DNA of 64,000 nucleotides, taken from assembly GCA_024643545.1 (NCBI GenBank), contig JAHEMR010000035.1, positions 62,001 to 126,000 of the forward strand, written 5' to 3'. Position numbers and translations under genes: made by a program. Numbering within the stretch: the stretch's first letter is position 1; each line of letters opens with the position of its first letter. Below the pieces are notes generated by a model. The model was not told where the DNA came from and made no database searches. It saw nothing but the letters and a program-made list of their open reading frames with translations. Origin of the DNA: Crocinitomicaceae bacterium. Lineage in GTDB: Bacteria; Bacteroidota; Bacteroidia; Flavobacteriales_D; Crocinitomicaceae. This document shows positions 1 to 64,000 of the stretch, piece by piece.

Positions 1-963
1 ATGTTTGCGTGCCGTTTTCTCCATGATGTCCATCAACAATAAGTTGTGGTCATTCGCTAAGTTACATTCTTCGAAAATCGGCGCACACTCAAATTGATTT
101 GGTGCCACTTCGTTGTGACGTGTTGTAACAGGAATCCCTAATTTCAACGATTCTACTTCAAATTCACGCATAAATGCGTTCACTCTCTCTGGAATAGAAC
201 CAAAGTAATGATCTTCTAATTGTTGACCTTTTGCTGGAGCGTGTCCAAACAAAGCTCGTCCAGTTAACATGATATCGGGACGCGCATTGAATAATGCAGA
301 GTCAATTAAAAAATATTCTTGTTCCCATCCAAGGGTCGCATTTACTTTATTGACATTTTTATCAAAGTATTGACAAACTTCCACCGCAGCACCATCGATT
401 GCATTTAATGCTTTCAATAACGGCATTTTGTAATCTAAGGATTCACCTGTGTAAGAAATAAAAATCGTAGGAATACACAATGTTTTACCGATAACAAATG
501 CAGGAGAACTTGGATCCCAAGCAGTATATCCACGAGCCTCAAAGGTGTTGCGAATTCCACCATTCGGGAAAGACGATGCATCTGGTTCTTGTTGTACTAA
601 TAAATCACCGTCAAAACGTTCAATTGCTTTTCCTGGTCCAATCGGTTTAAAAAACGCATCGTGTTTCTCTGCTGTCGTTCCCGTTAATGGTTGAAACCAG
701 TGTGTATAATGTGTTGCTCCTTTGGAAATAGCCCAGTCCTTCATTGCTGAGGCTACTTGATCTGCATTCTTACGATCTAAACGTGTCCCGTTTTGCGCTG
801 ATTCCAACATCGATTTGTAAGTCTCTGAAGGAAGGTATTCACGCATTACATCAATGTGAAATACATTTTGACCAAACAATTCTGATAGTTTCCCATCAAA
901 TTCAATGTGTTTCGGTTCTCTACTCAACACATCTTGATACGCATTCAATCTTTTAGTTGCCAT
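1..963 (-). CDS. glnN: Glutamine synthetase type III, N-terminal part (cut by window edge)
   Basis: ATP-dependent ligation of ammonia to glutamate, cytoplasmic. The 321 visible codons begin MATKRLNAYQDVLS and carry the GlnIII N-terminal region (WFQPLTG, KHDAF) followed by the start of the catalytic domain (GWEQEYFLID, RHNEVAPNQFE), where the Glu/His metal ligands lie. GlnIII enzymes are usually about 700-730 residues, so more than half of the protein lies beyond the left edge. Start chosen at the ATG at 963, which follows a TAACTTTG -7 box at 983-990. GlnIII rather than the short GlnA is typical of Bacteroidota. The identification is from recognisable family motifs and is secure; the C-terminus cannot be assessed. 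Confidence 0.93.
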   Translation of the reverse strand, partial: MATKRLNAYQDVLSREPKHIEFDGKLSELFGQNVFHIDVMREYLPSETYKSMLESAQNGTRLDRKNADQVASAMKDWAISKGATHYTHWFQPLTGTTAEKHDAFFKPIGPGKAIERFDGDLLVQQEPDASSFPNGGIRNTFEARGYTAWDPSSPAFVIGKTLCIPTIFISYTGESLDYKMPLLKALNAIDGAAVEVCQYFDKNVNKVNATLGWEQEYFLIDSALFNARPDIMLTGRALFGHAPAKGQQLEDHYFGSIPERVNAFMREFEVESLKLGIPVTTRHNEVAPNQFECAPIFEECNLANDHNLLLMDIMEKTARKH

Positions 964-982
964 TTTGGGTGTTTTTTTTTTG

Positions 983-990
983 CAAAGTTA
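983..990 (-). promoter_or_regulatory. Bacteroidota -7 box for glnN
   Basis: On the minus strand this reads TAACTTTG, an exact match to the TAnnTTTG -7 element used by the Bacteroidota primary sigma factor. It lies 19 nt upstream of the glnN ATG. A TTTG 16 nt further upstream may be the -33 element, although that spacing is shorter than the usual 19-21. Confidence 0.55.
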
Positions 991-1138
991 TTTCTTTTTG
1001 CACCATCAAAATGTTTTTTTGATGTTTTTTTTATCAACACCCCTATTTTCAAGGGGGTAATTTCAAAAATTTTATGTTTTTATATTAAGTTAATGTGAAT
1101 TTTTAGGGTTGTCAAGAAAAAAATGCAATTTTGCACAT

Positions 1139-1753
1139 ATGACTAAAAGTGAATTAATCAAGCGATTCCAAAAAGAACTTCCTGGTGCGGCCGCTCATGA
1201 ACAATTTGCACCCTATCGCAAACAATTTGAAGATCAGGCAGAAAACATTCGTAAAAAAGCCGCTGTAGCAATTCATCTTTATTTATCTATCGGACACTGG
1301 CATTTTCTACTCATTGAACGGTCAACGTATAACGGTAAACACAGTGCGCAAATGGCCTTTCCGGGTGGAAAACCGGAACACACGGATCTCCATTTGGAAC
1401 ACACCGCTCGAAGAGAATCAGAGGAGGAACTTGGAATTCCATCAAATCAAGGTGAAAAAATCGCCGAATTATCCATGGTTTGGATTCCCGTTTCAAGTTT
1501 TGAAGTCACACCATTTGTCTTTTTACACGCTGAACGACCAACGATAGAAATCAACCAACGTGAAGTTGCTCAATATTTCGAGGTGAAGGTTGATGATTTA
1601 CTGGATGAAGCTTCTGTTTCCAAAACCACCATTCATGTGAATGAACAGGTACGCATGAAGGATATTCCTTGCTTTATTTTGAATGAAAAAATCGTTTGGG
1701 GTGCAACCGCACTCATTCTCGCAGAACTAAAAATGCTTTTACAAACTGACTAA
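1139..1753 (+). CDS. Nudix hydrolase, CoA-pyrophosphatase-like
   Basis: Predicted to hydrolyse a nucleoside-diphosphate-linked substrate, possibly CoA or an oxidised derivative. The 204-residue protein has the FPGGK entry motif, then TARRESEEELGI, matching the core REuxEExGu of the Nudix box. The segment LLIERSTYNGKHSAQMAFPGG resembles the extra signature of the CoA-type Nudix family (NudL/YfcD-like), so CoA pyrophosphatase is the best guess but unproven. I start at the ATG at 1139 rather than the TTG ten codons upstream, because the ATG sits just after an ATTTTGCAC promoter-like sequence. It stands alone, divergent from glnN, and ends before a hairpin shared with mnmD. Confidence 0.82.
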   Translation: MTKSELIKRFQKELPGAAAHEQFAPYRKQFEDQAENIRKKAAVAIHLYLSIGHWHFLLIERSTYNGKHSAQMAFPGGKPEHTDLHLEHTARRESEEELGIPSNQGEKIAELSMVWIPVSSFEVTPFVFLHAERPTIEINQREVAQYFEVKVDDLLDEASVSKTTIHVNEQVRMKDIPCFILNEKIVWGATALILAELKMLLQTD

Positions 1754-1761
1754 AAAACAAA

Positions 1762-1790
1762 AAGAGGAACAAATCGTGTTTGTTCCTCTT
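1762..1790. terminator. Hairpin terminator between Nudix gene and mnmD
   Basis: Perfect 12-bp stem AAGAGGAACAAA / TTTGTTCCTCTT around a 5-nt loop. On the minus strand it is followed by a T-rich tract, so it would best terminate mnmD. The plus side lacks a clear T-run. Confidence 0.75.
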
Positions 1791-1901
1791 CCTGCTAAAC
1801 CATGCTAAAACTATAAAACTAAAACTACAACTATGAACTGTAATTTGATACAAAGTTAAAGTCTTTTTTTAGACTGACAATGAACTCATGTGAATTTTAT
1901 G

Positions 1902-2558
1902 TTAAATTTTTACAGCTCTCGTCATTTCTCTTTTTCCTGGTGGACCTGGAAGTGACTCCAATTGAAACCCAAGAGATTTCAAATTTCGTTTCATTTGTCC
2001 TTGCGCACAATACGTTACAAATACTCCACCGGTATTTAAAAGCGCATACATTTTTGTTAAAACAGGTAAATCCCACATCTCGGATTGCGCACGCGGTCCA
2101 AAAGCATCAAAGTAAATTAAATCAACCTTCACTGCCATTTGAAATTCAAGAATATCTTGTTCTATCTTTTTCAGATAAAAATCGGAATGTATATCGTTGT
2201 AAGTACCCCATTCAGTAGACATTATTTTTGAGTACATTTCTTCTTCATCCTGAAAATAGTCCATTTGTGTCCAGATTTCTTTAGGAACAGGATGTAATTC
2301 TATCCCTATGTAACGAATTTCTCGTTGATTCTTTTGCGCCCATTGAGCTGTTAGAAAAGCATTAAGCCCAGTCCCAAATCCCATTTCAAAAATGGTCAGC
2401 TCCTTTGTTTTAGGAGCAACGAATTTTAGTCCATGCTCAATAAAAACATGCATGGCTTCTTGAATAGCTCCATGAGAAGAATGATACGTTTCATCCAAAT
2501 CTGGTATATAAAGTGTTCTGGAACCGTCACTTGTTTGACGAACTTCTAGCTGCTTCAT
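1902..2558 (-). CDS. mnmD: tRNA (mnm5s2U34)-methyltransferase, MnmD
   Basis: Adds the final methyl group to 5-aminomethyl-2-thiouridine at tRNA position 34, the role of the N-terminal half of E. coli MnmC. The 218-residue protein has the SAM-binding FEMGFGTGLNAF motif, a DUF752-type core with LIYFDAFGPRAQSEMWD, and the C-terminal TYCAQGQMKRNLKSLGF and PGPPGKREM motifs. The FAD oxidase half of MnmC is absent, as in stand-alone MnmD proteins. An ATG six codons upstream (2576) would overlap the preceding methyltransferase; I prefer 2558, which starts 1 nt after that gene's stop. It is probably co-transcribed with the O-methyltransferase. Confidence 0.88.
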   Translation of the reverse strand: MKQLEVRQTSDGSRTLYIPDLDETYHSSHGAIQEAMHVFIEHGLKFVAPKTKELTIFEMGFGTGLNAFLTAQWAQKNQREIRYIGIELHPVPKEIWTQMDYFQDEEEMYSKIMSTEWGTYNDIHSDFYLKKIEQDILEFQMAVKVDLIYFDAFGPRAQSEMWDLPVLTKMYALLNTGGVFVTYCAQGQMKRNLKSLGFQLESLPGPPGKREMTRAVKI

Positions 2559-2559
2559 T

Positions 2560-3198
2560 TTATTTTTTACGTGCAATCATAAGTCCATCACGAATAGGAA
2601 GCAATACTTCTTCGACGCGAACGTCATCGTGAATGATGGCATTCAGTTTTCTGAGCAAAGTAGTGTCTTTGTCATTTTTATCTTGGTCAACCACTTTCCC
2701 TGACCAAAGCACATTGTCTAAGATAACATAACCACCGGGACGCATCAAAGGAAGGATGTGTTCGTAGTATTCAATATAGTTTTGTTTATCCGCATCAATG
2801 AACACAAGATCCCATGTCTCATTTAAAGTGGGAATAACTTCTAACGCAGGTGAAATCAAGTATTGAATCTGTGTGGCATATTCAGAATCATTGAAATAAG
2901 CTTGAACGCGATTAGCTAATTCCTCGTTAACGTCAATAGTCACCAATTTACCATCCGAAGTAAGTCCCTCCGCCAAGCACAAAGCAGAATATCCCGTATA
3001 TGTTCCTATTTCAAGAATACACTTTGGCTGAATCATTTTTGAAAGCATGCTCAACACACGTCCTTGAAAGTGTCCACTTAACATGCGTGGTTGCAAAACC
3101 TCCACATGCGTTTCACGATTGATTCGTTTCAGCAGTTCGTTTTCTTCAGCTGTATGTGAACAACAATATTGATCTAATTCTTGAGAAATGAATTCCAT
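2560..3198 (-). CDS. Class I SAM-dependent O-methyltransferase (Methyltransf_3 family)
   Basis: A 212-residue catechol/caffeoyl-CoA-type O-methyltransferase. Visible motifs are ILEIGTYTGYSALCLAEGL (SAM-binding loop), VTIDVNEE (acidic residue binding the ribose), DLVFIDADKQNY (metal-binding Asp pair) and DNVLWSGKV. Length and motif order match the bacterial COMT-like family; the natural substrate is unknown. It lies directly upstream of mnmD with a 1-nt gap, so the two are likely translated from one message. Start at 3198 is the only ATG giving the complete N-terminal helix. Confidence 0.87.
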   Translation of the reverse strand: MEFISQELDQYCCSHTAEENELLKRINRETHVEVLQPRMLSGHFQGRVLSMLSKMIQPKCILEIGTYTGYSALCLAEGLTSDGKLVTIDVNEELANRVQAYFNDSEYATQIQYLISPALEVIPTLNETWDLVFIDADKQNYIEYYEHILPLMRPGGYVILDNVLWSGKVVDQDKNDKDTTLLRKLNAIIHDDVRVEEVLLPIRDGLMIARKK

Positions 3199-3231
3199 GT
3201 ATGCTATTTAAGGATACAAAAGTAATGGAAA

Positions 3232-3777
3232 TTACTTCTTTCGTTTAATCGTATGTTTTAGCTTCATTACTGCAAAGTTAAATTCAATGGAGGTCTCTGT
3301 TTCATCCGTTTTTAAATCTGGAACAATCAGTTCATTCAATAGTCCTGAACCCTTTTCAAGTAAATCATTCGTCAACTCATCGGTTTGATCAGTGACACTC
3401 GATCGAATTAAATGAGAAAACTCCTTTATTTTAGCATATGTTTCAATAATCGCTAATGTTGTTTCCGTTGCGCGATCACTTTTCAGAATCGTAGCCAGCA
3501 TATATAATCCTTTTTCTGTGAAAGCTTTTACCTGATACTTCGTATGTTTCCCCCTACTTAAATTCTTTAAGGTCGAAATTTTCGACCTTAAAGAATTTGA
3601 TTCTTCTTCATTCAAAAACAACACATATTCCTCAGGGAATTTCTCTGGATTATTGCGGTATGCTTCGTTTACACGTTTCGTCTCAATTCCATAAAAGGAA
3701 GCTACATCGCGATCTAACAAAACTTTTTGATTGCGCACGAGAACTAACTTGGACTCAATTTGACTCAGATCATTCAT
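3232..3777 (-). CDS. ORF6N domain-containing protein
   Basis: A 181-residue protein whose first ~90 residues match the ORF6N DNA-binding domain: VLLDRDVASFYGIETKRVNEAYRNN, then FPEEYVLFL, the SLRSKISTLKN segment and FTEKGLYMLATIL. ORF6N domains occur in phage and mobile-element proteins and in many Bacteroidota chromosomes; function is mostly unknown. The C-terminal half is predicted helical (LLNELIVPDL, MKLKHTIKRKK). The segment SLRSKISTLKNL is encoded by a perfect 39-bp odd palindrome (3560-3598), which is unusual for coding DNA. The gene is isolated and divergent from alaS. It may be a relic of horizontal transfer, but no phage genes flank it. Confidence 0.8.
   Translation of the reverse strand: MNDLSQIESKLVLVRNQKVLLDRDVASFYGIETKRVNEAYRNNPEKFPEEYVLFLNEEESNSLRSKISTLKNLSRGKHTKYQVKAFTEKGLYMLATILKSDRATETTLAIIETYAKIKEFSHLIRSSVTDQTDELTNDLLEKGSGLLNELIVPDLKTDETETSIEFNFAVMKLKHTIKRKK
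3560..3598. repeat. 39-bp perfect odd palindrome inside the ORF6N gene
   Basis: Arms AAATTCTTTAAGGTCGAAA (3560-3578) and its exact reverse complement (3580-3598) flank a single T at 3579. The palindrome lies fully within the ORF6N coding sequence and encodes part of the conserved core. A message covering it would fold into a 19-bp hairpin with almost no loop; as DNA it could extrude a cruciform or be a binding site. Confidence 0.95.
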
Positions 3778-3858
3778 TTATTTCAGGGATTTCAGATGCA
3801 TAGAAAAGCTAATCAGTATAAATTTTTCTCTTTTAGAACGCGATATGCCCATTTTCAT

Positions 3859-3889
3859 TGCCCGTAGTTCTCTCAAATTCCTAAATTTG
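3859..3889 (+). promoter_or_regulatory. alaS promoter
   Basis: TTG at 3859-3861, a 20-nt spacer and TAAATTTG at 3882-3889 match the Bacteroidota consensus (TTG, 19-21 nt, TAnnTTTG). The -7 box ends 20 nt before the alaS ATG. Confidence 0.75.
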
Positions 3890-3909
3890 CAAGCAAACAA
3901 AACGATACA

Positions 3910-6525
3910 ATGACGGTTTCCGAAATACGCCAGCAATTTTTTGACTTCTTCGAAAGTAAAGGACATCAAATTGTTCCCTCTGCGCCAATGGTGGTGAAAA
4001 ATGACCCTACACTCATGTTTACCAATGCAGGAATGAATCAATTCAAAGATTTTTTCCTTGGACATCAACAAGCAAAACAAAAGCGTGTGGCAAATTCTCA
4101 AAAATGCTTGCGCGTTTCTGGCAAACACAATGACTTAGAGGAAGTTGGTGTAGACACCTACCACCACACCATGTTCGAAATGCTTGGGAACTGGTCCTTC
4201 GGAGATTATTTCAAAGAGGAAGCGATTTCATGGGCTTGGGAATTATTGACAACTGTTTACAAGATTCCAGTAGATCGTTTGTATGTTACCGTATTCGAAG
4301 GAGATGAAAAAGATGGCGTGCCTAAAGATTCGGAAAGTTTTGATATTTGGAAGAAATTTATTGCTGAGGACAGAATAATTCTAGCATCTAAAAAAGACAA
4401 TTTCTGGGAAATGGGTGATACTGGACCTTGTGGACCTTGTTCAGAGATTCATGTGGACTTAAGAAATGAAGAAGATCGTAATGCGGTTAATGGCCTTACA
4501 TTAGTCAACAACGACCATCCACAAGTGATTGAAATTTGGAACAACGTTTTCATGCAGTTCAATCGCAAAGCAGACGGGAGTTTGGAATCATTACCAGCTA
4601 CACACGTAGACACAGGTATGGGACTTGAACGTTTAGCAATGGCCCTTCAAGGTAAACAAAGTAATTACGATACTGATTTATTTCAAACGCTCATTCAATT
4701 TGTCTCCAAAGAAAGTGGAATTCCTTACGGAAAATCCGAAGAGACTGATATCGCTTTGCGTGTTATTGCTGATCACATTCGCGCAATTTCTTTTTCCATT
4801 TCTGATGGACAATTACCGTCTAATACTGGAGCGGGATATGTTATTCGTCGCATTTTGCGTCGAGCAGTTCGCTATGGATATCAAACCCTAGGATTGAAGG
4901 AGCCATTTTTGTGCAAATTATCAGGTGTTTTGGTCCAATTGATGGGACATCCTTACGAGGAACTCATTAAGCAAAAGGAACTCATTGAAAAAGTCATCAG
5001 AGAAGAGGAACAAAGTTTCTTCAGAACATTGGAACAAGGAATCAAACGCATGGACGATTTAATGTCCCTAAGTAAAAAATCCAATTCGACACTCATTTCA
5101 GGAGAAAATGTTTTTGAGCTTTACGATACCTATGGATTCCCGGTGGATTTAACATCACTCATCGCCCGCGAAAATGGATTTAGCATTGATGAGGATGGAT
5201 TCCAAGCACAACTACAAATTCAAAAAGATCGATCCAGAGCCGCTTCTGTCATTGAAACAGATGATTGGGTACAAATTGGAACAGATATCCCCACTGTTTT
5301 CGTTGGGTATGATCAAAAAGAAGCTCCTGTTCACATTACGAAATACCGCAAAGTCAGTCAAAAAGGAAAACAATTTTTTCAACTCGTTTTAAATCAAACT
5401 CCATTTTATCCGGAAGGCGGAGGTCAAGTCGGTGACAAAGGGATTTTGCGAAACGGATCAGAATCCATTCGGATTTTTGACACGAAAAAAGAGAACAACC
5501 TGATCATTCATTTGAGTGAACAACTTCCATCAAATTTAATGGATGCATTCACAGCGATCATTGACCTAAGTACGCAAGAAGAATCTGCGAAAAACCACAG
5601 CGCAACGCACCTACTCCATCATGCATTACAAACGGTGTTGGGCTCACATGTGGAACAGAAAGGATCATTGGTTAATTCTTCAAATTTGCGATTTGACTTT
5701 TCTCATTTTTCAAAAGTGAGTGAAGAAGAAATTTTAGAAATTGAAGATCGCGTAAATTCCGCCATTGCTGCAGGCATTCCTTTGGATGAACGTAGGGCAA
5801 TGGAAATTAACGAAGCAAAAGCTTTAGGAGCTATGGCTTTGTTTGGAGAAAAATACGGAGACCATGTGCGTGTCATCAAATTTGGTGACTCTGTTGAATT
5901 GTGTGGAGGAATCCACGTTCCTGACACTGCAAAAATCGGTCTCTTTAAAATTGTTTCTGAATCAGCGGTTGCAGCTGGCGTTAGAAGGATTGAAGCAATT
6001 ACCGGGAAAGCGGCTGAAAACTATTTCAAAGAAAAAGCGGCTACGTTAAGTCAAATTCAAATCGCACTTAAAAACCCAAAGGACATTGTAAAATCTGTAG
6101 AGGATTTGATTTCAAAAAACCAACAATTACAGAAAGAAATCGAACAGCTCATTCGTGAAAAAGCGAGTCAATTAAAGTCAAACCTAAAATCACAAATTAT
6201 CAAAATTGGTGACGTTTCTTTTTTAGGAGCAATAGTCGATTTAGATGCCAATTCAGTGAAGGACATTTTATTCCAATTGAAAGGAGAAAATGAGCATTTC
6301 GTTGCAATCATTGGAAATAAAGATTCGGATAAATGTGGATTGAGCTTGATAATTGATGAAAAATTAGTTGAATCAAACACTTGGAATGCATCCCAATGGA
6401 TTCGTGAAGTTTCACCACTTATTCAAGGCGGCGGCGGCGGACAAGCGTTTTTTGCAACGGCTGGAGGAAAGCGCAGTGAAGGTTTACAAAAAGCTATCAA
6501 CGAAATAAAAGCTAAAATTGCCTAA
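3910..6525 (+). CDS. alaS: Alanyl-tRNA synthetase
   Basis: Charges tRNA-Ala with alanine in the cytoplasm and edits mischarged Ser/Gly. At 871 residues it is full length. The class II catalytic domain is N-terminal (FFESKGHQIVPSAPMV, FTNAGMNQFKD, MGDTGPCGPCSEIH). The editing domain has the zinc ligands HxxxH at residues 563-567 and CGGIH at 665-669. The glycine-rich C-Ala motif QGGGGGQ is near the end. The start follows a consensus promoter. The 3' end overlaps the start of the GT4 gene by 8 nt, so that gene is probably coupled to it. Confidence 0.98.
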   Translation: MTVSEIRQQFFDFFESKGHQIVPSAPMVVKNDPTLMFTNAGMNQFKDFFLGHQQAKQKRVANSQKCLRVSGKHNDLEEVGVDTYHHTMFEMLGNWSFGDYFKEEAISWAWELLTTVYKIPVDRLYVTVFEGDEKDGVPKDSESFDIWKKFIAEDRIILASKKDNFWEMGDTGPCGPCSEIHVDLRNEEDRNAVNGLTLVNNDHPQVIEIWNNVFMQFNRKADGSLESLPATHVDTGMGLERLAMALQGKQSNYDTDLFQTLIQFVSKESGIPYGKSEETDIALRVIADHIRAISFSISDGQLPSNTGAGYVIRRILRRAVRYGYQTLGLKEPFLCKLSGVLVQLMGHPYEELIKQKELIEKVIREEEQSFFRTLEQGIKRMDDLMSLSKKSNSTLISGENVFELYDTYGFPVDLTSLIARENGFSIDEDGFQAQLQIQKDRSRAASVIETDDWVQIGTDIPTVFVGYDQKEAPVHITKYRKVSQKGKQFFQLVLNQTPFYPEGGGQVGDKGILRNGSESIRIFDTKKENNLIIHLSEQLPSNLMDAFTAIIDLSTQEESAKNHSATHLLHHALQTVLGSHVEQKGSLVNSSNLRFDFSHFSKVSEEEILEIEDRVNSAIAAGIPLDERRAMEINEAKALGAMALFGEKYGDHVRVIKFGDSVELCGGIHVPDTAKIGLFKIVSESAVAAGVRRIEAITGKAAENYFKEKAATLSQIQIALKNPKDIVKSVEDLISKNQQLQKEIEQLIREKASQLKSNLKSQIIKIGDVSFLGAIVDLDANSVKDILFQLKGENEHFVAIIGNKDSDKCGLSLIIDEKLVESNTWNASQWIREVSPLIQGGGGGQAFFATAGGKRSEGLQKAINEIKAKIA

Positions 6526-7822
6526 CGCTAAAAAAGTATTGATTATTACGTATTACTGGCCCCCAAGTGGAGGCAGTGGTGTTCAACGTTGGCTACATTT
6601 TAGTCGTTATTTATCAAATTTAGGTTGGGAACCTATTATCTACACGCCAGAAAACGCGGAAGCACCCATCGAAGACACGAGTCTTTTGGATCAATTTACC
6701 GCATCTGTTCATGTGATAAAACACCCAATCTGGGAACCTTTTGAAGCCTATAAAGCACTTACCGGCAAAAAAGGAAAAAAATTACAAACAGGTTTCTTGA
6801 ATGAAGGAGGAAAACAAGACAAAAAGTGGATTCAAAAATTCGCATTGTGGTTGCGTGCCAACCTATTCATTCCAGATGCTAAAAAGTTTTGGATCAAACC
6901 TTCCATAAAACATTTAAGTGACTTTTTACGTGACCACCCTGTTGACATCATCGTTTCAACTGGACCTCCTCATACAACACACCTGATTGCACTTGGATTA
7001 AAACGAGCTACAGGAATTCCTTGGCTAGCAGATTTTAGAGACCCATGGACTAACATCGATTGGTTTGATAAACTTCCCATGACGAAATGGTCCATCCGAA
7101 AACATAAAAGACAAGAACAAGCAGTTTTAAAAGAAGCAACGGGAATAACATGTGTTAGTCGAACGTGGACGGAAGAATTTGAGGTGTTAGCGAATCGCTC
7201 AGTCAAACTCATCACAAATGGATTTGCACCCGATGACTTCAATCATTTTCATAAAAAGGTTGATCCAAACTTTACGATTTTACACACCGGATCCTTAAAT
7301 GCAGACCGCAATCCGATAGTTTTCTGGTCCTTCCTGAGTGAAGAGATAAAACACAATGAGGAACTAAAAAACAGGCTCAAAATACAATTAGTTGGCGCCG
7401 TAGACTTTTCCGTTATTCAGTCTATTGAATTATTCGGTTTGACTTCCTACTTGGATCAACGTCCATTTATTCCGCATGGAGAAGTCATTGAACTCATGTC
7501 CTCATGTTCCCTTCTTTTGCTTCCGCTTAACGATGTCAAAAATCAAGAAGGAATTATTCCAGGAAAATTATTTGAATACTTAGCCAGCAATCAAGCTATT
7601 TTAGCAATTGGACCGAAAACAGGTGATTCTGCGCAAATTCTTCACGAACAAGCAAATACGTTAGTTATTGATTTTGAAGAGATTCCGACTTGGAAGGCCA
7701 TTAAAGAAATGACAAATCATTCCATTGATCGTTCCACAAGCTTATCGAAATACAGTCGTCAAGAACTCGCAAAGGAAATGAGTTCGTTTCTAGATCAACT
7801 TATTAAAGAATCCGCGAAATAA
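6518..7822 (+). CDS. GT4-family glycosyltransferase
   Basis: Predicted cytoplasmic retaining glycosyltransferase of GT-B fold acting in surface polysaccharide synthesis; donor and acceptor unknown. The 434-residue protein opens with the Rossmann strand KKVLIITYYWPPSGGSGVQR, has WLADFRDPW mid-protein, FTILHTGSL at the start of the C-terminal domain, and PGKLFEYLAS (the nucleotide-sugar-binding helix, E of the EX7E type). No ATG can precede this conserved N-terminus: an in-frame stop lies at 6506-6508, so the TTG at 6518 is the likely start, overlapping the alaS stop. It converges on wecB with a 20-nt overlap of coding ends. Confidence 0.87.
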   Translation: MPNAKKVLIITYYWPPSGGSGVQRWLHFSRYLSNLGWEPIIYTPENAEAPIEDTSLLDQFTASVHVIKHPIWEPFEAYKALTGKKGKKLQTGFLNEGGKQDKKWIQKFALWLRANLFIPDAKKFWIKPSIKHLSDFLRDHPVDIIVSTGPPHTTHLIALGLKRATGIPWLADFRDPWTNIDWFDKLPMTKWSIRKHKRQEQAVLKEATGITCVSRTWTEEFEVLANRSVKLITNGFAPDDFNHFHKKVDPNFTILHTGSLNADRNPIVFWSFLSEEIKHNEELKNRLKIQLVGAVDFSVIQSIELFGLTSYLDQRPFIPHGEVIELMSSCSLLLLPLNDVKNQEGIIPGKLFEYLASNQAILAIGPKTGDSAQILHEQANTLVIDFEEIPTWKAIKEMTNHSIDRSTSLSKYSRQELAKEMSSFLDQLIKESAK

Positions 7823-8897
7823 CCTCTAGGATTCGTTCTGTTGCTTTGCCATCCCACAAAGGCGGTATTTTCCCATTTTTGTAATTCCCTTCGTGAATAG
7901 CGTCGATTAAACCTAAAATCAATCCTTCGTCAAATGGAACCAAGGTGTTCGTGCCTAGGTCTACCGTAATGGGTCTTTCCGTATTTTCACGAAGTGTTAG
8001 GCAGGGTACTTGACGAAATGTACTTTCTTCTTGAATTCCTCCACTGTCTGTTAGAATCAAATCCGCGTGTTTCACTAAAGACTGAAAATCAAAATATCCA
8101 AGTGGATCCAACAAATGTAAATTTCCATTATCTAACCATTGTGAAACTTGATCGGCCGCTTCAAAGTTTTTCCTTGTTCTCGGATGAATTGGAAATACAA
8201 TGGTGTATTTTTTACTTAATTCAGAAAATAAACGAATGATTTTCGCTTGTCCTTCATGGGAATCTACATTTGAGGGACGGTGAAGCGTTACTAAGATGAA
8301 GGGTTTCTCTTCAATACCTAAGCGTTGACGAATGGTGCTTTTTAAAATCTGTGGTTCAAAATGAACTAGTGTATCAATCATTGTATTACCAACAAAGAAG
8401 ACCTCCCCTTGTTTTTTCTCTTCTGCTAAGTGATTGAGCCCGCTTTGTTCGGTGACAAAAAAGTAATCAGAAATTTCATCGGTTAATAGTCGATTGATCT
8501 CTTCAGGCATCGAACGATCATTCGAACGAAGTCCACTTTCTAAATGTGCCAAAGGAATACCCATTTTATTCGCAACAAGTGCAGAAGCAAGCGTTGAGTT
8601 CACGTCTCCTGGTACAATCATCAAGTCGGGCTTACCGATTTTCAAAATGAGTTCACTTAGCTTACTCATCATACTAGAAAATTGATCCACTACAGAATTG
8701 GAAGAAGCAGAAAGCATGTAATCGGGCTTTAATCCAAATTCTTCAAAAAACACTTCCGACATATTTCGATCCCAATGTTGACCAGTATGAACTATCTCCA
8801 CATTAAGATGGGGATGATTTTTTACTAGTTCTTTAAATCGAGTTACTTTAATAAAATTCGGACGGGTACCGACGATAATGAGAATTTTCTTTGTCAA
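7803..8897 (-). CDS. wecB: UDP-N-acetylglucosamine 2-epimerase (non-hydrolysing)
   Basis: Interconverts UDP-GlcNAc and UDP-ManNAc for surface glycan synthesis. The 364-residue protein shows IIVGTRPNFIKV (N-terminal nucleotide-binding strand), IVHTGQHWDRNMSE, PGDVNSTLAS, HLESGLRS, PEEINRLLTDEISD and the C-terminal LTDSGGIQEES UDP-binding motif. Length matches the WecB family. The start is a TTG at 8897; an in-frame TAA lies two codons upstream and no ATG fits the conserved N-terminus. A TAATTTTG -7 box at 8916-8923 supports this start. A second, different WecB-like epimerase lies at 55.5 kb. Confidence 0.93.
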   Translation of the reverse strand: MTKKILIIVGTRPNFIKVTRFKELVKNHPHLNVEIVHTGQHWDRNMSEVFFEEFGLKPDYMLSASSNSVVDQFSSMMSKLSELILKIGKPDLMIVPGDVNSTLASALVANKMGIPLAHLESGLRSNDRSMPEEINRLLTDEISDYFFVTEQSGLNHLAEEKKQGEVFFVGNTMIDTLVHFEPQILKSTIRQRLGIEEKPFILVTLHRPSNVDSHEGQAKIIRLFSELSKKYTIVFPIHPRTRKNFEAADQVSQWLDNGNLHLLDPLGYFDFQSLVKHADLILTDSGGIQEESTFRQVPCLTLRENTERPITVDLGTNTLVPFDEGLILGLIDAIHEGNYKNGKIPPLWDGKATERILEVISRIL

Positions 8898-8915
8898 AAT
8901 TGCTTACTTTTAGGT

Positions 8916-8923
8916 CAAAATTA
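8916..8923 (-). promoter_or_regulatory. -7 box for wecB
   Basis: Minus-strand TAATTTTG, an exact TAnnTTTG match, 18 nt upstream of the proposed TTG start codon of wecB. No convincing TTG -33 element is seen. Confidence 0.45.
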
Positions 8924-8962
8924 ACAAAATCACAGAATAACACGTGTTTCACAACTTGGCAT

Positions 8963-9706
8963 ATGAAAAACAGTGAGAATTGGAAAGAAACCAAATTCGT
9001 TTTCAAAAAAGGCAAATTACGCGCTAATCCTAATGAGAAATTCGTTTCTGTTTCATCCCGTTTAGTCGCTAATAGTGTTGCAAAACATTACCAAGAAAAT
9101 GCACTTTCTTTTTTTAAAGGAAACTTTCTTGATTTGGGATGCGGATTCGCACCGCTCTATTCGTTTTATCGAAATCAAGTTACTTCTGTTACTTGCGCTG
9201 ATTGGGCACAGAGCATGCACCAAAATCCTCACTTAGATGTGATATGCGACTTAAATGAAAACTTGCCATTTGACACAGAACAATTTGATTCAATTTTACT
9301 CTCAGATGTACTCGAACACATTAGAAAACCAGAACAACTTTTAAATGAAATACACCGTATTCTTCGAAAGGATGGGGTATTAATCATGAATGTGCCTTAC
9401 TATTATTGTTTGCATGAAGAACCACACGATTATTTCAGGTACACTGAATTTGCATTGAAATCAATGACAACTGATGCCGGACTTAAGTTGGAATCATTAC
9501 AAAGAACCGGTGGCACCCTTGAAATAATGACGGATTTATTCGCGAAAAACATACGTCCAATTCCTTTGATCGGAAAACCCTTGTGTCAATTCTCTCAATT
9601 TCTAACTTGGCAGCTTTTAAACATCAAGACAATTCGAAAATTAAATGAGAAGACAGCGGCAAAGTTCCCACTAGGGTATTTTCTTATTGCAAAGAAATTA
9701 AATTAA
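8963..9706 (+). CDS. Class I SAM-dependent methyltransferase
   Basis: A 247-residue Methyltransf_11-type enzyme. Motif I is NFLDLGCGFAPLYSFY, the post-I acidic region is CADWAQSM, motif II is FDSILLSDVLEHI and motif III is LRKDGVLIMNVPYYY. The aromatic LHEEPHDYFRYTEFAL segment is typical of methyltransferases found in polysaccharide loci. The acceptor is unknown, but its place between wecB and the GT56 gene suggests modification of a surface glycan or its lipid carrier. I start at the ATG at 8963 because the region upstream (from a TTG at 8891) encodes no recognisable sequence and covers the wecB promoter. Its stop interlocks with that of the GT56 gene (TTAA). Confidence 0.82.
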   Translation: MKNSENWKETKFVFKKGKLRANPNEKFVSVSSRLVANSVAKHYQENALSFFKGNFLDLGCGFAPLYSFYRNQVTSVTCADWAQSMHQNPHLDVICDLNENLPFDTEQFDSILLSDVLEHIRKPEQLLNEIHRILRKDGVLIMNVPYYYCLHEEPHDYFRYTEFALKSMTTDAGLKLESLQRTGGTLEIMTDLFAKNIRPIPLIGKPLCQFSQFLTWQLLNIKTIRKLNEKTAAKFPLGYFLIAKKLN

Positions 9707-10812
9707 ATTCGCAGCATCCCTTCCCACTGTTCAAGTACTTTTTCTCGGCTAAAATGATCCTGAACCAATTGTTTATTCCGGATTTTTTCTTCATTTGTTA
9801 TGGGGCTTAATGCTCCCCCAAGAATCAATTCTTCCATTGGTTTTAATGAGAAACCCAATCCTTTAAAGAAATGGTAAGAACTTGATTTATCCGATAAATA
9901 AACCGTCGCATCGTTAAAAAGAAAATAAATGATGTTTCCCAAACCTTGCTGACAATAACTATTCAATAAAAAGAACTCCACATCGCATATATAACGATAA
10001 TACTCCTCCATGGACATCGGTTTTTCCAGTAGTTGAACGTTCAACTGGGGGAATTTAAGTATTTCCAATTTTAATCTTGAGATATAATCGGCTTTACCGT
10101 AATTCAAGGGAAGTAGCACTTCTTCTTGGCAATTTATTTCTGACAAATAATTAATTACCTCCAAATGATTCAATAAGGGGGAGCCATTGTGTCCAACCAT
10201 GATTCTTCTTTTCACATTTTTCTGTTCTGATTGGACGAACAAATCAGAAGCGTCAAGGTAAGACATGAAATGGTATTTTACCGTTTGTTTAAAATTGAAA
10301 ACACGATCAAAATCCACTGAATTAAAACTGTAAAAATGATTCAGACCACCAATTGTTCGTTGGTATTTACTTTTAGAAATTGGCAAAAGTGTCAAAGAGC
10401 GTCCCCGAAAAAAATTGAAGGCGTTTTCCCATAAATTAAACAGAAGCTTTCTTGTTAAAAATTGTTGACTAAAAGACGCATATAATTTAGCCACCTCAAA
10501 AGAAAGTTGATAATATTCAAAGCTCCAAAACATCCAAGAAATCAGAATTTCCGGGTAACTTCTTTGAAGGTGACGAAGCCACCTAAATTGATAGTAATGT
10601 AAACTATGAAAAAGTACTTGTCGAATTTGTCCTTTTTTAACCAATGCTTCGATATGAGACCGAGATTTTAATAATTGCTCGAATGGAATTCCATCGGTTG
10701 ATCCTTTTTCTACAAAATAAAAGTGTTTTCCTGGCTCGATTTGCTCCACATATTCCATGGTCTTTTTAATGAAGACACCGTTTGCGTTAATAAATACGTG
10801 AACAGTTGACAT
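9703..10812 (-). CDS. GT56-family glycosyltransferase (WecF-like Fuc4NAc transferase)
   Basis: Likely transfers a 4-acetamido-4,6-dideoxyhexose to a lipid-linked acceptor at the inner face of the membrane. I recognise the WecF/RffT fold by aligned landmarks: RRIMVGHNGSPLLNH (WecF ILVGNSGDRSNEH), LLPLNYGKADYI (VVPMGYP...YIEE), MSMEEYYRYICDVEFFLL and CQQGLGNIIYFLF (RQQGIGTLCLL). Its 369 residues are close to the family length. It lies 3 nt downstream of the NeuD acetyltransferase and after the DegT aminotransferase, the enzymes that would make its donor. Exact sugar identity is inference. The start ATG at 10812 directly follows the previous stop. Confidence 0.75.
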   Translation of the reverse strand: MSTVHVFINANGVFIKKTMEYVEQIEPGKHFYFVEKGSTDGIPFEQLLKSRSHIEALVKKGQIRQVLFHSLHYYQFRWLRHLQRSYPEILISWMFWSFEYYQLSFEVAKLYASFSQQFLTRKLLFNLWENAFNFFRGRSLTLLPISKSKYQRTIGGLNHFYSFNSVDFDRVFNFKQTVKYHFMSYLDASDLFVQSEQKNVKRRIMVGHNGSPLLNHLEVINYLSEINCQEEVLLPLNYGKADYISRLKLEILKFPQLNVQLLEKPMSMEEYYRYICDVEFFLLNSYCQQGLGNIIYFLFNDATVYLSDKSSSYHFFKGLGFSLKPMEELILGGALSPITNEEKIRNKQLVQDHFSREKVLEQWEGMLRI

Positions 10813-10815
10813 AGA

Positions 10816-11448
10816 TTAGATTTGACGAGCAACACCTGGATTTCCAATTACCTTTTGATTTGGAGGAACATCCCTTGTTACAATTGTACCTGCTCCAATA
10901 ATGCAATTTTCGCCTATATTAACTCCGGGGAAAACAACGGCATTTGACCCGATAAATGTTCCGCTTCCAATTGTACAATTACCCGAAATCACCGCACCAG
11001 GACAAACCTCCACAAATTGATGAAGTTTTGAATCATGTCCAATGGATGCATTACAATTAATAAGTGCACCAAGGGCTATTTCAGTATTCCCCATTACAAC
11101 AGCACCTGGCATTATACAAACTCCTTCACCCATTCGAACATTCACCGAACTTATCGCCGCATATTTAGAAATTACTTGAACGGAAACTGCGCGATTCAAC
11201 TGAGAAAAAAGATTAAATAAACTTTTTCTATTCGAAGGATTCCCAATTCCTAAAATGAATTCAAGTGATTCATTTTTAACTACACTGTCTTTTTCATCAC
11301 TAATTACGCGATAATGCTCGTGAATAAATTCATTGGAAACTTTTCCAGTATTATTGAAAAAAGCGAGTTTGGAAAAATCATACGACGGATCTTCACCGAG
11401 CACATCTAGAATTTGCATAGCAAACCCACCTGATCCTAAAATTAACAT
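10816..11448 (-). CDS. NeuD/PglD-family sugar O/N-acetyltransferase
   Basis: Acetyl-CoA-dependent acetyltransferase of 210 residues. The N-terminal PglD-type Rossmann subdomain (LILGSGGFAMQILDVLGE) is followed from about residue 95 by a left-handed beta-helix of hexapeptide repeats (VCIMPGAVVMG, ALINCNASIGHDSKLHQF, GTFIGSNAVVFPG, CIIGAGTIVTRDVPPN). The His in IGHDS is the expected catalytic base. VioB and PglD of this family acetylate the 4-amino group of UDP/dTDP-4-amino-4,6-dideoxysugars. It overlaps the upstream aminotransferase by 7 nt and is followed by a GT56 transferase, so N-acetylation of a dTDP-4-amino sugar is the best prediction. Confidence 0.85.
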   Translation of the reverse strand: MLILGSGGFAMQILDVLGEDPSYDFSKLAFFNNTGKVSNEFIHEHYRVISDEKDSVVKNESLEFILGIGNPSNRKSLFNLFSQLNRAVSVQVISKYAAISSVNVRMGEGVCIMPGAVVMGNTEIALGALINCNASIGHDSKLHQFVEVCPGAVISGNCTIGSGTFIGSNAVVFPGVNIGENCIIGAGTIVTRDVPPNQKVIGNPGVARQI

Positions 11449-12551
11449 AGCGAACCTAATTTTTGAATGATAAACCGCATGTCTGACTCCGTTAATTCAT
11501 GGTATAGAGGCAAACAAATCACTCTTCTCGATATGTCCTCTGATATTGGACAAGCGTCATAAATTGGCAAGAAATCCAATTCATTAAGAGATGGATAAAA
11601 ATACCTTCTTAAATGAATGTTTTCCTTCTCCATTTCAGTTAAAACACGCAGTAAAAACTCCTCGGATTTCAATACTAATGGGAAATATGCTTTGTTAAAT
11701 TCCAATTCATAAGATGCGCCATGTAAACCGATTTCAGCCAACAGTTCTTGGTATAAATCCCACTGCGATTTTCTTCGAATCATGATTTCATTCACATAAT
11801 TTAGATTCACCAATCCCATTGCCGCTGAAAACTCATTCATTTTAGCATTAATTCCCATCGAACCAAAGGTAGTTGGAGATGTATGCCCGAAATTTCTCAA
11901 TAATTTAAGTTGCTCATAAATCTCTTTACTTTTACAAACTATCGCGCCACCTTCAACCGTGTGAAATAATTTTGTTGCGTGGAAACTTATTGTAGAAATA
12001 TCACCAAATGTCATGATACTTTCCTCATTTACTTTAGTTCCGAAACAATGTGCACTATCATAAATCACTTTTAACCCATGTTCGTCAGCAAAATTCTGTA
12101 TGGCTTCCATCTGACAAGGATAACCATATACATTAGTAGCTAAAATTGCTTTCGTCTCGTTCGTGAGTAATCCTTTCAATTTACTCGCGTCAATATTGAA
12201 CGTATTCGGATCGATATCACAAAATCTAGGCACACAATTCTCCCATAATAAAGAAGAAGTTGTTGCTACATAAGAGTAGGGAGTTGTAATTACTTCTCCT
12301 TGAATTTTCATTGCTTTTAGGGCCATCTGAATTGCAATGGTCCCATTGGTCACTAACAGTAAATATTCAACATTAAATATTTTTTTTAACTTTTCCTCTA
12401 ATTCAACAACACATGGACCTTGATTTGTCAACCATCCACCATTCATGATTTCTGCAACCATGTTTTGGTATTCATCAACCGGTGGGATAAATGGTTTTGT
12501 AGCACTTATCGTTCCTCTTGCGTATTGATTTGACATATGCGAAATGCTCAT
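11442..12551 (-). CDS. DegT/DnrJ/EryC1-family PLP sugar aminotransferase
   Basis: Transfers an amino group from glutamate to a 4-keto-6-deoxy nucleotide sugar. The 369-residue protein has VTNGTIAIQMALKA (cofactor phosphate contact), the PLP-stacking and Asp region VIYDSAHCFG (Asp165) and the Schiff-base Lys in SFHATKLFHTVEGGAI (Lys194). It is first in a three-gene minus-strand run (aminotransferase, NeuD acetyltransferase, GT56), so the product is probably a dTDP-4-amino-4,6-dideoxyhexose (Fuc4N or Qui4N). No rmlA/rmlB genes for the dTDP-4-keto-6-deoxyglucose precursor are in this window. A second in-frame Met at residue 6 could also be the start. Confidence 0.86.
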   Translation of the reverse strand: MSISHMSNQYARGTISATKPFIPPVDEYQNMVAEIMNGGWLTNQGPCVVELEEKLKKIFNVEYLLLVTNGTIAIQMALKAMKIQGEVITTPYSYVATTSSLLWENCVPRFCDIDPNTFNIDASKLKGLLTNETKAILATNVYGYPCQMEAIQNFADEHGLKVIYDSAHCFGTKVNEESIMTFGDISTISFHATKLFHTVEGGAIVCKSKEIYEQLKLLRNFGHTSPTTFGSMGINAKMNEFSAAMGLVNLNYVNEIMIRRKSQWDLYQELLAEIGLHGASYELEFNKAYFPLVLKSEEFLLRVLTEMEKENIHLRRYFYPSLNELDFLPIYDACPISEDISRRVICLPLYHELTESDMRFIIQKLGSLC

Positions 12552-12722
12552 TAAGTTTAATCATCGAAAATACACAATTAATTAGTAGCATGTAATGAAA
12601 CCAACAAATATCTTACCTAATGAAACATCAAATTTCTTCATGAATTGATTGCCTAAAAAAGTTTAAACCTGAAATATTATTGTAATTTTAGAGGGTATTA
12701 TTTAACCCTAAAACGATTAAAA

Positions 12723-12938
12723 ATGAAAAAAACATTGGTTCTTGGAGCTTTTGCTACGTTGATGATGGCGTCTTGTGCAAAAGACTACTCTTGTAAATGT
12801 GTTGTTGCTGATTCTACATCAGGAACAAACAATACGGTAACTACTGTTATCAACGGTAAGAAGAAAGACGCGAAAGCTGCTTGTGAAGCACAAAATGTAG
12901 TGCTTGGAACGGTTACTCAAACATGTACCATTCAATAA
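12723..12938 (+). CDS. Small cysteine-containing lipoprotein
   Basis: A 71-residue precursor: basic N-terminus and hydrophobic stretch MKKTLVLGAFATLMMASC with the lipobox Cys at residue 18, so an outer-membrane-anchored lipoprotein of about 54 residues is expected. The mature part has four further Cys (two in SCKC, one in AACEA, one in QTCTI), consistent with two disulfides, and a Thr/Val-rich middle. Short lipoproteins of this shape are common in flavobacteria but have no known function. It is monocistronic: an intergenic region precedes it and a strong hairpin terminator follows. Confidence 0.75.
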   Translation: MKKTLVLGAFATLMMASCAKDYSCKCVVADSTSGTNNTVTTVINGKKKDAKAACEAQNVVLGTVTQTCTIQ

Positions 12939-12956
12939 TTTTTTATCAGTATAGTC

Positions 12957-12984
12957 AAAAGGGGGCATCGCCCCCTTTTTTTTT
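12957..12984 (+). terminator. Rho-independent terminator after the small lipoprotein
   Basis: AAAAGGGGGC stem, ATC loop, GCCCCCTTTT closing arm and a run of nine T residues. The next gene starts 12 nt later. Confidence 0.92.
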
Positions 12985-12995
12985 AATTTCACCAC

Positions 12996-13589
12996 ATGAA
13001 TTTTTTCGAATCTATCTTTTTAAACTTAGGATTTTCCTGGACGTTAGCAAAATTAATTCCTTATTTATTGATGGCGTTACTTGGATTTACGCTGGTTTAC
13101 ACCTTTCACGGTAAAATCCAACACCGCGTCAAAAAGTGGATAAGTATGTCCCTAGTTGCCTTACTTCCTTTTGGAACTTACTTTACGTTTTACCCAATTT
13201 ATCAAGGCGACTTTGTAAATGACCATTTCCTTCCTGAACAATTGGATAATTTTCCTTCGAAGCTAACTTTAAATATCGTTGTATTGCCTGGTTGTCCGTA
13301 CTGTCATGAAACCATCTCAATCATGAACGAATTAAAAGCACGTTATCCAAAATTACACATACGTTACGTTGTTGTTGGAGAATCAAAACAAGTCATTCAT
13401 GCCTTTAAATCGAAATTAGATTCTAAAATTAACGTTCAACTCTCGAAAACACCAAAAGATTGGATCATCATGGCACAAGGAGGATTTCCTTGTATGATTT
13501 TAAGTAAGGATAAGAAAATAATCTACGCGTGGGAAAATGGTCACTTCGGTGTGCGAGCGATCGACGATATCCTTGATCGGTTAAATTAA
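12996..13589 (+). CDS. Membrane-anchored thioredoxin-like protein (CPYC)
   Basis: A 197-residue protein with two predicted N-terminal membrane segments (about residues 17-36 and 47-68) followed by a thioredoxin-fold domain. The redox motif is GCPYC (Cys100, Cys103), and GGFPC near residue 165 supplies the cis-proline. This suggests a periplasm-facing disulfide oxidoreductase, but the substrate is unknown; the CPYC motif is glutaredoxin-like. The ATG at 12996 begins immediately after a terminator, so its promoter must lie within or upstream of that hairpin. The final TAA interlocks with the yfhO stop codon (TTAA). Confidence 0.72.
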   Translation: MNFFESIFLNLGFSWTLAKLIPYLLMALLGFTLVYTFHGKIQHRVKKWISMSLVALLPFGTYFTFYPIYQGDFVNDHFLPEQLDNFPSKLTLNIVVLPGCPYCHETISIMNELKARYPKLHIRYVVVGESKQVIHAFKSKLDSKINVQLSKTPKDWIIMAQGGFPCMILSKDKKIIYAWENGHFGVRAIDDILDRLN

Positions 13590-16342
13590 GCTTCTTCAGT
13601 TGGTGTCACTTTGCGGTTCATCCAAAACACACCTATGCATGCTAACAAAAGTAAACTAGATCCTGCAAATGATACGTTGCTTCCAGTTTGAAACGCCTTA
13701 GGTTCAAATTTCCACTCAATTTGATGTGATCCCTTAGGTATTTTAGCAGCGCGTAAAATATAGTTTGCTCGAATCGTTTCAATTTCTTTTCCGTCTACAT
13801 AACAGTTCCAACCTTCTGGATAGTAAATCTCACTAAATACAGCCAATTGATCTGTTTTACTTTTACTTGTATAGGTCAGTTCGGTTGTTGCATATTTCGT
13901 TTGACGAATGGTTGCCGTTGAGTCAACGTTTATGCCAGAAACAAGTGATTTGAATTCTTGGTGTACGATTGCCTGTTTTTTCGTATTACACTTATTCAAA
14001 GATAAAATTTCTTCATTTGCATTAGCAACCCATTTCACTGATTCAACGAACCAAGCTGGGCCATTTGCATTGGTGTTCCGAATGGCCTTAGAAGATGGAT
14101 TTGCGATAATGTACTTCGTGTTTAACATATTAATCACAGGATTTTTTTCAGACACTGCCAAAGATTCAACTGAGAGGGTGTCAAAAATTTTCTGGGCCAT
14201 TTCCTGGGTCATTTCCATTTGACTAGCATACTTTCTTAAAAGGACATTTTTCTCAGCACTAATTTCTTTATTCAATTGCTGCATTTCGTTTAAAATATTA
14301 AAATCAATCAATTCCTGAAAACGTTTTAATTTCGCCCCATGGTAGCCACCAATGCTTTTATGAAAATAGCTAGTTGCTGTTTCAGCAAATGGATTCGAGA
14401 AATTCAACACACGGTAATCTGTGTTTAAATTTAATGCGCCAAATTTTGCATATACCGAATTCATTTCCTGATCTAACGCATCCTTATAGTAAACATTTGT
14501 TGCCATTTTTGAAAAAATCGACTGTTCATCTTGTGAGTATGACTTCTCTCGTGCCAAGATACTCATGTCCGCATTACTCGGAACGTAAGGCATAGATGCA
14601 TCCGAAGCAATGACATAACTTGACATCTGGTCTCCGGGCAATTCATTGTTCAAATAACGTTTATTTACTGAAATATTGTCGATTAATACCAACAATACCA
14701 AACCGCCAATGACAATCGATTTTGGCAACATGGAACGTGAAATCAAGACAACAAGACCGGCTCCGAACAAAATAAATAAAATAGAACGTCCAATATCTGA
14801 TTTATATAATTCTATGCGCACGTCCTCAATCGCATTCTTGACACCATTTAAGTAAGTAATTTGACTTGGGTCCTTTGTGTTTTTTGTTTGATCCGCAAAC
14901 ATTTGAAGTTCATTTTTCGTCAAGAAATCACCTGATATAGAAGGTGAAGCATATAAAATAAATGCAACAAAAACAAGTGCTGCACTTCCAATCATCCACG
15001 CTTTTTTAGTTCCAATTAATCCTTCTTTACGGAATAGTTTATCTAAGAATAGTACGGCTAATGCTGGAATCATTACTTGTAAGAGGGTCATGATCATTTT
15101 TGAATCACGAAACTTATTATACATTGGGAATTTATGAATGAAAAAATCATTTATTCCTCCCGGATCATTCGATGAAAGTAGCACTGCTAAAACTCCAATA
15201 ACTAAAAAAGGCCACTTCAATGAATCTTTCAAAAAGATGAGCCCCATCAGGAAGAAAAACAACATAACTACTCCAAAGTAAAATGCCCCACCACTAAAAC
15301 TTTGCCCCCCCCAATAACTTGGAAAAGCTGGTTTTGATTGATCCGTATTCAATAAAATATCGGCGTATTCATACAAATTGGGATCTGCATTGACAATTTC
15401 AACAGCTTTTTCATTGTTTCCAAGTAAATCTGTTTTCCCACCTTTTGCGTTTGGAGCAACCAATGAAAGCCATTCTCCCCCCCCAAAATTATACTCCAAA
15501 ATGTAATTTTTATTCAACCCATCTTTGGTTGTCATTTTGGCTGATTGACCTTTGGGTTTAATCGTCAATTCGGATGTTCCTCTGGTTGTGTATTTGCTGT
15601 ATTCAAATGTTGTTAACAGGTTACTTGCTGATGCCATAAGGGTTAATATGGAAACCACTGTCAAAGCCCCAATTGTCTTTCCTAAATAGACCCATTCTTT
15701 TTTTAATGCTAATCGAATAACTTCGGCTACTGCCACAGCGACCAATAAAAATGTCAAATAATAGGTCATTTGTAAGTGATTCGCTGTTAAATTCAAACCA
15801 AAAAATAGTCCAAAAACTGCAGCACCAAGTAGCCATTTACCCCGGAATGCAAGAATTAATCCTCCCAAAGCTGGAGCCATATAAGCGATGGCATTCACTT
15901 TAGACATGTGTCCAGCACCAATGTAAAGAATATTTATGGTAGAAAATCCAAAAGCAATCGCCCCAACCATGCCCAGCCAAGGGTTCACACGCAAACACAA
16001 TGTTAAAATGTAAAACCCTAACATGCTGATAAATAAAATCCCTACAGGTCTAGGTAATCCAAGTTTAATTGCTTGATCAACATAGGTTAACCAATTGGCA
16101 TTATGTTCAACTGCAATTTGATAACTTGGCATTCCTCCAAACATAGCATTTGTCCACAATGGCAATTCACCATGAACAAAACTGTAATCGGCAATTTCCT
16201 TCGACATACCTTGAAATTGACGAATATCGCTTTGCTTCAAACTGTAACCATCGAACAAAGGTGAAAAAAACACACTCGACAAGACTAGAAATGACGCAAC
16301 TGCAACTAAATGTGGTAAAATGGATTTTAATTTTGAGTTCAT
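13586..16342 (-). CDS. YfhO-family large membrane protein
   Basis: A 918-residue integral membrane protein with many hydrophobic segments through residue ~550, a large soluble extracytoplasmic domain, and a final membrane segment near the C-terminus (GSSLLLLACIGVFWM). This order matches the Bacteroidota YfhO family, related to GT-C membrane glycosyltransferases; the B. subtilis homologue is implicated in glycosylating lipoteichoic acid. The C-terminal domain has the typical YYPEGWNCYVDGK and ANYILRAAKIPKGSHQIEWKFEP motifs. No neighbouring gene indicates its substrate. Start at 16342 gives a proper first membrane segment. Confidence 0.87.
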   Translation of the reverse strand: MNSKLKSILPHLVAVASFLVLSSVFFSPLFDGYSLKQSDIRQFQGMSKEIADYSFVHGELPLWTNAMFGGMPSYQIAVEHNANWLTYVDQAIKLGLPRPVGILFISMLGFYILTLCLRVNPWLGMVGAIAFGFSTINILYIGAGHMSKVNAIAYMAPALGGLILAFRGKWLLGAAVFGLFFGLNLTANHLQMTYYLTFLLVAVAVAEVIRLALKKEWVYLGKTIGALTVVSILTLMASASNLLTTFEYSKYTTRGTSELTIKPKGQSAKMTTKDGLNKNYILEYNFGGGEWLSLVAPNAKGGKTDLLGNNEKAVEIVNADPNLYEYADILLNTDQSKPAFPSYWGGQSFSGGAFYFGVVMLFFFLMGLIFLKDSLKWPFLVIGVLAVLLSSNDPGGINDFFIHKFPMYNKFRDSKMIMTLLQVMIPALAVLFLDKLFRKEGLIGTKKAWMIGSAALVFVAFILYASPSISGDFLTKNELQMFADQTKNTKDPSQITYLNGVKNAIEDVRIELYKSDIGRSILFILFGAGLVVLISRSMLPKSIVIGGLVLLVLIDNISVNKRYLNNELPGDQMSSYVIASDASMPYVPSNADMSILAREKSYSQDEQSIFSKMATNVYYKDALDQEMNSVYAKFGALNLNTDYRVLNFSNPFAETATSYFHKSIGGYHGAKLKRFQELIDFNILNEMQQLNKEISAEKNVLLRKYASQMEMTQEMAQKIFDTLSVESLAVSEKNPVINMLNTKYIIANPSSKAIRNTNANGPAWFVESVKWVANANEEILSLNKCNTKKQAIVHQEFKSLVSGINVDSTATIRQTKYATTELTYTSKSKTDQLAVFSEIYYPEGWNCYVDGKEIETIRANYILRAAKIPKGSHQIEWKFEPKAFQTGSNVSFAGSSLLLLACIGVFWMNRKVTPTEEA

Positions 16343-16386
16343 TTTGTAAGGTTATTTTTTGTGAAAGTAGCTAATTCTCTTAAAAG

Positions 16387-17553
16387 TTAGGATTTTACAT
16401 TGGCATATTTCTGCACATCCTTCGCATCAATCTCTTGATCACATAGGATAACTAATCGTTCAATAATGTTGCGTAATTCCCGAATATTCCCGGTCCAATC
16501 TAGTTCCTTAAGGGCATTTAACGCATCATCGTTAAACTTTTTACATGGAATTCCGTGGTCTTGACAAATGAGTTGAAGGAAATGATTGGCTAAAAGTGGA
16601 ATATCCATTCTACGTTCATTCAAAGCAGGAACATGAATTAAAATAACGGCCAAACGGTGAAATAAATCTTCACGAAACCTTCCCTCTGTAATTTCTTTCC
16701 TCAAATCTTTATTGGTTGCAGCAATTACGCGGCAATCAACTTTTACATCTTTTTCTCCTCCTACACGTTGGATGACATTTTCTTGAAGTGCTCTGAGTAC
16801 TTTAGCCTGTGCACTGAGTGACATATCCCCTATTTCATCCAAAAACAAGGTTCCTCCCGAGGCCAATTCGAATTTTCCTTTTTTATCTTTTACCGCGGAT
16901 GTAAACGCTCCTTTTTCGTGACCAAAAAGTTCGCTTTCGATTAATTCAGTCGGAATAGCGGCGCAATTCACCTCGACATATGACATTTTTGATCTATTTG
17001 ACAACTCATGTAAAGAACGTGCTACGAGTTCTTTTCCGGTTCCGTTTCCACCCGTAATTAAAACACGTGCATCAGAAGGAGCAACTTTTTCAATCATGGC
17101 TTTTATTTCCATAATCTCGGAAGTTTCACCGATGATTGCACTACCTTTTATTTTTTTTACTGTTGTTTTGAGGATTTTTGTTTCCTGAACTAAGTGATTT
17201 CTGTCCTTTACGTTTCTCAATATGACTAGAATCCGATTTAGATCCAGGGGTTTTTCAATAAAATCAAAAGCCCCCAATTTAATGGCTTGAACAGCCGTTT
17301 CGAGTGTACCATGTCCACTAATCATGATGATTGGTACATCGTTGCCTGCAGTTTGGATTTGCTGAAGTAATTCCATTCCATCTACAAGCGGCATTTTAAT
17401 GTCACAAAAAATGACATCCAAGGAATTAGTGCTAATTAATTCCAATCCATCCTTACCATTTTCAGCCTCTAGAACTTGGCAGTTTTCGTATTCTAAAATT
17501 TCTTTTAGCGCCCTACGGATTGCCCGTTCATCGTCAATAATAAGCACTTTCAT
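16387..17553 (-). CDS. NtrC-type sigma-54 response regulator lacking a DNA-binding domain
   Basis: A 388-residue response regulator. The receiver domain (residues 1-115) has acidic DDE at 7-9, phospho-acceptor Asp51 and Lys101. The AAA+ domain has Walker A GGNGTGKE at 168-175, the sigma-54 contact loop as GAFTSA (215-220, instead of GAFTGA), Walker [12 protein letters not shown] and the FREDLFHRL arginine-finger region. The protein ends about 30 residues after the NIRELRN motif, so the usual C-terminal Fis-type HTH is missing. It may activate sigma-54 promoters without site-specific binding, as described for FlgR and CtcC. I start at the ATG at 17553 rather than 19 codons upstream because MKVLIIDDE is the canonical receiver start. 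It lies 10 nt after pcm. Confidence 0.88.
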
Positions 17554-17563
17554 CGTTTCTCTT

Positions 17564-18217
17564 TTATTTAACCGTTCGTTCCAACATCGGAACAAATTTA
17601 AAGGTGCCAAATTCTTCTTTCGAAAAAGAGGTTTCAGCTTGCTTAATGATCTTTAACATTTTTTGCTCTTTCCCCTCACCCACAGGAATTACCATGATTC
17701 CATTCACTTTCAATTGTTTTAACAATTCTTGTGGGATTTCTGGTGCACCACAAGTAACTAAAATTTTATCAAATGGTGCATTCAATGGACTTCCTTTGTA
17801 TCCATCACCAAAAAAAAGTTTTGGCGCATAATTTAAATGATGAATCACATGTTTTGCTGCTAAATGCAGTTCACTATGACGTTCGATTGAGAAAACTTTT
17901 GCCCCCAACTCACATAGAATGGATGTTTGAAATCCCGATCCGGTACCGATTTCCAACACTTTGTCCCCTCTTTGGATTTCTAATAATTCGGTTTGAAAAG
18001 CTACTGTGTACGGATGAGAAATGGTTTGTCCCGCTCCAATTTGAAAGGCCATATTGGAATACGCTTGATCTTCAAACGCCGTGTCTAAAAAAAAATGCCG
18101 TGGAACGACATCGAAGGCATCCAAAATACGTTGATCCTTGATTCCCATATCAGCAAGCGCCAGGATAAGTTGTTTGCGTTTCCCTTTGTGTTTAAATGTA
18201 TCTTTTAAATGTTGCAT
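17564..18217 (-). CDS. pcm: Protein-L-isoaspartate O-methyltransferase
   Basis: Repairs isomerised aspartyl residues in aged proteins by SAM-dependent methylation. The 217-residue protein has the PIMT substrate-binding segment QIGAGQTISHPYTVA, SAM motif VLEIGTGSGFQTSIL and the following FSIERHSEL acidic residue, plus ILVTCGAPEIP. Length and motif order are those of Pcm. Start chosen at the ATG at 18217, 8 nt after the xth stop; a start 11 codons upstream would overlap xth. It is followed at 10 nt by the response regulator, suggesting a xth-pcm-regulator message. Confidence 0.92.
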   Translation of the reverse strand: MQHLKDTFKHKGKRKQLILALADMGIKDQRILDAFDVVPRHFFLDTAFEDQAYSNMAFQIGAGQTISHPYTVAFQTELLEIQRGDKVLEIGTGSGFQTSILCELGAKVFSIERHSELHLAAKHVIHHLNYAPKLFFGDGYKGSPLNAPFDKILVTCGAPEIPQELLKQLKVNGIMVIPVGEGKEQKMLKIIKQAETSFSKEEFGTFKFVPMLERTVK

Positions 18218-18225
18218 TCGAGTGA

Positions 18226-18984
18226 TTATAATTGAATTCCAACTGGACAATGATCCGAACCATAAACATCATTCAGAATGTACGATTCTTTGACATTCGG
18301 TAAAAAAGATTGTGATACCAAAAAGTAATCAATCCGCCAGCCAACATTCTTCTCTCGAGCGCCAGCACGGTAACTCCACCAAGAATATTTGACCTGTTCT
18401 GGATTCAATGCTCTAAAAGTATCGATCAATCCATTTTGAACAAAATGATTCATTCCATCAATTTCTTCTTGCATGTATCCAGCAGCTTTGTTGTAATTTT
18501 CCTTCGGACGTGCTAAATCGATGGGTTGATGAGCCACATTAAAGTCGCCACACACAATTACTGGTTTGATTGCTTCCAACTTTTTCAAGTAGGCAAGAAA
18601 ATCCGCATCCCAAGTTTGACGGTATCCCAATCGAAGCAATTCACTTCCTGAATTCGGAACATAAACGGAAATGATAAAATAGTTTGAATATTCAGCGCAA
18701 ACAACGCGTCCTTCTGTATCATGTTCTTCAACACCAATACCATACGTCACGTTTAATGGTTGCTCTTTTGAGAGAATAGCCGTACCGGAATAACCTTTTC
18801 GTTCAGCCGAATTTGCAAAAATGTGATATCCATCTAACGCTGAACAAGCATCCTGAACTTGCTCTGGAGTCGCTTTTGTTTCTTGTAAACAAATGACATC
18901 AGCATCAACACGTTTCATGTCTGGCAAAAATGTTTTTCCGACGATCGCTCGGATTCCGTTCACATTGAAGGAAATAATTTTCAT
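18226..18984 (-). CDS. xth: Exodeoxyribonuclease III (AP endonuclease)
   Basis: Base-excision-repair nuclease with AP-endonuclease and 3'-phosphatase activity. The 252-residue exonuclease/endonuclease/phosphatase fold shows MKIISFNVNGIRA (Asn ligand), CLQETKA (metal-binding Glu), GDFNVAHQPIDLA and the terminal YGSDHCPV with the catalytic Asp-His. It is full length for the ExoA/XthA family. It leads a short group with pcm and the response regulator; a 47-nt gap separates it from the porin gene upstream. Confidence 0.95.
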   Translation of the reverse strand: MKIISFNVNGIRAIVGKTFLPDMKRVDADVICLQETKATPEQVQDACSALDGYHIFANSAERKGYSGTAILSKEQPLNVTYGIGVEEHDTEGRVVCAEYSNYFIISVYVPNSGSELLRLGYRQTWDADFLAYLKKLEAIKPVIVCGDFNVAHQPIDLARPKENYNKAAGYMQEEIDGMNHFVQNGLIDTFRALNPEQVKYSWWSYRAGAREKNVGWRIDYFLVSQSFLPNVKESYILNDVYGSDHCPVGIQL

Positions 18985-19031
18985 GGGTCGTAATTTTAAA
19001 AACTCATCGCTAAGCGACGTTTCAAATTTAA

Positions 19032-20027
19032 TCAGAATTTAAGCTGAAAAAACAAGAATTGATAAGGTTCGAAGCCTTTTTTTTCAGATTTAAAAAAGCG
19101 GGACTCCGTTCCGATATTCATTACATTGTTCAACGAATATATCACACCTAAACTTGACGACGATAAATGATTGACAGGAAGTTGTAGTGTTGAAGGATCA
19201 TTAAAATACTCAATTCTACCATACAGCTTTGTCCGCTGATGAAGCGCATATGCTGCTTGCGCATTGATTTGACACCAATTTCGAGAGAAATTTATCCCTT
19301 GAGTTCCAAAAAAAGCACAAGATTGAACCGTTATTTTTTTGAATGCATATTGGACATTCCATTCACTTAAAAAGCGTGTTTGTGGTTCCTTTGCAAGGAT
19401 CGGTTTCTCCCTTCCTATGTATGTCGACCAATTGAATTTCCACCGGTCTCTTTTAAATTCTAACAATGAACCAAAAGAAGGTGATAATTGAGAATAATCC
19501 ATTTTCTGCCAACCGTTCATCGCAAACAAAGACAAATTCCAGTATCGATTTAAATTTAATTGGTACTTGAGTCCACTGATATAATATGGAACATATTCAG
19601 GGGCTAAGCTCCTAGAATAGCTCATTTGATCAATGCTTTTCGGCGTTTCTTGAGTATATGGCGAACTAAAAACTCCTAATGCCAGACTTGATCGATTCCA
19701 TTTTCGCTGTAAATAAGCTTCATAAATCCATCTTTTGTACCATTTTTCATTCGCGTAATTCTGCTGCATATAAGTTCCAATAGCAGGAGAAAGTGCATAT
19801 TTCCATTTGCTGTTTTCCCAGGTTAACTCAACTAAATTCAAGTTGATTTGAAACGAGTTTAGGTTGGAAGAAGAGACTAAATATGGTACTTTTCCCAACG
19901 GATTGGATTTACCCAGAGTATAATAACCATCAATAAGTCCATGCATTTGAAAACGCAAAGTATCCTTGTTTTCTGCCAAAATTGAGGTGGTGAAAATTTG
20001 AGATAGAATTATAAGCCATTTTTTCAT
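19032..20027 (-). CDS. Outer-membrane beta-barrel porin (bbp2/OmpL-like)
   Basis: A 331-residue outer membrane protein with signal peptide MKKWLIILSQIFTTSILA. The mature protein alternates polar and aromatic residues in many short strands (MHGLIDGYYTLGK, KYALSPAIGTYMQQNYA, WIYEAYLQRKW) and ends in an aromatic beta-strand (FLFFQLKF), the barrel C-terminal signature. It resembles the putative bbp2 porin family of Bacteroidota. The solute is unknown. It lies 2 nt downstream of the DUF2807 lipoprotein and in the same run as the PagL-like gene, an outer-membrane-related cluster. Confidence 0.75.
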   Translation of the reverse strand: MKKWLIILSQIFTTSILAENKDTLRFQMHGLIDGYYTLGKSNPLGKVPYLVSSSNLNSFQINLNLVELTWENSKWKYALSPAIGTYMQQNYANEKWYKRWIYEAYLQRKWNRSSLALGVFSSPYTQETPKSIDQMSYSRSLAPEYVPYYISGLKYQLNLNRYWNLSLFAMNGWQKMDYSQLSPSFGSLLEFKRDRWKFNWSTYIGREKPILAKEPQTRFLSEWNVQYAFKKITVQSCAFFGTQGINFSRNWCQINAQAAYALHQRTKLYGRIEYFNDPSTLQLPVNHLSSSSLGVIYSLNNVMNIGTESRFFKSEKKGFEPYQFLFFQLKF

Positions 20028-20029
20028 TC

Positions 20030-20773
20030 TTATTTCAGATATAAATCACCAGTTGAATAACGAACTTTTTGAATACTTGAAGGAACACCATAAGCCCAAA
20101 CATCACCAGTATTGGATATCTCAGCTTTGATTTTCAATTGATCAACTGACATAAAGGATTTACCATTCGACGCATACATGACAGAAATTGAATCCTCCAC
20201 AAGCATGTCACGCGAATCAAAACAACCATTTCCGTCGATATCAAGTCGCAAATAAGAACAAGAACCTTTCAGAAATAAATTCGCAAAACCATGTGGATTT
20301 TGAATGTTTACCGAATTTGCTTGGACATTTAAACTTAAATCTCCAGCCCCATCGTTCATTAATACATCTAAGTGATTTGTGTGAATGGTATCGACATTTG
20401 ATAATAATTCAGAACCCCAATAGGTCAGCATGGACAATTCCACAAAGTGAATTCTTAAGGTAACGTCACCCTTTTTGTAGCGCAAATATGGACATCTATT
20501 GTTATTCCAAACCTCAAGTTTAGCGTCTGTCACCGTCCAATCAATAAAATTCACCAAATTTTCACCAGCAACAATTTCCAAAAAGTCAGCCGTATCCTGA
20601 ATCAATTCAATTTTCATGCGTTGGTGCAATTCCATTTCATGAAATGTTGGAAGTGGAATAATTTTAGTAATTTGTTTCCCCGCTGTTTTCCAACAGGACC
20701 TATCCTCTGCTTTTTTACAGGAACTTAAATGAAAAAATAAAATGAGTAGCAAAAGTGTCTTTACGGTCTTCAT
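20030..20773 (-). CDS. Lipoprotein with GIN (DUF2807) beta-helix domain
   Basis: A 247-residue lipoprotein: signal sequence ends in LSSC with the lipidated Cys at residue 19. The rest matches the head-GIN (DUF2807) fold, a beta-helix of short strands: FHEMELHQRMKIELIQ, DFLEIVAGENL, LTYWGSELLS, LDVLMNDGAGDLSLNVQ. Family members are putative adhesin-like surface proteins in Bacteroidota with no assigned function. It overlaps the PagL-like gene by 4 nt (ATGA) and is 2 nt from the porin gene, so the three are almost certainly one operon. Confidence 0.82.
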   Translation of the reverse strand: MKTVKTLLLLILFFHLSSCKKAEDRSCWKTAGKQITKIIPLPTFHEMELHQRMKIELIQDTADFLEIVAGENLVNFIDWTVTDAKLEVWNNNRCPYLRYKKGDVTLRIHFVELSMLTYWGSELLSNVDTIHTNHLDVLMNDGAGDLSLNVQANSVNIQNPHGFANLFLKGSCSYLRLDIDGNGCFDSRDMLVEDSISVMYASNGKSFMSVDQLKIKAEISNTGDVWAYGVPSSIQKVRYSTGDLYLK

Positions 20774-21888
20774 TTTTTCAATTTAATTAAATGATAGGAT
20801 AAGCCAAATTCCAAATAATCTGCTTTTGCGTAATGCGTTTTTAAACCAAATACGGCACTGATATTCTTTGTGAGGTAATACCTGCAACCTAAACGAATAT
20901 ACATTGGTCCATCAGCACGATAAAGATCTCGAATGTAAAATCCAGCGCCATAAACAAAATTAAACCGATCAAATGGCAGGATATAAGAAGCAGAAATGCC
21001 CAATTGAAGGATATCCAATTGCGTTTTATGGACCATTGGTTCATAATTCATTAATGCCTGTTTTGAAATAACGTCAAGATTCACTTCAAATCCAGATTTT
21101 TGACTTCTGTAACGTCGGAGGGATATTGATCCGGCATAAACTGGATACTTTTTACCACCAATCGGCATGGTTTCTTTGCACGTGAAAATTCCATTGAAAC
21201 TCATTTGCCATTGTTGGTAAGTTAAGAAATTGGGTTTTGGTTGCGGTTTGATTCTGAACGCGGCATCCTTCTCGAAATCTGCACTTTGTTGAGAAGTTTT
21301 ATTTTGAAAATAATGTTGAAATCCGAGTGACAGGTATGGTAAATTAATCCCAAGATTCGGAACTTTAAATGCACCATTACTAAAGTGAGTCATGTCCATT
21401 GCCAAGGTAATTCCAGAATTTCTAAATCCAAAGGTTTGTTTTAATGCAAAACACATAAGTGCGTTAAAATGGGAACCAATGGCAACATTTTTTGGATTGC
21501 TTACTGGGTCATACGGTTTATTTGTATATCCTAATCCAGTGGAGAATTTCCAGTCCATTCGGTACTTCTTGTATTTTATAATTGGTAATTCAGCAAAACC
21601 GTATACACCAACAAAATGTCCCAAGATGTCATTATTCCCTACAGAGCCGATGAATAACGTCGAACCAACAACAGGTTGACGGTATGACTTCTGCCAAAGC
21701 CTATCACCAGTTAACCGCTTGATATAACTCATTTCAGTGGCAACGGCTAATTGTTTTGGAATGTGAGCCATTCCAGCATGATGAGCGGCCAAAAATCCAA
21801 CCTTTTCGCGTATTTCAAATCCCGATTGAGAAAACGTGAATTTGTTTAAAAGGATACAAATGTAAAAAAGTAGGCTGCTTTTTTTCAT
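20770..21888 (-). CDS. PagL-like lipid A 3-O-deacylase / acyloxyacyl hydrolase
   Basis: A 372-residue outer-membrane protein with signal peptide ending near FTFSQ. The PagL catalytic pair is seen in MDMTHFSNGAFKVPNLGIN: His168 and Ser170, with Asn171. Strand GVYGFAELPIIKYKKYRMDWKFSTGLGY and the aromatic C-terminus (YLEFGLSYHLIKLKK) support a barrel. The family removes an acyl chain from lipid A, altering outer-membrane properties. It is longer than Pseudomonas PagL (~170 aa) because Bacteroidota members have additional strands. It heads an operon with a GIN lipoprotein and a porin. Confidence 0.78.
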   Translation of the reverse strand: MKKSSLLFYICILLNKFTFSQSGFEIREKVGFLAAHHAGMAHIPKQLAVATEMSYIKRLTGDRLWQKSYRQPVVGSTLFIGSVGNNDILGHFVGVYGFAELPIIKYKKYRMDWKFSTGLGYTNKPYDPVSNPKNVAIGSHFNALMCFALKQTFGFRNSGITLAMDMTHFSNGAFKVPNLGINLPYLSLGFQHYFQNKTSQQSADFEKDAAFRIKPQPKPNFLTYQQWQMSFNGIFTCKETMPIGGKKYPVYAGSISLRRYRSQKSGFEVNLDVISKQALMNYEPMVHKTQLDILQLGISASYILPFDRFNFVYGAGFYIRDLYRADGPMYIRLGCRYYLTKNISAVFGLKTHYAKADYLEFGLSYHLIKLKK

Positions 21889-21927
21889 AATTCAAAATTA
21901 ATGAATTATTGGCTGACAGAATAACTT

Positions 21928-21935
21928 TAACTTTG
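21928..21935 (+). promoter_or_regulatory. -7 box immediately before mazG
   Basis: TAACTTTG, exact TAnnTTTG, ending 4 nt before the mazG ATG. A TTG lies 16 nt upstream (21909-21911), a short spacing. Transcription would begin at or within a few bases of the start codon, predicting a leaderless or nearly leaderless mRNA. Confidence 0.6.
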
Positions 21936-21939
21936 CTTT

Positions 21940-22713
21940 ATGGATTCTAGACTTGTAGCGTTTGAACGCTTATTAAACATCATGGATGACTTAAGGGAAA
22001 AATGCCCTTGGGATCAAAAACAAACCTTTGAAACATTAAGAAATTTAACGATTGAAGAAACCTATGAATTAACCGATGCCATTACAAAAAATGACATGAG
22101 CGAAATCAAAGGAGAAATCGGCGATTTATTCTTGCACCTCGTTTTCTATTGTAAGTTGGGCGATGAGCAAGGTCAATTTGATGTGACAAGTGTTTTGAAT
22201 GCCATTTGTGAAAAGTTAATCCATCGACATCCACACATTTATGGAGATATTACCGTTTCCGGAGAAGATGAAGTCAAAGCGAATTGGGAAAAACTAAAAC
22301 TGAAAGAAGGGAAAAAATCTGTTCTCGAAGGAGTACCCTCTTCTCTGCCTGCTTTAGTAAAAGCTACTCGCATTCAAGAAAAAGCAAAAGGAATTGGTTT
22401 CGAATGGGAACACCGTCAGGATGTTTGGAAAAAAGTTGAAGAAGAAATGCAAGAACTTCAAGTTGAAGTCGAGGCGAATTCAGAACATATCGAAGAAGAA
22501 TTTGGTGATGTGTTATTTTCGTTAGTTAATTATGCGCGCTTTATCGGAATTTCACCGGAAAATGCTTTAGCACAAACCAATCAGAAATTCATACATCGCT
22601 TTCAATTGATGGAAGAAATGATTAGAGAATCGGAAATGGACATCCGAAACATGACTTTAACAGAATTAGATTCTTTTTGGGATCAAGCAAAACTTAAATT
22701 GAAGAAACCATGA
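21940..22713 (+). CDS. mazG: Nucleoside triphosphate pyrophosphohydrolase MazG
   Basis: Hydrolyses NTPs to NMP and pyrophosphate, a house-cleaning enzyme. The 257-residue protein has two MazG helical repeats. The N-terminal one holds KCPWDQKQTFETLRN, the EETYEL metal-binding helix and EIGDLFLHLVFY (ExxD). The C-terminal one holds KVEEEMQELQVE and EEFGDVLFSLVNYARF. The linker contains VLEGVPSSLPALVKA, typical of full-length two-domain MazG. It overlaps the MscS-type gene by 4 nt (ATGA). The -7 box lies 4 nt before the ATG. Confidence 0.95.
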   Translation: MDSRLVAFERLLNIMDDLREKCPWDQKQTFETLRNLTIEETYELTDAITKNDMSEIKGEIGDLFLHLVFYCKLGDEQGQFDVTSVLNAICEKLIHRHPHIYGDITVSGEDEVKANWEKLKLKEGKKSVLEGVPSSLPALVKATRIQEKAKGIGFEWEHRQDVWKKVEEEMQELQVEVEANSEHIEEEFGDVLFSLVNYARFIGISPENALAQTNQKFIHRFQLMEEMIRESEMDIRNMTLTELDSFWDQAKLKLKKP

Positions 22714-23198
22714 ATCAACTAGAATTTCAATTATTAGAAACAGTAATATTAGTTGCCTTATCATTGTTCATTAAGATTTTAGCAACAAAATCGGTCAACC
22801 GATTCCTAGCTCATTTCGACTTCGATTTGAAACGAAAACGCATAACGGTGCGCATTATCAATTTATTCCTGTGGATTTTCATTGCGATTGTTCTTGCTGG
22901 AATTTGGAACATAAACAAAGAAGGATTGGTTGTTTTCATCACTTCAATCATTACCGTAATGGGGGTGGCATTTTTTGCGCAATGGTCGATTTTATCCAAT
23001 ATCACGGCAAGTTTGATTCTATTCTTCAATCATCCAATGAAAATTGGTGAAACTATTCAGATTTTAGATAAGGAATATGAAATGGAAGGCGAATTGATGG
23101 ACATCAGTTTTTTCTTCATGTATATCAAAACAAAGGAAAATCATTTGGTCACCATTCCAACGTCTGTTGTGTTGGCGAAAACAATCGTGCGAAAATAA
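22710..23198 (+). CDS. Small MscS-type mechanosensitive channel protein
   Basis: A 162-residue protein with two N-terminal membrane segments (residues ~8-27 and ~45-66) and a third glycine/alanine-containing segment (VVFITSIITVMGVAFFAQWSILSN) equivalent to the pore-lining TM3 of MscS, followed by the beta domain (FNHPMKIGETIQILD, GELMDISFFFMYIKTKENHLVTIPTS). The large cytoplasmic cage domain is truncated. It probably gates under membrane tension or is an accessory subunit. It is coupled to mazG by an ATGA overlap, and its stop codon directly abuts that of the HigA-like gene. Confidence 0.82.
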   Translation: MNQLEFQLLETVILVALSLFIKILATKSVNRFLAHFDFDLKRKRITVRIINLFLWIFIAIVLAGIWNINKEGLVVFITSIITVMGVAFFAQWSILSNITASLILFFNHPMKIGETIQILDKEYEMEGELMDISFFFMYIKTKENHLVTIPTSVVLAKTIVRK

Positions 23199-23501
23199 TT
23201 AGAGACGAATGGATAACTCAAGTTGTCCTCCCAATCCGAGCTCTACAATTTTTTTTAACGTTGAAAATCGCACTTCTTTCATGTCGTTTTCCAATTTTGA
23301 AATATAGGATTTTGTAGTTCCTACTTTTGTAGCTAATTGCTCTTGAGTCATCCCCTTCTCTAATCTAGCGCTTTGTATCATCGCCCCTAATCGAAATTCT
23401 TGGTAGCCTTTTTCTAAACTATCGCGAGATTCGGAACCTTTAGGGCCATAATGCTTGTCTTTGAACTGATCTAAAGTCAGTACTTTACTTGTTGTTTTCA
23501 T
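23199..23501 (-). CDS. HigA-type antitoxin, XRE-family HTH
   Basis: A 100-residue protein: an N-terminal tail (LTLDQFKDKHYGPKGSE) typical of Bacteroidota HigA-like antitoxins, then a Cro/C1-type HTH (LEKGMTQEQLATKVGTTKSYISKLENDMKEVRFSTLKKIVE). It is expected to bind and neutralise the toxin encoded just upstream and to repress their shared promoter. Its start overlaps the toxin end by 17 nt, the toxin-first order of HigBA modules. The stop abuts the stop of the convergent MscS-type gene with no spacer. Confidence 0.87.
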   Translation of the reverse strand: MKTTSKVLTLDQFKDKHYGPKGSESRDSLEKGYQEFRLGAMIQSARLEKGMTQEQLATKVGTTKSYISKLENDMKEVRFSTLKKIVELGLGGQLELSIRL

Positions 23502-23835
23502 ACTCCTTTTTTAATTGAATGGCACGTACAATTTCTTTTCGTGGGAGTTTTTGTGTTTTCTTCTGAAAGGCATTGACTAGGACCACCAATTGACCCTCGT
23601 CGAAAAAACAAAAAATTCGAAAAATATCACTGCCGTTTTGAATCCGAATTTCATATAGACCATCTGTTCCGTGAATGTGCTTCAGGTATTGGGAAGGAAT
23701 CACAGGTAACTCTTGAAGCAACTCGAGTGTCCAAATAATTTTCTCCTTTACTTTTGGTTTCTTCTGAACAAAAAAATCTTCAAAATACGATTCAAAAAAG
23801 AGGATTTCCTTGAATTTTTCTCCAACTTTCTCCAT
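23485..23835 (-). CDS. HigB/RelE-type toxin (Gp49-like)
   Basis: A 116-residue protein of the phage-derived Gp49-like/HigB family: EILFFESYFEDFFVQKKPKVKEKIIWTLELL, then HIHGTDGLYEIRI, IFRIFCFFDEGQLVVLVNAFQKKTQKLPRKEI. The conserved GLYEIR, IFRIF and FxKKTQKxP features are those of ribosome-dependent mRNA interferases. It is paired with a downstream XRE antitoxin. I start at the ATG at 23835; four further residues upstream from a TTG would overlap the -7 box. It sits next to a repeat-rich, gene-free stretch, consistent with a module acquired by transfer. Confidence 0.85.
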   Translation of the reverse strand: MEKVGEKFKEILFFESYFEDFFVQKKPKVKEKIIWTLELLQELPVIPSQYLKHIHGTDGLYEIRIQNGSDIFRIFCFFDEGQLVVLVNAFQKKTQKLPRKEIVRAIQLKKEYENNK

Positions 23836-23836
23836 A

Positions 23837-23867
23837 CAAAAATACAATTAGTTTCACTTTAGTACAA
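23837..23867 (-). promoter_or_regulatory. higBA promoter
   Basis: On the minus strand TTG, 20-nt spacer and TATTTTTG match the Bacteroidota consensus exactly. The -7 box ends one base before the toxin ATG, so the transcript would start at the ATG. This predicts a leaderless toxin message and leaves little room for an operator except over the promoter itself. Confidence 0.68.
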
Positions 23868-23974
23868 CTTTTTAAGCAATTTTTTTTCATTATTTTTTTT
23901 TGAACCTAATGAAGGGTCATGCCCGGCAACCGGACAAAAAGTTGGGGGTAAAGGAGATTATTTTTGATTCTTTT

Positions 23975-23999
23975 ACTTTTTGGCATTGCCCAAAAAAGT
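23975..23999. repeat. ACTTTTTGG hairpin, copy 1
   Basis: ACTTTTTGGC, then a short loop, then GCCCAAAAAAGT: an imperfect inverted repeat. The same arms recur at 24451-24474, bracketing most of the island. Confidence 0.65.
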
Positions 24000-24383
24000 A
24001 ACAAAAAGGTCTAGCACTTAAAAGATGAAACGACCCTCATCTTCCTTGTTGCTAAAATTTCTGAAACTCGCTCTCGTTCCTCAGCTCAAACAACCAGAAA
24101 TTTTAACGCAACTTCGTCGTGAGGGTTCGCGTTACATCTTTTCATGCGCGATAAAAAATTCTTGTAAATGACTATTGTTTACAATTCGAAGAGAAATTCA
24201 AGATAGAATCAGGATAGTCATAGAATTCGTTGTTTTTCAAGGAGCATTGGAACGCGTGAATGCTAAGCAAAGCTGCAAGCTCATGCGCCAGCATCGTGTG
24301 ACAAAATCCGCGGAAAACCCTTTGCTTGAGATGAGAGGGGGTCCTTCCGAGTACGATCTGCAAAGGGAATCGAATTCGAATCC

Positions 24384-24435
24384 CGAAATATCGGGACGAA
24401 ATATCGGGACGAAATATCGGGACGAAATATCGGGA
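24384..24435. repeat. 13-bp tandem repeat, four perfect copies
   Basis: CGAAATATCGGGA occurs four times head to tail (starts 24384, 24397, 24410, 24423). Each unit with its flanking CC/GG can form a small CCCGA-AATA-TCGGG stem. Copy number is likely variable between strains. Confidence 0.95.
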
Positions 24436-24450
24436 TTGATCTTTTTGTGA

Positions 24451-24474
24451 ACTTTTTGGATCAAGCCAAAAAGT
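24451..24474. repeat. ACTTTTTGG hairpin, copy 2
   Basis: Perfect 9-bp arms ACTTTTTGG and CCAAAAAGT around the 6-nt loop ATCAAG, related to the hairpin at 23975. Confidence 0.8.
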
Positions 24475-24590
24475 GGGAGATACAAACAAATGTGAATGAA
24501 TACAAAACACTGCCAAGTCCCAAGGTTTTGGTCTTGATTCCAAATTAAATAACGCAGAAATGGAAATTTATTGTGTGGAGGATCCCAAAC

Positions 24591-25853
24591 TTATGCCGGA
24601 AAACAAAGAAAATATTTTTCCACTGGTTGCGCCAATGCCGAAATATTTAGGTTATCCGAAGCCTTTGTTAAATCGATGATGTCTCCATTTTTCATTAACA
24701 GATTAATGTTCTGTTTATCTTGGTTGTATGCTTTGTTTGTTAAAACATCTGAATAAACAAAATAGTCGACCTCATCGCTGGATAATTGATATGTATCTTG
24801 GACTCTTTTTCGCTCTGCTTCGATGCGCTCCTCACTAAACGGGTCTTTCGATATAACTATTTTAAATAGCTTACGATTCACCAATGACCTTGCTATTTGG
24901 GACAATATCGGGTCATCATGCGTTTGCCATACTTTAATTGCAGACCAAATATCGTAATCATCTAATTGCGCAAAATTTTCCAAGACTTCTTTGCGTTGAT
25001 GAAAGTCATTTTCTGTTATGTCTTGTTTCATGAAAAAGGACAAGGCTGGACTCGCAAAAACAGCATCTCCACGTTTTGCTAGAAATTTAGCGCGACGCAA
25101 TGCATGTATCAACATAAACTCTGCAGCAACTACTGTTTTATGAAGGTATACTTGCCAATACATCAAACGTCTGGCTACTATGAATTTTTCAATCGAATAG
25201 ATTCCTTTTTCTTCCAATACCAATTGTCCATCACGCACGTTCAGCATTTCAATTAAACGATCTGTCCCGATGATTCCTTCACTTACACCGGAATAAAAAC
25301 TATCACGATTCAAATAATCGAGACGGTCCATGTCGAGCTGACTAGAAACCAACTGATGTAAAAACGGTTTACTGTATTTATTTTGGAAAATCAGTAAGGC
25401 CATATCCAATTGACCATCGAATTCTTTGGATAATTCTTCAATGAAAAATGAAGAAATTTCTTCGTGACTAACTCCGCAAACTATATCATATTCAAGCGCA
25501 TGACTAAATGGACCATGTCCGATATCATGCAACAAAATTGCCAAACAAACAGCACGTTCCTCCTCAAGTGTAATTTCGTGTCCTTTGCGGCGAATCGTAG
25601 AAACCGCTTGACTCATTAAATGCATTGCGCCCAGCACATGATGAAAACGTGTGTGGTTTGCCCCTGGATAAACAAGGTGACTTAACCCCAATTGCATAAT
25701 TCGACGAAGTCGTTGCATATGAGGATGTTCCAAAATATCGAAAATTATTTCGTCGGGAATTGTAATAAAACCATAGACTGGGTCGTTAATAATTTTCTTC
25801 TTGTTGTTTCGATGTTGATTCGGTTGCAATTGAGTACCTTTAATTAAATTCAT
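24591..25853 (-). CDS. HD-domain phosphohydrolase (dGTPase-like)
   Basis: A 420-residue metal-dependent phosphohydrolase. The HD motif reads ILLHDIGHGPFSHALE (His109-Asp110), preceded by the upstream His in NHTRFHH and followed by a second Asp in SSQLDMDRLDYLNRD. The arrangement matches the SAMHD1/dGTPase-like HD family found widely in Bacteroidota, so a (deoxy)nucleotide triphosphohydrolase is plausible, but the substrate is not proven. It is divergent from porX with only 24 nt between the start codons. Confidence 0.83.
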   Translation of the reverse strand: MNLIKGTQLQPNQHRNNKKKIINDPVYGFITIPDEIIFDILEHPHMQRLRRIMQLGLSHLVYPGANHTRFHHVLGAMHLMSQAVSTIRRKGHEITLEEERAVCLAILLHDIGHGPFSHALEYDIVCGVSHEEISSFFIEELSKEFDGQLDMALLIFQNKYSKPFLHQLVSSQLDMDRLDYLNRDSFYSGVSEGIIGTDRLIEMLNVRDGQLVLEEKGIYSIEKFIVARRLMYWQVYLHKTVVAAEFMLIHALRRAKFLAKRGDAVFASPALSFFMKQDITENDFHQRKEVLENFAQLDDYDIWSAIKVWQTHDDPILSQIARSLVNRKLFKIVISKDPFSEERIEAERKRVQDTYQLSSDEVDYFVYSDVLTNKAYNQDKQNINLLMKNGDIIDLTKASDNLNISALAQPVEKYFLCFPA

Positions 25854-25877
25854 TCAAAACTATTAAAAATAAGGCAT

Positions 25878-27422
25878 ATGCAGGGTAAAATTCTTTGGGC
25901 GGACGATGAAATCGAATTATTAAAACCACACATTTTGTTTCTAGAAGCAAAAGGATATAGCGTTGATCCGGTTACGAATGGACAAGATGCCATTGAGAAA
26001 GCCCTCCTTCATCCATATGACATTATTTTTCTGGATGAAAATATGCCCGGTTTAACAGGACTCGAAACATTATTTCAAATCAAAGAGCAAAAACCACTTG
26101 TTCCGATCGTCATGATTACGAAGAGTGAAGAAGAACACATCATGGAAGAAGCAATTGGTAGCAAGATAGCCGACTACCTAATCAAACCTGTGAATCCAAA
26201 TCAAATCCTTCTGAGCATTAAAAAAAACTTGGACGTATCTAAGTTAGTAAGTCAAAAAACCAATTCAAATTACCAACAAGAATTCCGTCAACTTGGAATG
26301 CAGCTCATGGGACGAATGGATGCCGAAGAATGGAAAGAATTCTATGCGAAACTTGTTTATTGGGAACTTGAATTAGACAACATTGAAGATTCTGGAATGC
26401 GTGAAATTTTCGACATGCAAAAGAAGGAAGCGAACAAATTGTTTTGTGATTTCATAGAGGACAACTACCTAGACTGGGTGAATGGAACAGAGGATTCCCC
26501 ACAAATGATTCATACCCTTGTGAAGGATAAAATCGCCCCTTTTATCGGAAAAGAAAAAACTGCCATTCTCGTTATTGATAACTTAAGATTCGACCAATGG
26601 AAGATGATTGAACCTATTTTATCGCGTTATTTTTCCAAAGAGGAAGAAGAGATTGTTTTTTCCATTCTTCCTACAGCAACACATTACGCACGTAATGCAT
26701 TCTTTGCCGGATTATTACCATCAGAAATCGAAAAACGTTTTCCAACAATGTGGAAAAATGAAGACGACGAGGGAGGAAAAAATATGCATGAAAAAGAATT
26801 CCTTGATGCACAATTAAAACGATTGGGTAAAAATGTAAAATGGAGTTACAACAAAATCACAAACGTTGAAGCTGGAAAAAAACTAGGTGATACATTTCAT
26901 ACTTGGAAAGACAATGACGTAAATTTCATTGTATACAATTTCGTCGATATGTTATCCCATGCCCGTACAGAAATGGAAGTCATTCGTGAATTAGCGGATA
27001 ATGAATCTGCATATCGATCCATCACCGTTTCTTGGCTTGAGCACTCTCCCTTATTAGAAATCATTAAGAAAATAGCAGATGCCGGAATTCGCCTTATCGT
27101 AACAACAGATCACGGAACGATCAAGGTCAACAAACCAGTTCGTATTGTTGGTGAACGAAACACAAATTCGAATTTACGTTACAAAGCCGGACGAGGATTA
27201 ACCTACGAAGCAAAAGAAGTGTTTTCGGTGAAAAATCCAAGTGAAGCATTTCTTCCCAAACTGAAGTTGTCCGCAGAATTTGTTTTTGCGAGGGAACAGG
27301 ATTTCTTTGTCTATCCTAATAATTACAACCATTTTGTCAATTACTACGGAAACACGTTTCAGCATGGTGGAATTTCATTGGAGGAAGTATTAATTCCTTA
27401 CATCTCATTGAAAGCAAAATAA
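25878..27422 (+). CDS. porX: PorX-like response regulator with PglZ domain
   Basis: A 514-residue two-domain protein. The N-terminal receiver domain has Asp9-Asp10, phospho-acceptor Asp53 (IIFLDENMPG), Thr81 and Lys103. A helical linker follows, then a C-terminal PglZ/alkaline-phosphatase-superfamily domain (AILVIDNLRFDQWKMI; TTDHGTIKV metal-site motif; NFVDMLSHARTEME). This architecture is that of PorX, which with the kinase PorY and the sigma factor SigP controls type IX secretion genes in Porphyromonas and Flavobacterium. Two T9SS cargo genes lie in this window, consistent with an active system. The kinase is not nearby, as is usual. Confidence 0.92.
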   Translation: MQGKILWADDEIELLKPHILFLEAKGYSVDPVTNGQDAIEKALLHPYDIIFLDENMPGLTGLETLFQIKEQKPLVPIVMITKSEEEHIMEEAIGSKIADYLIKPVNPNQILLSIKKNLDVSKLVSQKTNSNYQQEFRQLGMQLMGRMDAEEWKEFYAKLVYWELELDNIEDSGMREIFDMQKKEANKLFCDFIEDNYLDWVNGTEDSPQMIHTLVKDKIAPFIGKEKTAILVIDNLRFDQWKMIEPILSRYFSKEEEEIVFSILPTATHYARNAFFAGLLPSEIEKRFPTMWKNEDDEGGKNMHEKEFLDAQLKRLGKNVKWSYNKITNVEAGKKLGDTFHTWKDNDVNFIVYNFVDMLSHARTEMEVIRELADNESAYRSITVSWLEHSPLLEIIKKIADAGIRLIVTTDHGTIKVNKPVRIVGERNTNSNLRYKAGRGLTYEAKEVFSVKNPSEAFLPKLKLSAEFVFAREQDFFVYPNNYNHFVNYYGNTFQHGGISLEEVLIPYISLKAK

Positions 27423-27464
27423 TCTGACAAATTATCCTTCTTTAGAACAATTCAAAATAAGGGA

Positions 27465-27484
27465 ATTCGTACCTTTGTACGAAT
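27465..27484 (+). promoter_or_regulatory. Dyad over the sufS -7 box
   Basis: ATTCGTAC, CTTT, GTACGAAT: a perfect 8-bp inverted repeat with a 4-nt spacer, ending at the base before the sufS ATG. It covers the exact -7 box TACCTTTG (27470-27477). A dimeric repressor bound here would block transcription of the suf genes; alternatively the hairpin would form at the very 5' end of the mRNA. Confidence 0.6.
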
Positions 27485-28720
27485 ATGAGCAACTTGGAAC
27501 AAAAACCATTTAATGTACGTGAAATTCGCGAAGAATTTCCGGCCCTTCGTCAGCAAGTATATGGGAAGAATCTCATTTATTTTGACAACGGTGCGACCTC
27601 ACAAAAACCGAAATTGGTTGTAGATGCCATTAATTTGTTTTACTCCAAAGAAAACGCAAATATTCACCGCGGCGTTCATTACTTGAGTCAAAGAGCCACC
27701 ACGGATTATGAAGCTGCCAGACAACGTATTCAACGTTACCTAGGAGCTAGAAAATCCGAAGAAATCATCTTTACAAAAGGAACGACCGACAGTATCAACT
27801 TAGTTGCTTATTCCTACGGTTCAATGTTGTCTGCGGGGGATGAAATCCTTATTTCCGCGATGGAACACCATTCAAACATTGTTCCTTGGCAAATGCTATG
27901 CGAACGTCAAGGGTGTGTATTAAAAGTTGTCCCGATTAACCAACGGGGTGAACTCATCATGGATGAATTTGACAAGCTTCTTTCAAAAAAGACCAAACTT
28001 GTCGCAATTACGCATATCTCGAATACACTTGGTACGATTAATCCAATCAAGGAAATCATACAAAAAGCGCATGCGGTTGGATCGAAAGTACTTATTGACG
28101 GAGCGCAAAGTATTCAGCACATGTCCATAAATGTGAAAGAAATGGATTGTGACTTTTATGTTTTCTCTAGCCACAAAGTATTTGGCCCTACAGGGATTGG
28201 CGTACTTTATGGAAAAGAAGATATTTTAAACCGAATGCCGCCATATCAAGGTGGAGGTGACATGATTGCTCGTGTCACGTTTGAACGAACGACCTACAAC
28301 GAACTTCCGTTTAAATTTGAAGCTGGAACACCACACATTGCTGGAGGAATCTGCTTAGGGAAAGCGTTTGAATACTTGGAGTCCATTGATATGGAAGCAG
28401 CAGAGCGTCACGAAAGAGAATTAGCGAAGTATGCCGAAGACATGCTGGACACGTTTGAAGGTTTACAAATTATTGGTGAGGCAAAAAATAAAACTTCTGT
28501 GGTTTCTTTTTCAGTGAAAGGAATACATCCATTTGACATTGGTACGCTACTTGACAAACAAGGAATTGCTGTACGAACAGGACACCATTGTACACAGCCA
28601 CTTATGGATTTTTATGGGATTCCGGGAACAGTTCGTGCCTCTTTTGCGTTTTACAACACGAAAGAAGAAATTGATACGTTCGTAACCGCTGTTGAACGCA
28701 GTTTAAGCATGTTGAAATAA
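27485..28720 (+). CDS. sufS: Cysteine desulfurase SufS
   Basis: PLP enzyme that removes sulfur from cysteine for Fe-S cluster assembly. The 411-residue protein has YFDNGATSQKP, HRGVHYLS, the Schiff-base Lys231 in SSHKVFGPTGIG, and the persulfide-forming Cys369 in RTGHHCTQP, all canonical for group II (SufS) desulfurases. It is followed 1 nt later by its activator sufE. The -7 box ends 7 nt before the ATG, and a 20-bp dyad overlaps it, suggesting repressor control. Confidence 0.97.
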   Translation: MSNLEQKPFNVREIREEFPALRQQVYGKNLIYFDNGATSQKPKLVVDAINLFYSKENANIHRGVHYLSQRATTDYEAARQRIQRYLGARKSEEIIFTKGTTDSINLVAYSYGSMLSAGDEILISAMEHHSNIVPWQMLCERQGCVLKVVPINQRGELIMDEFDKLLSKKTKLVAITHISNTLGTINPIKEIIQKAHAVGSKVLIDGAQSIQHMSINVKEMDCDFYVFSSHKVFGPTGIGVLYGKEDILNRMPPYQGGGDMIARVTFERTTYNELPFKFEAGTPHIAGGICLGKAFEYLESIDMEAAERHERELAKYAEDMLDTFEGLQIIGEAKNKTSVVSFSVKGIHPFDIGTLLDKQGIAVRTGHHCTQPLMDFYGIPGTVRASFAFYNTKEEIDTFVTAVERSLSMLK

Positions 28721-28721
28721 A

Positions 28722-29141
28722 ATGAACTTAAGAGAAAAACAAGAAGAAATCATTCAAGAATTCGAAGTTTTCGACGATTGGATGGAAAAATACGAATACA
28801 TCATTGACTTAGGCAAAGACTTACCTCAAATCAATGAGGCGAATAAAACAGAAGACCGCTTGATCGAAGGTTGTCAATCGCGTGTTTGGCTGGATTCGAA
28901 TTTCAGTGATGGGAAAATGCATTTTTCCGCCGATTCAGACGCCATTATCACCAAAGGAATTATTGGACTATTGATCCGTGTTTTAGATGGTGAAGAACCA
29001 AAAGACATTGCAACAGCGGATCTTTTTTTCATTTCAAAAATTGGACTACAAGAACACCTTTCACCTACCCGTGCGAATGGATTACTTGGTATGGTGAAAC
29101 GATTAAAATTAGAAGCAATTAAACACATTTCAGCATCATGA
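28722..29141 (+). CDS. sufE: SufE sulfur-acceptor protein
   Basis: Accepts the persulfide sulfur from SufS and passes it to the scaffold, increasing desulfurase activity. The 139-residue protein has the acceptor Cys51 in RLIEGCQSRVW, with the conserved LPQINEANKTEDR segment before it and LSPTRANGLLGM near the end. It is full length for the family. It sits between sufS (1 nt gap) and sufT (4-nt ATGA overlap). Confidence 0.96.
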   Translation: MNLREKQEEIIQEFEVFDDWMEKYEYIIDLGKDLPQINEANKTEDRLIEGCQSRVWLDSNFSDGKMHFSADSDAIITKGIIGLLIRVLDGEEPKDIATADLFFISKIGLQEHLSPTRANGLLGMVKRLKLEAIKHISAS

Positions 29142-29443
29142 ATGATTTAGAGGACCGCATTGTGTCAATGATGAAAACGATCTACGATCCAGAAATACCT
29201 GTCGATATTTTTGAATTAGGATTGATTTATGAAGTAAAAATCGAAGATGACGGTCAGGTTTTCATCGATATGACACTTACCTCACCTAATTGCCCGGTGG
29301 CAGAAAGTTTACCGAAAGAGGTTGAAGACAAAGTGGCATCCGTTGACGGTGTTACTTCTGCTAAGGTGAACATCGTTTTCGATCCACCTTGGGACAAAGA
29401 CATGATGAGCGAGGAAGCAAAACTTGAACTGGGATTTCTTTAG
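29138..29443 (+). CDS. sufT: SufT / MIP18-type (DUF59) Fe-S assembly factor
   Basis: A 101-residue MIP18 (DUF59) protein thought to help Fe-S cluster maturation or transfer. It shows the family core YDPEIPVDIFELGLIYEV, the DMTLTSPNCPVAESLPKEV segment with the reactive Cys and the VNIVFDPPWDKDMMSEEAKLELG tail. It overlaps sufE by 4 nt and completes the sufS-sufE-sufT operon. The core sufBCD genes are not in the window. Its TAG stop interlocks with the TAA of the convergent lipoprotein gene (TTAG). Confidence 0.93.
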   Translation: MNDLEDRIVSMMKTIYDPEIPVDIFELGLIYEVKIEDDGQVFIDMTLTSPNCPVAESLPKEVEDKVASVDGVTSAKVNIVFDPPWDKDMMSEEAKLELGFL

Positions 29444-29868
29444 TTTTTGTGTAAGGCAAAACGTCGCAATCGGTATTGCTGATAATCGTAATATTCTAAT
29501 TCCAAATTTTTCTTTGAGGATAGCAAAATACGCATGTCAATCGTGTCGTTTCCTCGAAAAACTTTCATTCGATCTCCTTTTTCATTTAAGGTAAATGTGG
29601 CATTGGTTGTTACAAAAGAATCTTGAACTTCACTCAAGCCGAATTCGCTATAAACGAAATCTAAACGACCGTTAATTTTCCCTAAGCTAGATGAAATACT
29701 TATTTCTCCATCTGGCAAGTTATCGTAAAAGGTGAATCCTTCTCCAACAGAAATCCGAGCTAATTCAACACGCCAGTTTCCATCAATTCGTTTGAGCTGT
29801 GCCTTCGATTTGTTACAAGAAGAAACGAGGAACATCAGTGAAAATAGTATGTAAAAGGTATTTTTCAT
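29440..29868 (-). CDS. Lipoprotein of unknown function
   Basis: A 142-residue predicted lipoprotein: MKNTFYILFSLMFLVSSC with lipobox Cys18. The mature part looks all-beta (LKRIDGNWRVELARI, GKINGRLDFVY, ATFTLNEKGDRMKVF, LELEYYDYQQYRLRRFAL), reminiscent of small lipocalin-like proteins of Bacteroidota, but I cannot assign a family with confidence. It overlaps the M20 amidohydrolase gene by 4 nt (ATGA), so the two are probably translated together, and it converges on sufT. Confidence 0.65.
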   Translation of the reverse strand: MKNTFYILFSLMFLVSSCNKSKAQLKRIDGNWRVELARISVGEGFTFYDNLPDGEISISSSLGKINGRLDFVYSEFGLSEVQDSFVTTNATFTLNEKGDRMKVFRGNDTIDMRILLSSKKNLELEYYDYQQYRLRRFALHKN

Positions 29869-31049
29869 GCTTTAAATGCAATACTACACATGGCTATCAT
29901 GCCCATTTTTAAGGCATCATTATCAATATCAAAACGCGGATGATGCACTGCATACGTGATTCCTTTCGATTGATTGCCGACACCTAAGCGAAAGAAACAA
30001 ACAGGAATTTCCTGACTGTAAAAAGCGAAGTCCTCCGCTGTCATTCGCAGCGCTAATTCGTGAATGTGATCCGATCCAAATACTGACTCAAAAAGAACTT
30101 TTAATTCAGCAGTTAGCGATTCATCGTTCTTTAAAAAAGGATAACCCTTTGAAATATTCAATGCAATCTCCCCTCCAAATAAGGTAGAAACTTCATTTGC
30201 TTCATCCGCTAAAATCGTATATGCCTTCGCCCTCCAAATTTCATCCATCGTTCGAAAGGTTCCTTTTATAAGTGCTTCAGACGGAATAACATTTGTTGAG
30301 CCAAGGGCTTCAAAACGTCCAAAAGTTAACACATGAGGCACCGCATCTGGACATTCTTCGTTGAATCTTGCTTTCACACGACTCATCCAAAGTGCTCCCA
30401 TTTCAATCGGATTTACACACTTTTCTGGCAACGCACCATGACCACCAACACCTTTAATTTGGACATGTAATTCATCGCTTGAAGCCATATATAAACCTGG
30501 ACGCAAACCTATATTTCCTACTTCCATTTCTGGAAAAACATGAAGCGCATACATTTTTTCTACTTCAGGATGATGCAACACACCTGCTTTCATCATCAAA
30601 CTAGCTCCACCTGGATTCATTTCCTCACCAGGTTGAAAAATTAACTTTATGGGTTGTGGCAAGTCGTTGCGATTCGCTTGTAAAATAACCGCTGAACCTA
30701 ATAAGATGGACGTGTGAACATCATGTCCGCAGGCATGCATCCATCCATCAACCAGTGATTTATATGGAACATCGTTTTCCTCGTGTATTGGCAAGGCATC
30801 GAGATCAGCACGTAATCCAACACAAGGTTGTTCTTTCGTATGATGATCTGCCCCAATCCACGCAACAACACCTGTTTCTGCGACATTCGTTTCATGCTCA
30901 ATCCCATAACTGGATAAGATTTCAGAAACAAAAAGCATGGTGTTTTTTTCTTGAAAAGAAGGTTCTGGATGACGGTGCATATACTCACGCCAAGAACGAA
31001 CTTTTTCAAAAAGTTCCGATACGGATAACTTCAGTTTGTCAGGATTCAT
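29865..31049 (-). CDS. M20-family amidohydrolase
   Basis: A 394-residue zinc metallohydrolase of the M20D group (IAA-amino acid / N-acyl-amino acid / carboxypeptidase-like). Metal ligands are seen in WMHACGHDVHTS, the catalytic Glu pair in IFQPGEEMNPGGAS, and MTAEDFAFYSQE supplies the late His/Glu region. The dimerisation domain lies in between (GVGGHGALPEKCVNP). It cleaves an amide bond in a small substrate; the actual substrate is unknown. It overlaps the TauE/SafE gene by 11 nt and the downstream lipoprotein by 4. Confidence 0.9.
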   Translation of the reverse strand: MNPDKLKLSVSELFEKVRSWREYMHRHPEPSFQEKNTMLFVSEILSSYGIEHETNVAETGVVAWIGADHHTKEQPCVGLRADLDALPIHEENDVPYKSLVDGWMHACGHDVHTSILLGSAVILQANRNDLPQPIKLIFQPGEEMNPGGASLMMKAGVLHHPEVEKMYALHVFPEMEVGNIGLRPGLYMASSDELHVQIKGVGGHGALPEKCVNPIEMGALWMSRVKARFNEECPDAVPHVLTFGRFEALGSTNVIPSEALIKGTFRTMDEIWRAKAYTILADEANEVSTLFGGEIALNISKGYPFLKNDESLTAELKVLFESVFGSDHIHELALRMTAEDFAFYSQEIPVCFFRLGVGNQSKGITYAVHHPRFDIDNDALKMGMIAMCSIAFKA

Positions 31050-31434
31050 TGGATGAAATAGATGAATAACCGGATAAGATCAATCGAAAGGAAACGTAGG
31101 CTAAAAATATCCCGAAAATCAACTTGACCATTCCCGGTGAAAGTTTTAAGGATAATTTAGATCCAACGTACGCGCCGATTAAAAATGTCGCTGCGATCAC
31201 AAGTCCATATTTCCATTCGACATTTCCAGATTTCCAATAGTTAATCACTGCAAAAAGTACGACGGGCATTGATAAGACAAAAAGACTTGTACCTTGTGCA
31301 GTGTGCTGCGATATCCCAAGAAAGAATACCAAGGCAGGAACGATAATGACTCCACCCCCTACTCCAACGAAACCACTAAGTATCCCTGCGAAAACTCCAA
31401 TGATGGCTAGAATAAGAATTGTTTGTGGTGTCAT
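31039..31434 (-). CDS. Half-size TauE/SafE (TSUP) membrane protein
   Basis: A 131-residue integral membrane protein with four predicted segments. It has the TSUP repeat signature IGVFAGILSGFVGVGGGVIIVPAL and GTSLFVLSMPVVLFAV, then GAYVGSKLSLKLSPGMVKLIFGIFL. Full-size TauE/SafE transporters (~250 aa) contain two such repeats; this protein has one, so it would have to act as a homodimer. Anion (sulfite, sulfoacetate) export is the family activity, but specificity is unknown. It is the first gene of a run with the M20 hydrolase and lipoprotein. Confidence 0.85.
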   Translation of the reverse strand: MTPQTILILAIIGVFAGILSGFVGVGGGVIIVPALVFFLGISQHTAQGTSLFVLSMPVVLFAVINYWKSGNVEWKYGLVIAATFLIGAYVGSKLSLKLSPGMVKLIFGIFLAYVSFRLILSGYSSISSNES

Positions 31435-31460
31435 AGGTATTCAAAGATATCAAAAATAGC

Positions 31461-32432
31461 TTATTGATCGACGAGAAGATTACATCCACGGATATCTGCT
31501 TCATCGAATCGCCCCTCTAAATAAAATCCATCATCAACCATTCGACCTAAGTCTTGTGTTTGAATAAATGCACAACTGTGTTGATTCGCTAGATCAATGA
31601 CATTGATTCCACCGGTGCGTTCTGAAGGGAAAAAGGAAAATGGATCATAGGGATCCCTAATGAGTATTTTCATCCACGGAACGACTTGAAATTTTCCGTC
31701 TTTCAGGGAATAACCTTGGGAAAGTAATTCTGTCATGCCATATTCTGAACGAATCTGGTCGACACCTAGCCCTTTCATTAATTCAGCATGTAATTCCACT
31801 TTCGTTAATTCCTTACGTCTGCCTTTCATACCACCGGTCTCAATAATAATTGCTTGAGAAAGATCAACGTTCAATTCAGCTAAATCAAGAAGGGCATAAG
31901 AAACACCAAAGATGATGACTTTTTTCCCCAAGGAAATGGCAGCTTGGTAACGTTGAATTACCGTTCTTGGTTCATTCAATAAGAATCCAGAAAGTAGTTG
32001 TTCGGACTGTTGAATTAATTCATTCACCATGTACACTAATGATGAATCACCTTGATCAATATAGTTAGGCAACAATGCCAACACAACATAATCCTGAACT
32101 GGACCAAAAAAATGTGAAAAACCAAGTGAAAAAGAGTCAACATACCATTGTTTGTCCGCGACAAAATGTTGACTTCTACCGCTATTTCCAGTTCCACTGC
32201 TTTGAAAATGAAGATCGAACTCTTTCCTTTCTTGGTCTGCTACGCGAGCCGTTTTAAAAAAAGAAATGGGCAGAAAAGGAATTTCCTTCAATGTTTTTGG
32301 ATTATTCCTGTGAATCAAATCAGCATATGAACGATAAATAGCAACGTGTTGATATTGATGCTGGAATAATGCCAATGCACGTTCCTCAAAGTTTTCAGGG
32401 CTCGTACTGAGTAAATATTCCGTTGGATTCAT
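31461..32432 (-). CDS. LuxE-like acyl-protein synthetase / adenylate-forming enzyme
   Basis: A 323-residue protein related to LuxE (acyl-protein synthetase) and PaaK-type adenylating enzymes. Visible features are FLPISFFKT, the phosphate-binding-like SSGTGNSGRSQHFV, IIETGGMKGRRKELTK, RSEYGMTELLSQGYS (A5-like YGMTE motif) and LGRMVDDGFYLEGRFDEADIRGC. In luminous bacteria LuxE activates fatty acids; here no luxC, luxD or luxAB genes are present. In Bacteroidota such orphans often serve unknown surface-lipid or sugar roles. The start is the ATG at 32432. Confidence 0.82.
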   Translation of the reverse strand: MNPTEYLLSTSPENFEERALALFQHQYQHVAIYRSYADLIHRNNPKTLKEIPFLPISFFKTARVADQERKEFDLHFQSSGTGNSGRSQHFVADKQWYVDSFSLGFSHFFGPVQDYVVLALLPNYIDQGDSSLVYMVNELIQQSEQLLSGFLLNEPRTVIQRYQAAISLGKKVIIFGVSYALLDLAELNVDLSQAIIIETGGMKGRRKELTKVELHAELMKGLGVDQIRSEYGMTELLSQGYSLKDGKFQVVPWMKILIRDPYDPFSFFPSERTGGINVIDLANQHSCAFIQTQDLGRMVDDGFYLEGRFDEADIRGCNLLVDQ

Positions 32433-32487
32433 TCCACAAAGTTAAGATGAAATGTCTATTCCGCGCCGTCATACCAGGAAATGTGTG

Positions 32488-32495
32488 TAATTTTG
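32488..32495 (+). promoter_or_regulatory. -7 box for hemH
   Basis: TAATTTTG, exact TAnnTTTG match, 47 nt upstream of the chosen hemH ATG. It lies inside a longer open frame running from 32423, arguing that the longer N-terminus is not translated. Confidence 0.55.
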
Positions 32496-32542
32496 AACAA
32501 GCGTTGAAAAACGTTGTTAAAGAAACATCACACAATAGGTAT

Positions 32543-33568
32543 ATGAAAAAAACGGGAGTCTTATTACTTCAATTAGGAACACCAGATAGTCCGAAAACAA
32601 GTGACGTTAGACGTTACTTAACAGAATTTTTAAATGATCCACGTGTCATCGACATTCCATGGATCGCTCGTAAAATTTTGGTGAATGGCATTATTGTTCC
32701 ATTTAGAGCCCCGAAATCAGCGAAAATCTATAAAGAATTATGGAAATTGGGAGATGGTGTTTCCCCATTGCTTACACATACGAAGCAAGTACAATCGATG
32801 CTATCCGAGGCCTTTAAAAATGAGAATGTGACTGTCGAAATGGCAATGCGTTACCAGAATCCTTCCATGGATAGTGTGCTCGAACGCATGCATCACGCCA
32901 ATTACGACGAAATCATTATTCTCCCTTTATTCCCTCAATACGCGAGTGCTTCAACGGGATCAGCTGTGGAGAAGGCGATGGACCTTATTCGTAAATGGTG
33001 GGTGATTCCGGAAATTAAAATCATCAGTCAGTTTTGGGATAATGAAGGATACATCGATTCAATCGTAGAAAATACAAAACAGTTCAACTTGAAGGATTAT
33101 GACCATGTCTTGTTTTCTTACCACGGGCTACCAGAAAGACAAGTGGATAAGGTTTATGAAGGAACCGATTTGTGTGCGGATGAACCATGTGAAACTGAAT
33201 TGAATGATCGTAATAAATTCTGTTACAAAGCAACAGCTTTTGCCACAACAAGACTGATTGCGCAAAAAATAGGCTTAACACAGGAACAATACACGGTGTG
33301 TTTTCAATCGCGATTGGACAAAAAATGGTTGACTCCTTTTTCTGATAAAGTGGTGGAAGAATGGGGTAAAAAAGGCGCCAAGAAACTATTGGTATTTAGC
33401 CCTGCATTCGTAGCTGATTGCCTAGAAACCCTCATTGAAATTGGAGAAGAATACCAAGAGATTTTCGAGGAAAACGGTGGTGAAAAAGTACAATTAGTTC
33501 CAAGTTCGAACAGCCACCCATTATTTGTCAATGGATTAGAAAAACTGATCCGTCAAAAAATGAATTAG
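32543..33568 (+). CDS. hemH: Ferrochelatase
   Basis: Inserts Fe2+ into protoporphyrin IX, the last step of the protoporphyrin-dependent haem pathway. The 341-residue protein has TGVLLLQLGTPDSPKTSDVRRYL, LPLFPQYASASTGSA, the catalytic His in LFSYHGLPERQ and the substrate-binding QSRLDKKWLTP and VVFSPAFVADCLETL-type C-terminal motif (here LVFSPAFVADC). I start at the ATG at 32543, where the family N-terminus MKKTGVLLLQLG begins; the 40 residues upstream match nothing and contain the promoter. Confidence 0.96.
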   Translation: MKKTGVLLLQLGTPDSPKTSDVRRYLTEFLNDPRVIDIPWIARKILVNGIIVPFRAPKSAKIYKELWKLGDGVSPLLTHTKQVQSMLSEAFKNENVTVEMAMRYQNPSMDSVLERMHHANYDEIIILPLFPQYASASTGSAVEKAMDLIRKWWVIPEIKIISQFWDNEGYIDSIVENTKQFNLKDYDHVLFSYHGLPERQVDKVYEGTDLCADEPCETELNDRNKFCYKATAFATTRLIAQKIGLTQEQYTVCFQSRLDKKWLTPFSDKVVEEWGKKGAKKLLVFSPAFVADCLETLIEIGEEYQEIFEENGGEKVQLVPSSNSHPLFVNGLEKLIRQKMN

Positions 33569-33607
33569 GATTATTCTTTATCCTTTTACGTTTACACATT
33601 TAAGTAG

Positions 33608-33615
33608 TAAATTTG
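33608..33615 (+). promoter_or_regulatory. -7 box for ahcY
   Basis: TAAATTTG, exact TAnnTTTG match, 34 nt upstream of the ahcY start codon. No clear -33 TTG is visible. Confidence 0.6.
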
Positions 33616-33649
33616 CAACCGATTACATAAAACAAATAGATAAATAAGT

Positions 33650-34942
33650 ATGGCTTATAAAGTAAAAGACATCAGCTTAGCTGAATGGGGTAGAAAAGAA
33701 ATCAAATTAGCCGAAGCAGAAATGCCCGGTCTTATGTCGCTTCGTGAAGAATACGGAACGTCAAAACCATTAGCTGGGGCAAGAATTGCTGGATGTCTTC
33801 ACATGACTATTCAGACAGCTGTTCTCATCGAGACCTTGGTAGAATTAGGTGCTGAAGTAACCTGGTCTTCATGTAATATTTTCTCTACACAAGATCACGC
33901 TGCTGCTGCTATTGCTGCTGCCGGAATTCCAGTATTTGCTTGGAAAGGAATGAACGAAGAAGAATTTGACTGGTGTATTGAACAAACGTTATTCGCATTT
34001 GAAGGTGGAAAGCCATTAAATATGATTTTGGATGATGGTGGAGATTTAACAAACATGGTCTTCGATCGTTTCCCAGAATTAACAAAAGACATCAAAGGAT
34101 TATCTGAAGAAACAACAACAGGTGTTCACCGTTTGTACGAGCGTGTTAAAAACGGTACATTGGTCATGCCTGCAATCAATGTAAATGATTCAGTTACAAA
34201 ATCAAAATTTGACAATAAATACGGATGTAAAGAATCATTGGTTGATTCAATCCGTCGTGCGACAGATACAATGATGGCTGGAAAAGTTGCCGTTGTTTGT
34301 GGATACGGAGACGTTGGAAAAGGATCTGCTGCATCATTAAAAGGTGCTGGAGCACGTGTCATCGTAACTGAAATTGATCCAATTTGTGCGCTTCAAGCGG
34401 CAATGGACGGGTTCGAAGTAAAACGTTTAGATACAGTTGTTCATTTAGGTGACATCATTGTTACAACGACAGGAAATAAAAATATCGTTGTTGGACGTCA
34501 TTTCGAAAACATGAAAGACAAAGCGATTGTGTGTAACATCGGACACTTCGATAATGAAATCGATATGGCTTGGTTGAACAACAATCATGGTGCGTCTAAA
34601 ATTGAAATCAAACCTCAAGTAGATTTATACAACATTAACGGTAAAGACATTATCATCTTAGCTGAAGGTCGTTTGGTAAATCTTGGTTGTGCTACTGGAC
34701 ATCCATCATTTGTCATGTCGAATTCATTTACAAATCAAACATTGGCTCAATTAGAAATCTGGTTGCATTCAGATAAATATGAAAACGATGTATACATGCT
34801 TCCAAAGCATTTAGATGAAAAAGTTGCTCGTTTACACCTTGCTAAAATTGGTGTAGAACTTGAAACATTAAGTACTGATCAAGCTGAATACATTGGTGTA
34901 GCAGTTGAAGGTCCATTTAAAGCGGAACATTACCGATACTAA
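33650..34942 (+). CDS. ahcY: S-adenosylhomocysteinase
   Basis: NAD-dependent hydrolysis of S-adenosylhomocysteine to adenosine and homocysteine in the methyl cycle. The 430-residue protein shows [40 protein letters not shown], the NAD-binding [20 protein letters not shown], and the C-terminal [22 protein letters not shown] and KAEHYRY. It is full length. It ends in a strong bidirectional terminator. The many SAM-dependent methyltransferases in this window all generate its substrate, though no regulatory link is seen. Confidence 0.98.
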
Positions 34943-34954
34943 AATGCTCAAATA

Positions 34955-34992
34955 TAAAAAAAGCCTTGACTTAATCGTCAGGGCTTTTTTTA
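34955..34992. terminator. Bidirectional terminator between ahcY and the OMP gene
   Basis: A-run, AAAGCCTTGAC stem, TTAATC loop, GTCAGGGCTTT and T-run; one T-G pair in the stem. A-run and T-run on both sides make it suitable for both convergent genes. Confidence 0.88.
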
Positions 34993-35009
34993 TGTCTTTT
35001 TGTCTCGAA

Positions 35010-35627
35010 TTATAACTTATGCGTGTATTGAACGGAAAATAGTGGTCCTCCCAATCCTACCTCGGCACCCAAAGCAGAATTGTAACTGAAGAAATACCTG
35101 AATCCATAGCACAATCTTGCTGAAACCGGTACCGAAACCAAATCAGTTGAGGTGTAACTGTAGCTTAATGAATCATTTACCCATTGCTTTTCCCAACGAT
35201 TATTGGTTCCAACAGCTAATCCAATATAGCTATCTACGTTTGGACTGGAATTCGGTAATGAAAAATTAAATCGAGCTTGAACCCTCAAACGGGACTTGTA
35301 ATCCACATATTTCGAACTAACATACGTCCATTGATTGTTTACAAAAATCGTGTCCGTTGAAAGATAGTTTTCACGGTACGAATTATACATCACATCAATA
35401 CCTATACTCACATCATTTGAAATCATATAAGCATAGCGGATCCCACTTGGAGGAATGCTCGTTGAACCAGAATTACTCATAGAATTTGGTCCGAGTCCAA
35501 AAAAATTATATTTCATGAAATTTGGACCACCACCGTAAACCTCAAACAGATGATTTCCTTGAAAGGATGCTTGTCCGTGAACAAGTCCAATCGTTGCAAA
35601 AAACAACAGAGTAAGTACCTTTTTCAT
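35010..35627 (-). CDS. Predicted outer-membrane beta-barrel protein
   Basis: A 205-residue secreted protein with signal peptide MKKVLTLLFFATIGLVHGQA. The mature part has alternating aromatic/polar strands (GIRYAYMISNDVSIGIDVMYNS, RLRVQARFNFSL, SYIGLAVGTNNRW, RLCYGFRYFFSY) and a C-terminal GLGGPLFSVQYTHKL strand, typical of small OmpW/OmpA-type barrels of Bacteroidota. No specific family is recognised. It lies 3 nt downstream of aconitase on the same strand, an odd pairing that may reflect read-through transcription. Confidence 0.7.
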   Translation of the reverse strand: MKKVLTLLFFATIGLVHGQASFQGNHLFEVYGGGPNFMKYNFFGLGPNSMSNSGSTSIPPSGIRYAYMISNDVSIGIDVMYNSYRENYLSTDTIFVNNQWTYVSSKYVDYKSRLRVQARFNFSLPNSSPNVDSYIGLAVGTNNRWEKQWVNDSLSYSYTSTDLVSVPVSARLCYGFRYFFSYNSALGAEVGLGGPLFSVQYTHKL

Positions 35628-35630
35628 GGA

Positions 35631-37898
35631 TTAAGCTTCCATTAATTTAATCAAATTCAATGCTGAACCTGCTTTAAACCATTCAATTTGAGACGCATTA
35701 TACGTATGATTCAACAGGATCTCTTCACTTGTTCCATTCGCATGGTTTAATTTCAAGGTAATTTGTTTTCCTGGCGCGAACGATTCTAAATCGGTGAAAT
35801 CGAATGTATCATTTTCATGGATTTTATCATAGTCTGCCTCATTTGCAAAAGTCAAGGCTAACATTCCTTGTTTTTTCAAGTTTGTCTCATGAATACGAGC
35901 GAACGACTTAACAATCACCGCACAAACACCAAGGTGACGAGGCTCCATTGCTGCATGCTCTCGAGAAGAACCTTCTCCGTAATTATGATCTCCAACAACA
36001 ATGGTAGGAACACCTGCAGCTTTGTATGCACGTTGAACAGCTGGTACTTCACCAAGTTCCCCTGTCAATTGATTTTTCACTGAATTTGCCTGACCATTGA
36101 ATGCATTCTCAGCACCAATTAATAAGTTGTTCGATATATTATCCAAATGTCCACGGTAACGCAACCATGGTCCAGCCATGGAAATGTGATCCGTTGTACA
36201 TTTACCTTTTGCTTTAATCAACAAACGAGCTGATTCGATGTTTTTTCCATCCCAGATTGGGAAGTTTTCTAGTAATTGTAAGCGAGACGAATCCGGTGCA
36301 ACTTTGATTTCTACCGCACTACCATCTTCTGCAGGAGCTTGGTAACCATTGTCGTCCACAGCAAATCCACGTGTTGGCAATTCATCACCGTGAGGAGGAT
36401 TCAATTTCACTTGTTCACCTTTATCATTTGTCAAAGTATCCGTTAATGGATTAAATCCTAGGTCACCAGCGATTGCTAATGCAGCTACCATTTCTGGTGA
36501 AGTTACAAAAGCGTGTGTGTTGGGATTCCCGTCAGCACGTTTCGAGAAATTACGGTTGAATGAATGTACAATCGTATTTTTCTCTTGCTTCTCTGCTCCA
36601 TCTCTTGACCATTGTCCGATACAAGGCCCACACGCATTGGTGAATACTTTTGTACCCATTTTTTCGAAATCAGCCAAGATTCCATCGCGATCCGCCGTAA
36701 AACGAACTTGTTCCGAACCTGGATTGATTCCAAATTCTGCTTTCGGAGTAATTCCCAAAGCAACTGCTTGTTGAACAATGGATGCAGCACGAGCTAAATC
36801 CTCATAAGATGAATTCGTACAAGAACCGATTAGTCCCCACTCTACTTTCATTGGCCAATTGTTCGCTGTAGCTTCAGCACGCATTTTAGAAACAGGTGTT
36901 CCTCTATCTGGCGTAAATGGACCATTAATTTGCGGTTCCAATTCACTTAAATTAATTTCAATAATTTGATCAAAGTATGCAGATGGATTATCATATACTT
37001 CTTGATCACCTGTTAAATGCTCAGCGATTTGATCCGCTGCCTTCACAACTTCCTCACGTCCCGTTGCGATTAAATAACGACGCATCGACTCATCGTAACC
37101 AAAAGTTGAAGTTGTCGCACCAATTTCAGCACCCATATTACAAATGGTTCCTTTTCCAGTACATGAAAGAGAAATCGCTCCTTCACCAAAGTATTCAACG
37201 ATTGCTCCAGTACCACCTTTTACAGTTAAGATATCTGCTACTTTCAAAATCACATCTTTAGCAGAAGTCCAACCATTTAGTTTACCTGTTAACTTCACAC
37301 CGATTAACTTAGGGAATTTCAATTCCCAAGCCATTCCTGCCATTACATCAACTGCATCAGCTCCACCAACACCAATCGCAATCATTCCAAGTCCACCCGC
37401 ATTTACAGTGTGTGAATCGGTACCAATCATCATCCCACCAGGGAACGCATAGTTTTCCAATACAACTTGGTGAATAATTCCAGCTCCTGGTTTCCAAAAG
37501 CCAATTCCGTATTTATTTGAAATGGAAGACAAGAAGTTGAAAACTTCATTGTTCTGATTCAATGATTCTTGTAAATCTTTGCTTGCTCCTAATTTCGCTT
37601 GAATTAAGTGATCAGCATGTACCGTTGAAGGCACTGCAACTCTTTTTTTACCTGCTTGCATAAATTGCAATAAAGCCATTTGAGCCGTTGCGTCTTGCAT
37701 TGCTACTCGATCTGGTGCGAAATCAACGTAAGAGTTCCCTCGTTCATATGCTGCTTGAGCGTTTCCGTCCCAAAGGTGAGCGTAAAGAATTTTCTCAGAT
37801 AAGGTCAATGGTCTACCAACCACTTTTCTTGCTGCTGCAATACGCTCAGGATATTGTGCGTATACCTTTTGAATCATGTCAAGATCGAATACTTTCAT
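35631..37898 (-). CDS. acnA: Aconitate hydratase
   Basis: Isomerises citrate to isocitrate in the TCA cycle with a [4Fe-4S] cluster. The 755-residue protein is of the mitochondrial-type aconitase length. Cluster cysteines are seen in [12 protein letters not shown] and in [34 protein letters not shown] and the swivel-domain [21 protein letters not shown] are also present. I start at the ATG at 37898 ([14 protein letters not shown]); ten codons upstream would run into the promoter region. An exact -7 box lies at 37926-37933. Confidence 0.96.
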
Positions 37899-37925
37899 AG
37901 TGCTAATGTAATTTTGATGTGCGCG

Positions 37926-37933
37926 CAAATTTA
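37926..37933 (-). promoter_or_regulatory. -7 box for the aconitase gene
   Basis: Minus-strand TAAATTTG, exact TAnnTTTG match, 27 nt upstream of the aconitase ATG at 37898. This supports the shorter start. Confidence 0.58.
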
Positions 37934-38024
37934 ATGATTTTGACGCATTAAAGAAATTGAAAAGGACTGAAATATTTTTTATTCCTGAAGATTGATTGTA
38001 ACTTACTGCTTCAAAAAAAGAAAT

Positions 38025-38399
38025 ATGCGCAAATTTACTGGGTTATTTTTCGTTTTTTCGCTGTTATCTGCCACACTTTCAGACACGGAAAAAGGGAGTG
38101 CCACATTTTACAGTAGTGCTTTCAATGGACGCAGAACCTCATCTGGCGAGGTTTTCAATAACAATTTATTGACGGCTGCCCATAAAACAATTGCCTTTGG
38201 AACAACAGTAAAAGTAACCAATATCAAAAATGATTCGGTTGTGATTCTTAAAATCAATGACCGACTTTCAAAAAGTTCAAGTCATATTATTGATGTTACC
38301 TTGGCTGCCGCAAAAAAACTTAATTTTGTCCGAAACGGGATTGCTACAGTAACAATTGAGGTCCTGCCTACCAAAAATGAAGACACTAAAAAGCATTGA
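38025..38399 (+). CDS. RlpA-like double-psi beta-barrel protein
   Basis: A 124-residue secreted protein with N-terminal signal ([19 protein letters not shown]) and an RlpA-type double-psi beta-barrel: [39 protein letters not shown] and [23 protein letters not shown]. The His in TAAH and the Asp in IIDVT correspond to the catalytic residues of septal lytic transglycosylases acting on denuded peptidoglycan. It lacks a SPOR domain, common for Bacteroidota. The chosen ATG at 38025 begins the signal peptide. Its end overlaps the CoA-transferase gene by 23 nt. Confidence 0.84.
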
Positions 38400-39456
38400 G
38401 GAATTAACAGTTATTGAACTATCAACTGTCCTTGCAGGACCATCAGTGGGAATGTTTTTTGCCGAACTTGGAGCAAAAGTCATTAAAATTGAGCATCCTA
38501 ACCTACCCGATGTTACTCGTTCTTGGAAATTACCTTCCGAACAACAGGATGTTCCTGTATCTGCCTATTTTTCAAGTGTGAACTACGGGAAATCTTACAT
38601 GAATTTAAACCTGTTAGATAGCGATGATTACTCGAGCTTTATCGAATTAATCAAGAATGCCGACATTTTATTGACCAACTTTAAAAAAGGAGACAATCAT
38701 AAATTCGGGATTGAAACCACTACCTTACATCAAATTAATGAGCGTTTAATTGTTGGTAAAATAAGTGGATTCGGCGAGGAAAGCGACCGTGTAGCGTACG
38801 ATTTGATACTTCAAGCTGAAACTGGATTTATGTCCATGAATGGGACGTCAGATTCTGGACCTGTTAAGATGCCCGTTGCATTGATTGACGTTCTTGCTGG
38901 TCATCAACTCAAAGAAGGACTCCTTCTCGCATTAATGGACCGTAAACTTACCGGAAAAGGTTCTGAAGTCAGTGTTTCATTGTACGACGCTGCGGTTTGT
39001 AGCCTTGCTAATCAAGCCTCTAATTTTTTGATGACTGGACATATTGCCAAGCGAATGGGCAGTTTACATCCGAACATTGCTCCCTATGGTGAACTTTTTC
39101 AAACGAAGGATGGTGTGACCATTACTTTTGCAATTGGTTCAGATCAACACTTTGAGAAATTGGTTAACACGCTGAAATGCCCGGAACTTGCTAACGATAT
39201 TCGCTTCTTGCACAACGCTCAGCGAATTGAAAACCGAGCAATATTGGCTGAAATAATGCAATCCATATTAATCAACCTTCAGAGCAAAGAAATACTTTCA
39301 GAATTGCTTCTTAAAAACGTTCCTTGTGCTGAAGTAAAATCCATTGATTCAGTATTTTCAGATGAGAAAGCGCAGGCCTTGATTTTGACGGAAAAAATAT
39401 ATGGACTAGAAACGAAACGCGTTCAAACCACTGCATTTAAGTTCAACCATGATTAG
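38377..39456 (+). CDS. Class III (CaiB/BaiF) CoA-transferase
   Basis: Transfers CoA between carboxylic acids through enzyme-bound anhydride intermediates. The 359-residue protein shows VIELSTVLAGPSVGMFFAELGAKVIKIE, LNLLDSDD, TNFKKGD, YDLILQAETGFMSMNG and PVALIDVLAG, with the conserved Asp of the last motif as the expected nucleophile. It is a little shorter than the usual 380-400 residues. The substrate is unknown; no degradation pathway genes flank it. Start at 38377 overlaps the rlpA-like gene less than the alternative seven codons upstream. Confidence 0.87.
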   Translation: MKTLKSIEELTVIELSTVLAGPSVGMFFAELGAKVIKIEHPNLPDVTRSWKLPSEQQDVPVSAYFSSVNYGKSYMNLNLLDSDDYSSFIELIKNADILLTNFKKGDNHKFGIETTTLHQINERLIVGKISGFGEESDRVAYDLILQAETGFMSMNGTSDSGPVKMPVALIDVLAGHQLKEGLLLALMDRKLTGKGSEVSVSLYDAAVCSLANQASNFLMTGHIAKRMGSLHPNIAPYGELFQTKDGVTITFAIGSDQHFEKLVNTLKCPELANDIRFLHNAQRIENRAILAEIMQSILINLQSKEILSELLLKNVPCAEVKSIDSVFSDEKAQALILTEKIYGLETKRVQTTAFKFNHD

Positions 39457-39874
39457 AAGTCCAAAAACACCAGAGGAATGGGATTCCTATTACGACCTTA
39501 GATACATCATTTTGAGAGAGCCCTGGAATCAAGCCAGAGGTTCAGAACGAAATGAAGGAGATGAAACGGCAAAACACCTTGCTTTTTTTGATAACGAATC
39601 GATAATCGGAGTTGGACGACTAGACCTCATGCCAAACAACATTGGTCAAATACGATTCATGGCTGTTTCAAATCATCAGCAAGGAAAAGGCGTTGGAAAA
39701 AACCTCATGTTACACATGGAATCAATGGCAAAAGAAGAAAACTGCAACGAAATCATACTACATGCACGCGAAATAGCCCTCCCTTTTTATGAAAAGCTAG
39801 ACTATACGGTTGTAGAAAAGTCACATCTCTTGTTTAATGAAATTCAACATTATTTAATGCGTAAAAAAATATGA
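39449..39874 (+). CDS. GNAT-family N-acetyltransferase
   Basis: A 141-residue acetyltransferase. The acetyl-CoA-binding motif is IRFMAVSNHQQGKGVGKNLMLHME (Q/R-x-x-G-x-G/A), preceded by the SIIGVGRLDL strand and followed by ILHAREIALPFYEKLDYTVVEK, the usual C-terminal beta-bulge. The acceptor is unknown. It overlaps the CoA-transferase gene by 8 nt and trmH by 4 nt, so the run from rlpA to trmH is probably one operon. Confidence 0.86.
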   Translation: MIRSPKTPEEWDSYYDLRYIILREPWNQARGSERNEGDETAKHLAFFDNESIIGVGRLDLMPNNIGQIRFMAVSNHQQGKGVGKNLMLHMESMAKEENCNEIILHAREIALPFYEKLDYTVVEKSHLLFNEIQHYLMRKKI

Positions 39875-40560
39875 ATGAAGTTTCTGAAAATAAATTCGTT
39901 CTTGGTGAATTTTATGAGCTCATCACACCGAACAAAATCTCGTTATTTGATCGAATTGCTGCTGAACGAACGCGTTTTGTAACGATTGCACTAGAAAATA
40001 TCTACCAAGAACACAATGCTTCTGCTGTATTAAGAACCTGCGATTGTTTTGGCATTCAAGACTTACATGTGATTGAAAAAGATAACCAGTATCAGATTCA
40101 ACGTGACATTGCATTAGGATCAGGTCGTTGGGTGGATATTCACAATTTCAACCAAGAATTGAATCCGACAAAAGATTGCATCCATCAATTAAAACAACGC
40201 GGATATCAAATTGTCGCTACAACACCTCACACAGATGCTTACGATGTACATAATTTGCCCATTGATAAACCATTGGCTTTTTTCTTCGGAACAGAGCGTA
40301 AAGGACTGAGTGTTGAAATGATGGAAGCCGCAGATTTGCATGTTCGGATTCCCATGTACGGATTTACAGAAAGTTTTAATATTTCCGTATCTGTGGCGAT
40401 CTTACTTCAAACAATACGTCAACGACTCGAGATGAGCAATCACCTTTGGAAACTATCGGAAAACGAACAAATTGCCCTTAAAATTCAATGGTGTGAGAAA
40501 ATTCTTAATGGAGGTGAAGCACTTAGCAAAGAATTCCGAGCGAGGTATCAAAAAGATTGA
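39871..40560 (+). CDS. trmH: tRNA (guanosine-18-2'-O)-methyltransferase TrmH
   Basis: SPOUT-fold methyltransferase that modifies G18 of tRNA. The 229-residue protein has the SpoU motif 1 ENIYQEHNASAVLRTCDCFGIQDLHVIE, motif 2 AFFFGTERKGLSVEM and motif 3 IPMYGFTESFNISVSVAILL, all canonical. The N- and C-terminal extensions match TrmH rather than shorter TrmL. The start overlaps the GNAT stop (ATGA). Confidence 0.93.
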   Translation: MNEVSENKFVLGEFYELITPNKISLFDRIAAERTRFVTIALENIYQEHNASAVLRTCDCFGIQDLHVIEKDNQYQIQRDIALGSGRWVDIHNFNQELNPTKDCIHQLKQRGYQIVATTPHTDAYDVHNLPIDKPLAFFFGTERKGLSVEMMEAADLHVRIPMYGFTESFNISVSVAILLQTIRQRLEMSNHLWKLSENEQIALKIQWCEKILNGGEALSKEFRARYQKD

Positions 40561-40568
40561 TAAATTTG
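40561..40568 (+). promoter_or_regulatory. -7 box for the bTHX gene
   Basis: TAAATTTG, exact TAnnTTTG, directly after the trmH stop codon and 31 nt before the bTHX start. Confidence 0.5.
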
Positions 40569-40599
40569 TATAGTTATTTGTCAAGATAAACAATTACTT

Positions 40600-40794
40600 A
40601 TGGGAAAAGGAGATAAAAAAACAGCAAAAGGTAAACGTACCATGGGCTCTTACGGAGTGACCAGAAAACGAAAAGAGGAAAAAGTAGTCATTGTTCCGAA
40701 AGAAAAGAAAGTGAAAAAGGCTACAACCGAAACTGCAAAACCAGCAGCGAAAAAACCGGCAGCGAAAAAAACCGCAACCGCAAAATCTGAATAA
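40600..40794 (+). CDS. 30S ribosomal protein bTHX
   Basis: A 64-residue, very basic protein. Its N-terminus MGKGDKKTAKGKRTMGSYGVTRKRK matches the small-subunit peptide bTHX, which binds at the top of the 30S head. The tail is a low-complexity Ala/Lys region (AKPAAKKPAAKKTATAK), longer than in Thermus THX and common in Bacteroidota. It has its own -7 box and its own strong terminator, so it is probably monocistronic and highly expressed. Confidence 0.88.
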   Translation: MGKGDKKTAKGKRTMGSYGVTRKRKEEKVVIVPKEKKVKKATTETAKPAAKKPAAKKTATAKSE

Positions 40795-40825
40795 AAAAAA
40801 GCTGTCGAATGACAGCTTTTTTTTT
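40793..40825 (+). terminator. Terminator after bTHX
   Basis: AAAAGCTGTC, GAAT loop, GACAGCTTTT followed by more T residues. Strong Rho-independent terminator starting at the stop codon. Confidence 0.93.
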
Positions 40826-40902
40826 AACAAAATCTCACATTAATTCACATTGTCTATTCTATGTGAAAAGTATTCATGAATTTTGAATCAAATAACACAA
40901 CA

Positions 40903-41964
40903 ATGAAACATAATTTCGGAGCAGGACCCTGCATTTTACCCCAAGAAGTATTTCAACAAGCAGCAAATGCTGTTTTGGATTTTAACGGACTTTCCATCCT
41001 AGAAGTATCTCACCGCCACAAGGATTTCGTTGCAGTAATGGATGAAGCCATTGACCTTGTAAAGAAGGCATTAAATGTACCTGAAGGATATTCAGTCGCA
41101 TTCCTTCAAGGGGGTGCATCGTTAGGATTTACGATTGTTGCGTTGAACATGATGCGCGATAAAAAGAAAGCCGGTTACATCAATACAGGAACTTGGGCAT
41201 CAGGGGCAATTAAAGAAGCTAAAAAAGTTGGAATCGATGTAGACGTTTTCGCTTCCTCCGAAGACAAGAACTTTACATACATTCCAAAGGGATACACGAT
41301 TCCTACCGATGTAGATTATATCCACTTTACTTCGAACAACACAATATACGGAACTCAATTTAAAGAATTCCCTAAAACAGACTTACCACTCGTTTGTGAC
41401 ATGTCCTCCGATATTTTTTCGAAAGAAATAAATGTTGCTGATTTTGATATCATTTATGCAGGCGCTCAAAAAAACCTTGGTCCAGCTGGAGCTACATTAT
41501 ACATTGTGAAGGACGAGATTTTAGGAAAATCTAGTTCTACGTTCATGCCAACATACTTGGACTTAAAACAACATGTGGAGAAAGAATCAATGTTAAATAC
41601 ACCACCTGTTTTTTCAGTTTATGTTGCCATGTTAAATTTACGCAATTTGTTAGCCAACGGCGGAGTGAAAGCAATGGAACAACGCAACAATGAAAAAGCC
41701 GCTTTGCTTTACAAAGAAATCGATGAAAATCCAGCATTTAAAGGTGCTGTTGAAGTGGAAGATCGTTCGAATATGAATGTTACTTTCCTGTTGACTGATG
41801 AAGACCGAACGGCAGAATTTGATGCAATGTGGAAGGAAGCAGGAATCGTTGGTTTACCAGGACACCGTTCTGTTGGCGGCTACCGTGCTTCTATTTATAA
41901 CGCATTGCCAATCGAAAGCGTTCAAGTGTTAGTAGATGTCATGCGCACTTTTAATCAACATTAA
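40903..41964 (+). CDS. serC: Phosphoserine aminotransferase
   Basis: PLP enzyme converting 3-phosphohydroxypyruvate to phosphoserine (and acting in B6 synthesis). The 353-residue protein starts MKHNFGAGPCILP, has LQGGASLGF (cofactor phosphate site), TSNNTIYGTQF, DMSSDIFS and the Schiff-base Lys in YAGAQKNLGPAGAT, then GLPGHRSVGGYRASIYNA. An upstream ATG at 40876 would add nine unrelated residues; I prefer 40903. Followed by serA with a 19-nt gap: a serine-biosynthesis pair. Confidence 0.95.
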   Translation: MKHNFGAGPCILPQEVFQQAANAVLDFNGLSILEVSHRHKDFVAVMDEAIDLVKKALNVPEGYSVAFLQGGASLGFTIVALNMMRDKKKAGYINTGTWASGAIKEAKKVGIDVDVFASSEDKNFTYIPKGYTIPTDVDYIHFTSNNTIYGTQFKEFPKTDLPLVCDMSSDIFSKEINVADFDIIYAGAQKNLGPAGATLYIVKDEILGKSSSTFMPTYLDLKQHVEKESMLNTPPVFSVYVAMLNLRNLLANGGVKAMEQRNNEKAALLYKEIDENPAFKGAVEVEDRSNMNVTFLLTDEDRTAEFDAMWKEAGIVGLPGHRSVGGYRASIYNALPIESVQVLVDVMRTFNQH

Positions 41965-41983
41965 TCCAGAAAAAAATCATCAC

Positions 41984-42931
41984 ATGAAAATACTTGCCAA
42001 CGACGGAATTTCAGATTTAGGAAAGCAACTTTTAGAAGCTGCTGGTCATACGGTAATTACCGATAAAGTTGCACAAGATCAACTTGCCAACGAGGTAAAT
42101 GCGCAAGGAATCGAAGCTATTCTAGTGCGCAGCGCCACGACAGTTCGCAAAGAAGTCATTGACGCATGTCCAAACGTAAAAATTATTGGAAGAGGCGGTG
42201 TTGGAATGGATAACATTGACGTTGATTACGCTCGAAACAAAGGAATTCACGTGATTAATACGCCAGCTTCATCCTCACAATCCGTTGCGGAATTGGTCAT
42301 GGGACAACTATTCTCCTTATCGCGTTTTCTTCATGATTCCTTTAAGAACATGGAAACTAATGATTTTTCCACCCTAAAGAAAAATTACGCAAAAGGAGTT
42401 GAACTTCGTGGGAAAACACTAGGAATTATTGGTTTCGGAAGAATTGGACAAAGTTTAGCTTCCTATGCACTTGGTATTGGAATGAAGGTCATTGCCATTG
42501 ATAATAAGCGTCAAGATGTTCAGGTGAAAGTTACCGTTGCAAATCAGGATGTTTTAGTTAACATGACAACAGAAACAGACCTACACGGACTTTTAGGAGA
42601 AATGGATTATATCTCCATTCATGTTCCGAAACAGAAAGATGGAAGTGCCGTTCTTGGCGCAAAAGAATTCGCACAAATGAAAAAAGGTGTATTTATAGCG
42701 AATGCTGCGCGTGGAGGCGTTGTCGATGAGTCAGACTTAATCGAGGCCCTAACCAACGGTACGATCGCTGGAATCGCGTTGGATGTTTATGAAAACGAAC
42801 CTAATCCTAAAAAAGAATTATTGAGCCACCCAAAGATTGCTTGTACACCACATATTGGCGCAGCCACATTGGAAGCTCAAGACCGCATTGGAGAGGAATT
42901 AGCACAATTAATTATCGAATTGGCGAAATAA
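41984..42931 (+). CDS. serA: D-3-phosphoglycerate dehydrogenase (short form)
   Basis: Oxidises 3-phosphoglycerate, first step of serine synthesis, supplying SerC encoded immediately upstream. The 315-residue D-2-hydroxyacid dehydrogenase has IGRGGVGMDNIDVDYA, NTPASSSQSVAELVM, the NAD-binding LGIIGFGRIGQSLA, catalytic Arg in NAARGGVVDESDL and the Glu/His in ENEPNPKKEL and TPHIGAAT. It lacks the C-terminal ACT domain, so allosteric serine feedback through ACT is absent. Start at the ATG at 41984 follows the serC stop. Confidence 0.92.
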   Translation: MKILANDGISDLGKQLLEAAGHTVITDKVAQDQLANEVNAQGIEAILVRSATTVRKEVIDACPNVKIIGRGGVGMDNIDVDYARNKGIHVINTPASSSQSVAELVMGQLFSLSRFLHDSFKNMETNDFSTLKKNYAKGVELRGKTLGIIGFGRIGQSLASYALGIGMKVIAIDNKRQDVQVKVTVANQDVLVNMTTETDLHGLLGEMDYISIHVPKQKDGSAVLGAKEFAQMKKGVFIANAARGGVVDESDLIEALTNGTIAGIALDVYENEPNPKKELLSHPKIACTPHIGAATLEAQDRIGEELAQLIIELAK

Positions 42932-42948
42932 ACAAATCCAAGGACAAT

Positions 42949-42983
42949 AAAAAAAGGGATGCACAAATGTACATCCCTTTTTT
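42949..42983. terminator. Bidirectional terminator between serA and the cyclophilin gene
   Basis: A-run, stem AAAAAAGGGATG / CATCCCTTTTTT (12 bp) with a 10-nt loop, then T-run; the A/T-runs serve both strands. Confidence 0.88.
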
Positions 42984-42999
42984 ATGCTTAAATAATTGA

Positions 43000-43455
43000 T
43001 TAATCTCTAATAATTTCAATTGAATCGATGCTGTCTCCTTCACGAATATCATCAATTACTTCTAATCCCTCTGTCACTTTTCCAAAACATGTATGTGCAC
43101 GGTCTAAGTGAGAGGTATTTCTTCTAGAATGGCAAACAAAGAATTGAGAACCACCTGTATTTTTACCCGCATGTGCCATTGAAAGTACTCCACGGTCATG
43201 ATATTGATTATCTCCAGTGACTTCACAGTCGATTTGATAACCAGGCCCACCTGTACCAGGCATCCCTCTTTCTCCTTCACGTGTGTTCGGGCAACCGCCT
43301 TGAATCACGAAATCTGGAATCACTCGGTGCCACTTTAATCCATTGTAATAGCCTGATTCAGCTAACTTTACAAAATTCTCAACTGTTTTCGGTGCATCGT
43401 TTTCGTAAAATGTCACATGCATTTCACCTTTGTTCGTTTTAATGATTCCTTTCAT
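43000..43455 (-). CDS. Cyclophilin-type peptidyl-prolyl cis-trans isomerase
   Basis: Catalyses proline isomerisation in protein folding, cytoplasmic (no signal peptide). The 151-residue protein has YYNGLKWHRVIPDFVIQGG (the Arg of the active site), GGSQFFVCHSRR and LDRAHTCFGKVTEG, typical of the bacterial PpiB group. It is transcribed toward serA and shares its terminator. The start is the ATG at 43455. It is monocistronic as far as the window shows. Confidence 0.93.
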   Translation of the reverse strand: MKGIIKTNKGEMHVTFYENDAPKTVENFVKLAESGYYNGLKWHRVIPDFVIQGGCPNTREGERGMPGTGGPGYQIDCEVTGDNQYHDRGVLSMAHAGKNTGGSQFFVCHSRRNTSHLDRAHTCFGKVTEGLEVIDDIREGDSIDSIEIIRD

Positions 43456-43597
43456 AAGCTAAATTTGATGATGCGAAAATACGTCTAGAAGTTGAATTGC
43501 TCAAATGTAGTTTTGAACAATATGTCGTTCGAATACTTGTTGAAAACTTAGTTGATAACGTATGAATGAGTGGATTCATGTGACTTTAAGGTAATGT

Positions 43598-43605
43598 TAA
43601 ATTTG
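43598..43605 (+). promoter_or_regulatory. -7 box for the unknown gene at 43634
   Basis: TAAATTTG, exact TAnnTTTG, 28 nt before the start codon. Confidence 0.55.
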
Positions 43606-43633
43606 TAGAGAAGGAACCAACAAACGATTTTCT

Positions 43634-44170
43634 ATGTTTAGCACTCTTACAAAACGAAAACTTACCGACAATCAAGTTGCCAATGTTTTCATCAATGCTA
43701 TTTTCGATAGTGTTGATAATGGCTTTCCTGAAGTGTCGTTAATGATTAATGAAGATTCAGCGTTCGTTAAATCACCCGCAATTCCAGCTTCAAATAATGG
43801 GGAATTTGGGATGATTGTGCTTGTTGGGAATTTATCTTTTTTAGAAAGTACTTTTGATGCTGACCAAGCGGAAAAAGTAGAAAACATCATTTTTGATAAA
43901 GTTTCGAAGATGTATGAAATGGACACGGTTTCATTCCGAAACCTTGTTCGTGAATACCAATCATTTATCATGCGTGTGAATCATCCTTCCAAAAATTGGA
44001 TTTACGGCATGTCAAAAGCGGTTTTTCACAAATACAACCTGAATGAATGTCAAGATGAATACTTCCGTCGCATGCAAGCGCCAAATCCATTGTTCTTAAA
44101 AAGAATGGATGAAGTGATGTCAAATTTCATCTGGAATTGGGACGCATTCTTTAAAAAATACCGTATTTAA
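43634..44170 (+). CDS. Conserved-looking protein of unknown function
   Basis: A 178-residue cytoplasmic protein with no signal peptide, no membrane segment and no motif I recognise. It has mixed alpha/beta character: MFSTLTKRKLTDNQVANVFINAIFD, a hydrophobic strand GEFGMIVLVGNLSFLES, then acidic and aromatic helices (FRNLVREYQSFIMRV, QDEYFRRMQAPNPLF, NFIWNWDAFFKKYRI). Codon use and length look genuine, with an exact -7 box 28 nt before the ATG and a strong bidirectional terminator after the stop, so it is its own transcription unit. I have no functional hypothesis. Confidence 0.8.
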   Translation: MFSTLTKRKLTDNQVANVFINAIFDSVDNGFPEVSLMINEDSAFVKSPAIPASNNGEFGMIVLVGNLSFLESTFDADQAEKVENIIFDKVSKMYEMDTVSFRNLVREYQSFIMRVNHPSKNWIYGMSKAVFHKYNLNECQDEYFRRMQAPNPLFLKRMDEVMSNFIWNWDAFFKKYRI

Positions 44171-44187
44171 TTACAAGCTAATAGAAT

Positions 44188-44217
44188 AAAAAAAGGAGCG
44201 AATTCGCTCCTTTTTTT
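44188..44217. terminator. Bidirectional terminator between the unknown gene and clpB
   Basis: A-run, perfect palindrome GGAGCGAATTCGCTCC (44195-44210), T-run. Symmetric and suited to both convergent genes. Confidence 0.93.
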
Positions 44218-44229
44218 TTACTTCATTTT

Positions 44230-46842
44230 TTACACTTCTTCTGTTTCAGTGATTGGTTTTCGAAAAACCATCTTGCCGTCAAACACATCCATAACGATAT
44301 TTTTAGTTCGATCAATGGTTCCGCTTAACAGCGCTTTGGATAACTCGTTCAATACTTGCTTTTGTATCACCCGTTTGATTGGACGTGCACCGAAGAACGG
44401 ATCGTAGCCTATCTCCGCAATATGATCAAACGCATCTTTCGTAACGTGTAATGTCAAATCCATCGTTTTCAACTTGTCTTTTAAAACATCCAACTGTATT
44501 TGAACTATCTGTCTGACATTCTCCATTGTTAAAGGAGTAAACATGATGATTTCATCTACTCGGTTTAAAAACTCCGGCCGAATCGTTTGACGTAATAATT
44601 CCATTACTTCGGTCTTTGCTTTTTCCGCTGTAGCTTCAAACTCTTTTTCTTTTACCTTTTCAAAACGCTCGTGTATAATCGACGATCCGAGATTTGAGGT
44701 CATAATGACAATCGTATTTTTAAAGTTAACCAAGCGTCCTTTATTATCCGTTAACCTTCCGTCATCTAAAACTTGCAGCAATACATTGAAAACATCCGGA
44801 TGCGCTTTTTCAATTTCATCCAAGAGAATGATTGAGTAAGGTTTGCGACGAACTGCTTCTGTTAACTGTCCACCTTCGTCATACCCAACATATCCCGGAG
44901 GCGCACCCACCAAGCGACTAACTGTATGCTTCTCTTGATATTCGCTCATATCGATGCGTGTCATCGCATTCTCATCATTAAATAGGTATTCAGCAAGTGC
45001 TTTCGCTAGCTCCGTTTTCCCCACACCAGTGGTACCAAGGAAGATAAATGAACCAATAGGTCGTTTCGCATCTTGTAAACCAGCTCTGCTTCTACGCACC
45101 GCATCCGACAACGCTGAAATTGCCTCTTCTTGTCCAACAACACGCTTATGCAATTCATCTTCCAACTTCAATAATTTAGAAACTTCGCTTTCCAACATTT
45201 TATTCACCGGAATACCAGTCCATTTGGAAACAACTTCAGCAATTTCATCCACATCCACTTCTTCCTTAATCATTTTAGTATGCGCTTGTAGGTCGATTAA
45301 CTGTTGTTTAGACTTTTCTAAACGCTCCTCTGCATCCTTGATTTTTCCGTAACGAATTTCGGCTACTTTTCCATAATCTCCATTTCTTTCGGCTAAATCT
45401 GCTTCGTATTTCAAGTTTTCGATTTCTTCTTTCACACGTTGTACTGATTCAATCACATCGCGTTCTGTTTGCCATTTCGACTGCAAGGAATTTCGTTGCT
45501 CATTAAAATTGGCAAGTTCGCGTTCGACATTCTCCAGTTTCTTGGAATCATTTTCACGTTTCAATGCAGCACGCTCAATTTCCAATTGCATGATTTTACG
45601 TTCAATTTCGTCCAATTCTTCCGGTTTAGAATTAATTTCCATCCGCAATTTCGAAGCTGCCTCATCAATTAAATCGATCGCCTTATCAGGAAGGTGACGG
45701 TCTGTAATATAGCGTTGTGACAATTCCACCGCTGCAATAATCGCCGCATCCTTGATGATTACTTTATGGTGATTTTCATACTTTTCCTTTATTCCACGAA
45801 GGATGGAAATTGCATCTTCTGTCGTTGGTTCATCTACTAGTACGGTTTGAAAACGTCGAACGAGTGCCTTGTCTTTTTCAAAATACTTCTGGTATTCATT
45901 CAAAGTTGTTGCACCAACAGCTCTTAACTCTCCTCTCGCTAAGGCAGGCTTCAAGATATTAGCAGCATCCATTGCACCTTCGCCTCCACCAGCACCAACC
46001 AAGGTATGAATCTCATCGATAAACAAGATGATTTCTCCTTCCGCTGCGATGACTTCTTTTACTACGGCCTTAAGTCGCTCTTCAAATTCTCCTTTGTACT
46101 TTGCTCCAGCAATTAAAGCTCCCATATCCAACGAATACACGATTTTAGATTTCAAATTTTCAGGAACATCACCGTTCACAATTCTGTGTGCGAGTCCTTC
46201 AGCAATGGCTGTTTTTCCAACCCCTGGTTCTCCAATTAAAATCGGATTATTTTTTGTTCTTCGTGTTAAAATTTGAAGTACACGTCGAATTTCGTCGTCT
46301 CGGCCAATCACTGGATCTAATTTTCCAGACTCCGCAAGTTCATTTAAATTCTTTGCATATTTCTCTAATGATTGATAGGTATTTTCTTGATGTTGAGAGT
46401 TTACCTTCTCCCCTTTTCGCACATCCATAATAGCTTCTTTTACTAATGATTTACTCAGTTTGTTGTCTTTTAATAATCTGCCAATCGTATCAGTTGCATC
46501 CAATAAGGAATAGAACAACAATTCGATGGAAACGAACTCATCGCCGAAATTTTTCAATTCACTTAATGCATATTGAAAAATGCGATTGGCTCCCTGACTT
46601 AAGTAGACCTGTCCTCCACTAACTTTTGGATAGGAATCAACAATTCGCTCCAAAGCAGCTAAGAAAACCGTCTGGTTCACGGATAGTTTCTTTAAAATAA
46701 AGGGAATCACCTCCTGATCGACAGCAAATATCCCTTGTAAAATATGACCTGTCTCAATGGATTGATGTCCTTTCAATTCAGCGATATTTTGCGCTTGCTG
46801 AATCGCTTCTTGTGTTTTGATGGTGAATTTTTGTAAGTCCAT
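44230..46842 (-). CDS. clpB: ATP-dependent disaggregase ClpB
   Basis: Hsp100 chaperone that disaggregates proteins with DnaK. The 870-residue protein has the two N-terminal Clp repeats, AAA-1 with GEPGVGKT and [20 protein letters not shown], the coiled-coil middle domain (residues ~400-530, heptad-rich [21 protein letters not shown]), and AAA-2 with [40 protein letters not shown] and [10 protein letters not shown] start at the ATG at 46842 ([18 protein letters not shown]), the canonical N-terminus; 15 extra lysine-rich codons upstream are not conserved in the family. Confidence 0.97.
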
Positions 46843-47016
46843 TTGTTTCTTTTTAGTACACTTCTTTTTCGTCAAAAGCCAATCCAAGCCGAATTATTCA
46901 GACATTTTTTCCGAATTACCCTGAAAAGAATGACGTTTTTTCCGGATTCATCAAAAATCACAGGTATTTGAGCAGACAATGTAACCATTTTCACCATCGC
47001 TCCGTTAAGGACAAAC

Positions 47017-47433
47017 ATGAAAACGAAACGGATTTTTGGCTTGATTGTACTTGGTTTGAGTACTTCCTTTGCGGAAGCTACGACGATGTACGCGAATCCA
47101 ATTTTTCCTAAAAAGGAAGTTTCGTCTATTGTAGTGAAGGAAGGACAAACCTTATATATGATCAGTAAGTCCAACCAACTCACCCTTCGTCAATTGTATC
47201 AGTTCAATGATTTTGGACCACAAGGCGATGTTTTAGAACCGGGAACCATTGTTTACCTCGCGCACAAAAAAAGAAAATCAACTCAAAAAGAGTTTGTAAT
47301 CGTGGATCACTCCGCCACACTTCGTCAAATTGCCAATAAAGAAGGCATTCGACTGAAATCACTGATGAGAATGAATCAAGGTTCTTCTCCGGACGAACAA
47401 CTACCGAATGGAGAAAAGGTATTCCTTCGCTAA
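47017..47433 (+). CDS. LysM-domain exported protein
   Basis: A 138-residue secreted protein with signal peptide MKTKRIFGLIVLGLSTSFAEA and two LysM-like repeats. The first is VVKEGQTLYMISKSNQLTLRQLYQFND..LEPGTIVYL, the second is FVIVDHSATLRQIANKEGIRLKSLMRMNQ..LPNGEKVFL. It probably binds peptidoglycan or a related glycan in the periplasm. No catalytic domain is present, so it may be an accessory or scaffold protein. It is divergent from clpB and ends before a clear terminator. Confidence 0.85.
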   Translation: MKTKRIFGLIVLGLSTSFAEATTMYANPIFPKKEVSSIVVKEGQTLYMISKSNQLTLRQLYQFNDFGPQGDVLEPGTIVYLAHKKRKSTQKEFVIVDHSATLRQIANKEGIRLKSLMRMNQGSSPDEQLPNGEKVFLR

Positions 47434-47473
47434 CTTGCATGGCAAGTGAAGGAATTTGTTTGTTGTTTGTTAT

Positions 47474-47502
47474 AAAGTCCCGCTCGTCGGGACTTTTTAT
47501 TT
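47474..47502 (+). terminator. Terminator after the LysM gene
   Basis: AAAGTCCCG, loop CTCGT, CGGGACTTT followed by a T-rich tract. Confidence 0.92.
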
Positions 47503-47606
47503 TGCCGATAATTCCAATTGAACATTTTTGTGCATTAGTGGTTTAACTAGTTGTTGATGTTTCGAATACAATTTATTATCCTTATTTTTAAGCAACAATT
47601 TACGCT

Positions 47607-48902
47607 ATGAAAACATTGATTACGATTTGTTTAATGATCACCGCATTAAGCGTACAGTCCCAATTAGGAAACACGATGTACGGCCTTGCGCGCAGCTCAA
47701 ATCCTGCAGCAGTTTACGTTGCCACAATGGACCCTGTAACGGGAATTGCTACAAATATTAGTCAGACTCCTGTATCCTCATCCATCAATTTAACTGGAGC
47801 AGCATTGAATCCGTATACAAACCAGTTTTGTTTTTTCGGGGACAATGGGTTGAAATCAATTGATCTTACCACAGGACAGATCACGAATACGGCAACAATA
47901 AACAATCCCAATGGGGCTGGATACTTTGATCTTTTTCGACTAAACACATCCGATTCCTTAATGTATGGTTTGTCACGCAGAAATGTCACGAATCCGCAAA
48001 CAGGAGTGGTAACTGGAACGATGTATTTGGCAACCATTGATGCGAACACAGGAACAATCTCGGAAATCTCCCCTACTTCTATTGGACAAGGATTTGCCTA
48101 TTCAGGAAGTGCCATTGACCCGCATCAAATGGTGTTTTACTATTCAAATGGTTCGCAATTAGTTGGATTAGACATGTACACCGGAGGCATATTCTCCAAT
48201 CCGACGTTAACCTTCCCAAATGGAGGAGAACACTTCGATAACTTCACCTATAGTTGCGCGGATACAACCTTATATGGATTGGTTCGGACAAACTATTATT
48301 CCCAATTTTACGATCCTCAAACAATGATTACGACGGAAGTTTTTGATTCAGCAACAGTTCATCTAGGCAAAGTAGATGCCATGACTGGAGAGGTAACAAA
48401 AGTAAGCACGCAATCAATTGGAGTGAATTCCTTCTCCGTGAATGGAAGTTCAACCATTGATCCTGTCAATTTGATTTATTACTTCATCAGTGGGTCTAGT
48501 AGTGGAGGACTCGCGATTTATGGAGTATCGTTACAAACCGGTTTGGTCGTAAGCCAAGGAACAATTAGCAATGCTGGAGTACCTTATTTCGACATGATGC
48601 GCATTCAAACCGATTGTTACGAATCTTATCCTACAAGGCTAAATCCTGGAAGCGCCAATTTAACTGAATCTAATATGGATGCAATAAGAACTTTCCCAAA
48701 TCCTTTCAATACTGAATTGACGATTGAAAGTGATGGAAACATGCAATCATACGAGCTTTTCAGTGCAAATGGAATGAAATTGCGCTCGGGAATTATCTCA
48801 AGCACAACAGCTAAAATAAATACAGAAGCTCTTACTGAAGGAATGTATTACTTAAGTATTTATTCAAAAAATGGGAAAACGACGCGTAAATTAATCAAGT
48901 AA
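47607..48902 (+). CDS. Secreted protein with T9SS type A sorting domain
   Basis: A 431-residue protein with signal peptide MKTLITICLMITALSVQSQ. The middle consists of four or five repeated segments of the form TMYGLAR...VYVATMDPVTG...NLTGAALNP...F, i.e. a beta-propeller-like pattern (MYGLSRRN, LYGLVRTN, GLAIYGVS). The last ~75 residues form a type A sorting domain (RTFPNPFNTELTIESDGN, YELFSANGMKLRSG, LTEGMYYLSIYSKNGKTTRKLIK). It is exported by Sec then T9SS and likely anchored at the cell surface. Ligand unknown. The alkane monooxygenase gene follows after 11 nt. Confidence 0.88.
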   Translation: MKTLITICLMITALSVQSQLGNTMYGLARSSNPAAVYVATMDPVTGIATNISQTPVSSSINLTGAALNPYTNQFCFFGDNGLKSIDLTTGQITNTATINNPNGAGYFDLFRLNTSDSLMYGLSRRNVTNPQTGVVTGTMYLATIDANTGTISEISPTSIGQGFAYSGSAIDPHQMVFYYSNGSQLVGLDMYTGGIFSNPTLTFPNGGEHFDNFTYSCADTTLYGLVRTNYYSQFYDPQTMITTEVFDSATVHLGKVDAMTGEVTKVSTQSIGVNSFSVNGSSTIDPVNLIYYFISGSSSGGLAIYGVSLQTGLVVSQGTISNAGVPYFDMMRIQTDCYESYPTRLNPGSANLTESNMDAIRTFPNPFNTELTIESDGNMQSYELFSANGMKLRSGIISSTTAKINTEALTEGMYYLSIYSKNGKTTRKLIK

Positions 48903-48913
48903 GCAGAATACCT

Positions 48914-49948
48914 ATGCAAAAGCTTAAATACCTTAGTGTACTTTCCCTTCCGATTTGTGTTTGGATTAGCTTTCACGCAACAGGAATTCTCACTTTCTTA
49001 CCTGCAATCGTTTATTTCGGTGCGATTCCCTTAGCAGAATTGCTCATCACTTCCTCAACTGGAAATTTATCCGAACAAGAGAAAGAACTAGCAAGCAAGG
49101 ATCCATTTTACACCTTTCTTCTTTGCCTGATGTTACCCATTCAGCTTGGATTTCTTTGGTTTTTTCTAACGCATATTTCAGATGTAACACATACAACAGA
49201 CTTAGTTGGTCAAATTCTTTCCATGGGAATCATGTGTGGAGTCATTGGAATTAACATCGGGCACGAATTAGGACACAGGTCAAATCGACTAGAACAACTC
49301 GTGGGAGAATTACTTTTATTGACCTCTTTGGAAAATCACTTTGTTCCATATCACAACCGGGGTCATCATACCAATGTTGGAACAAAAAAAGATCCTGCTA
49401 CAGCGAGAAGAAATGAATGGGTGTATATCTTTTGGTTCAGATCGCAAATTGGAAGTTACCTACAAGCGTGGCAAATTGAAAATACACGAATGAGTATAAT
49501 TGGAAAATCACGGTTCAGTCTTCAACACAAGATGATTCAGTACACATTGCTACATTTTCTTTTCCTTGCAACAATTTATGCAGTATTTGGTGGAATGGTA
49601 CTTGTTTATTTCCTTTATGCAGCAACAATTGGGATTCTACTATTAGAAACCGTTAACTACATTGAGCACTATGGTCTTTACCGTCAACAGCGCGAAAATG
49701 GAACCTTTGAAACAGTGAAAAGAAAACATTCTTGGAATTCCAATCATTTAATCGGACGCGTTGTTTTATTTGAATTAAGCCGCCATTCTGATCATCATTT
49801 CAAAGCGGATAGACCATATCAATTATTGGAAACATCCGATGATTCTCCAGTGATGCCAACTGGTTATCCAGGAATGATGTTGTTGACGTTTATCCCTCCG
49901 TTATTTTTCAAAGTCATGAACAAACGGGTGGATGCCGCTTTAAAATAA
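48914..49948 (+). CDS. Alkane 1-monooxygenase (AlkB family)
   Basis: Membrane di-iron hydroxylase of 344 residues with about six membrane segments. The eight-histidine signature is intact: HELGHR (117-122), HNRGHH (147-152) and RHSDHH (290-295), with the AlkB-type NYIEHYG at 248-254. The last motif, normally LQRHSDHH, is LSRHSDHH here. It would hydroxylate terminal carbons of medium-chain alkanes or an alkyl-like lipid, but rubredoxin and rubredoxin reductase genes are not nearby, so its electron donor must lie elsewhere. It is probably co-transcribed with the preceding T9SS cargo gene (11-nt gap). Confidence 0.9.
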   Translation: MQKLKYLSVLSLPICVWISFHATGILTFLPAIVYFGAIPLAELLITSSTGNLSEQEKELASKDPFYTFLLCLMLPIQLGFLWFFLTHISDVTHTTDLVGQILSMGIMCGVIGINIGHELGHRSNRLEQLVGELLLLTSLENHFVPYHNRGHHTNVGTKKDPATARRNEWVYIFWFRSQIGSYLQAWQIENTRMSIIGKSRFSLQHKMIQYTLLHFLFLATIYAVFGGMVLVYFLYAATIGILLLETVNYIEHYGLYRQQRENGTFETVKRKHSWNSNHLIGRVVLFELSRHSDHHFKADRPYQLLETSDDSPVMPTGYPGMMLLTFIPPLFFKVMNKRVDAALK

Positions 49949-50857
49949 TTTCTGTCTTTTCAAGAGGTATTGCAACAAAACTTGGTCGTATCCTTCGTGA
50001 ATGTCTGCCGTCATAAAATCAACCCGGTGATTGACACAGCGCATTTTCACTTCGTTGAAATAGGCTTCAATTCCCTTTACATAATGCTCCCGAACCTCGG
50101 CAGGCTGTAAGTGCATTTTCTCACCTGATTCCATATCGATTAACTGATAGGGACGATTTTCTAATTCAAAATCTCTTTCTAATTTAGAATCCAACACATG
50201 GAAAAGAATAACTTCATGCTTGTTATGTTTCAAATGTTGAATGGCGCGAAACAATTCATCCATGCGATTTGGATCATCTAATAAATCCGTAAAAATTACG
50301 ACCATGCTTCGTTGATGTGTCAACTCGGAAATATCGTGTAAAGCTTGAATGGCATCTGTCCCAGAACGACTTTTTTCTTCGTAGTCCTTCATGCGTTTCT
50401 CCAATTCACTGTAGAGAAAACGGTGGTGCGTTAACGATGATTTTGCTGCGGTGTGTAAATCCAATTTATCTGAAAAAACTGATAATCCAACCGCATCGCG
50501 CTGACGTTTCAATAATTCAATCAAACTCGCAGCAGCATATACTGAGAATTCAAATTTGGTTAATCCTCCTTTCGGAAAGAACATGGAACTGGAACCATCA
50601 ATCACGATTTGACAACGAAGATTTGTTTCTTCTTCGAATTTTTTGGTGAACATTTTCTCTGTACGTCCAAAAAGGCGCCAATCGATATTACGCGTAGACT
50701 CTCCCGGATTGTACAAACGGTGCTCTGCAAACTCAACTGAGAATCCATGAAAAGGACTTTTGTGCAGGCCGGTAATAAATCCTTCCACAACCTGCTTTGC
50801 CAACACTTCTAGGTTGCCAAATTGTGCTAAACGCAGACGATCTATAGTAGGATTCAT
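49940..50857 (-). CDS. DUF58 domain-containing protein
   Basis: A 305-residue cytoplasmic protein with the DUF58 core GESTRNIDWRLFGRTEKMFTKKFEEE, followed by a von Willebrand A-like fold (CQIVIDGSSSMFFP, the MIDAS-like DxSxS; VVIFTDLLDDP). DUF58 proteins usually accompany MoxR-type AAA+ ATPases and may act in folding or assembly of surface proteins; no moxR gene is seen beside it here. The gene converges on the alkane monooxygenase with a 9-nt overlap of coding ends. Confidence 0.87.
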   Translation of the reverse strand: MNPTIDRLRLAQFGNLEVLAKQVVEGFITGLHKSPFHGFSVEFAEHRLYNPGESTRNIDWRLFGRTEKMFTKKFEEETNLRCQIVIDGSSSMFFPKGGLTKFEFSVYAAASLIELLKRQRDAVGLSVFSDKLDLHTAAKSSLTHHRFLYSELEKRMKDYEEKSRSGTDAIQALHDISELTHQRSMVVIFTDLLDDPNRMDELFRAIQHLKHNKHEVILFHVLDSKLERDFELENRPYQLIDMESGEKMHLQPAEVREHYVKGIEAYFNEVKMRCVNHRVDFMTADIHEGYDQVLLQYLLKRQKLF

Positions 50858-50951
50858 GGTTGTTTTTGTATATCAACAAAAATAAACATAATTTAGCTTG
50901 TCGGGCAACCACATGCACATTCATGCGTCAATCAATTGTAAATCAATCAAC

Positions 50952-53432
50952 ATGAAACACTTACTACCTTCAAAAATCTTCCTTTTCCTTGCTTTTTTAA
51001 GCAGTGTTTTTTCAAGCAATGGACAAGTTACCGGATTCGCCTTAACAGGATTATCGACGCCCACAAACATGCCTACGACAATTTGTGGGTTAACTGCAAA
51101 CGTGAGTTATTCCGCATTGACACCAAGTACGAGTTCCACTGGATCAGCAACAATTCCTTATGTCATTCAAGGAAATAATTTCAACGGATTTCAGTTTGTT
51201 TCACAAGTAAGTTGGGGGGACGGCTCTTCCACAACATCTAACGGTGGAACATCGACAAGTGGAACGAACATCGCAATGACACCAGCAATTACACATACGT
51301 ATGCAGCACCAGGAACATACAGCGTACATACAACTGTTTACAATGCTGCGAATCAAACTTTTGCTTTGGACTCTGTTTTGTTAACTGTCGGATCATGCAC
51401 GGCCTACTTTTATTGCATGATTCAAGTGGACTGTAACAATGATGGGATAGTTGAATCTCAAATAAATGCACCCGTTCCACTTACCCTATCCAATGGATCA
51501 AATTTCTATTTGGACACTACCCAAAACAACATGTTCATGATGAACAATATTTGGGCTGGAAATTATACGCTTGCAATTGATTCTTCATGGCTTTTGGCTA
51601 ATAATTATGTGATCGGAGCCATTTTCCCTACCCCTTCTGTTACAGTGGGCGGGGGAACTTCTACCATGCTCATTACGTTAAATTGTGCTTCACAAACAAC
51701 GATGTTATGTGCAAGTGGACAAGTCTATTGTGATGCGAATGACAATGGTATCTTTGATTCAGGTGAAACACCCATCGCGAATGCGCCGATTTCCGTCAAT
51801 GGAACAGTTGCTTATTCAAACACAAATGGTTTTTACAATATTAGTTATCCGGGCATGCTCAATGATACATTCGCGCTTTCCATCAGTTCTAATTGGTTGA
51901 CTCAACATGGGTATGCACTATTGAATAACAATGGAAATAACATCAGTTATATTCTTGGCACGCCATGCAACAGTGGTGTTCCTGTATCCAACGTAAATTA
52001 TCCGCTGAGTTGTAGTGGTACAGTTACCCCAACGATGTGTTATTCAGGTTACGTTTTCTGTGATGCGAATGGTAATGGCGTCATGAATTCCAATGAAGCA
52101 CCACTCGCAGGGGCTCCTGTAATGCTTTACAATAATTCAGCAACAAATAGTTCCGTAACAGTTTACACGGATTCAACCGGATACTTTACCTATTGTGGAC
52201 AATTCAGCACAAGTACTTACCTTCTTGCAACAATCAGTCAATCCTGGTTAACTTACAATGGATACAATCCGACTGTTGGCGTACTTACGTTGGTCGGAAG
52301 TCCGGCGGGAACAACAAACACGGGTTTCATTGCTGTTAATTGTGGAGGAACAACAACTACATGTGCTGACTTATGGACAACAGTTACCCCTTGGATTGGT
52401 TACTACCAAAACAGCACAGCGTACGTAAAGATTAACTGGGGTAATTATGGCCCTGGTGCAGCTGGAAACTATACGTTAACAATGAATTTCCCCGTGGGAG
52501 TTACAGTCAATGCCTCTTCGATTGCGAATGGAGGAACTGTCAATGGAAATACCATTACTTGGAATTTAAATTCCGCATCTAGTTTCTTTAGTAATTATGA
52601 CGTCATTACGTTTAATGTCCCAGGTGGTCTCACATCCGGAACAGCGCATTATTTTACTTCTACGATTGCACCGACAAGCGGAAACGATTGTTCCACATAT
52701 AACAATGCTGGAAACTTACTTCAATTGGTTGGAAACAGTTATGACCCGAATGACAAAGTCGTGCAGCGTCCGGATTTCGCCATTCAGTACTTTGGAGATC
52801 AAACCCAATACATCGCTGCGGAATTGCAAGAAGACCTAACCTATACCATTCGATTCCAGAATACAGGTACAGCACCAGCTCAGAACATATACATCATTGA
52901 CACGTTGGATGCGGATTTAGATTGGTCTAGTTTCACGTTGATTCAAGCCTCACACAACATGCAAGTTGTCAATCTTGGAAATGGCATCATGCGTTTTGAA
53001 TTCCCTAATATTTGGTTAGCAGATAGCACAACGAATGAGCCAGCTAGTCATGGAGAATTGGTATACCGCATCCTTGAAAATGCCACAAATACCTATGGGA
53101 CAGAAATTGAAAACACCGCTTATATCTATTTTGATTGGAATGCTCCGATTATCACGAATACCACGTATAATTTTAACAATTGGATAGAAGGAATTTCGGA
53201 AGGAAGCGCTGAGAACATACATGTTTATCCAAATCCAACAAACGAATCTTTCACAGTTAAATGTGACGGAAACTTCAGCTACCAATTGGTGGATCTTTCA
53301 GGACGTGTTATCGCAACTGGAGAAGGAATGAATACTGAAAAAGTAAACATTGAGAAAGCTTCCGCTGGAATCTACCAAATGACGGTTACATCCGCAACTG
53401 GAAAGAAAAGTTTGAAGGTGATTAAACAATAA
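50952..53432 (+). CDS. Large secreted T9SS cargo with PKD and SdrB-like domains
   Basis: An 826-residue exported protein. In order: signal peptide (ends near SSNGQ); a PKD-like domain with VSWGDGSSTTS and THTYAAPGTYSVHTTV; three SdrB-like repeats beginning with YCMIQVDCNNDGIVES, SGQVYCDANDNGIFDSGE and SGYVFCDANGNGVMNSNE, each with an acidic Ca-binding-type loop; a DUF7619/DUF11-like domain (YDPNDKVVQRPDF, YTIRFQNTGTAPAQNIYIIDTLDADLDWSSF, IYFDWNAPIITNTTY); and a type A sorting domain (IHVYPNPTNESFTVKCDGNF, KASAGIYQMTV). Likely an adhesin or surface-layer-type protein. I start at the ATG at 50952, where the signal peptide begins. It ends before a strong terminator. Confidence 0.9.
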   Translation: MKHLLPSKIFLFLAFLSSVFSSNGQVTGFALTGLSTPTNMPTTICGLTANVSYSALTPSTSSTGSATIPYVIQGNNFNGFQFVSQVSWGDGSSTTSNGGTSTSGTNIAMTPAITHTYAAPGTYSVHTTVYNAANQTFALDSVLLTVGSCTAYFYCMIQVDCNNDGIVESQINAPVPLTLSNGSNFYLDTTQNNMFMMNNIWAGNYTLAIDSSWLLANNYVIGAIFPTPSVTVGGGTSTMLITLNCASQTTMLCASGQVYCDANDNGIFDSGETPIANAPISVNGTVAYSNTNGFYNISYPGMLNDTFALSISSNWLTQHGYALLNNNGNNISYILGTPCNSGVPVSNVNYPLSCSGTVTPTMCYSGYVFCDANGNGVMNSNEAPLAGAPVMLYNNSATNSSVTVYTDSTGYFTYCGQFSTSTYLLATISQSWLTYNGYNPTVGVLTLVGSPAGTTNTGFIAVNCGGTTTTCADLWTTVTPWIGYYQNSTAYVKINWGNYGPGAAGNYTLTMNFPVGVTVNASSIANGGTVNGNTITWNLNSASSFFSNYDVITFNVPGGLTSGTAHYFTSTIAPTSGNDCSTYNNAGNLLQLVGNSYDPNDKVVQRPDFAIQYFGDQTQYIAAELQEDLTYTIRFQNTGTAPAQNIYIIDTLDADLDWSSFTLIQASHNMQVVNLGNGIMRFEFPNIWLADSTTNEPASHGELVYRILENATNTYGTEIENTAYIYFDWNAPIITNTTYNFNNWIEGISEGSAENIHVYPNPTNESFTVKCDGNFSYQLVDLSGRVIATGEGMNTEKVNIEKASAGIYQMTVTSATGKKSLKVIKQ

Positions 53433-53452
53433 GACAGACCTAACATTTTCAT

Positions 53453-53485
53453 AAAAAACGCCCATGAAATTGGGCGTTTTTTTTT
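53453..53485 (+). terminator. Terminator after the large T9SS cargo gene
   Basis: AAAAACGCCCA, loop TGAAAT, TGGGCG and a run of T residues. Confidence 0.93.
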
Positions 53486-53498
53486 GTAACTTGCAACC

Positions 53499-54380
53499 GT
53501 GAACGAAATCAAAAAAACAGCCGCAAAAACAGCCATCATGAGTATCATTACGAACTCGGTAATGGCCGGCGTGAAAGGAACTGCTGGGGTATTCGGACAT
53601 TCAGATGCATTGATTGCTGACGCCATTGAATCAACAGCTGATATCTTTGCCAGTTTTTTGGTATTGTTTGGCTTGAATTATTCTACAAAACCTGCCGATG
53701 AGGATCATCCATATGGTCATGGGAAAGCAGAAGCATTGGTTACATTCGCAGTTGTTGGATTCCTGTTAATTTCCGCAACAATTATCGCTGTCGAAAGCAT
53801 TCGAAATTTAAGTGAACCCCAAGAAAAACCCGCTTTTTTCACCTTGTTTGTTTTGGGTGCAATTATCATCATTAAAGAATTATCGTTTCAGTATGTCAAT
53901 AAAAAAGCGAAAGAAACCAATTCATCGTCGCTAAAAGCCGATGCTTGGCACCACAGAAGCGATGCGATTTCTTCAGGTATTGCGTTTATTGGAATTTCAC
54001 TCACCTTCATCTTCGGGAAAGGATTTGAAAAAGCAGACGATTGGGCAGCACTAATCGCTTCTGTATTCATTGTATACAATGCCTTTTTAATTTTTCGTCC
54101 AGCCCTTGGCGAAATCATGGATGAGCACATTCACCATGATCTCATCGATGAAATCCGAGCACATTCATCTGAAGTTCCAGGTGTAATTGACACGGAAAAA
54201 TGTTGGGTTCGTAAAACAGGAATGGTTTACATTGTTGATTTGCATGTAGAAGTTGCTGGAGACATCAGTGTTTTCGAAGGACATGAAATTTCACATCGAT
54301 TAAAAGATCATTTAATGGCATGCATTCCAACGATTGCTGATGTGTTGATTCACATTGAGCCAGCGAGAATGACGTCCTAA
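53499..54380 (+). CDS. Cation diffusion facilitator (CDF) transporter
   Basis: A 293-residue inner-membrane metal/proton antiporter with six predicted membrane segments and a cytoplasmic C-terminal domain. The TM2 site reads DALIADAIESTADI and the TM5 site AWHHRSDAISSG (HxxxD), the tetrahedral metal-binding residues; DEDHPYGHGKAEAL is the conserved loop. The metal (Zn, Fe, Mn or Co) cannot be told from sequence. The start is a GTG at 53499, shortly after a TAACTTGC promoter-like element and the preceding terminator. It converges on yciH with a 1-nt gap. Confidence 0.93.
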   Translation: MNEIKKTAAKTAIMSIITNSVMAGVKGTAGVFGHSDALIADAIESTADIFASFLVLFGLNYSTKPADEDHPYGHGKAEALVTFAVVGFLLISATIIAVESIRNLSEPQEKPAFFTLFVLGAIIIIKELSFQYVNKKAKETNSSSLKADAWHHRSDAISSGIAFIGISLTFIFGKGFEKADDWAALIASVFIVYNAFLIFRPALGEIMDEHIHHDLIDEIRAHSSEVPGVIDTEKCWVRKTGMVYIVDLHVEVAGDISVFEGHEISHRLKDHLMACIPTIADVLIHIEPARMTS

Positions 54381-54381
54381 T

Positions 54382-54726
54382 TTACCCTTTTTTCTTCGTT
54401 TGGGTATATCCTTCTTTCACAAGTAAGTCGAAAATTTTATCCTTGAAATTACCTTGGATTAAAATTTCATTGTCCTTAACGGTACCTCCTACCCCACATT
54501 TACTTTTCAGTAACTTACCGAGGTCTTTCAAATCATCTTCAGAGCCCGAAAATCCTTCGATTAAAGTCACCTCTTTACCAGCGCGTTGTTTGCGATCAAT
54601 GGACACGTACAATCGTTGCTGATTATTTGCTAGAGTTTCCGGTTCTTCCTCCGCTTCATGTTGAAATTGAAAATCTGGATTCGTTGAATACACAACATTA
54701 ACGCGGCTCTTTTCTTTCTTTGACAT
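54382..54726 (-). CDS. yciH: SUI1/YciH translation factor
   Basis: A 114-residue eIF1-like protein. The SUI1 core is RLYVSIDRKQRAGKEVTLIEGFSGSEDDLKDLGKLLKSKCGVGGTVKDNEILIQGNFKDKI in outline (key features KQRAGK, GFSG, KCGVGGT and IQG). Bacterial YciH is thought to help discriminate initiation complexes. The N-terminal ~35 residues are charged and variable. I use the ATG at 54726; six codons upstream from 54744 add MFVNLL, unlike the family. Confidence 0.91.
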   Translation of the reverse strand: MSKKEKSRVNVVYSTNPDFQFQHEAEEEPETLANNQQRLYVSIDRKQRAGKEVTLIEGFSGSEDDLKDLGKLLKSKCGVGGTVKDNEILIQGNFKDKIFDLLVKEGYTQTKKKG

Positions 54727-54817
54727 AAGCAAATTTACAAACAACTTCGAATTTCAATCCATCAACTACAATAATTTCTATGAAATAAAGTTAAGGTATA
54801 AGCTAAACCTGAAAAAG

Positions 54818-55525
54818 ATGAAAAACCTGAATTATGAATCCCAGAAGCCTTCGATTAAAATGTGGGCAGAGGACGATCGTCCGAGAGAAAAATTGATGTT
54901 AAAAGGTAAAGCAAGCCTTTCAGACGCAGAATTACTTGCCATACTGATTGGAACCGGATATCGAAACAAAAGCGCCTTAGATTTAGCGAAAGATGTCTTG
55001 GATTATGGCTTGAATGATTGGGATAAAATTGGTAAAATGACAGCCATTGAATTAATGAAAATTAAAGGATTAGGTCCGGCAAAGGCCATCAACATCATTT
55101 CAGCGATGGAAATCGGAAATAGAAAAGCTTCGGCAATCATCCCCGCAAAAACAAAAGTGAAGAATTCAAAAATGATATACGACCATTTACGGAAACACTT
55201 TTCAGGCCTTTCCCACGAAGAATTCTATGTCGTTTACCTGAATTTTGCCAATGAAATTATTGACACCAAACAACTTTCCAAAGGAGGAATGACGAGTACC
55301 GTCGTAGATGGAAAAGTACTTTTTCATCATGCATTAACCTGTCAGGCAACTGGATTCATCATCAGTCATAATCACCCAAGTGGAAATCGAGGTCCAAGCG
55401 ATTCCGATAAAAACCTCACGTACAAACTGCGTGACTTCGCTAAACTTATCGACATGCAGTTGATAGATCACCTTATTTTCACAGATAATGGTTATTTTAG
55501 CTTCGCCGACGAAGGCCTTGTATAA
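54818..55525 (+). CDS. radC: RadC-family JAB/MPN protein
   Basis: A 235-residue protein with an N-terminal helix-hairpin-helix region (KGKASLSDAELLAILIGTG, LMKIKGLGPAKAINII) and a C-terminal JAB/MPN metal domain with ISHNHPSGNRGPSDSD, the HxH...D zinc site. RadC proteins are widely conserved; a DNA-repair role has been questioned and the true activity is uncertain. It is the first gene of a five-gene plus-strand run, 2 nt before the second wecB gene. Start ATG at 54818. Confidence 0.93.
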   Translation: MKNLNYESQKPSIKMWAEDDRPREKLMLKGKASLSDAELLAILIGTGYRNKSALDLAKDVLDYGLNDWDKIGKMTAIELMKIKGLGPAKAINIISAMEIGNRKASAIIPAKTKVKNSKMIYDHLRKHFSGLSHEEFYVVYLNFANEIIDTKQLSKGGMTSTVVDGKVLFHHALTCQATGFIISHNHPSGNRGPSDSDKNLTYKLRDFAKLIDMQLIDHLIFTDNGYFSFADEGLV

Positions 55526-55527
55526 CT

Positions 55528-56685
55528 ATGTCGCTTAAAAAAATCATAACCATAATTGGGGCTCGCCCTCAAATCATCAAAGCTGCTGCAATAAGTCGTG
55601 CAATAAGAGCTTCATACGCAGATCAATTGACCGAACTTATCGTTCATACAGGACAGCACTACGATGAAAATATGTCCGGTGTTTTTTTTGAGGAACTTGG
55701 AATTCCTAGTCCTACGTTTAATTTACATGTTGGTAGCAGTTCTCATGCCGTGATGACTGCGAAAATGATGGAGGGACTCGAGTCCATTTTTCTTTCAGAA
55801 AAACCGGATGCCGTATTGGTATACGGAGACACGAATTCAACTTTGGCAGCAGCTTTAGCAGCAGCGAAATTGCACATTCCACTCATTCATGTCGAAGCTG
55901 GTTTAAGAAGTTTCAATAAAACAATGCCCGAAGAATTGAATCGGATTGCCTGTGACCATATGAGTACCTTGCTTTTTTCACCAACGAAAGCAGGGATGGA
56001 TAATTTAAGAAACGAAGGATTTGAATTACTTCCTGTTGAGAAAGCGACAATCAATCGTCCAAATGTATACCACTGTGGGGACATCATGTACGACAATAGC
56101 CTTTTTTTCTCCAAACTATCTGATGAAAAATCACGTGTTTTAGAAGAAAATCAAATGCTAGAAAATGAATTTATCCTTTGTACAATTCACCGGGACTCAA
56201 ATACCGATGATGCACTGCATCTGAATTCCATTTTTGCAGCGCTCATACAAATCCATACTGAAACAGGTTTAGACATTATTCTTCCACTCCACCCTCGGAC
56301 AAAAAAGAAAATGGACGCGTTATTGAATGCGGAATTAAGCACTAAAATCAATCTTTCGAAAGGCTTTAAACTCATTCCTCCAACTGGTTTTTTAGACATC
56401 ATTTCACTTGAAAAAAATGCCAAACTCATCATGACTGATAGTGGAGGTATTCAAAAAGAAGCCTTTTTCTTCCAAAAACCATGCGTCATTTTGAGGGATG
56501 AAACGGAATGGATTGAAATGGTAGAAAATGGCAATGCACGATTAGCAGGATCAACTGAAAAAAGTATTTTTCAAGAGACAATGGAATTACTCAATACATC
56601 AAGTTTTAACTATCCTGATATCTTTGGTGATGGACAAGCAGCAACATTTATTTGCACAAAAATAGTGGAGGATTTACTATGCTAA
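55528..56685 (+). CDS. Second WecB-like UDP-GlcNAc 2-epimerase
   Basis: A 385-residue non-hydrolysing epimerase, divergent from the wecB at 7.8 kb. Family motifs: IIGARPQIIKAAAI, IVHTGQHYDENMS, VYGDTNSTLAAALAA, HVEAGLRSFNKTMPEELNRI, MTDSGGIQKEAFF. The GARPQIIK start and FNKTMPEE form resemble the group that acts on UDP-GlcNAc or diNAc sugars in modified-sugar pathways, so the substrate may not be the same as for the first copy. It is tied to radC (2-nt gap) and to a polysaccharide deacetylase (7-nt overlap), suggesting a glycan role. Confidence 0.88.
   Translation: MSLKKIITIIGARPQIIKAAAISRAIRASYADQLTELIVHTGQHYDENMSGVFFEELGIPSPTFNLHVGSSSHAVMTAKMMEGLESIFLSEKPDAVLVYGDTNSTLAAALAAAKLHIPLIHVEAGLRSFNKTMPEELNRIACDHMSTLLFSPTKAGMDNLRNEGFELLPVEKATINRPNVYHCGDIMYDNSLFFSKLSDEKSRVLEENQMLENEFILCTIHRDSNTDDALHLNSIFAALIQIHTETGLDIILPLHPRTKKKMDALLNAELSTKINLSKGFKLIPPTGFLDIISLEKNAKLIMTDSGGIQKEAFFFQKPCVILRDETEWIEMVENGNARLAGSTEKSIFQETMELLNTSSFNYPDIFGDGQAATFICTKIVEDLLC
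56667..56671 (+). promoter_or_regulatory. Strong Shine-Dalgarno for the deacetylase gene
   Basis: GGAGG ending 7 nt before the ATG at 56679, inside the wecB-like coding sequence. Shine-Dalgarno sequences are rare in Bacteroidota, so this perfect one decides the start and suggests translation is independent of the upstream stop. Confidence 0.7.
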
Positions 56686-57974
56686 CAATTTACGTAGATG
56701 AAATTTCGAGCCGACTGAAATACACACTCAACTTTGTTTTTGAACAAAGGGGAATTGCCTTTCAGTTATGTAACGATTATATGCATTTCAAACAACTTGA
56801 CGGAATAAAACTGAACTATTCCGAGCGGCAATTTGAACATGTACTTCAACTCGTTCCAAGTAAACTTTTGTTTGAAGAAACAATTGAACCATACGAAGTT
56901 ACAACTGGACTTTTCTATCAAGAAGAATGTTTCTGTTTTAACGGCGTAATAGATCCACTTGCAAGTATTTTCTTTACACTTTCACGCATGGAGGAATACC
57001 TCACAGATCAAAAAGATAGTTTGGGTCGTTTTCCTGGAAAAAGCAGCCTTTTGTATCAATACAATTGGCACGAAAAAGCGATGTGTGATCGATGGAGTAA
57101 CGATTTTTTATTGTACTTAAAAGAATCGTGTTCGTTAAAATGGAATCCTAAATTAGAATTGATCGAATCCATTGCAACCTTCGATATTGACAATGCTTTT
57201 GCTTATCTGCATAAAAATACACTACGAACACAACTTGCCACAGCAAAAGATTACCTATACAATCGAAAGGAACGGATTTTAGATCGAAAAAAAGTGCTAG
57301 CTGGCGAAATGAAGGATCCATACGACACGTATGAATTCATTCAGACATTAGCTTTATCAGGAGCAAATGTACTTATTTTCTGGTTGCTTGGCGATTATGG
57401 TACCTACGATAAAAACATTTCACATTTACAACCGAATCAACGTTCACTGATTCAAAAAATGTCGGATTATGCCGAGATTGGTATCCATGCGAGTTATGGC
57501 TCCAATGAATCTGAATACCAATTGGGAATCGAAATTGAGCGATTAAACTTGATTACCCAGAAACCCGTTACAAAAAACAGGCAACATTTCTTGGTTTTAA
57601 ATCTTCCTTTGACCTATCAATCCCTCATTCATCAAAACATTACTGACGATTATACCATGGGATATGCCGATATTGTTGGCTTCAGAGCTGGGACGGCACG
57701 TGTATTCAATTGGTTTGACTTAAGTACAAACGACACCACCACTTTGCGCATTCATCCGTTCACTTACATGGATGGAACCTTGCACGAATACCTCAAACTA
57801 AGTCCACAGGAAGCGATGGAGAAGATTAAGTCACTTTACCAAGAAATCTGTCAATGTGGAGGACAATTCTCCTACATTTGGCACAATGAGACCATTGGAG
57901 ATTATGCCCATTGGAAAGGATGGAAAGAAGTTTTTTCCTACACGATTAATTTAAATCAAACCGATTTTATTTAA
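56679..57974 (+). CDS. DUF7033 / polysaccharide deacetylase-like protein
   Basis: A 431-residue cytoplasmic protein with an N-terminal DUF7033-like region (TGLFYQEECFCFNGVIDPLASIFFTLSRMEEY, DSLGRFPGKSSL) and a C-terminal NodB-like polysaccharide deacetylase domain: ATFDIDNAFAYL (TFDxD metal site), IGIHASYGSN (His-x-Ser) and the late WHNETIGDY. It probably removes an acetyl group or acts on a lipid-linked sugar. Its coupling to a WecB-like epimerase suggests a common glycan pathway. A perfect GGAGG and overlap with the upstream stop fix the start at 56679. Confidence 0.83.
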   Translation: MLTIYVDEISSRLKYTLNFVFEQRGIAFQLCNDYMHFKQLDGIKLNYSERQFEHVLQLVPSKLLFEETIEPYEVTTGLFYQEECFCFNGVIDPLASIFFTLSRMEEYLTDQKDSLGRFPGKSSLLYQYNWHEKAMCDRWSNDFLLYLKESCSLKWNPKLELIESIATFDIDNAFAYLHKNTLRTQLATAKDYLYNRKERILDRKKVLAGEMKDPYDTYEFIQTLALSGANVLIFWLLGDYGTYDKNISHLQPNQRSLIQKMSDYAEIGIHASYGSNESEYQLGIEIERLNLITQKPVTKNRQHFLVLNLPLTYQSLIHQNITDDYTMGYADIVGFRAGTARVFNWFDLSTNDTTTLRIHPFTYMDGTLHEYLKLSPQEAMEKIKSLYQEICQCGGQFSYIWHNETIGDYAHWKGWKEVFSYTINLNQTDFI

Positions 57975-57982
57975 GCTGCAAC

Positions 57983-58228
57983 ATGAAACGATTTTTATTC
58001 ATTGGACTTTTGCTGGTGACTTTTACTTCATGTAAACGAGAATGCATCAAGAATCAAGCAGCATCATGTTTGGAACAAGCTCCAGATGGAACTACCTGCA
58101 TGGCTTATTGGGAGAGTTGGATTTACAATCCAGAAACAGACAATTGTGAATTCAAAGGTTATAGCGGATGTGGACCTATTGGATTTGAATCGGAATCGGC
58201 ATGCGAAGAATGTGAATGCCACAAATAA
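57983..58228 (+). CDS. Kunitz/BPTI-like cysteine-rich lipoprotein
   Basis: An 81-residue lipoprotein: signal MKRFLFIGLLLVTFTSC with lipid-attachment Cys17. The mature part carries a Kunitz (BPTI)-like pattern. Cys29, Cys39, Cys55, Cys63, Cys74 and Cys77 (or Cys79) align with the six Kunitz cysteines; the 15-residue Cys2-Cys3 and 7-residue Cys3-Cys4 gaps equal those of BPTI. WIYNPETDNC and GYSGC match the WxYN...C and YGGC landmarks. The residue after Cys39, the P1 position in inhibitors, is Met40. The first gap is one residue longer and the 4-5 gap shorter than in BPTI. Protease inhibition is inference. It lies 8 nt after the deacetylase and 8 nt before the DUF6970 gene. Confidence 0.8.
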   Translation: MKRFLFIGLLLVTFTSCKRECIKNQAASCLEQAPDGTTCMAYWESWIYNPETDNCEFKGYSGCGPIGFESESACEECECHK

Positions 58229-58236
58229 AGGAATTG

Positions 58237-58584
58237 ATGAGCGTAACTAACCTAATTTTAAGTTTTTGTATTGCCTTCATTTTGTTTGGATGTGAAAAAC
58301 CTGAATTAGCGATGGATGTCCCAACATGTATCGAAAATAAAATTCAAGACATTCAAAACAAACCCGTTGAAAATCCAGCGAAAGAAGTTTGGTTATGGAA
58401 ATACAATGGTGTGAGCTATTATTATTTTACAGCAGCCTGCTGTGATCAATTTAGCACATTGTACGATGCTGATTGTAATTTCGTTTGTGCGCCAGATGGT
58501 GGATTCACGGGAATGGGTGATGGAAATTGTGTTCCAGGAATATTGAATGCAACAAAAACTTTGGTCTGGAAAGACCCTCGTTGA
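58237..58584 (+). CDS. DUF6970-like lipoprotein
   Basis: A 115-residue lipoprotein: MSVTNLILSFCIAFILFGC with lipobox Cys19. The mature domain matches the DUF6970 pattern: CIENKIQDIQ, VWLWKYNGVSYYYF, TAACCDQFSTLYD, and CAPDGGFTGMGDGNC, with six or more cysteines. Function is unknown. I choose the ATG at 58237, which leaves 8 nt from the preceding stop, over 58216, which would overlap it. It probably ends the radC-wecB-deacetylase-Kunitz run; its stop abuts that of the convergent DUF6089 gene. Confidence 0.8.
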   Translation: MSVTNLILSFCIAFILFGCEKPELAMDVPTCIENKIQDIQNKPVENPAKEVWLWKYNGVSYYYFTAACCDQFSTLYDADCNFVCAPDGGFTGMGDGNCVPGILNATKTLVWKDPR

Positions 58585-59406
58585 TTAGTAAAAGCAGGTT
58601 TTTTCTCTTCCGAGACGAAAGGCGATTGTCATTCCTGAATAAACATACCAATCTTTTGTAGAAGGATTTCCCCTCACCCCGTATTTCGATCCATCCAAAC
58701 TGCGGTTCGATAGGTCTGCTGCCATTTGTGACACTTCTTTATCAATTACTTTTGAATTCGCATAAGTGCCTGAACCAACGTCATCTAAATAATCTGTGAA
58801 TGTTTTGCGGATGGCCAGGTCAAAATTCACTGTTAATTTATTGCCGATGGCAAACTTAACACCCATCCCTAGCGGGACACACAATTGGTATAGACTATAT
58901 GGTTTTCTTGTTGCTATGGATGTTCCTTGTCCCTCCGTTGAAAGTGGTTGCAATGCGACCAACGAATCCTTGTACATCGCCATCGGATTCATATGAAATG
59001 CACCTATTTGCGCCATTAAGTAAACAGTTCCAGCATTTTTATTTCCTTTTCCAAAGGTGAATGGGACATAATGAAATTCTAATCCTCCAGCAACTTCGTG
59101 AATGACTGAACGAAATTCTAGGTTTCTATTTACAAATAAGGGATTGGAACTTTCTTTATCGTATGCCTCGACTTTGCCATATAAGTAATTCAGGCGTAGT
59201 GTAATTCTTGGTTGCAAATTGTAGCGGTACATCAGACCACCGGACCAATTACTTTGATAAAATGGTTTGAATTGATTCAAGTCTCCGATGTAATACATCT
59301 TTCCTATATTCAAACCAATTTCTGACTTAGAAAAAAAAGTCTTGCGCTGGGCTTTAAAGCTTCCAACGCAAGACATTATAATAAACATTAAAATCAGTTT
59401 TCGCAT
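58585..59406 (-). CDS. DUF6089-family outer-membrane barrel protein
   Basis: A 273-residue secreted protein with signal peptide MRKLILMFIIMSCVGSFKA. The mature part begins SEIGLNIGKMYYIGDLNQFKPF, a phrase typical of the DUF6089/outer-membrane beta-barrel group, followed by strands RYNLQPRITLRLNYLYGKV, SVIHEVAGGLEFHYVPF, VPLGMGVKFAIGNKLTVNFDLAIRKTFTDYLDDV and WYVYSGMTIAFRLGR. Family function is unknown. It lies 31 nt downstream of typA. Confidence 0.83.
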   Translation of the reverse strand: MRKLILMFIIMSCVGSFKAQRKTFFSKSEIGLNIGKMYYIGDLNQFKPFYQSNWSGGLMYRYNLQPRITLRLNYLYGKVEAYDKESSNPLFVNRNLEFRSVIHEVAGGLEFHYVPFTFGKGNKNAGTVYLMAQIGAFHMNPMAMYKDSLVALQPLSTEGQGTSIATRKPYSLYQLCVPLGMGVKFAIGNKLTVNFDLAIRKTFTDYLDDVGSGTYANSKVIDKEVSQMAADLSNRSLDGSKYGVRGNPSTKDWYVYSGMTIAFRLGREKTCFY

Positions 59407-59437
59407 CGTAGTTGATAACGTATAAACTTACGATTTA

Positions 59438-61237
59438 TTACGCTTTTCCGTTACGTTTACGATCACCTTCCTTTAAAAAGATTTTACGGATACGTAAGTT
59501 CTTTGGTGTTACTTCAACGTATTCATCTGATTGAATGTATTCCAAACACTCTTCCAAGCTAAATACTCTCGGTGGAGCCAAACGAACTTTGTCATCAGAA
59601 CCTGAAGCACGCATGTTCGTCAGTTTCTTTGTTTTCGTTACATTCACACACAAGTCACCTGCACGAGAATTCTCCCCTATTACTTGTCCTTCGTAAATAT
59701 TCTCATTTGGTGCGATAAAGAATTTACCACGTTCTTGAAGATTATTCAATGAGAAAGGAATAGAAGTTCCTTGTTCCAACGAAATCAATGAACCATTTTG
59801 ACGACCAGGAATTTCACCTTTGTACGGTTGGTATTCCAAAAAGCGGTGGTTCATGATTGCCTCACCAGCCGTTTGTGTCAATAAGTAGTTTCTCAAACCA
59901 ATGATACCACGTGAAGGGATTTCAAAGGTAACGATCATACGTTCGCCTTTCGGAACCATATTTTTCATTTCACCTTTACGGCGTGTTACTGCTTCAACAG
60001 CTGTTCCACTATGCTCTTCAGGTAAATCGATTGTTAATTCCTCAATCGGCTCACATTTAACGCCATCCACTTCTTTGATGATAACTTGTGGTTGTCCAAC
60101 TTGCATTTCGTAACCTTCACGACGCATTGTTTCGATTAATACGGATAAGTGAAGTACACCACGTCCGAATACCATCCATTTGTCAGCTTTGTCTGTGTCT
60201 TGAACACGCATCGCCAAGTTTTTCTCCAATTCTTTTGTTAGACGGTCCGAGATGTGACGTGATGTCACAAACTTTCCTTCCTTACCGAAGAATGGTGAAT
60301 CATTGATGGAGAACAACATACTCATCGTAGGCTCATCCATTTTGATTGTTGGCAACGGTTCAGGATTTTCAGCATCACAAATAGAATCTCCAATTTCGAA
60401 TCCTTCAATACCTGTTACCGCACAAAGATCTCCAGCTTGAACTTCAGCCACTTTCATGCGCTCAATTCCTTCAAATACAAAAACCTCTTTGACTCTGTGT
60501 TTTTCCAATCGTCCGTCCGATTTAGACAAAATAATGGGTTGATTTTCTTTCAAGACACCTCTAGACAAACGTCCAATCGCGATACGACCAACATATGAAG
60601 AGAAATCCAAAGATGTCACCAACATTTGGGTATTTCCTTCTTCGATTTTACGCGGTGGGAAGTACGTCAAAATACAATCTAGTAACGGAGTAATGCTTGT
60701 CGTTGGTTGTTTCCAATCTTCAGACATCCAACCATTTTTCGCCGAACCATAAATGGTAGGGAAATCCAATTGTTCCTCGTTTGCATCTAATTCGAACATT
60801 AAGTCGAATACTTTTTCATGCACTTCTTCCGGTGTACAGTTTTCTTTGTCCACCTTGTTGATCACCAACAATGGTTTCAATCCCAAAGAAAGTGCTTTTT
60901 GCAAAACGAAACGTGTTTGAGGCATTGGACCTTCAAAGGCATCCACCAAAATACACACTCCATCCGCCATGTTCAAAACGCGTTCAACTTCACCTCCAAA
61001 GTCGGCGTGACCTGGGGTGTCAATGATGTTGATTTTCGTGCCTTTGTATGTTACAGAAACATTTTTAGAGACAATCGTGATTCCACGTTCGCGCTCTAAG
61101 TCATTGTTATCCATGATCAAGTCACCTGTTGGACGATCACGTTCGTTGATCATTGTTCCTGCTTCAATGATTTTATCCACCAATGTCGTTTTACCGTGGT
61201 CAACGTGTGCAATGATGGCGATATTTCTAATTTCCAT
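59438..61237 (-). CDS. typA: Translational GTPase TypA/BipA
   Basis: Ribosome-associated GTPase of the EF-G family involved in stress, cold and ribosome assembly. The 599-residue protein has G1 AHVDHGKTTL, G2 RGITI, G3 DTPGHADFGGEVER, G4 VINKVDKE and the C-terminal unique region (GSLISLEQGTSIPFSLNNLQERGKFFIAPNENIYEGQVIGENSR). It is full length. It lies 43 nt downstream of the DEAD-box helicase gene on the same strand, a functionally reasonable pairing in RNA/ribosome metabolism. Confidence 0.97.
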   Translation of the reverse strand: MEIRNIAIIAHVDHGKTTLVDKIIEAGTMINERDRPTGDLIMDNNDLERERGITIVSKNVSVTYKGTKINIIDTPGHADFGGEVERVLNMADGVCILVDAFEGPMPQTRFVLQKALSLGLKPLLVINKVDKENCTPEEVHEKVFDLMFELDANEEQLDFPTIYGSAKNGWMSEDWKQPTTSITPLLDCILTYFPPRKIEEGNTQMLVTSLDFSSYVGRIAIGRLSRGVLKENQPIILSKSDGRLEKHRVKEVFVFEGIERMKVAEVQAGDLCAVTGIEGFEIGDSICDAENPEPLPTIKMDEPTMSMLFSINDSPFFGKEGKFVTSRHISDRLTKELEKNLAMRVQDTDKADKWMVFGRGVLHLSVLIETMRREGYEMQVGQPQVIIKEVDGVKCEPIEELTIDLPEEHSGTAVEAVTRRKGEMKNMVPKGERMIVTFEIPSRGIIGLRNYLLTQTAGEAIMNHRFLEYQPYKGEIPGRQNGSLISLEQGTSIPFSLNNLQERGKFFIAPNENIYEGQVIGENSRAGDLCVNVTKTKKLTNMRASGSDDKVRLAPPRVFSLEECLEYIQSDEYVEVTPKNLRIRKIFLKEGDRKRNGKA

Positions 61238-61280
61238 AATACTATTATGATTTTTTGTATCTACTTATTTGAGTTTCTAA

Positions 61281-63287
61281 TTATGAACGTTTGCGGTCTC
61301 CACCGAACGATTTTCTTTCACCACGTGGACGATCTCCGCCCTCGCTTTTTCCGAATCCACCACTACGGCTAGATCCACCTGTGCTTCCACCTTCAGAGCG
61401 ACCAGCGTAACCGCCGCCACCTGATCCACCAGAGCGACCAGCGTAACCGCCACCACCTGATCCACCAGAACGACCTGCATAGCCTCCGCCACCAGAACCG
61501 CCTGAACGACCTGCGTAACCTCCGCCTCCTGATCCACCAGAACGACCAGCGTAACCGCCGCCACCTGATCCACCAGAACGACCTGAGAATCCGCCGCCAC
61601 CTGAGCGAGAATCACCTCCAAAACGTCCGCGTCCACGTCCGCCTTCGCTGCGACCTGATCCACCTTCTTTTTGTGCAGTAACTTCAATGTTAACTTGGTG
61701 ACCTTCAAAGTCAGTTCCGTTTACATTTTTCAAGATTTTTTCTGTGTGCTCTTGATCTGCCTCAAAGAATGAGTAAGAAGTCAATAAGTCAATGCGTCCA
61801 ACTGCTTGAGAATTCAAACCTGTTGCATCACAAACAACTCTTAACAACGCACCTGGATTCAATCCATCGCGTTTTCCAAGGTTAACAAAGAAACGAGTTT
61901 TTCCTTCTTCACGTGTACGATCAGATTTTCCACCTTTTCCACGTTCACCACCACGATCATCTCTCGCAGCAGCATTTAAATCTCCCGCACGATCATAATA
62001 GTTAATGAAACGATTAAACTCAGTAGAAACAAAACGCTTGATGATGTCTTCTTTCGACAAACTTTCGAATGCTTCCAAAATTTGTGGCATAAACTTCGCG
62101 ATGTCGTCTTCTTTCACTTCCGTTGCAATGGTTTTGTTAATCAATTTCATCAACTGAATTTCACAAATTTCCTCTGCGTTTGGAATTTCGCCAACGGTAA
62201 ACGTTGTGCGCATTTGACGTTCGATGGCTTTAATCTTGCCAATTTCACGTCCATTGATTAACACCAATGATTCACCTTTCTTACCAGCACGAGCTGTACG
62301 TCCACTTCGGTGCGTATAGTTTTCGATATCATCTGGTAAATTGTAATTGATGACATGTGTAATGTTGTCAATATCAAGTCCACGTGCAGCAACATCTGTC
62401 GCTACTAGGATTTGTAATTCCTTTGAACGGAAACGGTCCATTACACGATCACGCATTGCTTGCGTTAAATCTCCATGTAAAGGTTCTGCGTTATATCCCT
62501 CGCGACCTAATTTCTCAGCAACTGTTGCTGTTTCGTTTTTGGTACGACAGAAAATCAATCCGTAAATAGTTGGATTAAAATCGATTAAACGTTTTACCGC
62601 TTCGTAACGATCGCGTTCCTTCACCATATAATAGATGTGGTCGATGTTTTCGTTACTTTGATTTTTGTGTCCAATAGAAACCTCTAAAGGATCATGCATG
62701 TATGTTTTTGCAATACGCGCAACTTCCGTTGGCATTGTTGCAGAAAACAACCATACATTTTTCTCTACAGGCGTTGTTTCTAAAACCGCGTCAATATCTT
62801 CTTTGAATCCCATGTTCAACATTTCATCTGCCTCATCTAGCACGACATAACGCACTTGAGATAGTTGAATGACTTTACGATTCATTAAATCAACTAGACG
62901 TCCAGGAGTAGCCACAATAATGGATGTCCCTTTCTTAATGTCCGTGATTTGTTTTCTGATATCCGTTCCTCCATATACCGCTGTAATGTTACAGTCAAGG
63001 TACTTAGCAAATACATTTAAGTCCTTCGCGATTTGCAAACAGAGTTCGCGAGTTGGACAAATGATCAAACCTTGTGGAAGTCTGGCTTTTGTATCGATGT
63101 TATTAATTAACGGCAAGCCGAACGCTGCCGTTTTTCCTGTTCCTGTCTGCGCTAGGCCGACAAAGTCGCAATCCTCCTGCATCAGGTACGGAATTGCTTT
63201 TTCTTGGATGGGGGTCGGTGCTTCAAAACCCAATTCTGTTAACGACTTCAGCACCTCACTCCTCAATCCGAGCTCTTCAAATGTCAT
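61281..63287 (-). CDS. deaD: DEAD-box RNA helicase with DbpA-type RNA-binding domain and Gly/Arg/Ser-rich repeats
   Basis: ATP-dependent RNA helicase (CsdA/DeaD-like) in ribosome assembly and cold adaptation. The 668-residue protein has the Q motif PTPIQEKAIP, Walker A AQTGTGKT, DEADEMLN, SATMP, DVAARGLDI and HRSGRTARAGK. A DbpA-type RNA-binding domain follows (RFFVNLGKRDGLNPGALLRVV, SYSFFEADQEH). The tail from ~residue 555 is a GRSGGSGGGGYA repeat (five copies, 61399-61578) flanked by other Gly/Arg/Ser-rich sequence, which would bind RNA or promote condensates. Start at 63287 follows an exact -7 box. Confidence 0.95.
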   Translation of the reverse strand: MTFEELGLRSEVLKSLTELGFEAPTPIQEKAIPYLMQEDCDFVGLAQTGTGKTAAFGLPLINNIDTKARLPQGLIICPTRELCLQIAKDLNVFAKYLDCNITAVYGGTDIRKQITDIKKGTSIIVATPGRLVDLMNRKVIQLSQVRYVVLDEADEMLNMGFKEDIDAVLETTPVEKNVWLFSATMPTEVARIAKTYMHDPLEVSIGHKNQSNENIDHIYYMVKERDRYEAVKRLIDFNPTIYGLIFCRTKNETATVAEKLGREGYNAEPLHGDLTQAMRDRVMDRFRSKELQILVATDVAARGLDIDNITHVINYNLPDDIENYTHRSGRTARAGKKGESLVLINGREIGKIKAIERQMRTTFTVGEIPNAEEICEIQLMKLINKTIATEVKEDDIAKFMPQILEAFESLSKEDIIKRFVSTEFNRFINYYDRAGDLNAAARDDRGGERGKGGKSDRTREEGKTRFFVNLGKRDGLNPGALLRVVCDATGLNSQAVGRIDLLTSYSFFEADQEHTEKILKNVNGTDFEGHQVNIEVTAQKEGGSGRSEGGRGRGRFGGDSRSGGGGFSGRSGGSGGGGYAGRSGGSGGGGYAGRSGGSGGGGYAGRSGGSGGGGYAGRSGGSGGGGYAGRSEGGSTGGSSRSGGFGKSEGGDRPRGERKSFGGDRKRS
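61399..61578 (-). repeat. 36-bp tandem repeat in the helicase tail, five copies
   Basis: Units start at 61399, 61435, 61471, 61507 and 61543; each encodes GRSGGSGGGGYA on the minus strand. The nucleotide copies differ at third positions while the peptide is constant, so the repeat is maintained at protein level. A sixth degenerate unit precedes it on the coding strand. Confidence 0.95.
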
Positions 63288-63309
63288 CTTGTTATTTTAA
63301 ATTTGGGTG

Positions 63310-63317
63310 CAAAGATA
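63310..63317 (-). promoter_or_regulatory. -7 box for deaD
   Basis: Minus-strand TATCTTTG, exact TAnnTTTG match, 22 nt upstream of the helicase ATG. Confidence 0.6.
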
Positions 63318-63494
63318 CACATAATAAAAGGATAAGTTGTTAATAAGTTGATTCTTAATGTTAAAAAACCATTAAACCTCTTAAATAGGAGTCATTTAAG
63401 TGGACAAAACACACACAAAGAACGACTAAGAATGAAAATACCGGTAAACAAAATTTGACTTGCTTTGTGTGCGTATTCATCGTATCTTGTCTGC

Positions 63495-64000
63495 ATGTTT
63501 TATTTTGATCGCATTTTACGTTTTTCCATTTTTGTACTTGCGTGCATTTCGGCTGTTTATGGACAAAGAGTATCCTCTTTAAGGCCAGACATTTCGGTGG
63601 ATTCTGTTTTAAAAGTCAAATTTGGTGCTTCAAAATTAGCCCTTGACCCAATTTCAAAGCACTTGTTTTATACGACTTCAGATGGAAAAATCTACGAAGT
63701 TTTTGAGGCTAGTCAGACCGACTCCTTGCGTTTTACAGCAAATGATCATGGCTTATCTCGTTTGCAAGGATTATGCTTTTTGGACAGCACGATGTACCTC
63801 GCTGGAAACATTTGGTATAGTACCACCGGTATCGGCATGATTATGAAAGGTAAATTACAAGAGGATGGATCACGCATTTGGACAACCATCGTTTTGACAG
63901 AGGCTTATCCAACCAGCAGTTCAACCGGAGATCATGGATTCACCGCATTGAATGTCGATCCATCACATCAGTTCTTGTTTTTCTCTGGAGGATCGCGCAC
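63495..64000 (+). CDS. Secreted beta-propeller-like protein, N-terminal part (cut by window edge)
   Basis: The first ~168 codons of an exported protein: MFYFDRILRFSIFVLACISAVYGQ is a signal peptide ending near GQ. Repeated strands follow, such as KLALDPISKHLFYTTSDGKIYEVF, LQGLCFLDSTMYLAGNIW, and SSTGDHGFTALNVDPSHQFLFFSGGSRT. The last resembles the central strand of PQQ/sorbosone-dehydrogenase-like propellers, so such a fold is plausible. A T9SS tail would be expected beyond the right edge, but I cannot see it. Catalytic activity is not inferable. Confidence 0.72.
   Translation, partial: MFYFDRILRFSIFVLACISAVYGQRVSSLRPDISVDSVLKVKFGASKLALDPISKHLFYTTSDGKIYEVFEASQTDSLRFTANDHGLSRLQGLCFLDSTMYLAGNIWYSTTGIGMIMKGKLQEDGSRIWTTIVLTEAYPTSSSTGDHGFTALNVDPSHQFLFFSGGSR

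Follow-up and report, generated by a model that had tools for sequence, protein, structure and literature searches.

The stretch of Crocinitomicaceae DNA analysed here (64,000 nucleotides, hereafter the window) carries, at 57983–58228 on the plus strand, a gene for an 81-residue lipoprotein with a domain of the Kunitz type, Kunitz inhibitors being a textbook animal family. Judged by its sequence, homology of the product to Kunitz domains is close to certain, and a role as a substrate-like inhibitor is likely. The reading that we prefer, with a probability of roughly 0.55, is that of a lipid-anchored Kunitz-type inhibitor that would shield the cell surface, most likely against a foreign serine protease; the foreign origin of the target is an educated guess. 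The small protein would be held by the lipid at Cys17, presumably on the outer face of the outer membrane, and its BPTI-like fold would be braced by the three standard disulfides, 29–77, 39–63 and 55–74, and by a Cys21–Cys79 bond that links the C-terminus to the anchored end. Its Met40–Ala41 loop would mimic a substrate: inserted into the active site of a serine protease with a chymotrypsin or subtilisin fold, it would be released slowly, and the protease would likely come from grazing protists or from predatory or competing bacteria. Pointing toward an inhibitor are the lipobox-like start, the Kunitz homology, the six cysteines, the P1–P1' place, purifying selection and an accessory distribution, while weak structural models, lost BPTI positions, a gene pair at another locus that fits self-control and three S8 frames in the same genome point against it.

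The 81-residue open reading frame, called a lipoprotein in the initial annotation, is borne out from the sequence, and its start is lipobox-like. A predicted signal peptide (residues 1–16, 57983–58030) is hydrophobic and leads into a TSC whose cysteine, Cys17, closes the lipobox, and further cysteines stand at positions 21, 29, 39, 55, 63, 74, 77 and 79. The six cysteines in Kunitz order, the 15- and 7-residue gaps, the WIYN and GYSGC landmarks and the Met at P1 that had been described are all present: 15 residues lie between Cys2 and Cys3 and 7 between Cys3 and Cys4, the spacings familiar from BPTI, and Met40 (58100–58102), which by homology we take to occupy the P1 place, directly follows Cys39, the second Kunitz cysteine. 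The last two gaps, 10 residues between Cys4 and Cys5 and 2 between Cys5 and Cys6, differ from the 12 and 3 of BPTI. The 10-residue stretch had gone unremarked before, as had the extra Cys21 (58043–58045) and its proposed partner Cys79 (58217–58219).

Several comparisons at the sequence level support the Kunitz assignment. A search against PF00014 (Kunitz_BPTI) had been proposed in the initial annotation, and the window protein itself passes the cut-off: residues 29–76 (58067–58210) score 22.3 bits at E 1.5e-4, where the gathering score is 21. Given this score, and given that it is the single match in the whole genome while 14 control genomes gave zero, we consider the match to be beyond chance; as the sequence nonetheless passes the full profile, we read the deviating Cys4–Cys5 and Cys5–Cys6 gaps as a subfamily difference. 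When solved chains were searched with the window protein using phmmer, boophilin came first (E 1.3e-6), followed by SmCI (3.5e-5), and a profile of 45 relatives of the same subfamily (class A, described below) reached SmCI at E 1.4e-17, boophilin at 9.9e-13, TFPI at 1.5e-11 and BPTI at about 1e-5. The class A profile also aligned with that of a second group (class B), whose members score up to 55.7 bits against PF00014, at a probability of 98.3 and E 2.3e-14.

Structure prediction was of low confidence throughout. An AF2 model of the full-length mature protein (8 close sequences) had a mean pLDDT of 51.3, and its Foldseek matches were not meaningful. A core model (7 sequences) contains a hairpin and a C-terminal helix (strands 12–23 and 28–38, helix 45–50), but at a mean pLDDT of 61.5. 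The best 50 of 191 Foldseek rows for this core model were Kunitz chains, named as such in their titles except for a few such as 1toc, 8vc3, 2kcr and 6q61; the best E among the rows listed was 0.092, none passed E 0.001, and the VIA Z was at most 3.3. The topology of the core model would suit a Kunitz fold and lends it support short of proof.

Sorting by motif of 84 parsed loci (from a total of 88, with a few genomes represented twice) gave 49 loci of class A, the short lipoproteins to which the window protein belongs, and 35 of class B, canonical-looking bacterial Kunitz proteins. In a tree of 75 domains, built without animal sequences, one branch with an SH-aLRT of 98 parts the two classes; inside them resolution is poor, with 40 of 72 inner branches open. 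All sequences counted keep the 15-residue Cys2–Cys3 and 7-residue Cys3–Cys4 spacing (44/44 in class A, 35/35 in class B). Class A usually has one residue more than BPTI between Cys1 and Cys2 (9 residues in 40/44) and a Cys4–Cys5 loop two residues shorter, whereas the class B loop is longer. Invariant across 45 aligned class A rows are the Cys17 column, Cys29, Cys39, Trp46, Cys55, Gly62, Cys63, Gly67, Phe68, Cys74, Cys77 and Cys79. By a simple sequence check, the cysteine of the Cys17 column follows a hydrophobic stretch in 44 of these rows; the exception, L006, has its own lipobox farther upstream, so that its invariant cysteine in this column is not the lipobox one. Class A departs from BPTI at the Gly12, Gly36 and Asn43 region, which are usual BPTI positions, and Ser61 of the window protein replaces a glycine. 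Class B is marked by a P-D/E-x-G-x-C-x-A loop and a longer GGC-x-G-V-V-P-F region. At a number of loci (L033–L037, L040–L048, L050, L052–L054, L056–L058 and L061) the class B domain opens longer proteins, whose open frames run to some 250–400 residues, and P1 is then mostly Glu or Phe; in the class B protein of L143 an FBA-like domain and a Por tail come in addition.

Both ends of the class A domain carry an additional cysteine. All class A loci but one (48 of 49) have the CxxCxC-type tail; L008 instead shows a shortened CxCxC and lacks a Cys21 equivalent. The Cys21 column holds a cysteine in 43 of 44 filled rows. Seven of the 35 class B sequences have a tail with the extra cysteine, and in six of these the 13 residues ahead of Cys1 also include a cysteine beyond that of the lipobox; in the seventh, L063, they do not. 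In the other 28 we take the upstream cysteines to belong to the signal peptide or the lipobox; L087, a longer class B protein, departs from this with several mature upstream cysteines and no extra cysteine in its tail. This tendency of the extra upstream cysteine and the CxxCxC tail to co-occur suggests a Cys21–Cys79 bond, predicted here as a fourth disulfide.

The residues around the predicted scissile bond differ sharply in their conservation. Among the 45 class A rows, P1 is a variable column (Gln in 22, Met in 8, Ala and Leu in 5 each, Glu in 2, and Phe, His and Asn in one each) next to the near-invariant Ala41 at P1' (Ala in 43, Asp and Glu once each). In the 35 class B sequences P1 is Glu in 19, Phe in 8, Lys in 3 and Arg, Met, Tyr, Leu or Asn once each, and P1' is Ala in 33 and Gly in 2. 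On the class A tree, P1 changed 15 times among 8 residue types, P1' twice and the cysteine preceding P1 not once. Because several other class A columns vary as much or more (columns 22, 26, 30, 54 and 78 change more often), the variability of P1 is by itself no proof; the telling feature is its contrast with the fixed neighbours, which is consistent with substrate-like inhibitors. Since neither Lys nor Arg stands at P1 in any of the 45 class A rows, a protease resembling elastase, chymotrypsin or subtilisin would be a likelier target than one resembling trypsin. Across eight orthologues, whose P1 codons encode Met, Gln or His, the mature part has a median dN of 0.052, dS of 1.12 and dN/dS of 0.045 (from the 16 of 28 pairs whose dS could be used), and the signal part a dN/dS of 0.18 (25 pairs); by these measures, the Kunitz gene is real and under constraint.

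In animals, certain Kunitz domains have channels or receptors as their binding partners, and the window protein might similarly be a Kunitz-fold binding module that has lost protease inhibition. The altered loop ahead of Cys2 and the shortened Cys4–Cys5 loop would suit such a module, as would the prevalence of Gln at P1 (22/45), an uncommon P1 residue for serine protease inhibitors. We nevertheless regard this as unlikely, given that Ala at P1' in 43 of 45 rows, the invariant loop cysteines and the fixed Cys2–Cys3 and Cys3–Cys4 spacings are what a canonical inhibitory loop needs.

A target inside the same organism had been suggested in the initial annotation, according to which the protein might guard the cell from its own T9SS proteases. 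This idea is weakened by the S1 proteases, even though one T9SS-tailed S8 subtilase speaks for it. The genome has a single S1 match, a 509-residue frame with a GNSGG motif that looks HtrA/DegP-like, and the lack of any further S1 match makes a foreign target the most likely one. Nor did we find a link between Kunitz carriage and S1 number in the 150 of 200 family genomes with at least 90% completeness (mean 1.96 in 24 carriers versus 1.92 in 126 others, Mann-Whitney p 0.97), a comparison that covers S1 counts alone and defines carriers by PF00014, so that some members are missed; a stricter quality group comprised 146 genomes. Restraint of a secreted protease of its own, which would spare surface proteins from self-digestion, has other genes in its favour: three S8 frames, one of them of 738 residues with a Por_Secre_tail match in an adjacent frame of the same length, and a C25 gene, which we take to be of the PorU type. 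The Kunitz neighbours moreover resemble enzymes for the T9SS anchor sugar, even if the Kunitz gene sits in other neighbourhoods elsewhere. In another genome (G711; L119, 7871–11549, minus strand), a class B Kunitz lipoprotein gene (50.4 bits, Lys at P1) lies about 76 nt after a trypsin-like gene encoding 1095 residues with Trypsin_2, P-domain and Por tail, and this pair of protease and putative inhibitor is where self-inhibition looks most plausible. For the window protein, which has Met at P1 and for which no protease of the L119 type was seen, a foreign target is favoured, and we consider control of an own protease to be distinctly improbable there.

Genomes with a PF00014 match numbered at least 25 of 200 in the family, at least 62 of 349 in the order, at least 25 of 345 in the class and at least 6 of 345 in the phylum sample; these samples overlap, and the true numbers may be higher, because genome G121, which holds a clear member (L162), gives no match. 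The six carriers in the phylum sample all fall within the window's own class, and class A was seen in the window's order as well as in other orders of that class. Seven close relatives lay on named contigs, six of them titled as Flavobacteriales or Crocinitomicaceae MAGs. One record titled as a Chryseobacterium gleum MAG (L031) shares a locus with Crocinitomicaceae/Flavobacteriales MAGs, and its label may be wrong. A mobile origin of the gene was dropped: the viral contigs searched held zero relatives of the Kunitz protein, and plasmids and phages, searched with the window protein alone, likewise gave zero. Tentatively, the Bacteroidia (as we infer the class to be) might possess a long-standing endogenous Kunitz family rather than a recent loan from animals, with a lipid-anchored class A and a canonical class B, whose P1 would be re-tuned in step with foreign proteases as an antiproteolytic surface defence of free-living bacteria; we hold this to be possible yet doubtful.

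Compared with Kunitz/BPTI proteins such as BPTI, SmCI, boophilin and TFPI, class A shares sequence, the order of the six cysteines, the Cys2–Cys3 and Cys3–Cys4 spacing and Ala at P1', but would be a bacterial lipoprotein with an extra cysteine at each end, a non-basic P1 in 45 rows, usually one more residue before Cys2 and two fewer in the Cys4–Cys5 loop. Class B belongs to the same fold family, and several of its members are lipoproteins with the same extra cysteine pair; it differs from class A in its canonical loop motif, its longer GGC region and, in some cases, its frames of 250–400 residues. Kunitz domains in bacteria are not new as such. PMC11511053 describes Acinetobacter baumannii F6W77 as an exotoxin with five Kunitz domains, some of which were assayed for inhibition and the three active ones of which have Arg at P1, reports that Kunitz domains of a bacterial protein inhibit factors Xa and XIa, and suggests transfer of Kunitz domains from animals to bacteria. 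As inhibition by bacterial Kunitz domains is thus already published, the window protein is no new kind of finding; by their description there, the five-domain exotoxin and the Arg at P1 set F6W77 apart. In a literature search covering titles and abstract openings among the matches listed, with subscription journals mostly outside its range, no Bacteroidota Kunitz protein appeared. What appears new here, from sequence comparison, is a conserved class A with predicted lipid anchor, extra cysteine pair and non-basic P1. Such a branch in environmental bacteria would be a bacterial counterpart to animal surface protease control and suggests that some bacteria may shield themselves with an animal-type protease inhibitor; class A would make resistance of prey bacteria to predator proteases testable and would offer bacterial sequences for comparison when the origin of the Kunitz fold is traced.

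The Kunitz gene stands in a plus-strand run behind radC (54818–55525; PF04002 and NF000642 over cut-off), an epimerase gene (55528–56685) and a deacetylase gene with a DUF7033 region (56679–57974; PF23019), and ahead of a DUF6970 lipoprotein gene (58237–58584; PF22311, 88.9 bits). With ATG at 56679 and 58237 taken as the starts, the gaps come to 2, -7, 8 and 8 nt, as first reported. The name wecB, given to the epimerase in the initial annotation, agrees with NCBIfam, whose wecB cut-off is passed. Among solved chains, UDP-2,3-diacetamido-2,3-dideoxy-glucuronic acid 2-epimerases match best (E 1.6e-104), with chains named UDP-GlcNAc 2-epimerase behind (4neq at 1.7e-82, others from 1.9e-46 down). 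Plain WecB identity is therefore less likely than a WbpI-like UDP-2,3-diacetamido-glucuronate 2-epimerase, a renaming that the NCBIfam pass leaves probable rather than proven. The deacetylase reaches 154 bits against the VimE model NF053580, under its cut-off of 440, and is called VimE-like only. For the DUF6970 lipoprotein, solved structures gave one match (E 0.9) and no credible relative.

In the genus, 72 of 81 genomes carry the deacetylase, including all 47 of good quality. In the best 30 of 73 deacetylase matches the epimerase always precedes it, with radC ahead in 27 and the remaining three loci ending short upstream. The layout with deacetylase and DUF6970 is shared by 11 loci, 9 of which have the Kunitz gene between the two, and in L161 and L165 DUF6970 directly follows the deacetylase and the Kunitz gene is absent; the cysteine-rich DUF6970 lipoprotein keeps its place there. 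The other 19 loci have neither gene within the at most 1.5 kb examined, so that 21 of 30 loci have the epimerase–deacetylase pair and, in that stretch, no Kunitz core, with L175, L176 and L183 ending less than 0.6 kb past the deacetylase; two genomes among the 19 (G148 and G186) have a Kunitz gene elsewhere. The Kunitz gene is thus an optional insert in a genus-wide radC–epimerase–deacetylase run, and a conserved functional operon including it was rejected on the 9/11 presence and the genus-wide pair without it. The gene order from radC to DUF6970 with the Kunitz gene included is kept in the window's own subclade and not beyond it, where Kunitz neighbours differ (34 loci, among which L107 belongs to the subclade), and the context once called unexpected is largely explained by the WbpI-like and VimE-like enzymes of a run that occurs with or without the Kunitz gene.

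In Porphyromonas gingivalis and Tannerella forsythia, Wbp/Vim enzymes are proposed (PMC7468200) to make the sugar that joins T9SS cargo to A-LPS. The window epimerase and deacetylase resemble the WbpI-type and VimE enzymes of that pathway, but this likeness covers two genes, one under the VimE cut-off and the other wecB in NCBIfam. Together with the C25 gene and 103 Por_Secre_tail matches in the genome, most above cut-off, these resemblances indicate that 55528–57974 is probably a T9SS cargo-anchor sugar run, whose association with the Kunitz gene looks positional. That the Kunitz protein works with epimerase and deacetylase as part of an anchor-sugar operon is very improbable, the tight same-strand run in the subclade being outweighed by the 21 of 30 genus loci (three ending short) without a Kunitz core and by Kunitz genes with other neighbours elsewhere.

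Pfam scans of neighbours covered 27 proteins (two being Kunitz proteins themselves) from 54 clustered contexts. From the neighbour clusters, with one member of each confirmed by Pfam, a gene for an LVIVD-repeat protein recurs no more than five genes away from the Kunitz gene at 5 of 34 loci, in both classes (L090, L093, L094, L116 and L117), and one for an ECF sigma factor nearby at 6 of 34 (L090, L092–L094, L114 and L118). Farther along the window, at 61281–63287, lies a DEAD-box helicase with a run of near-identical GGYAGRSGGSGG repeats at its C-terminus.
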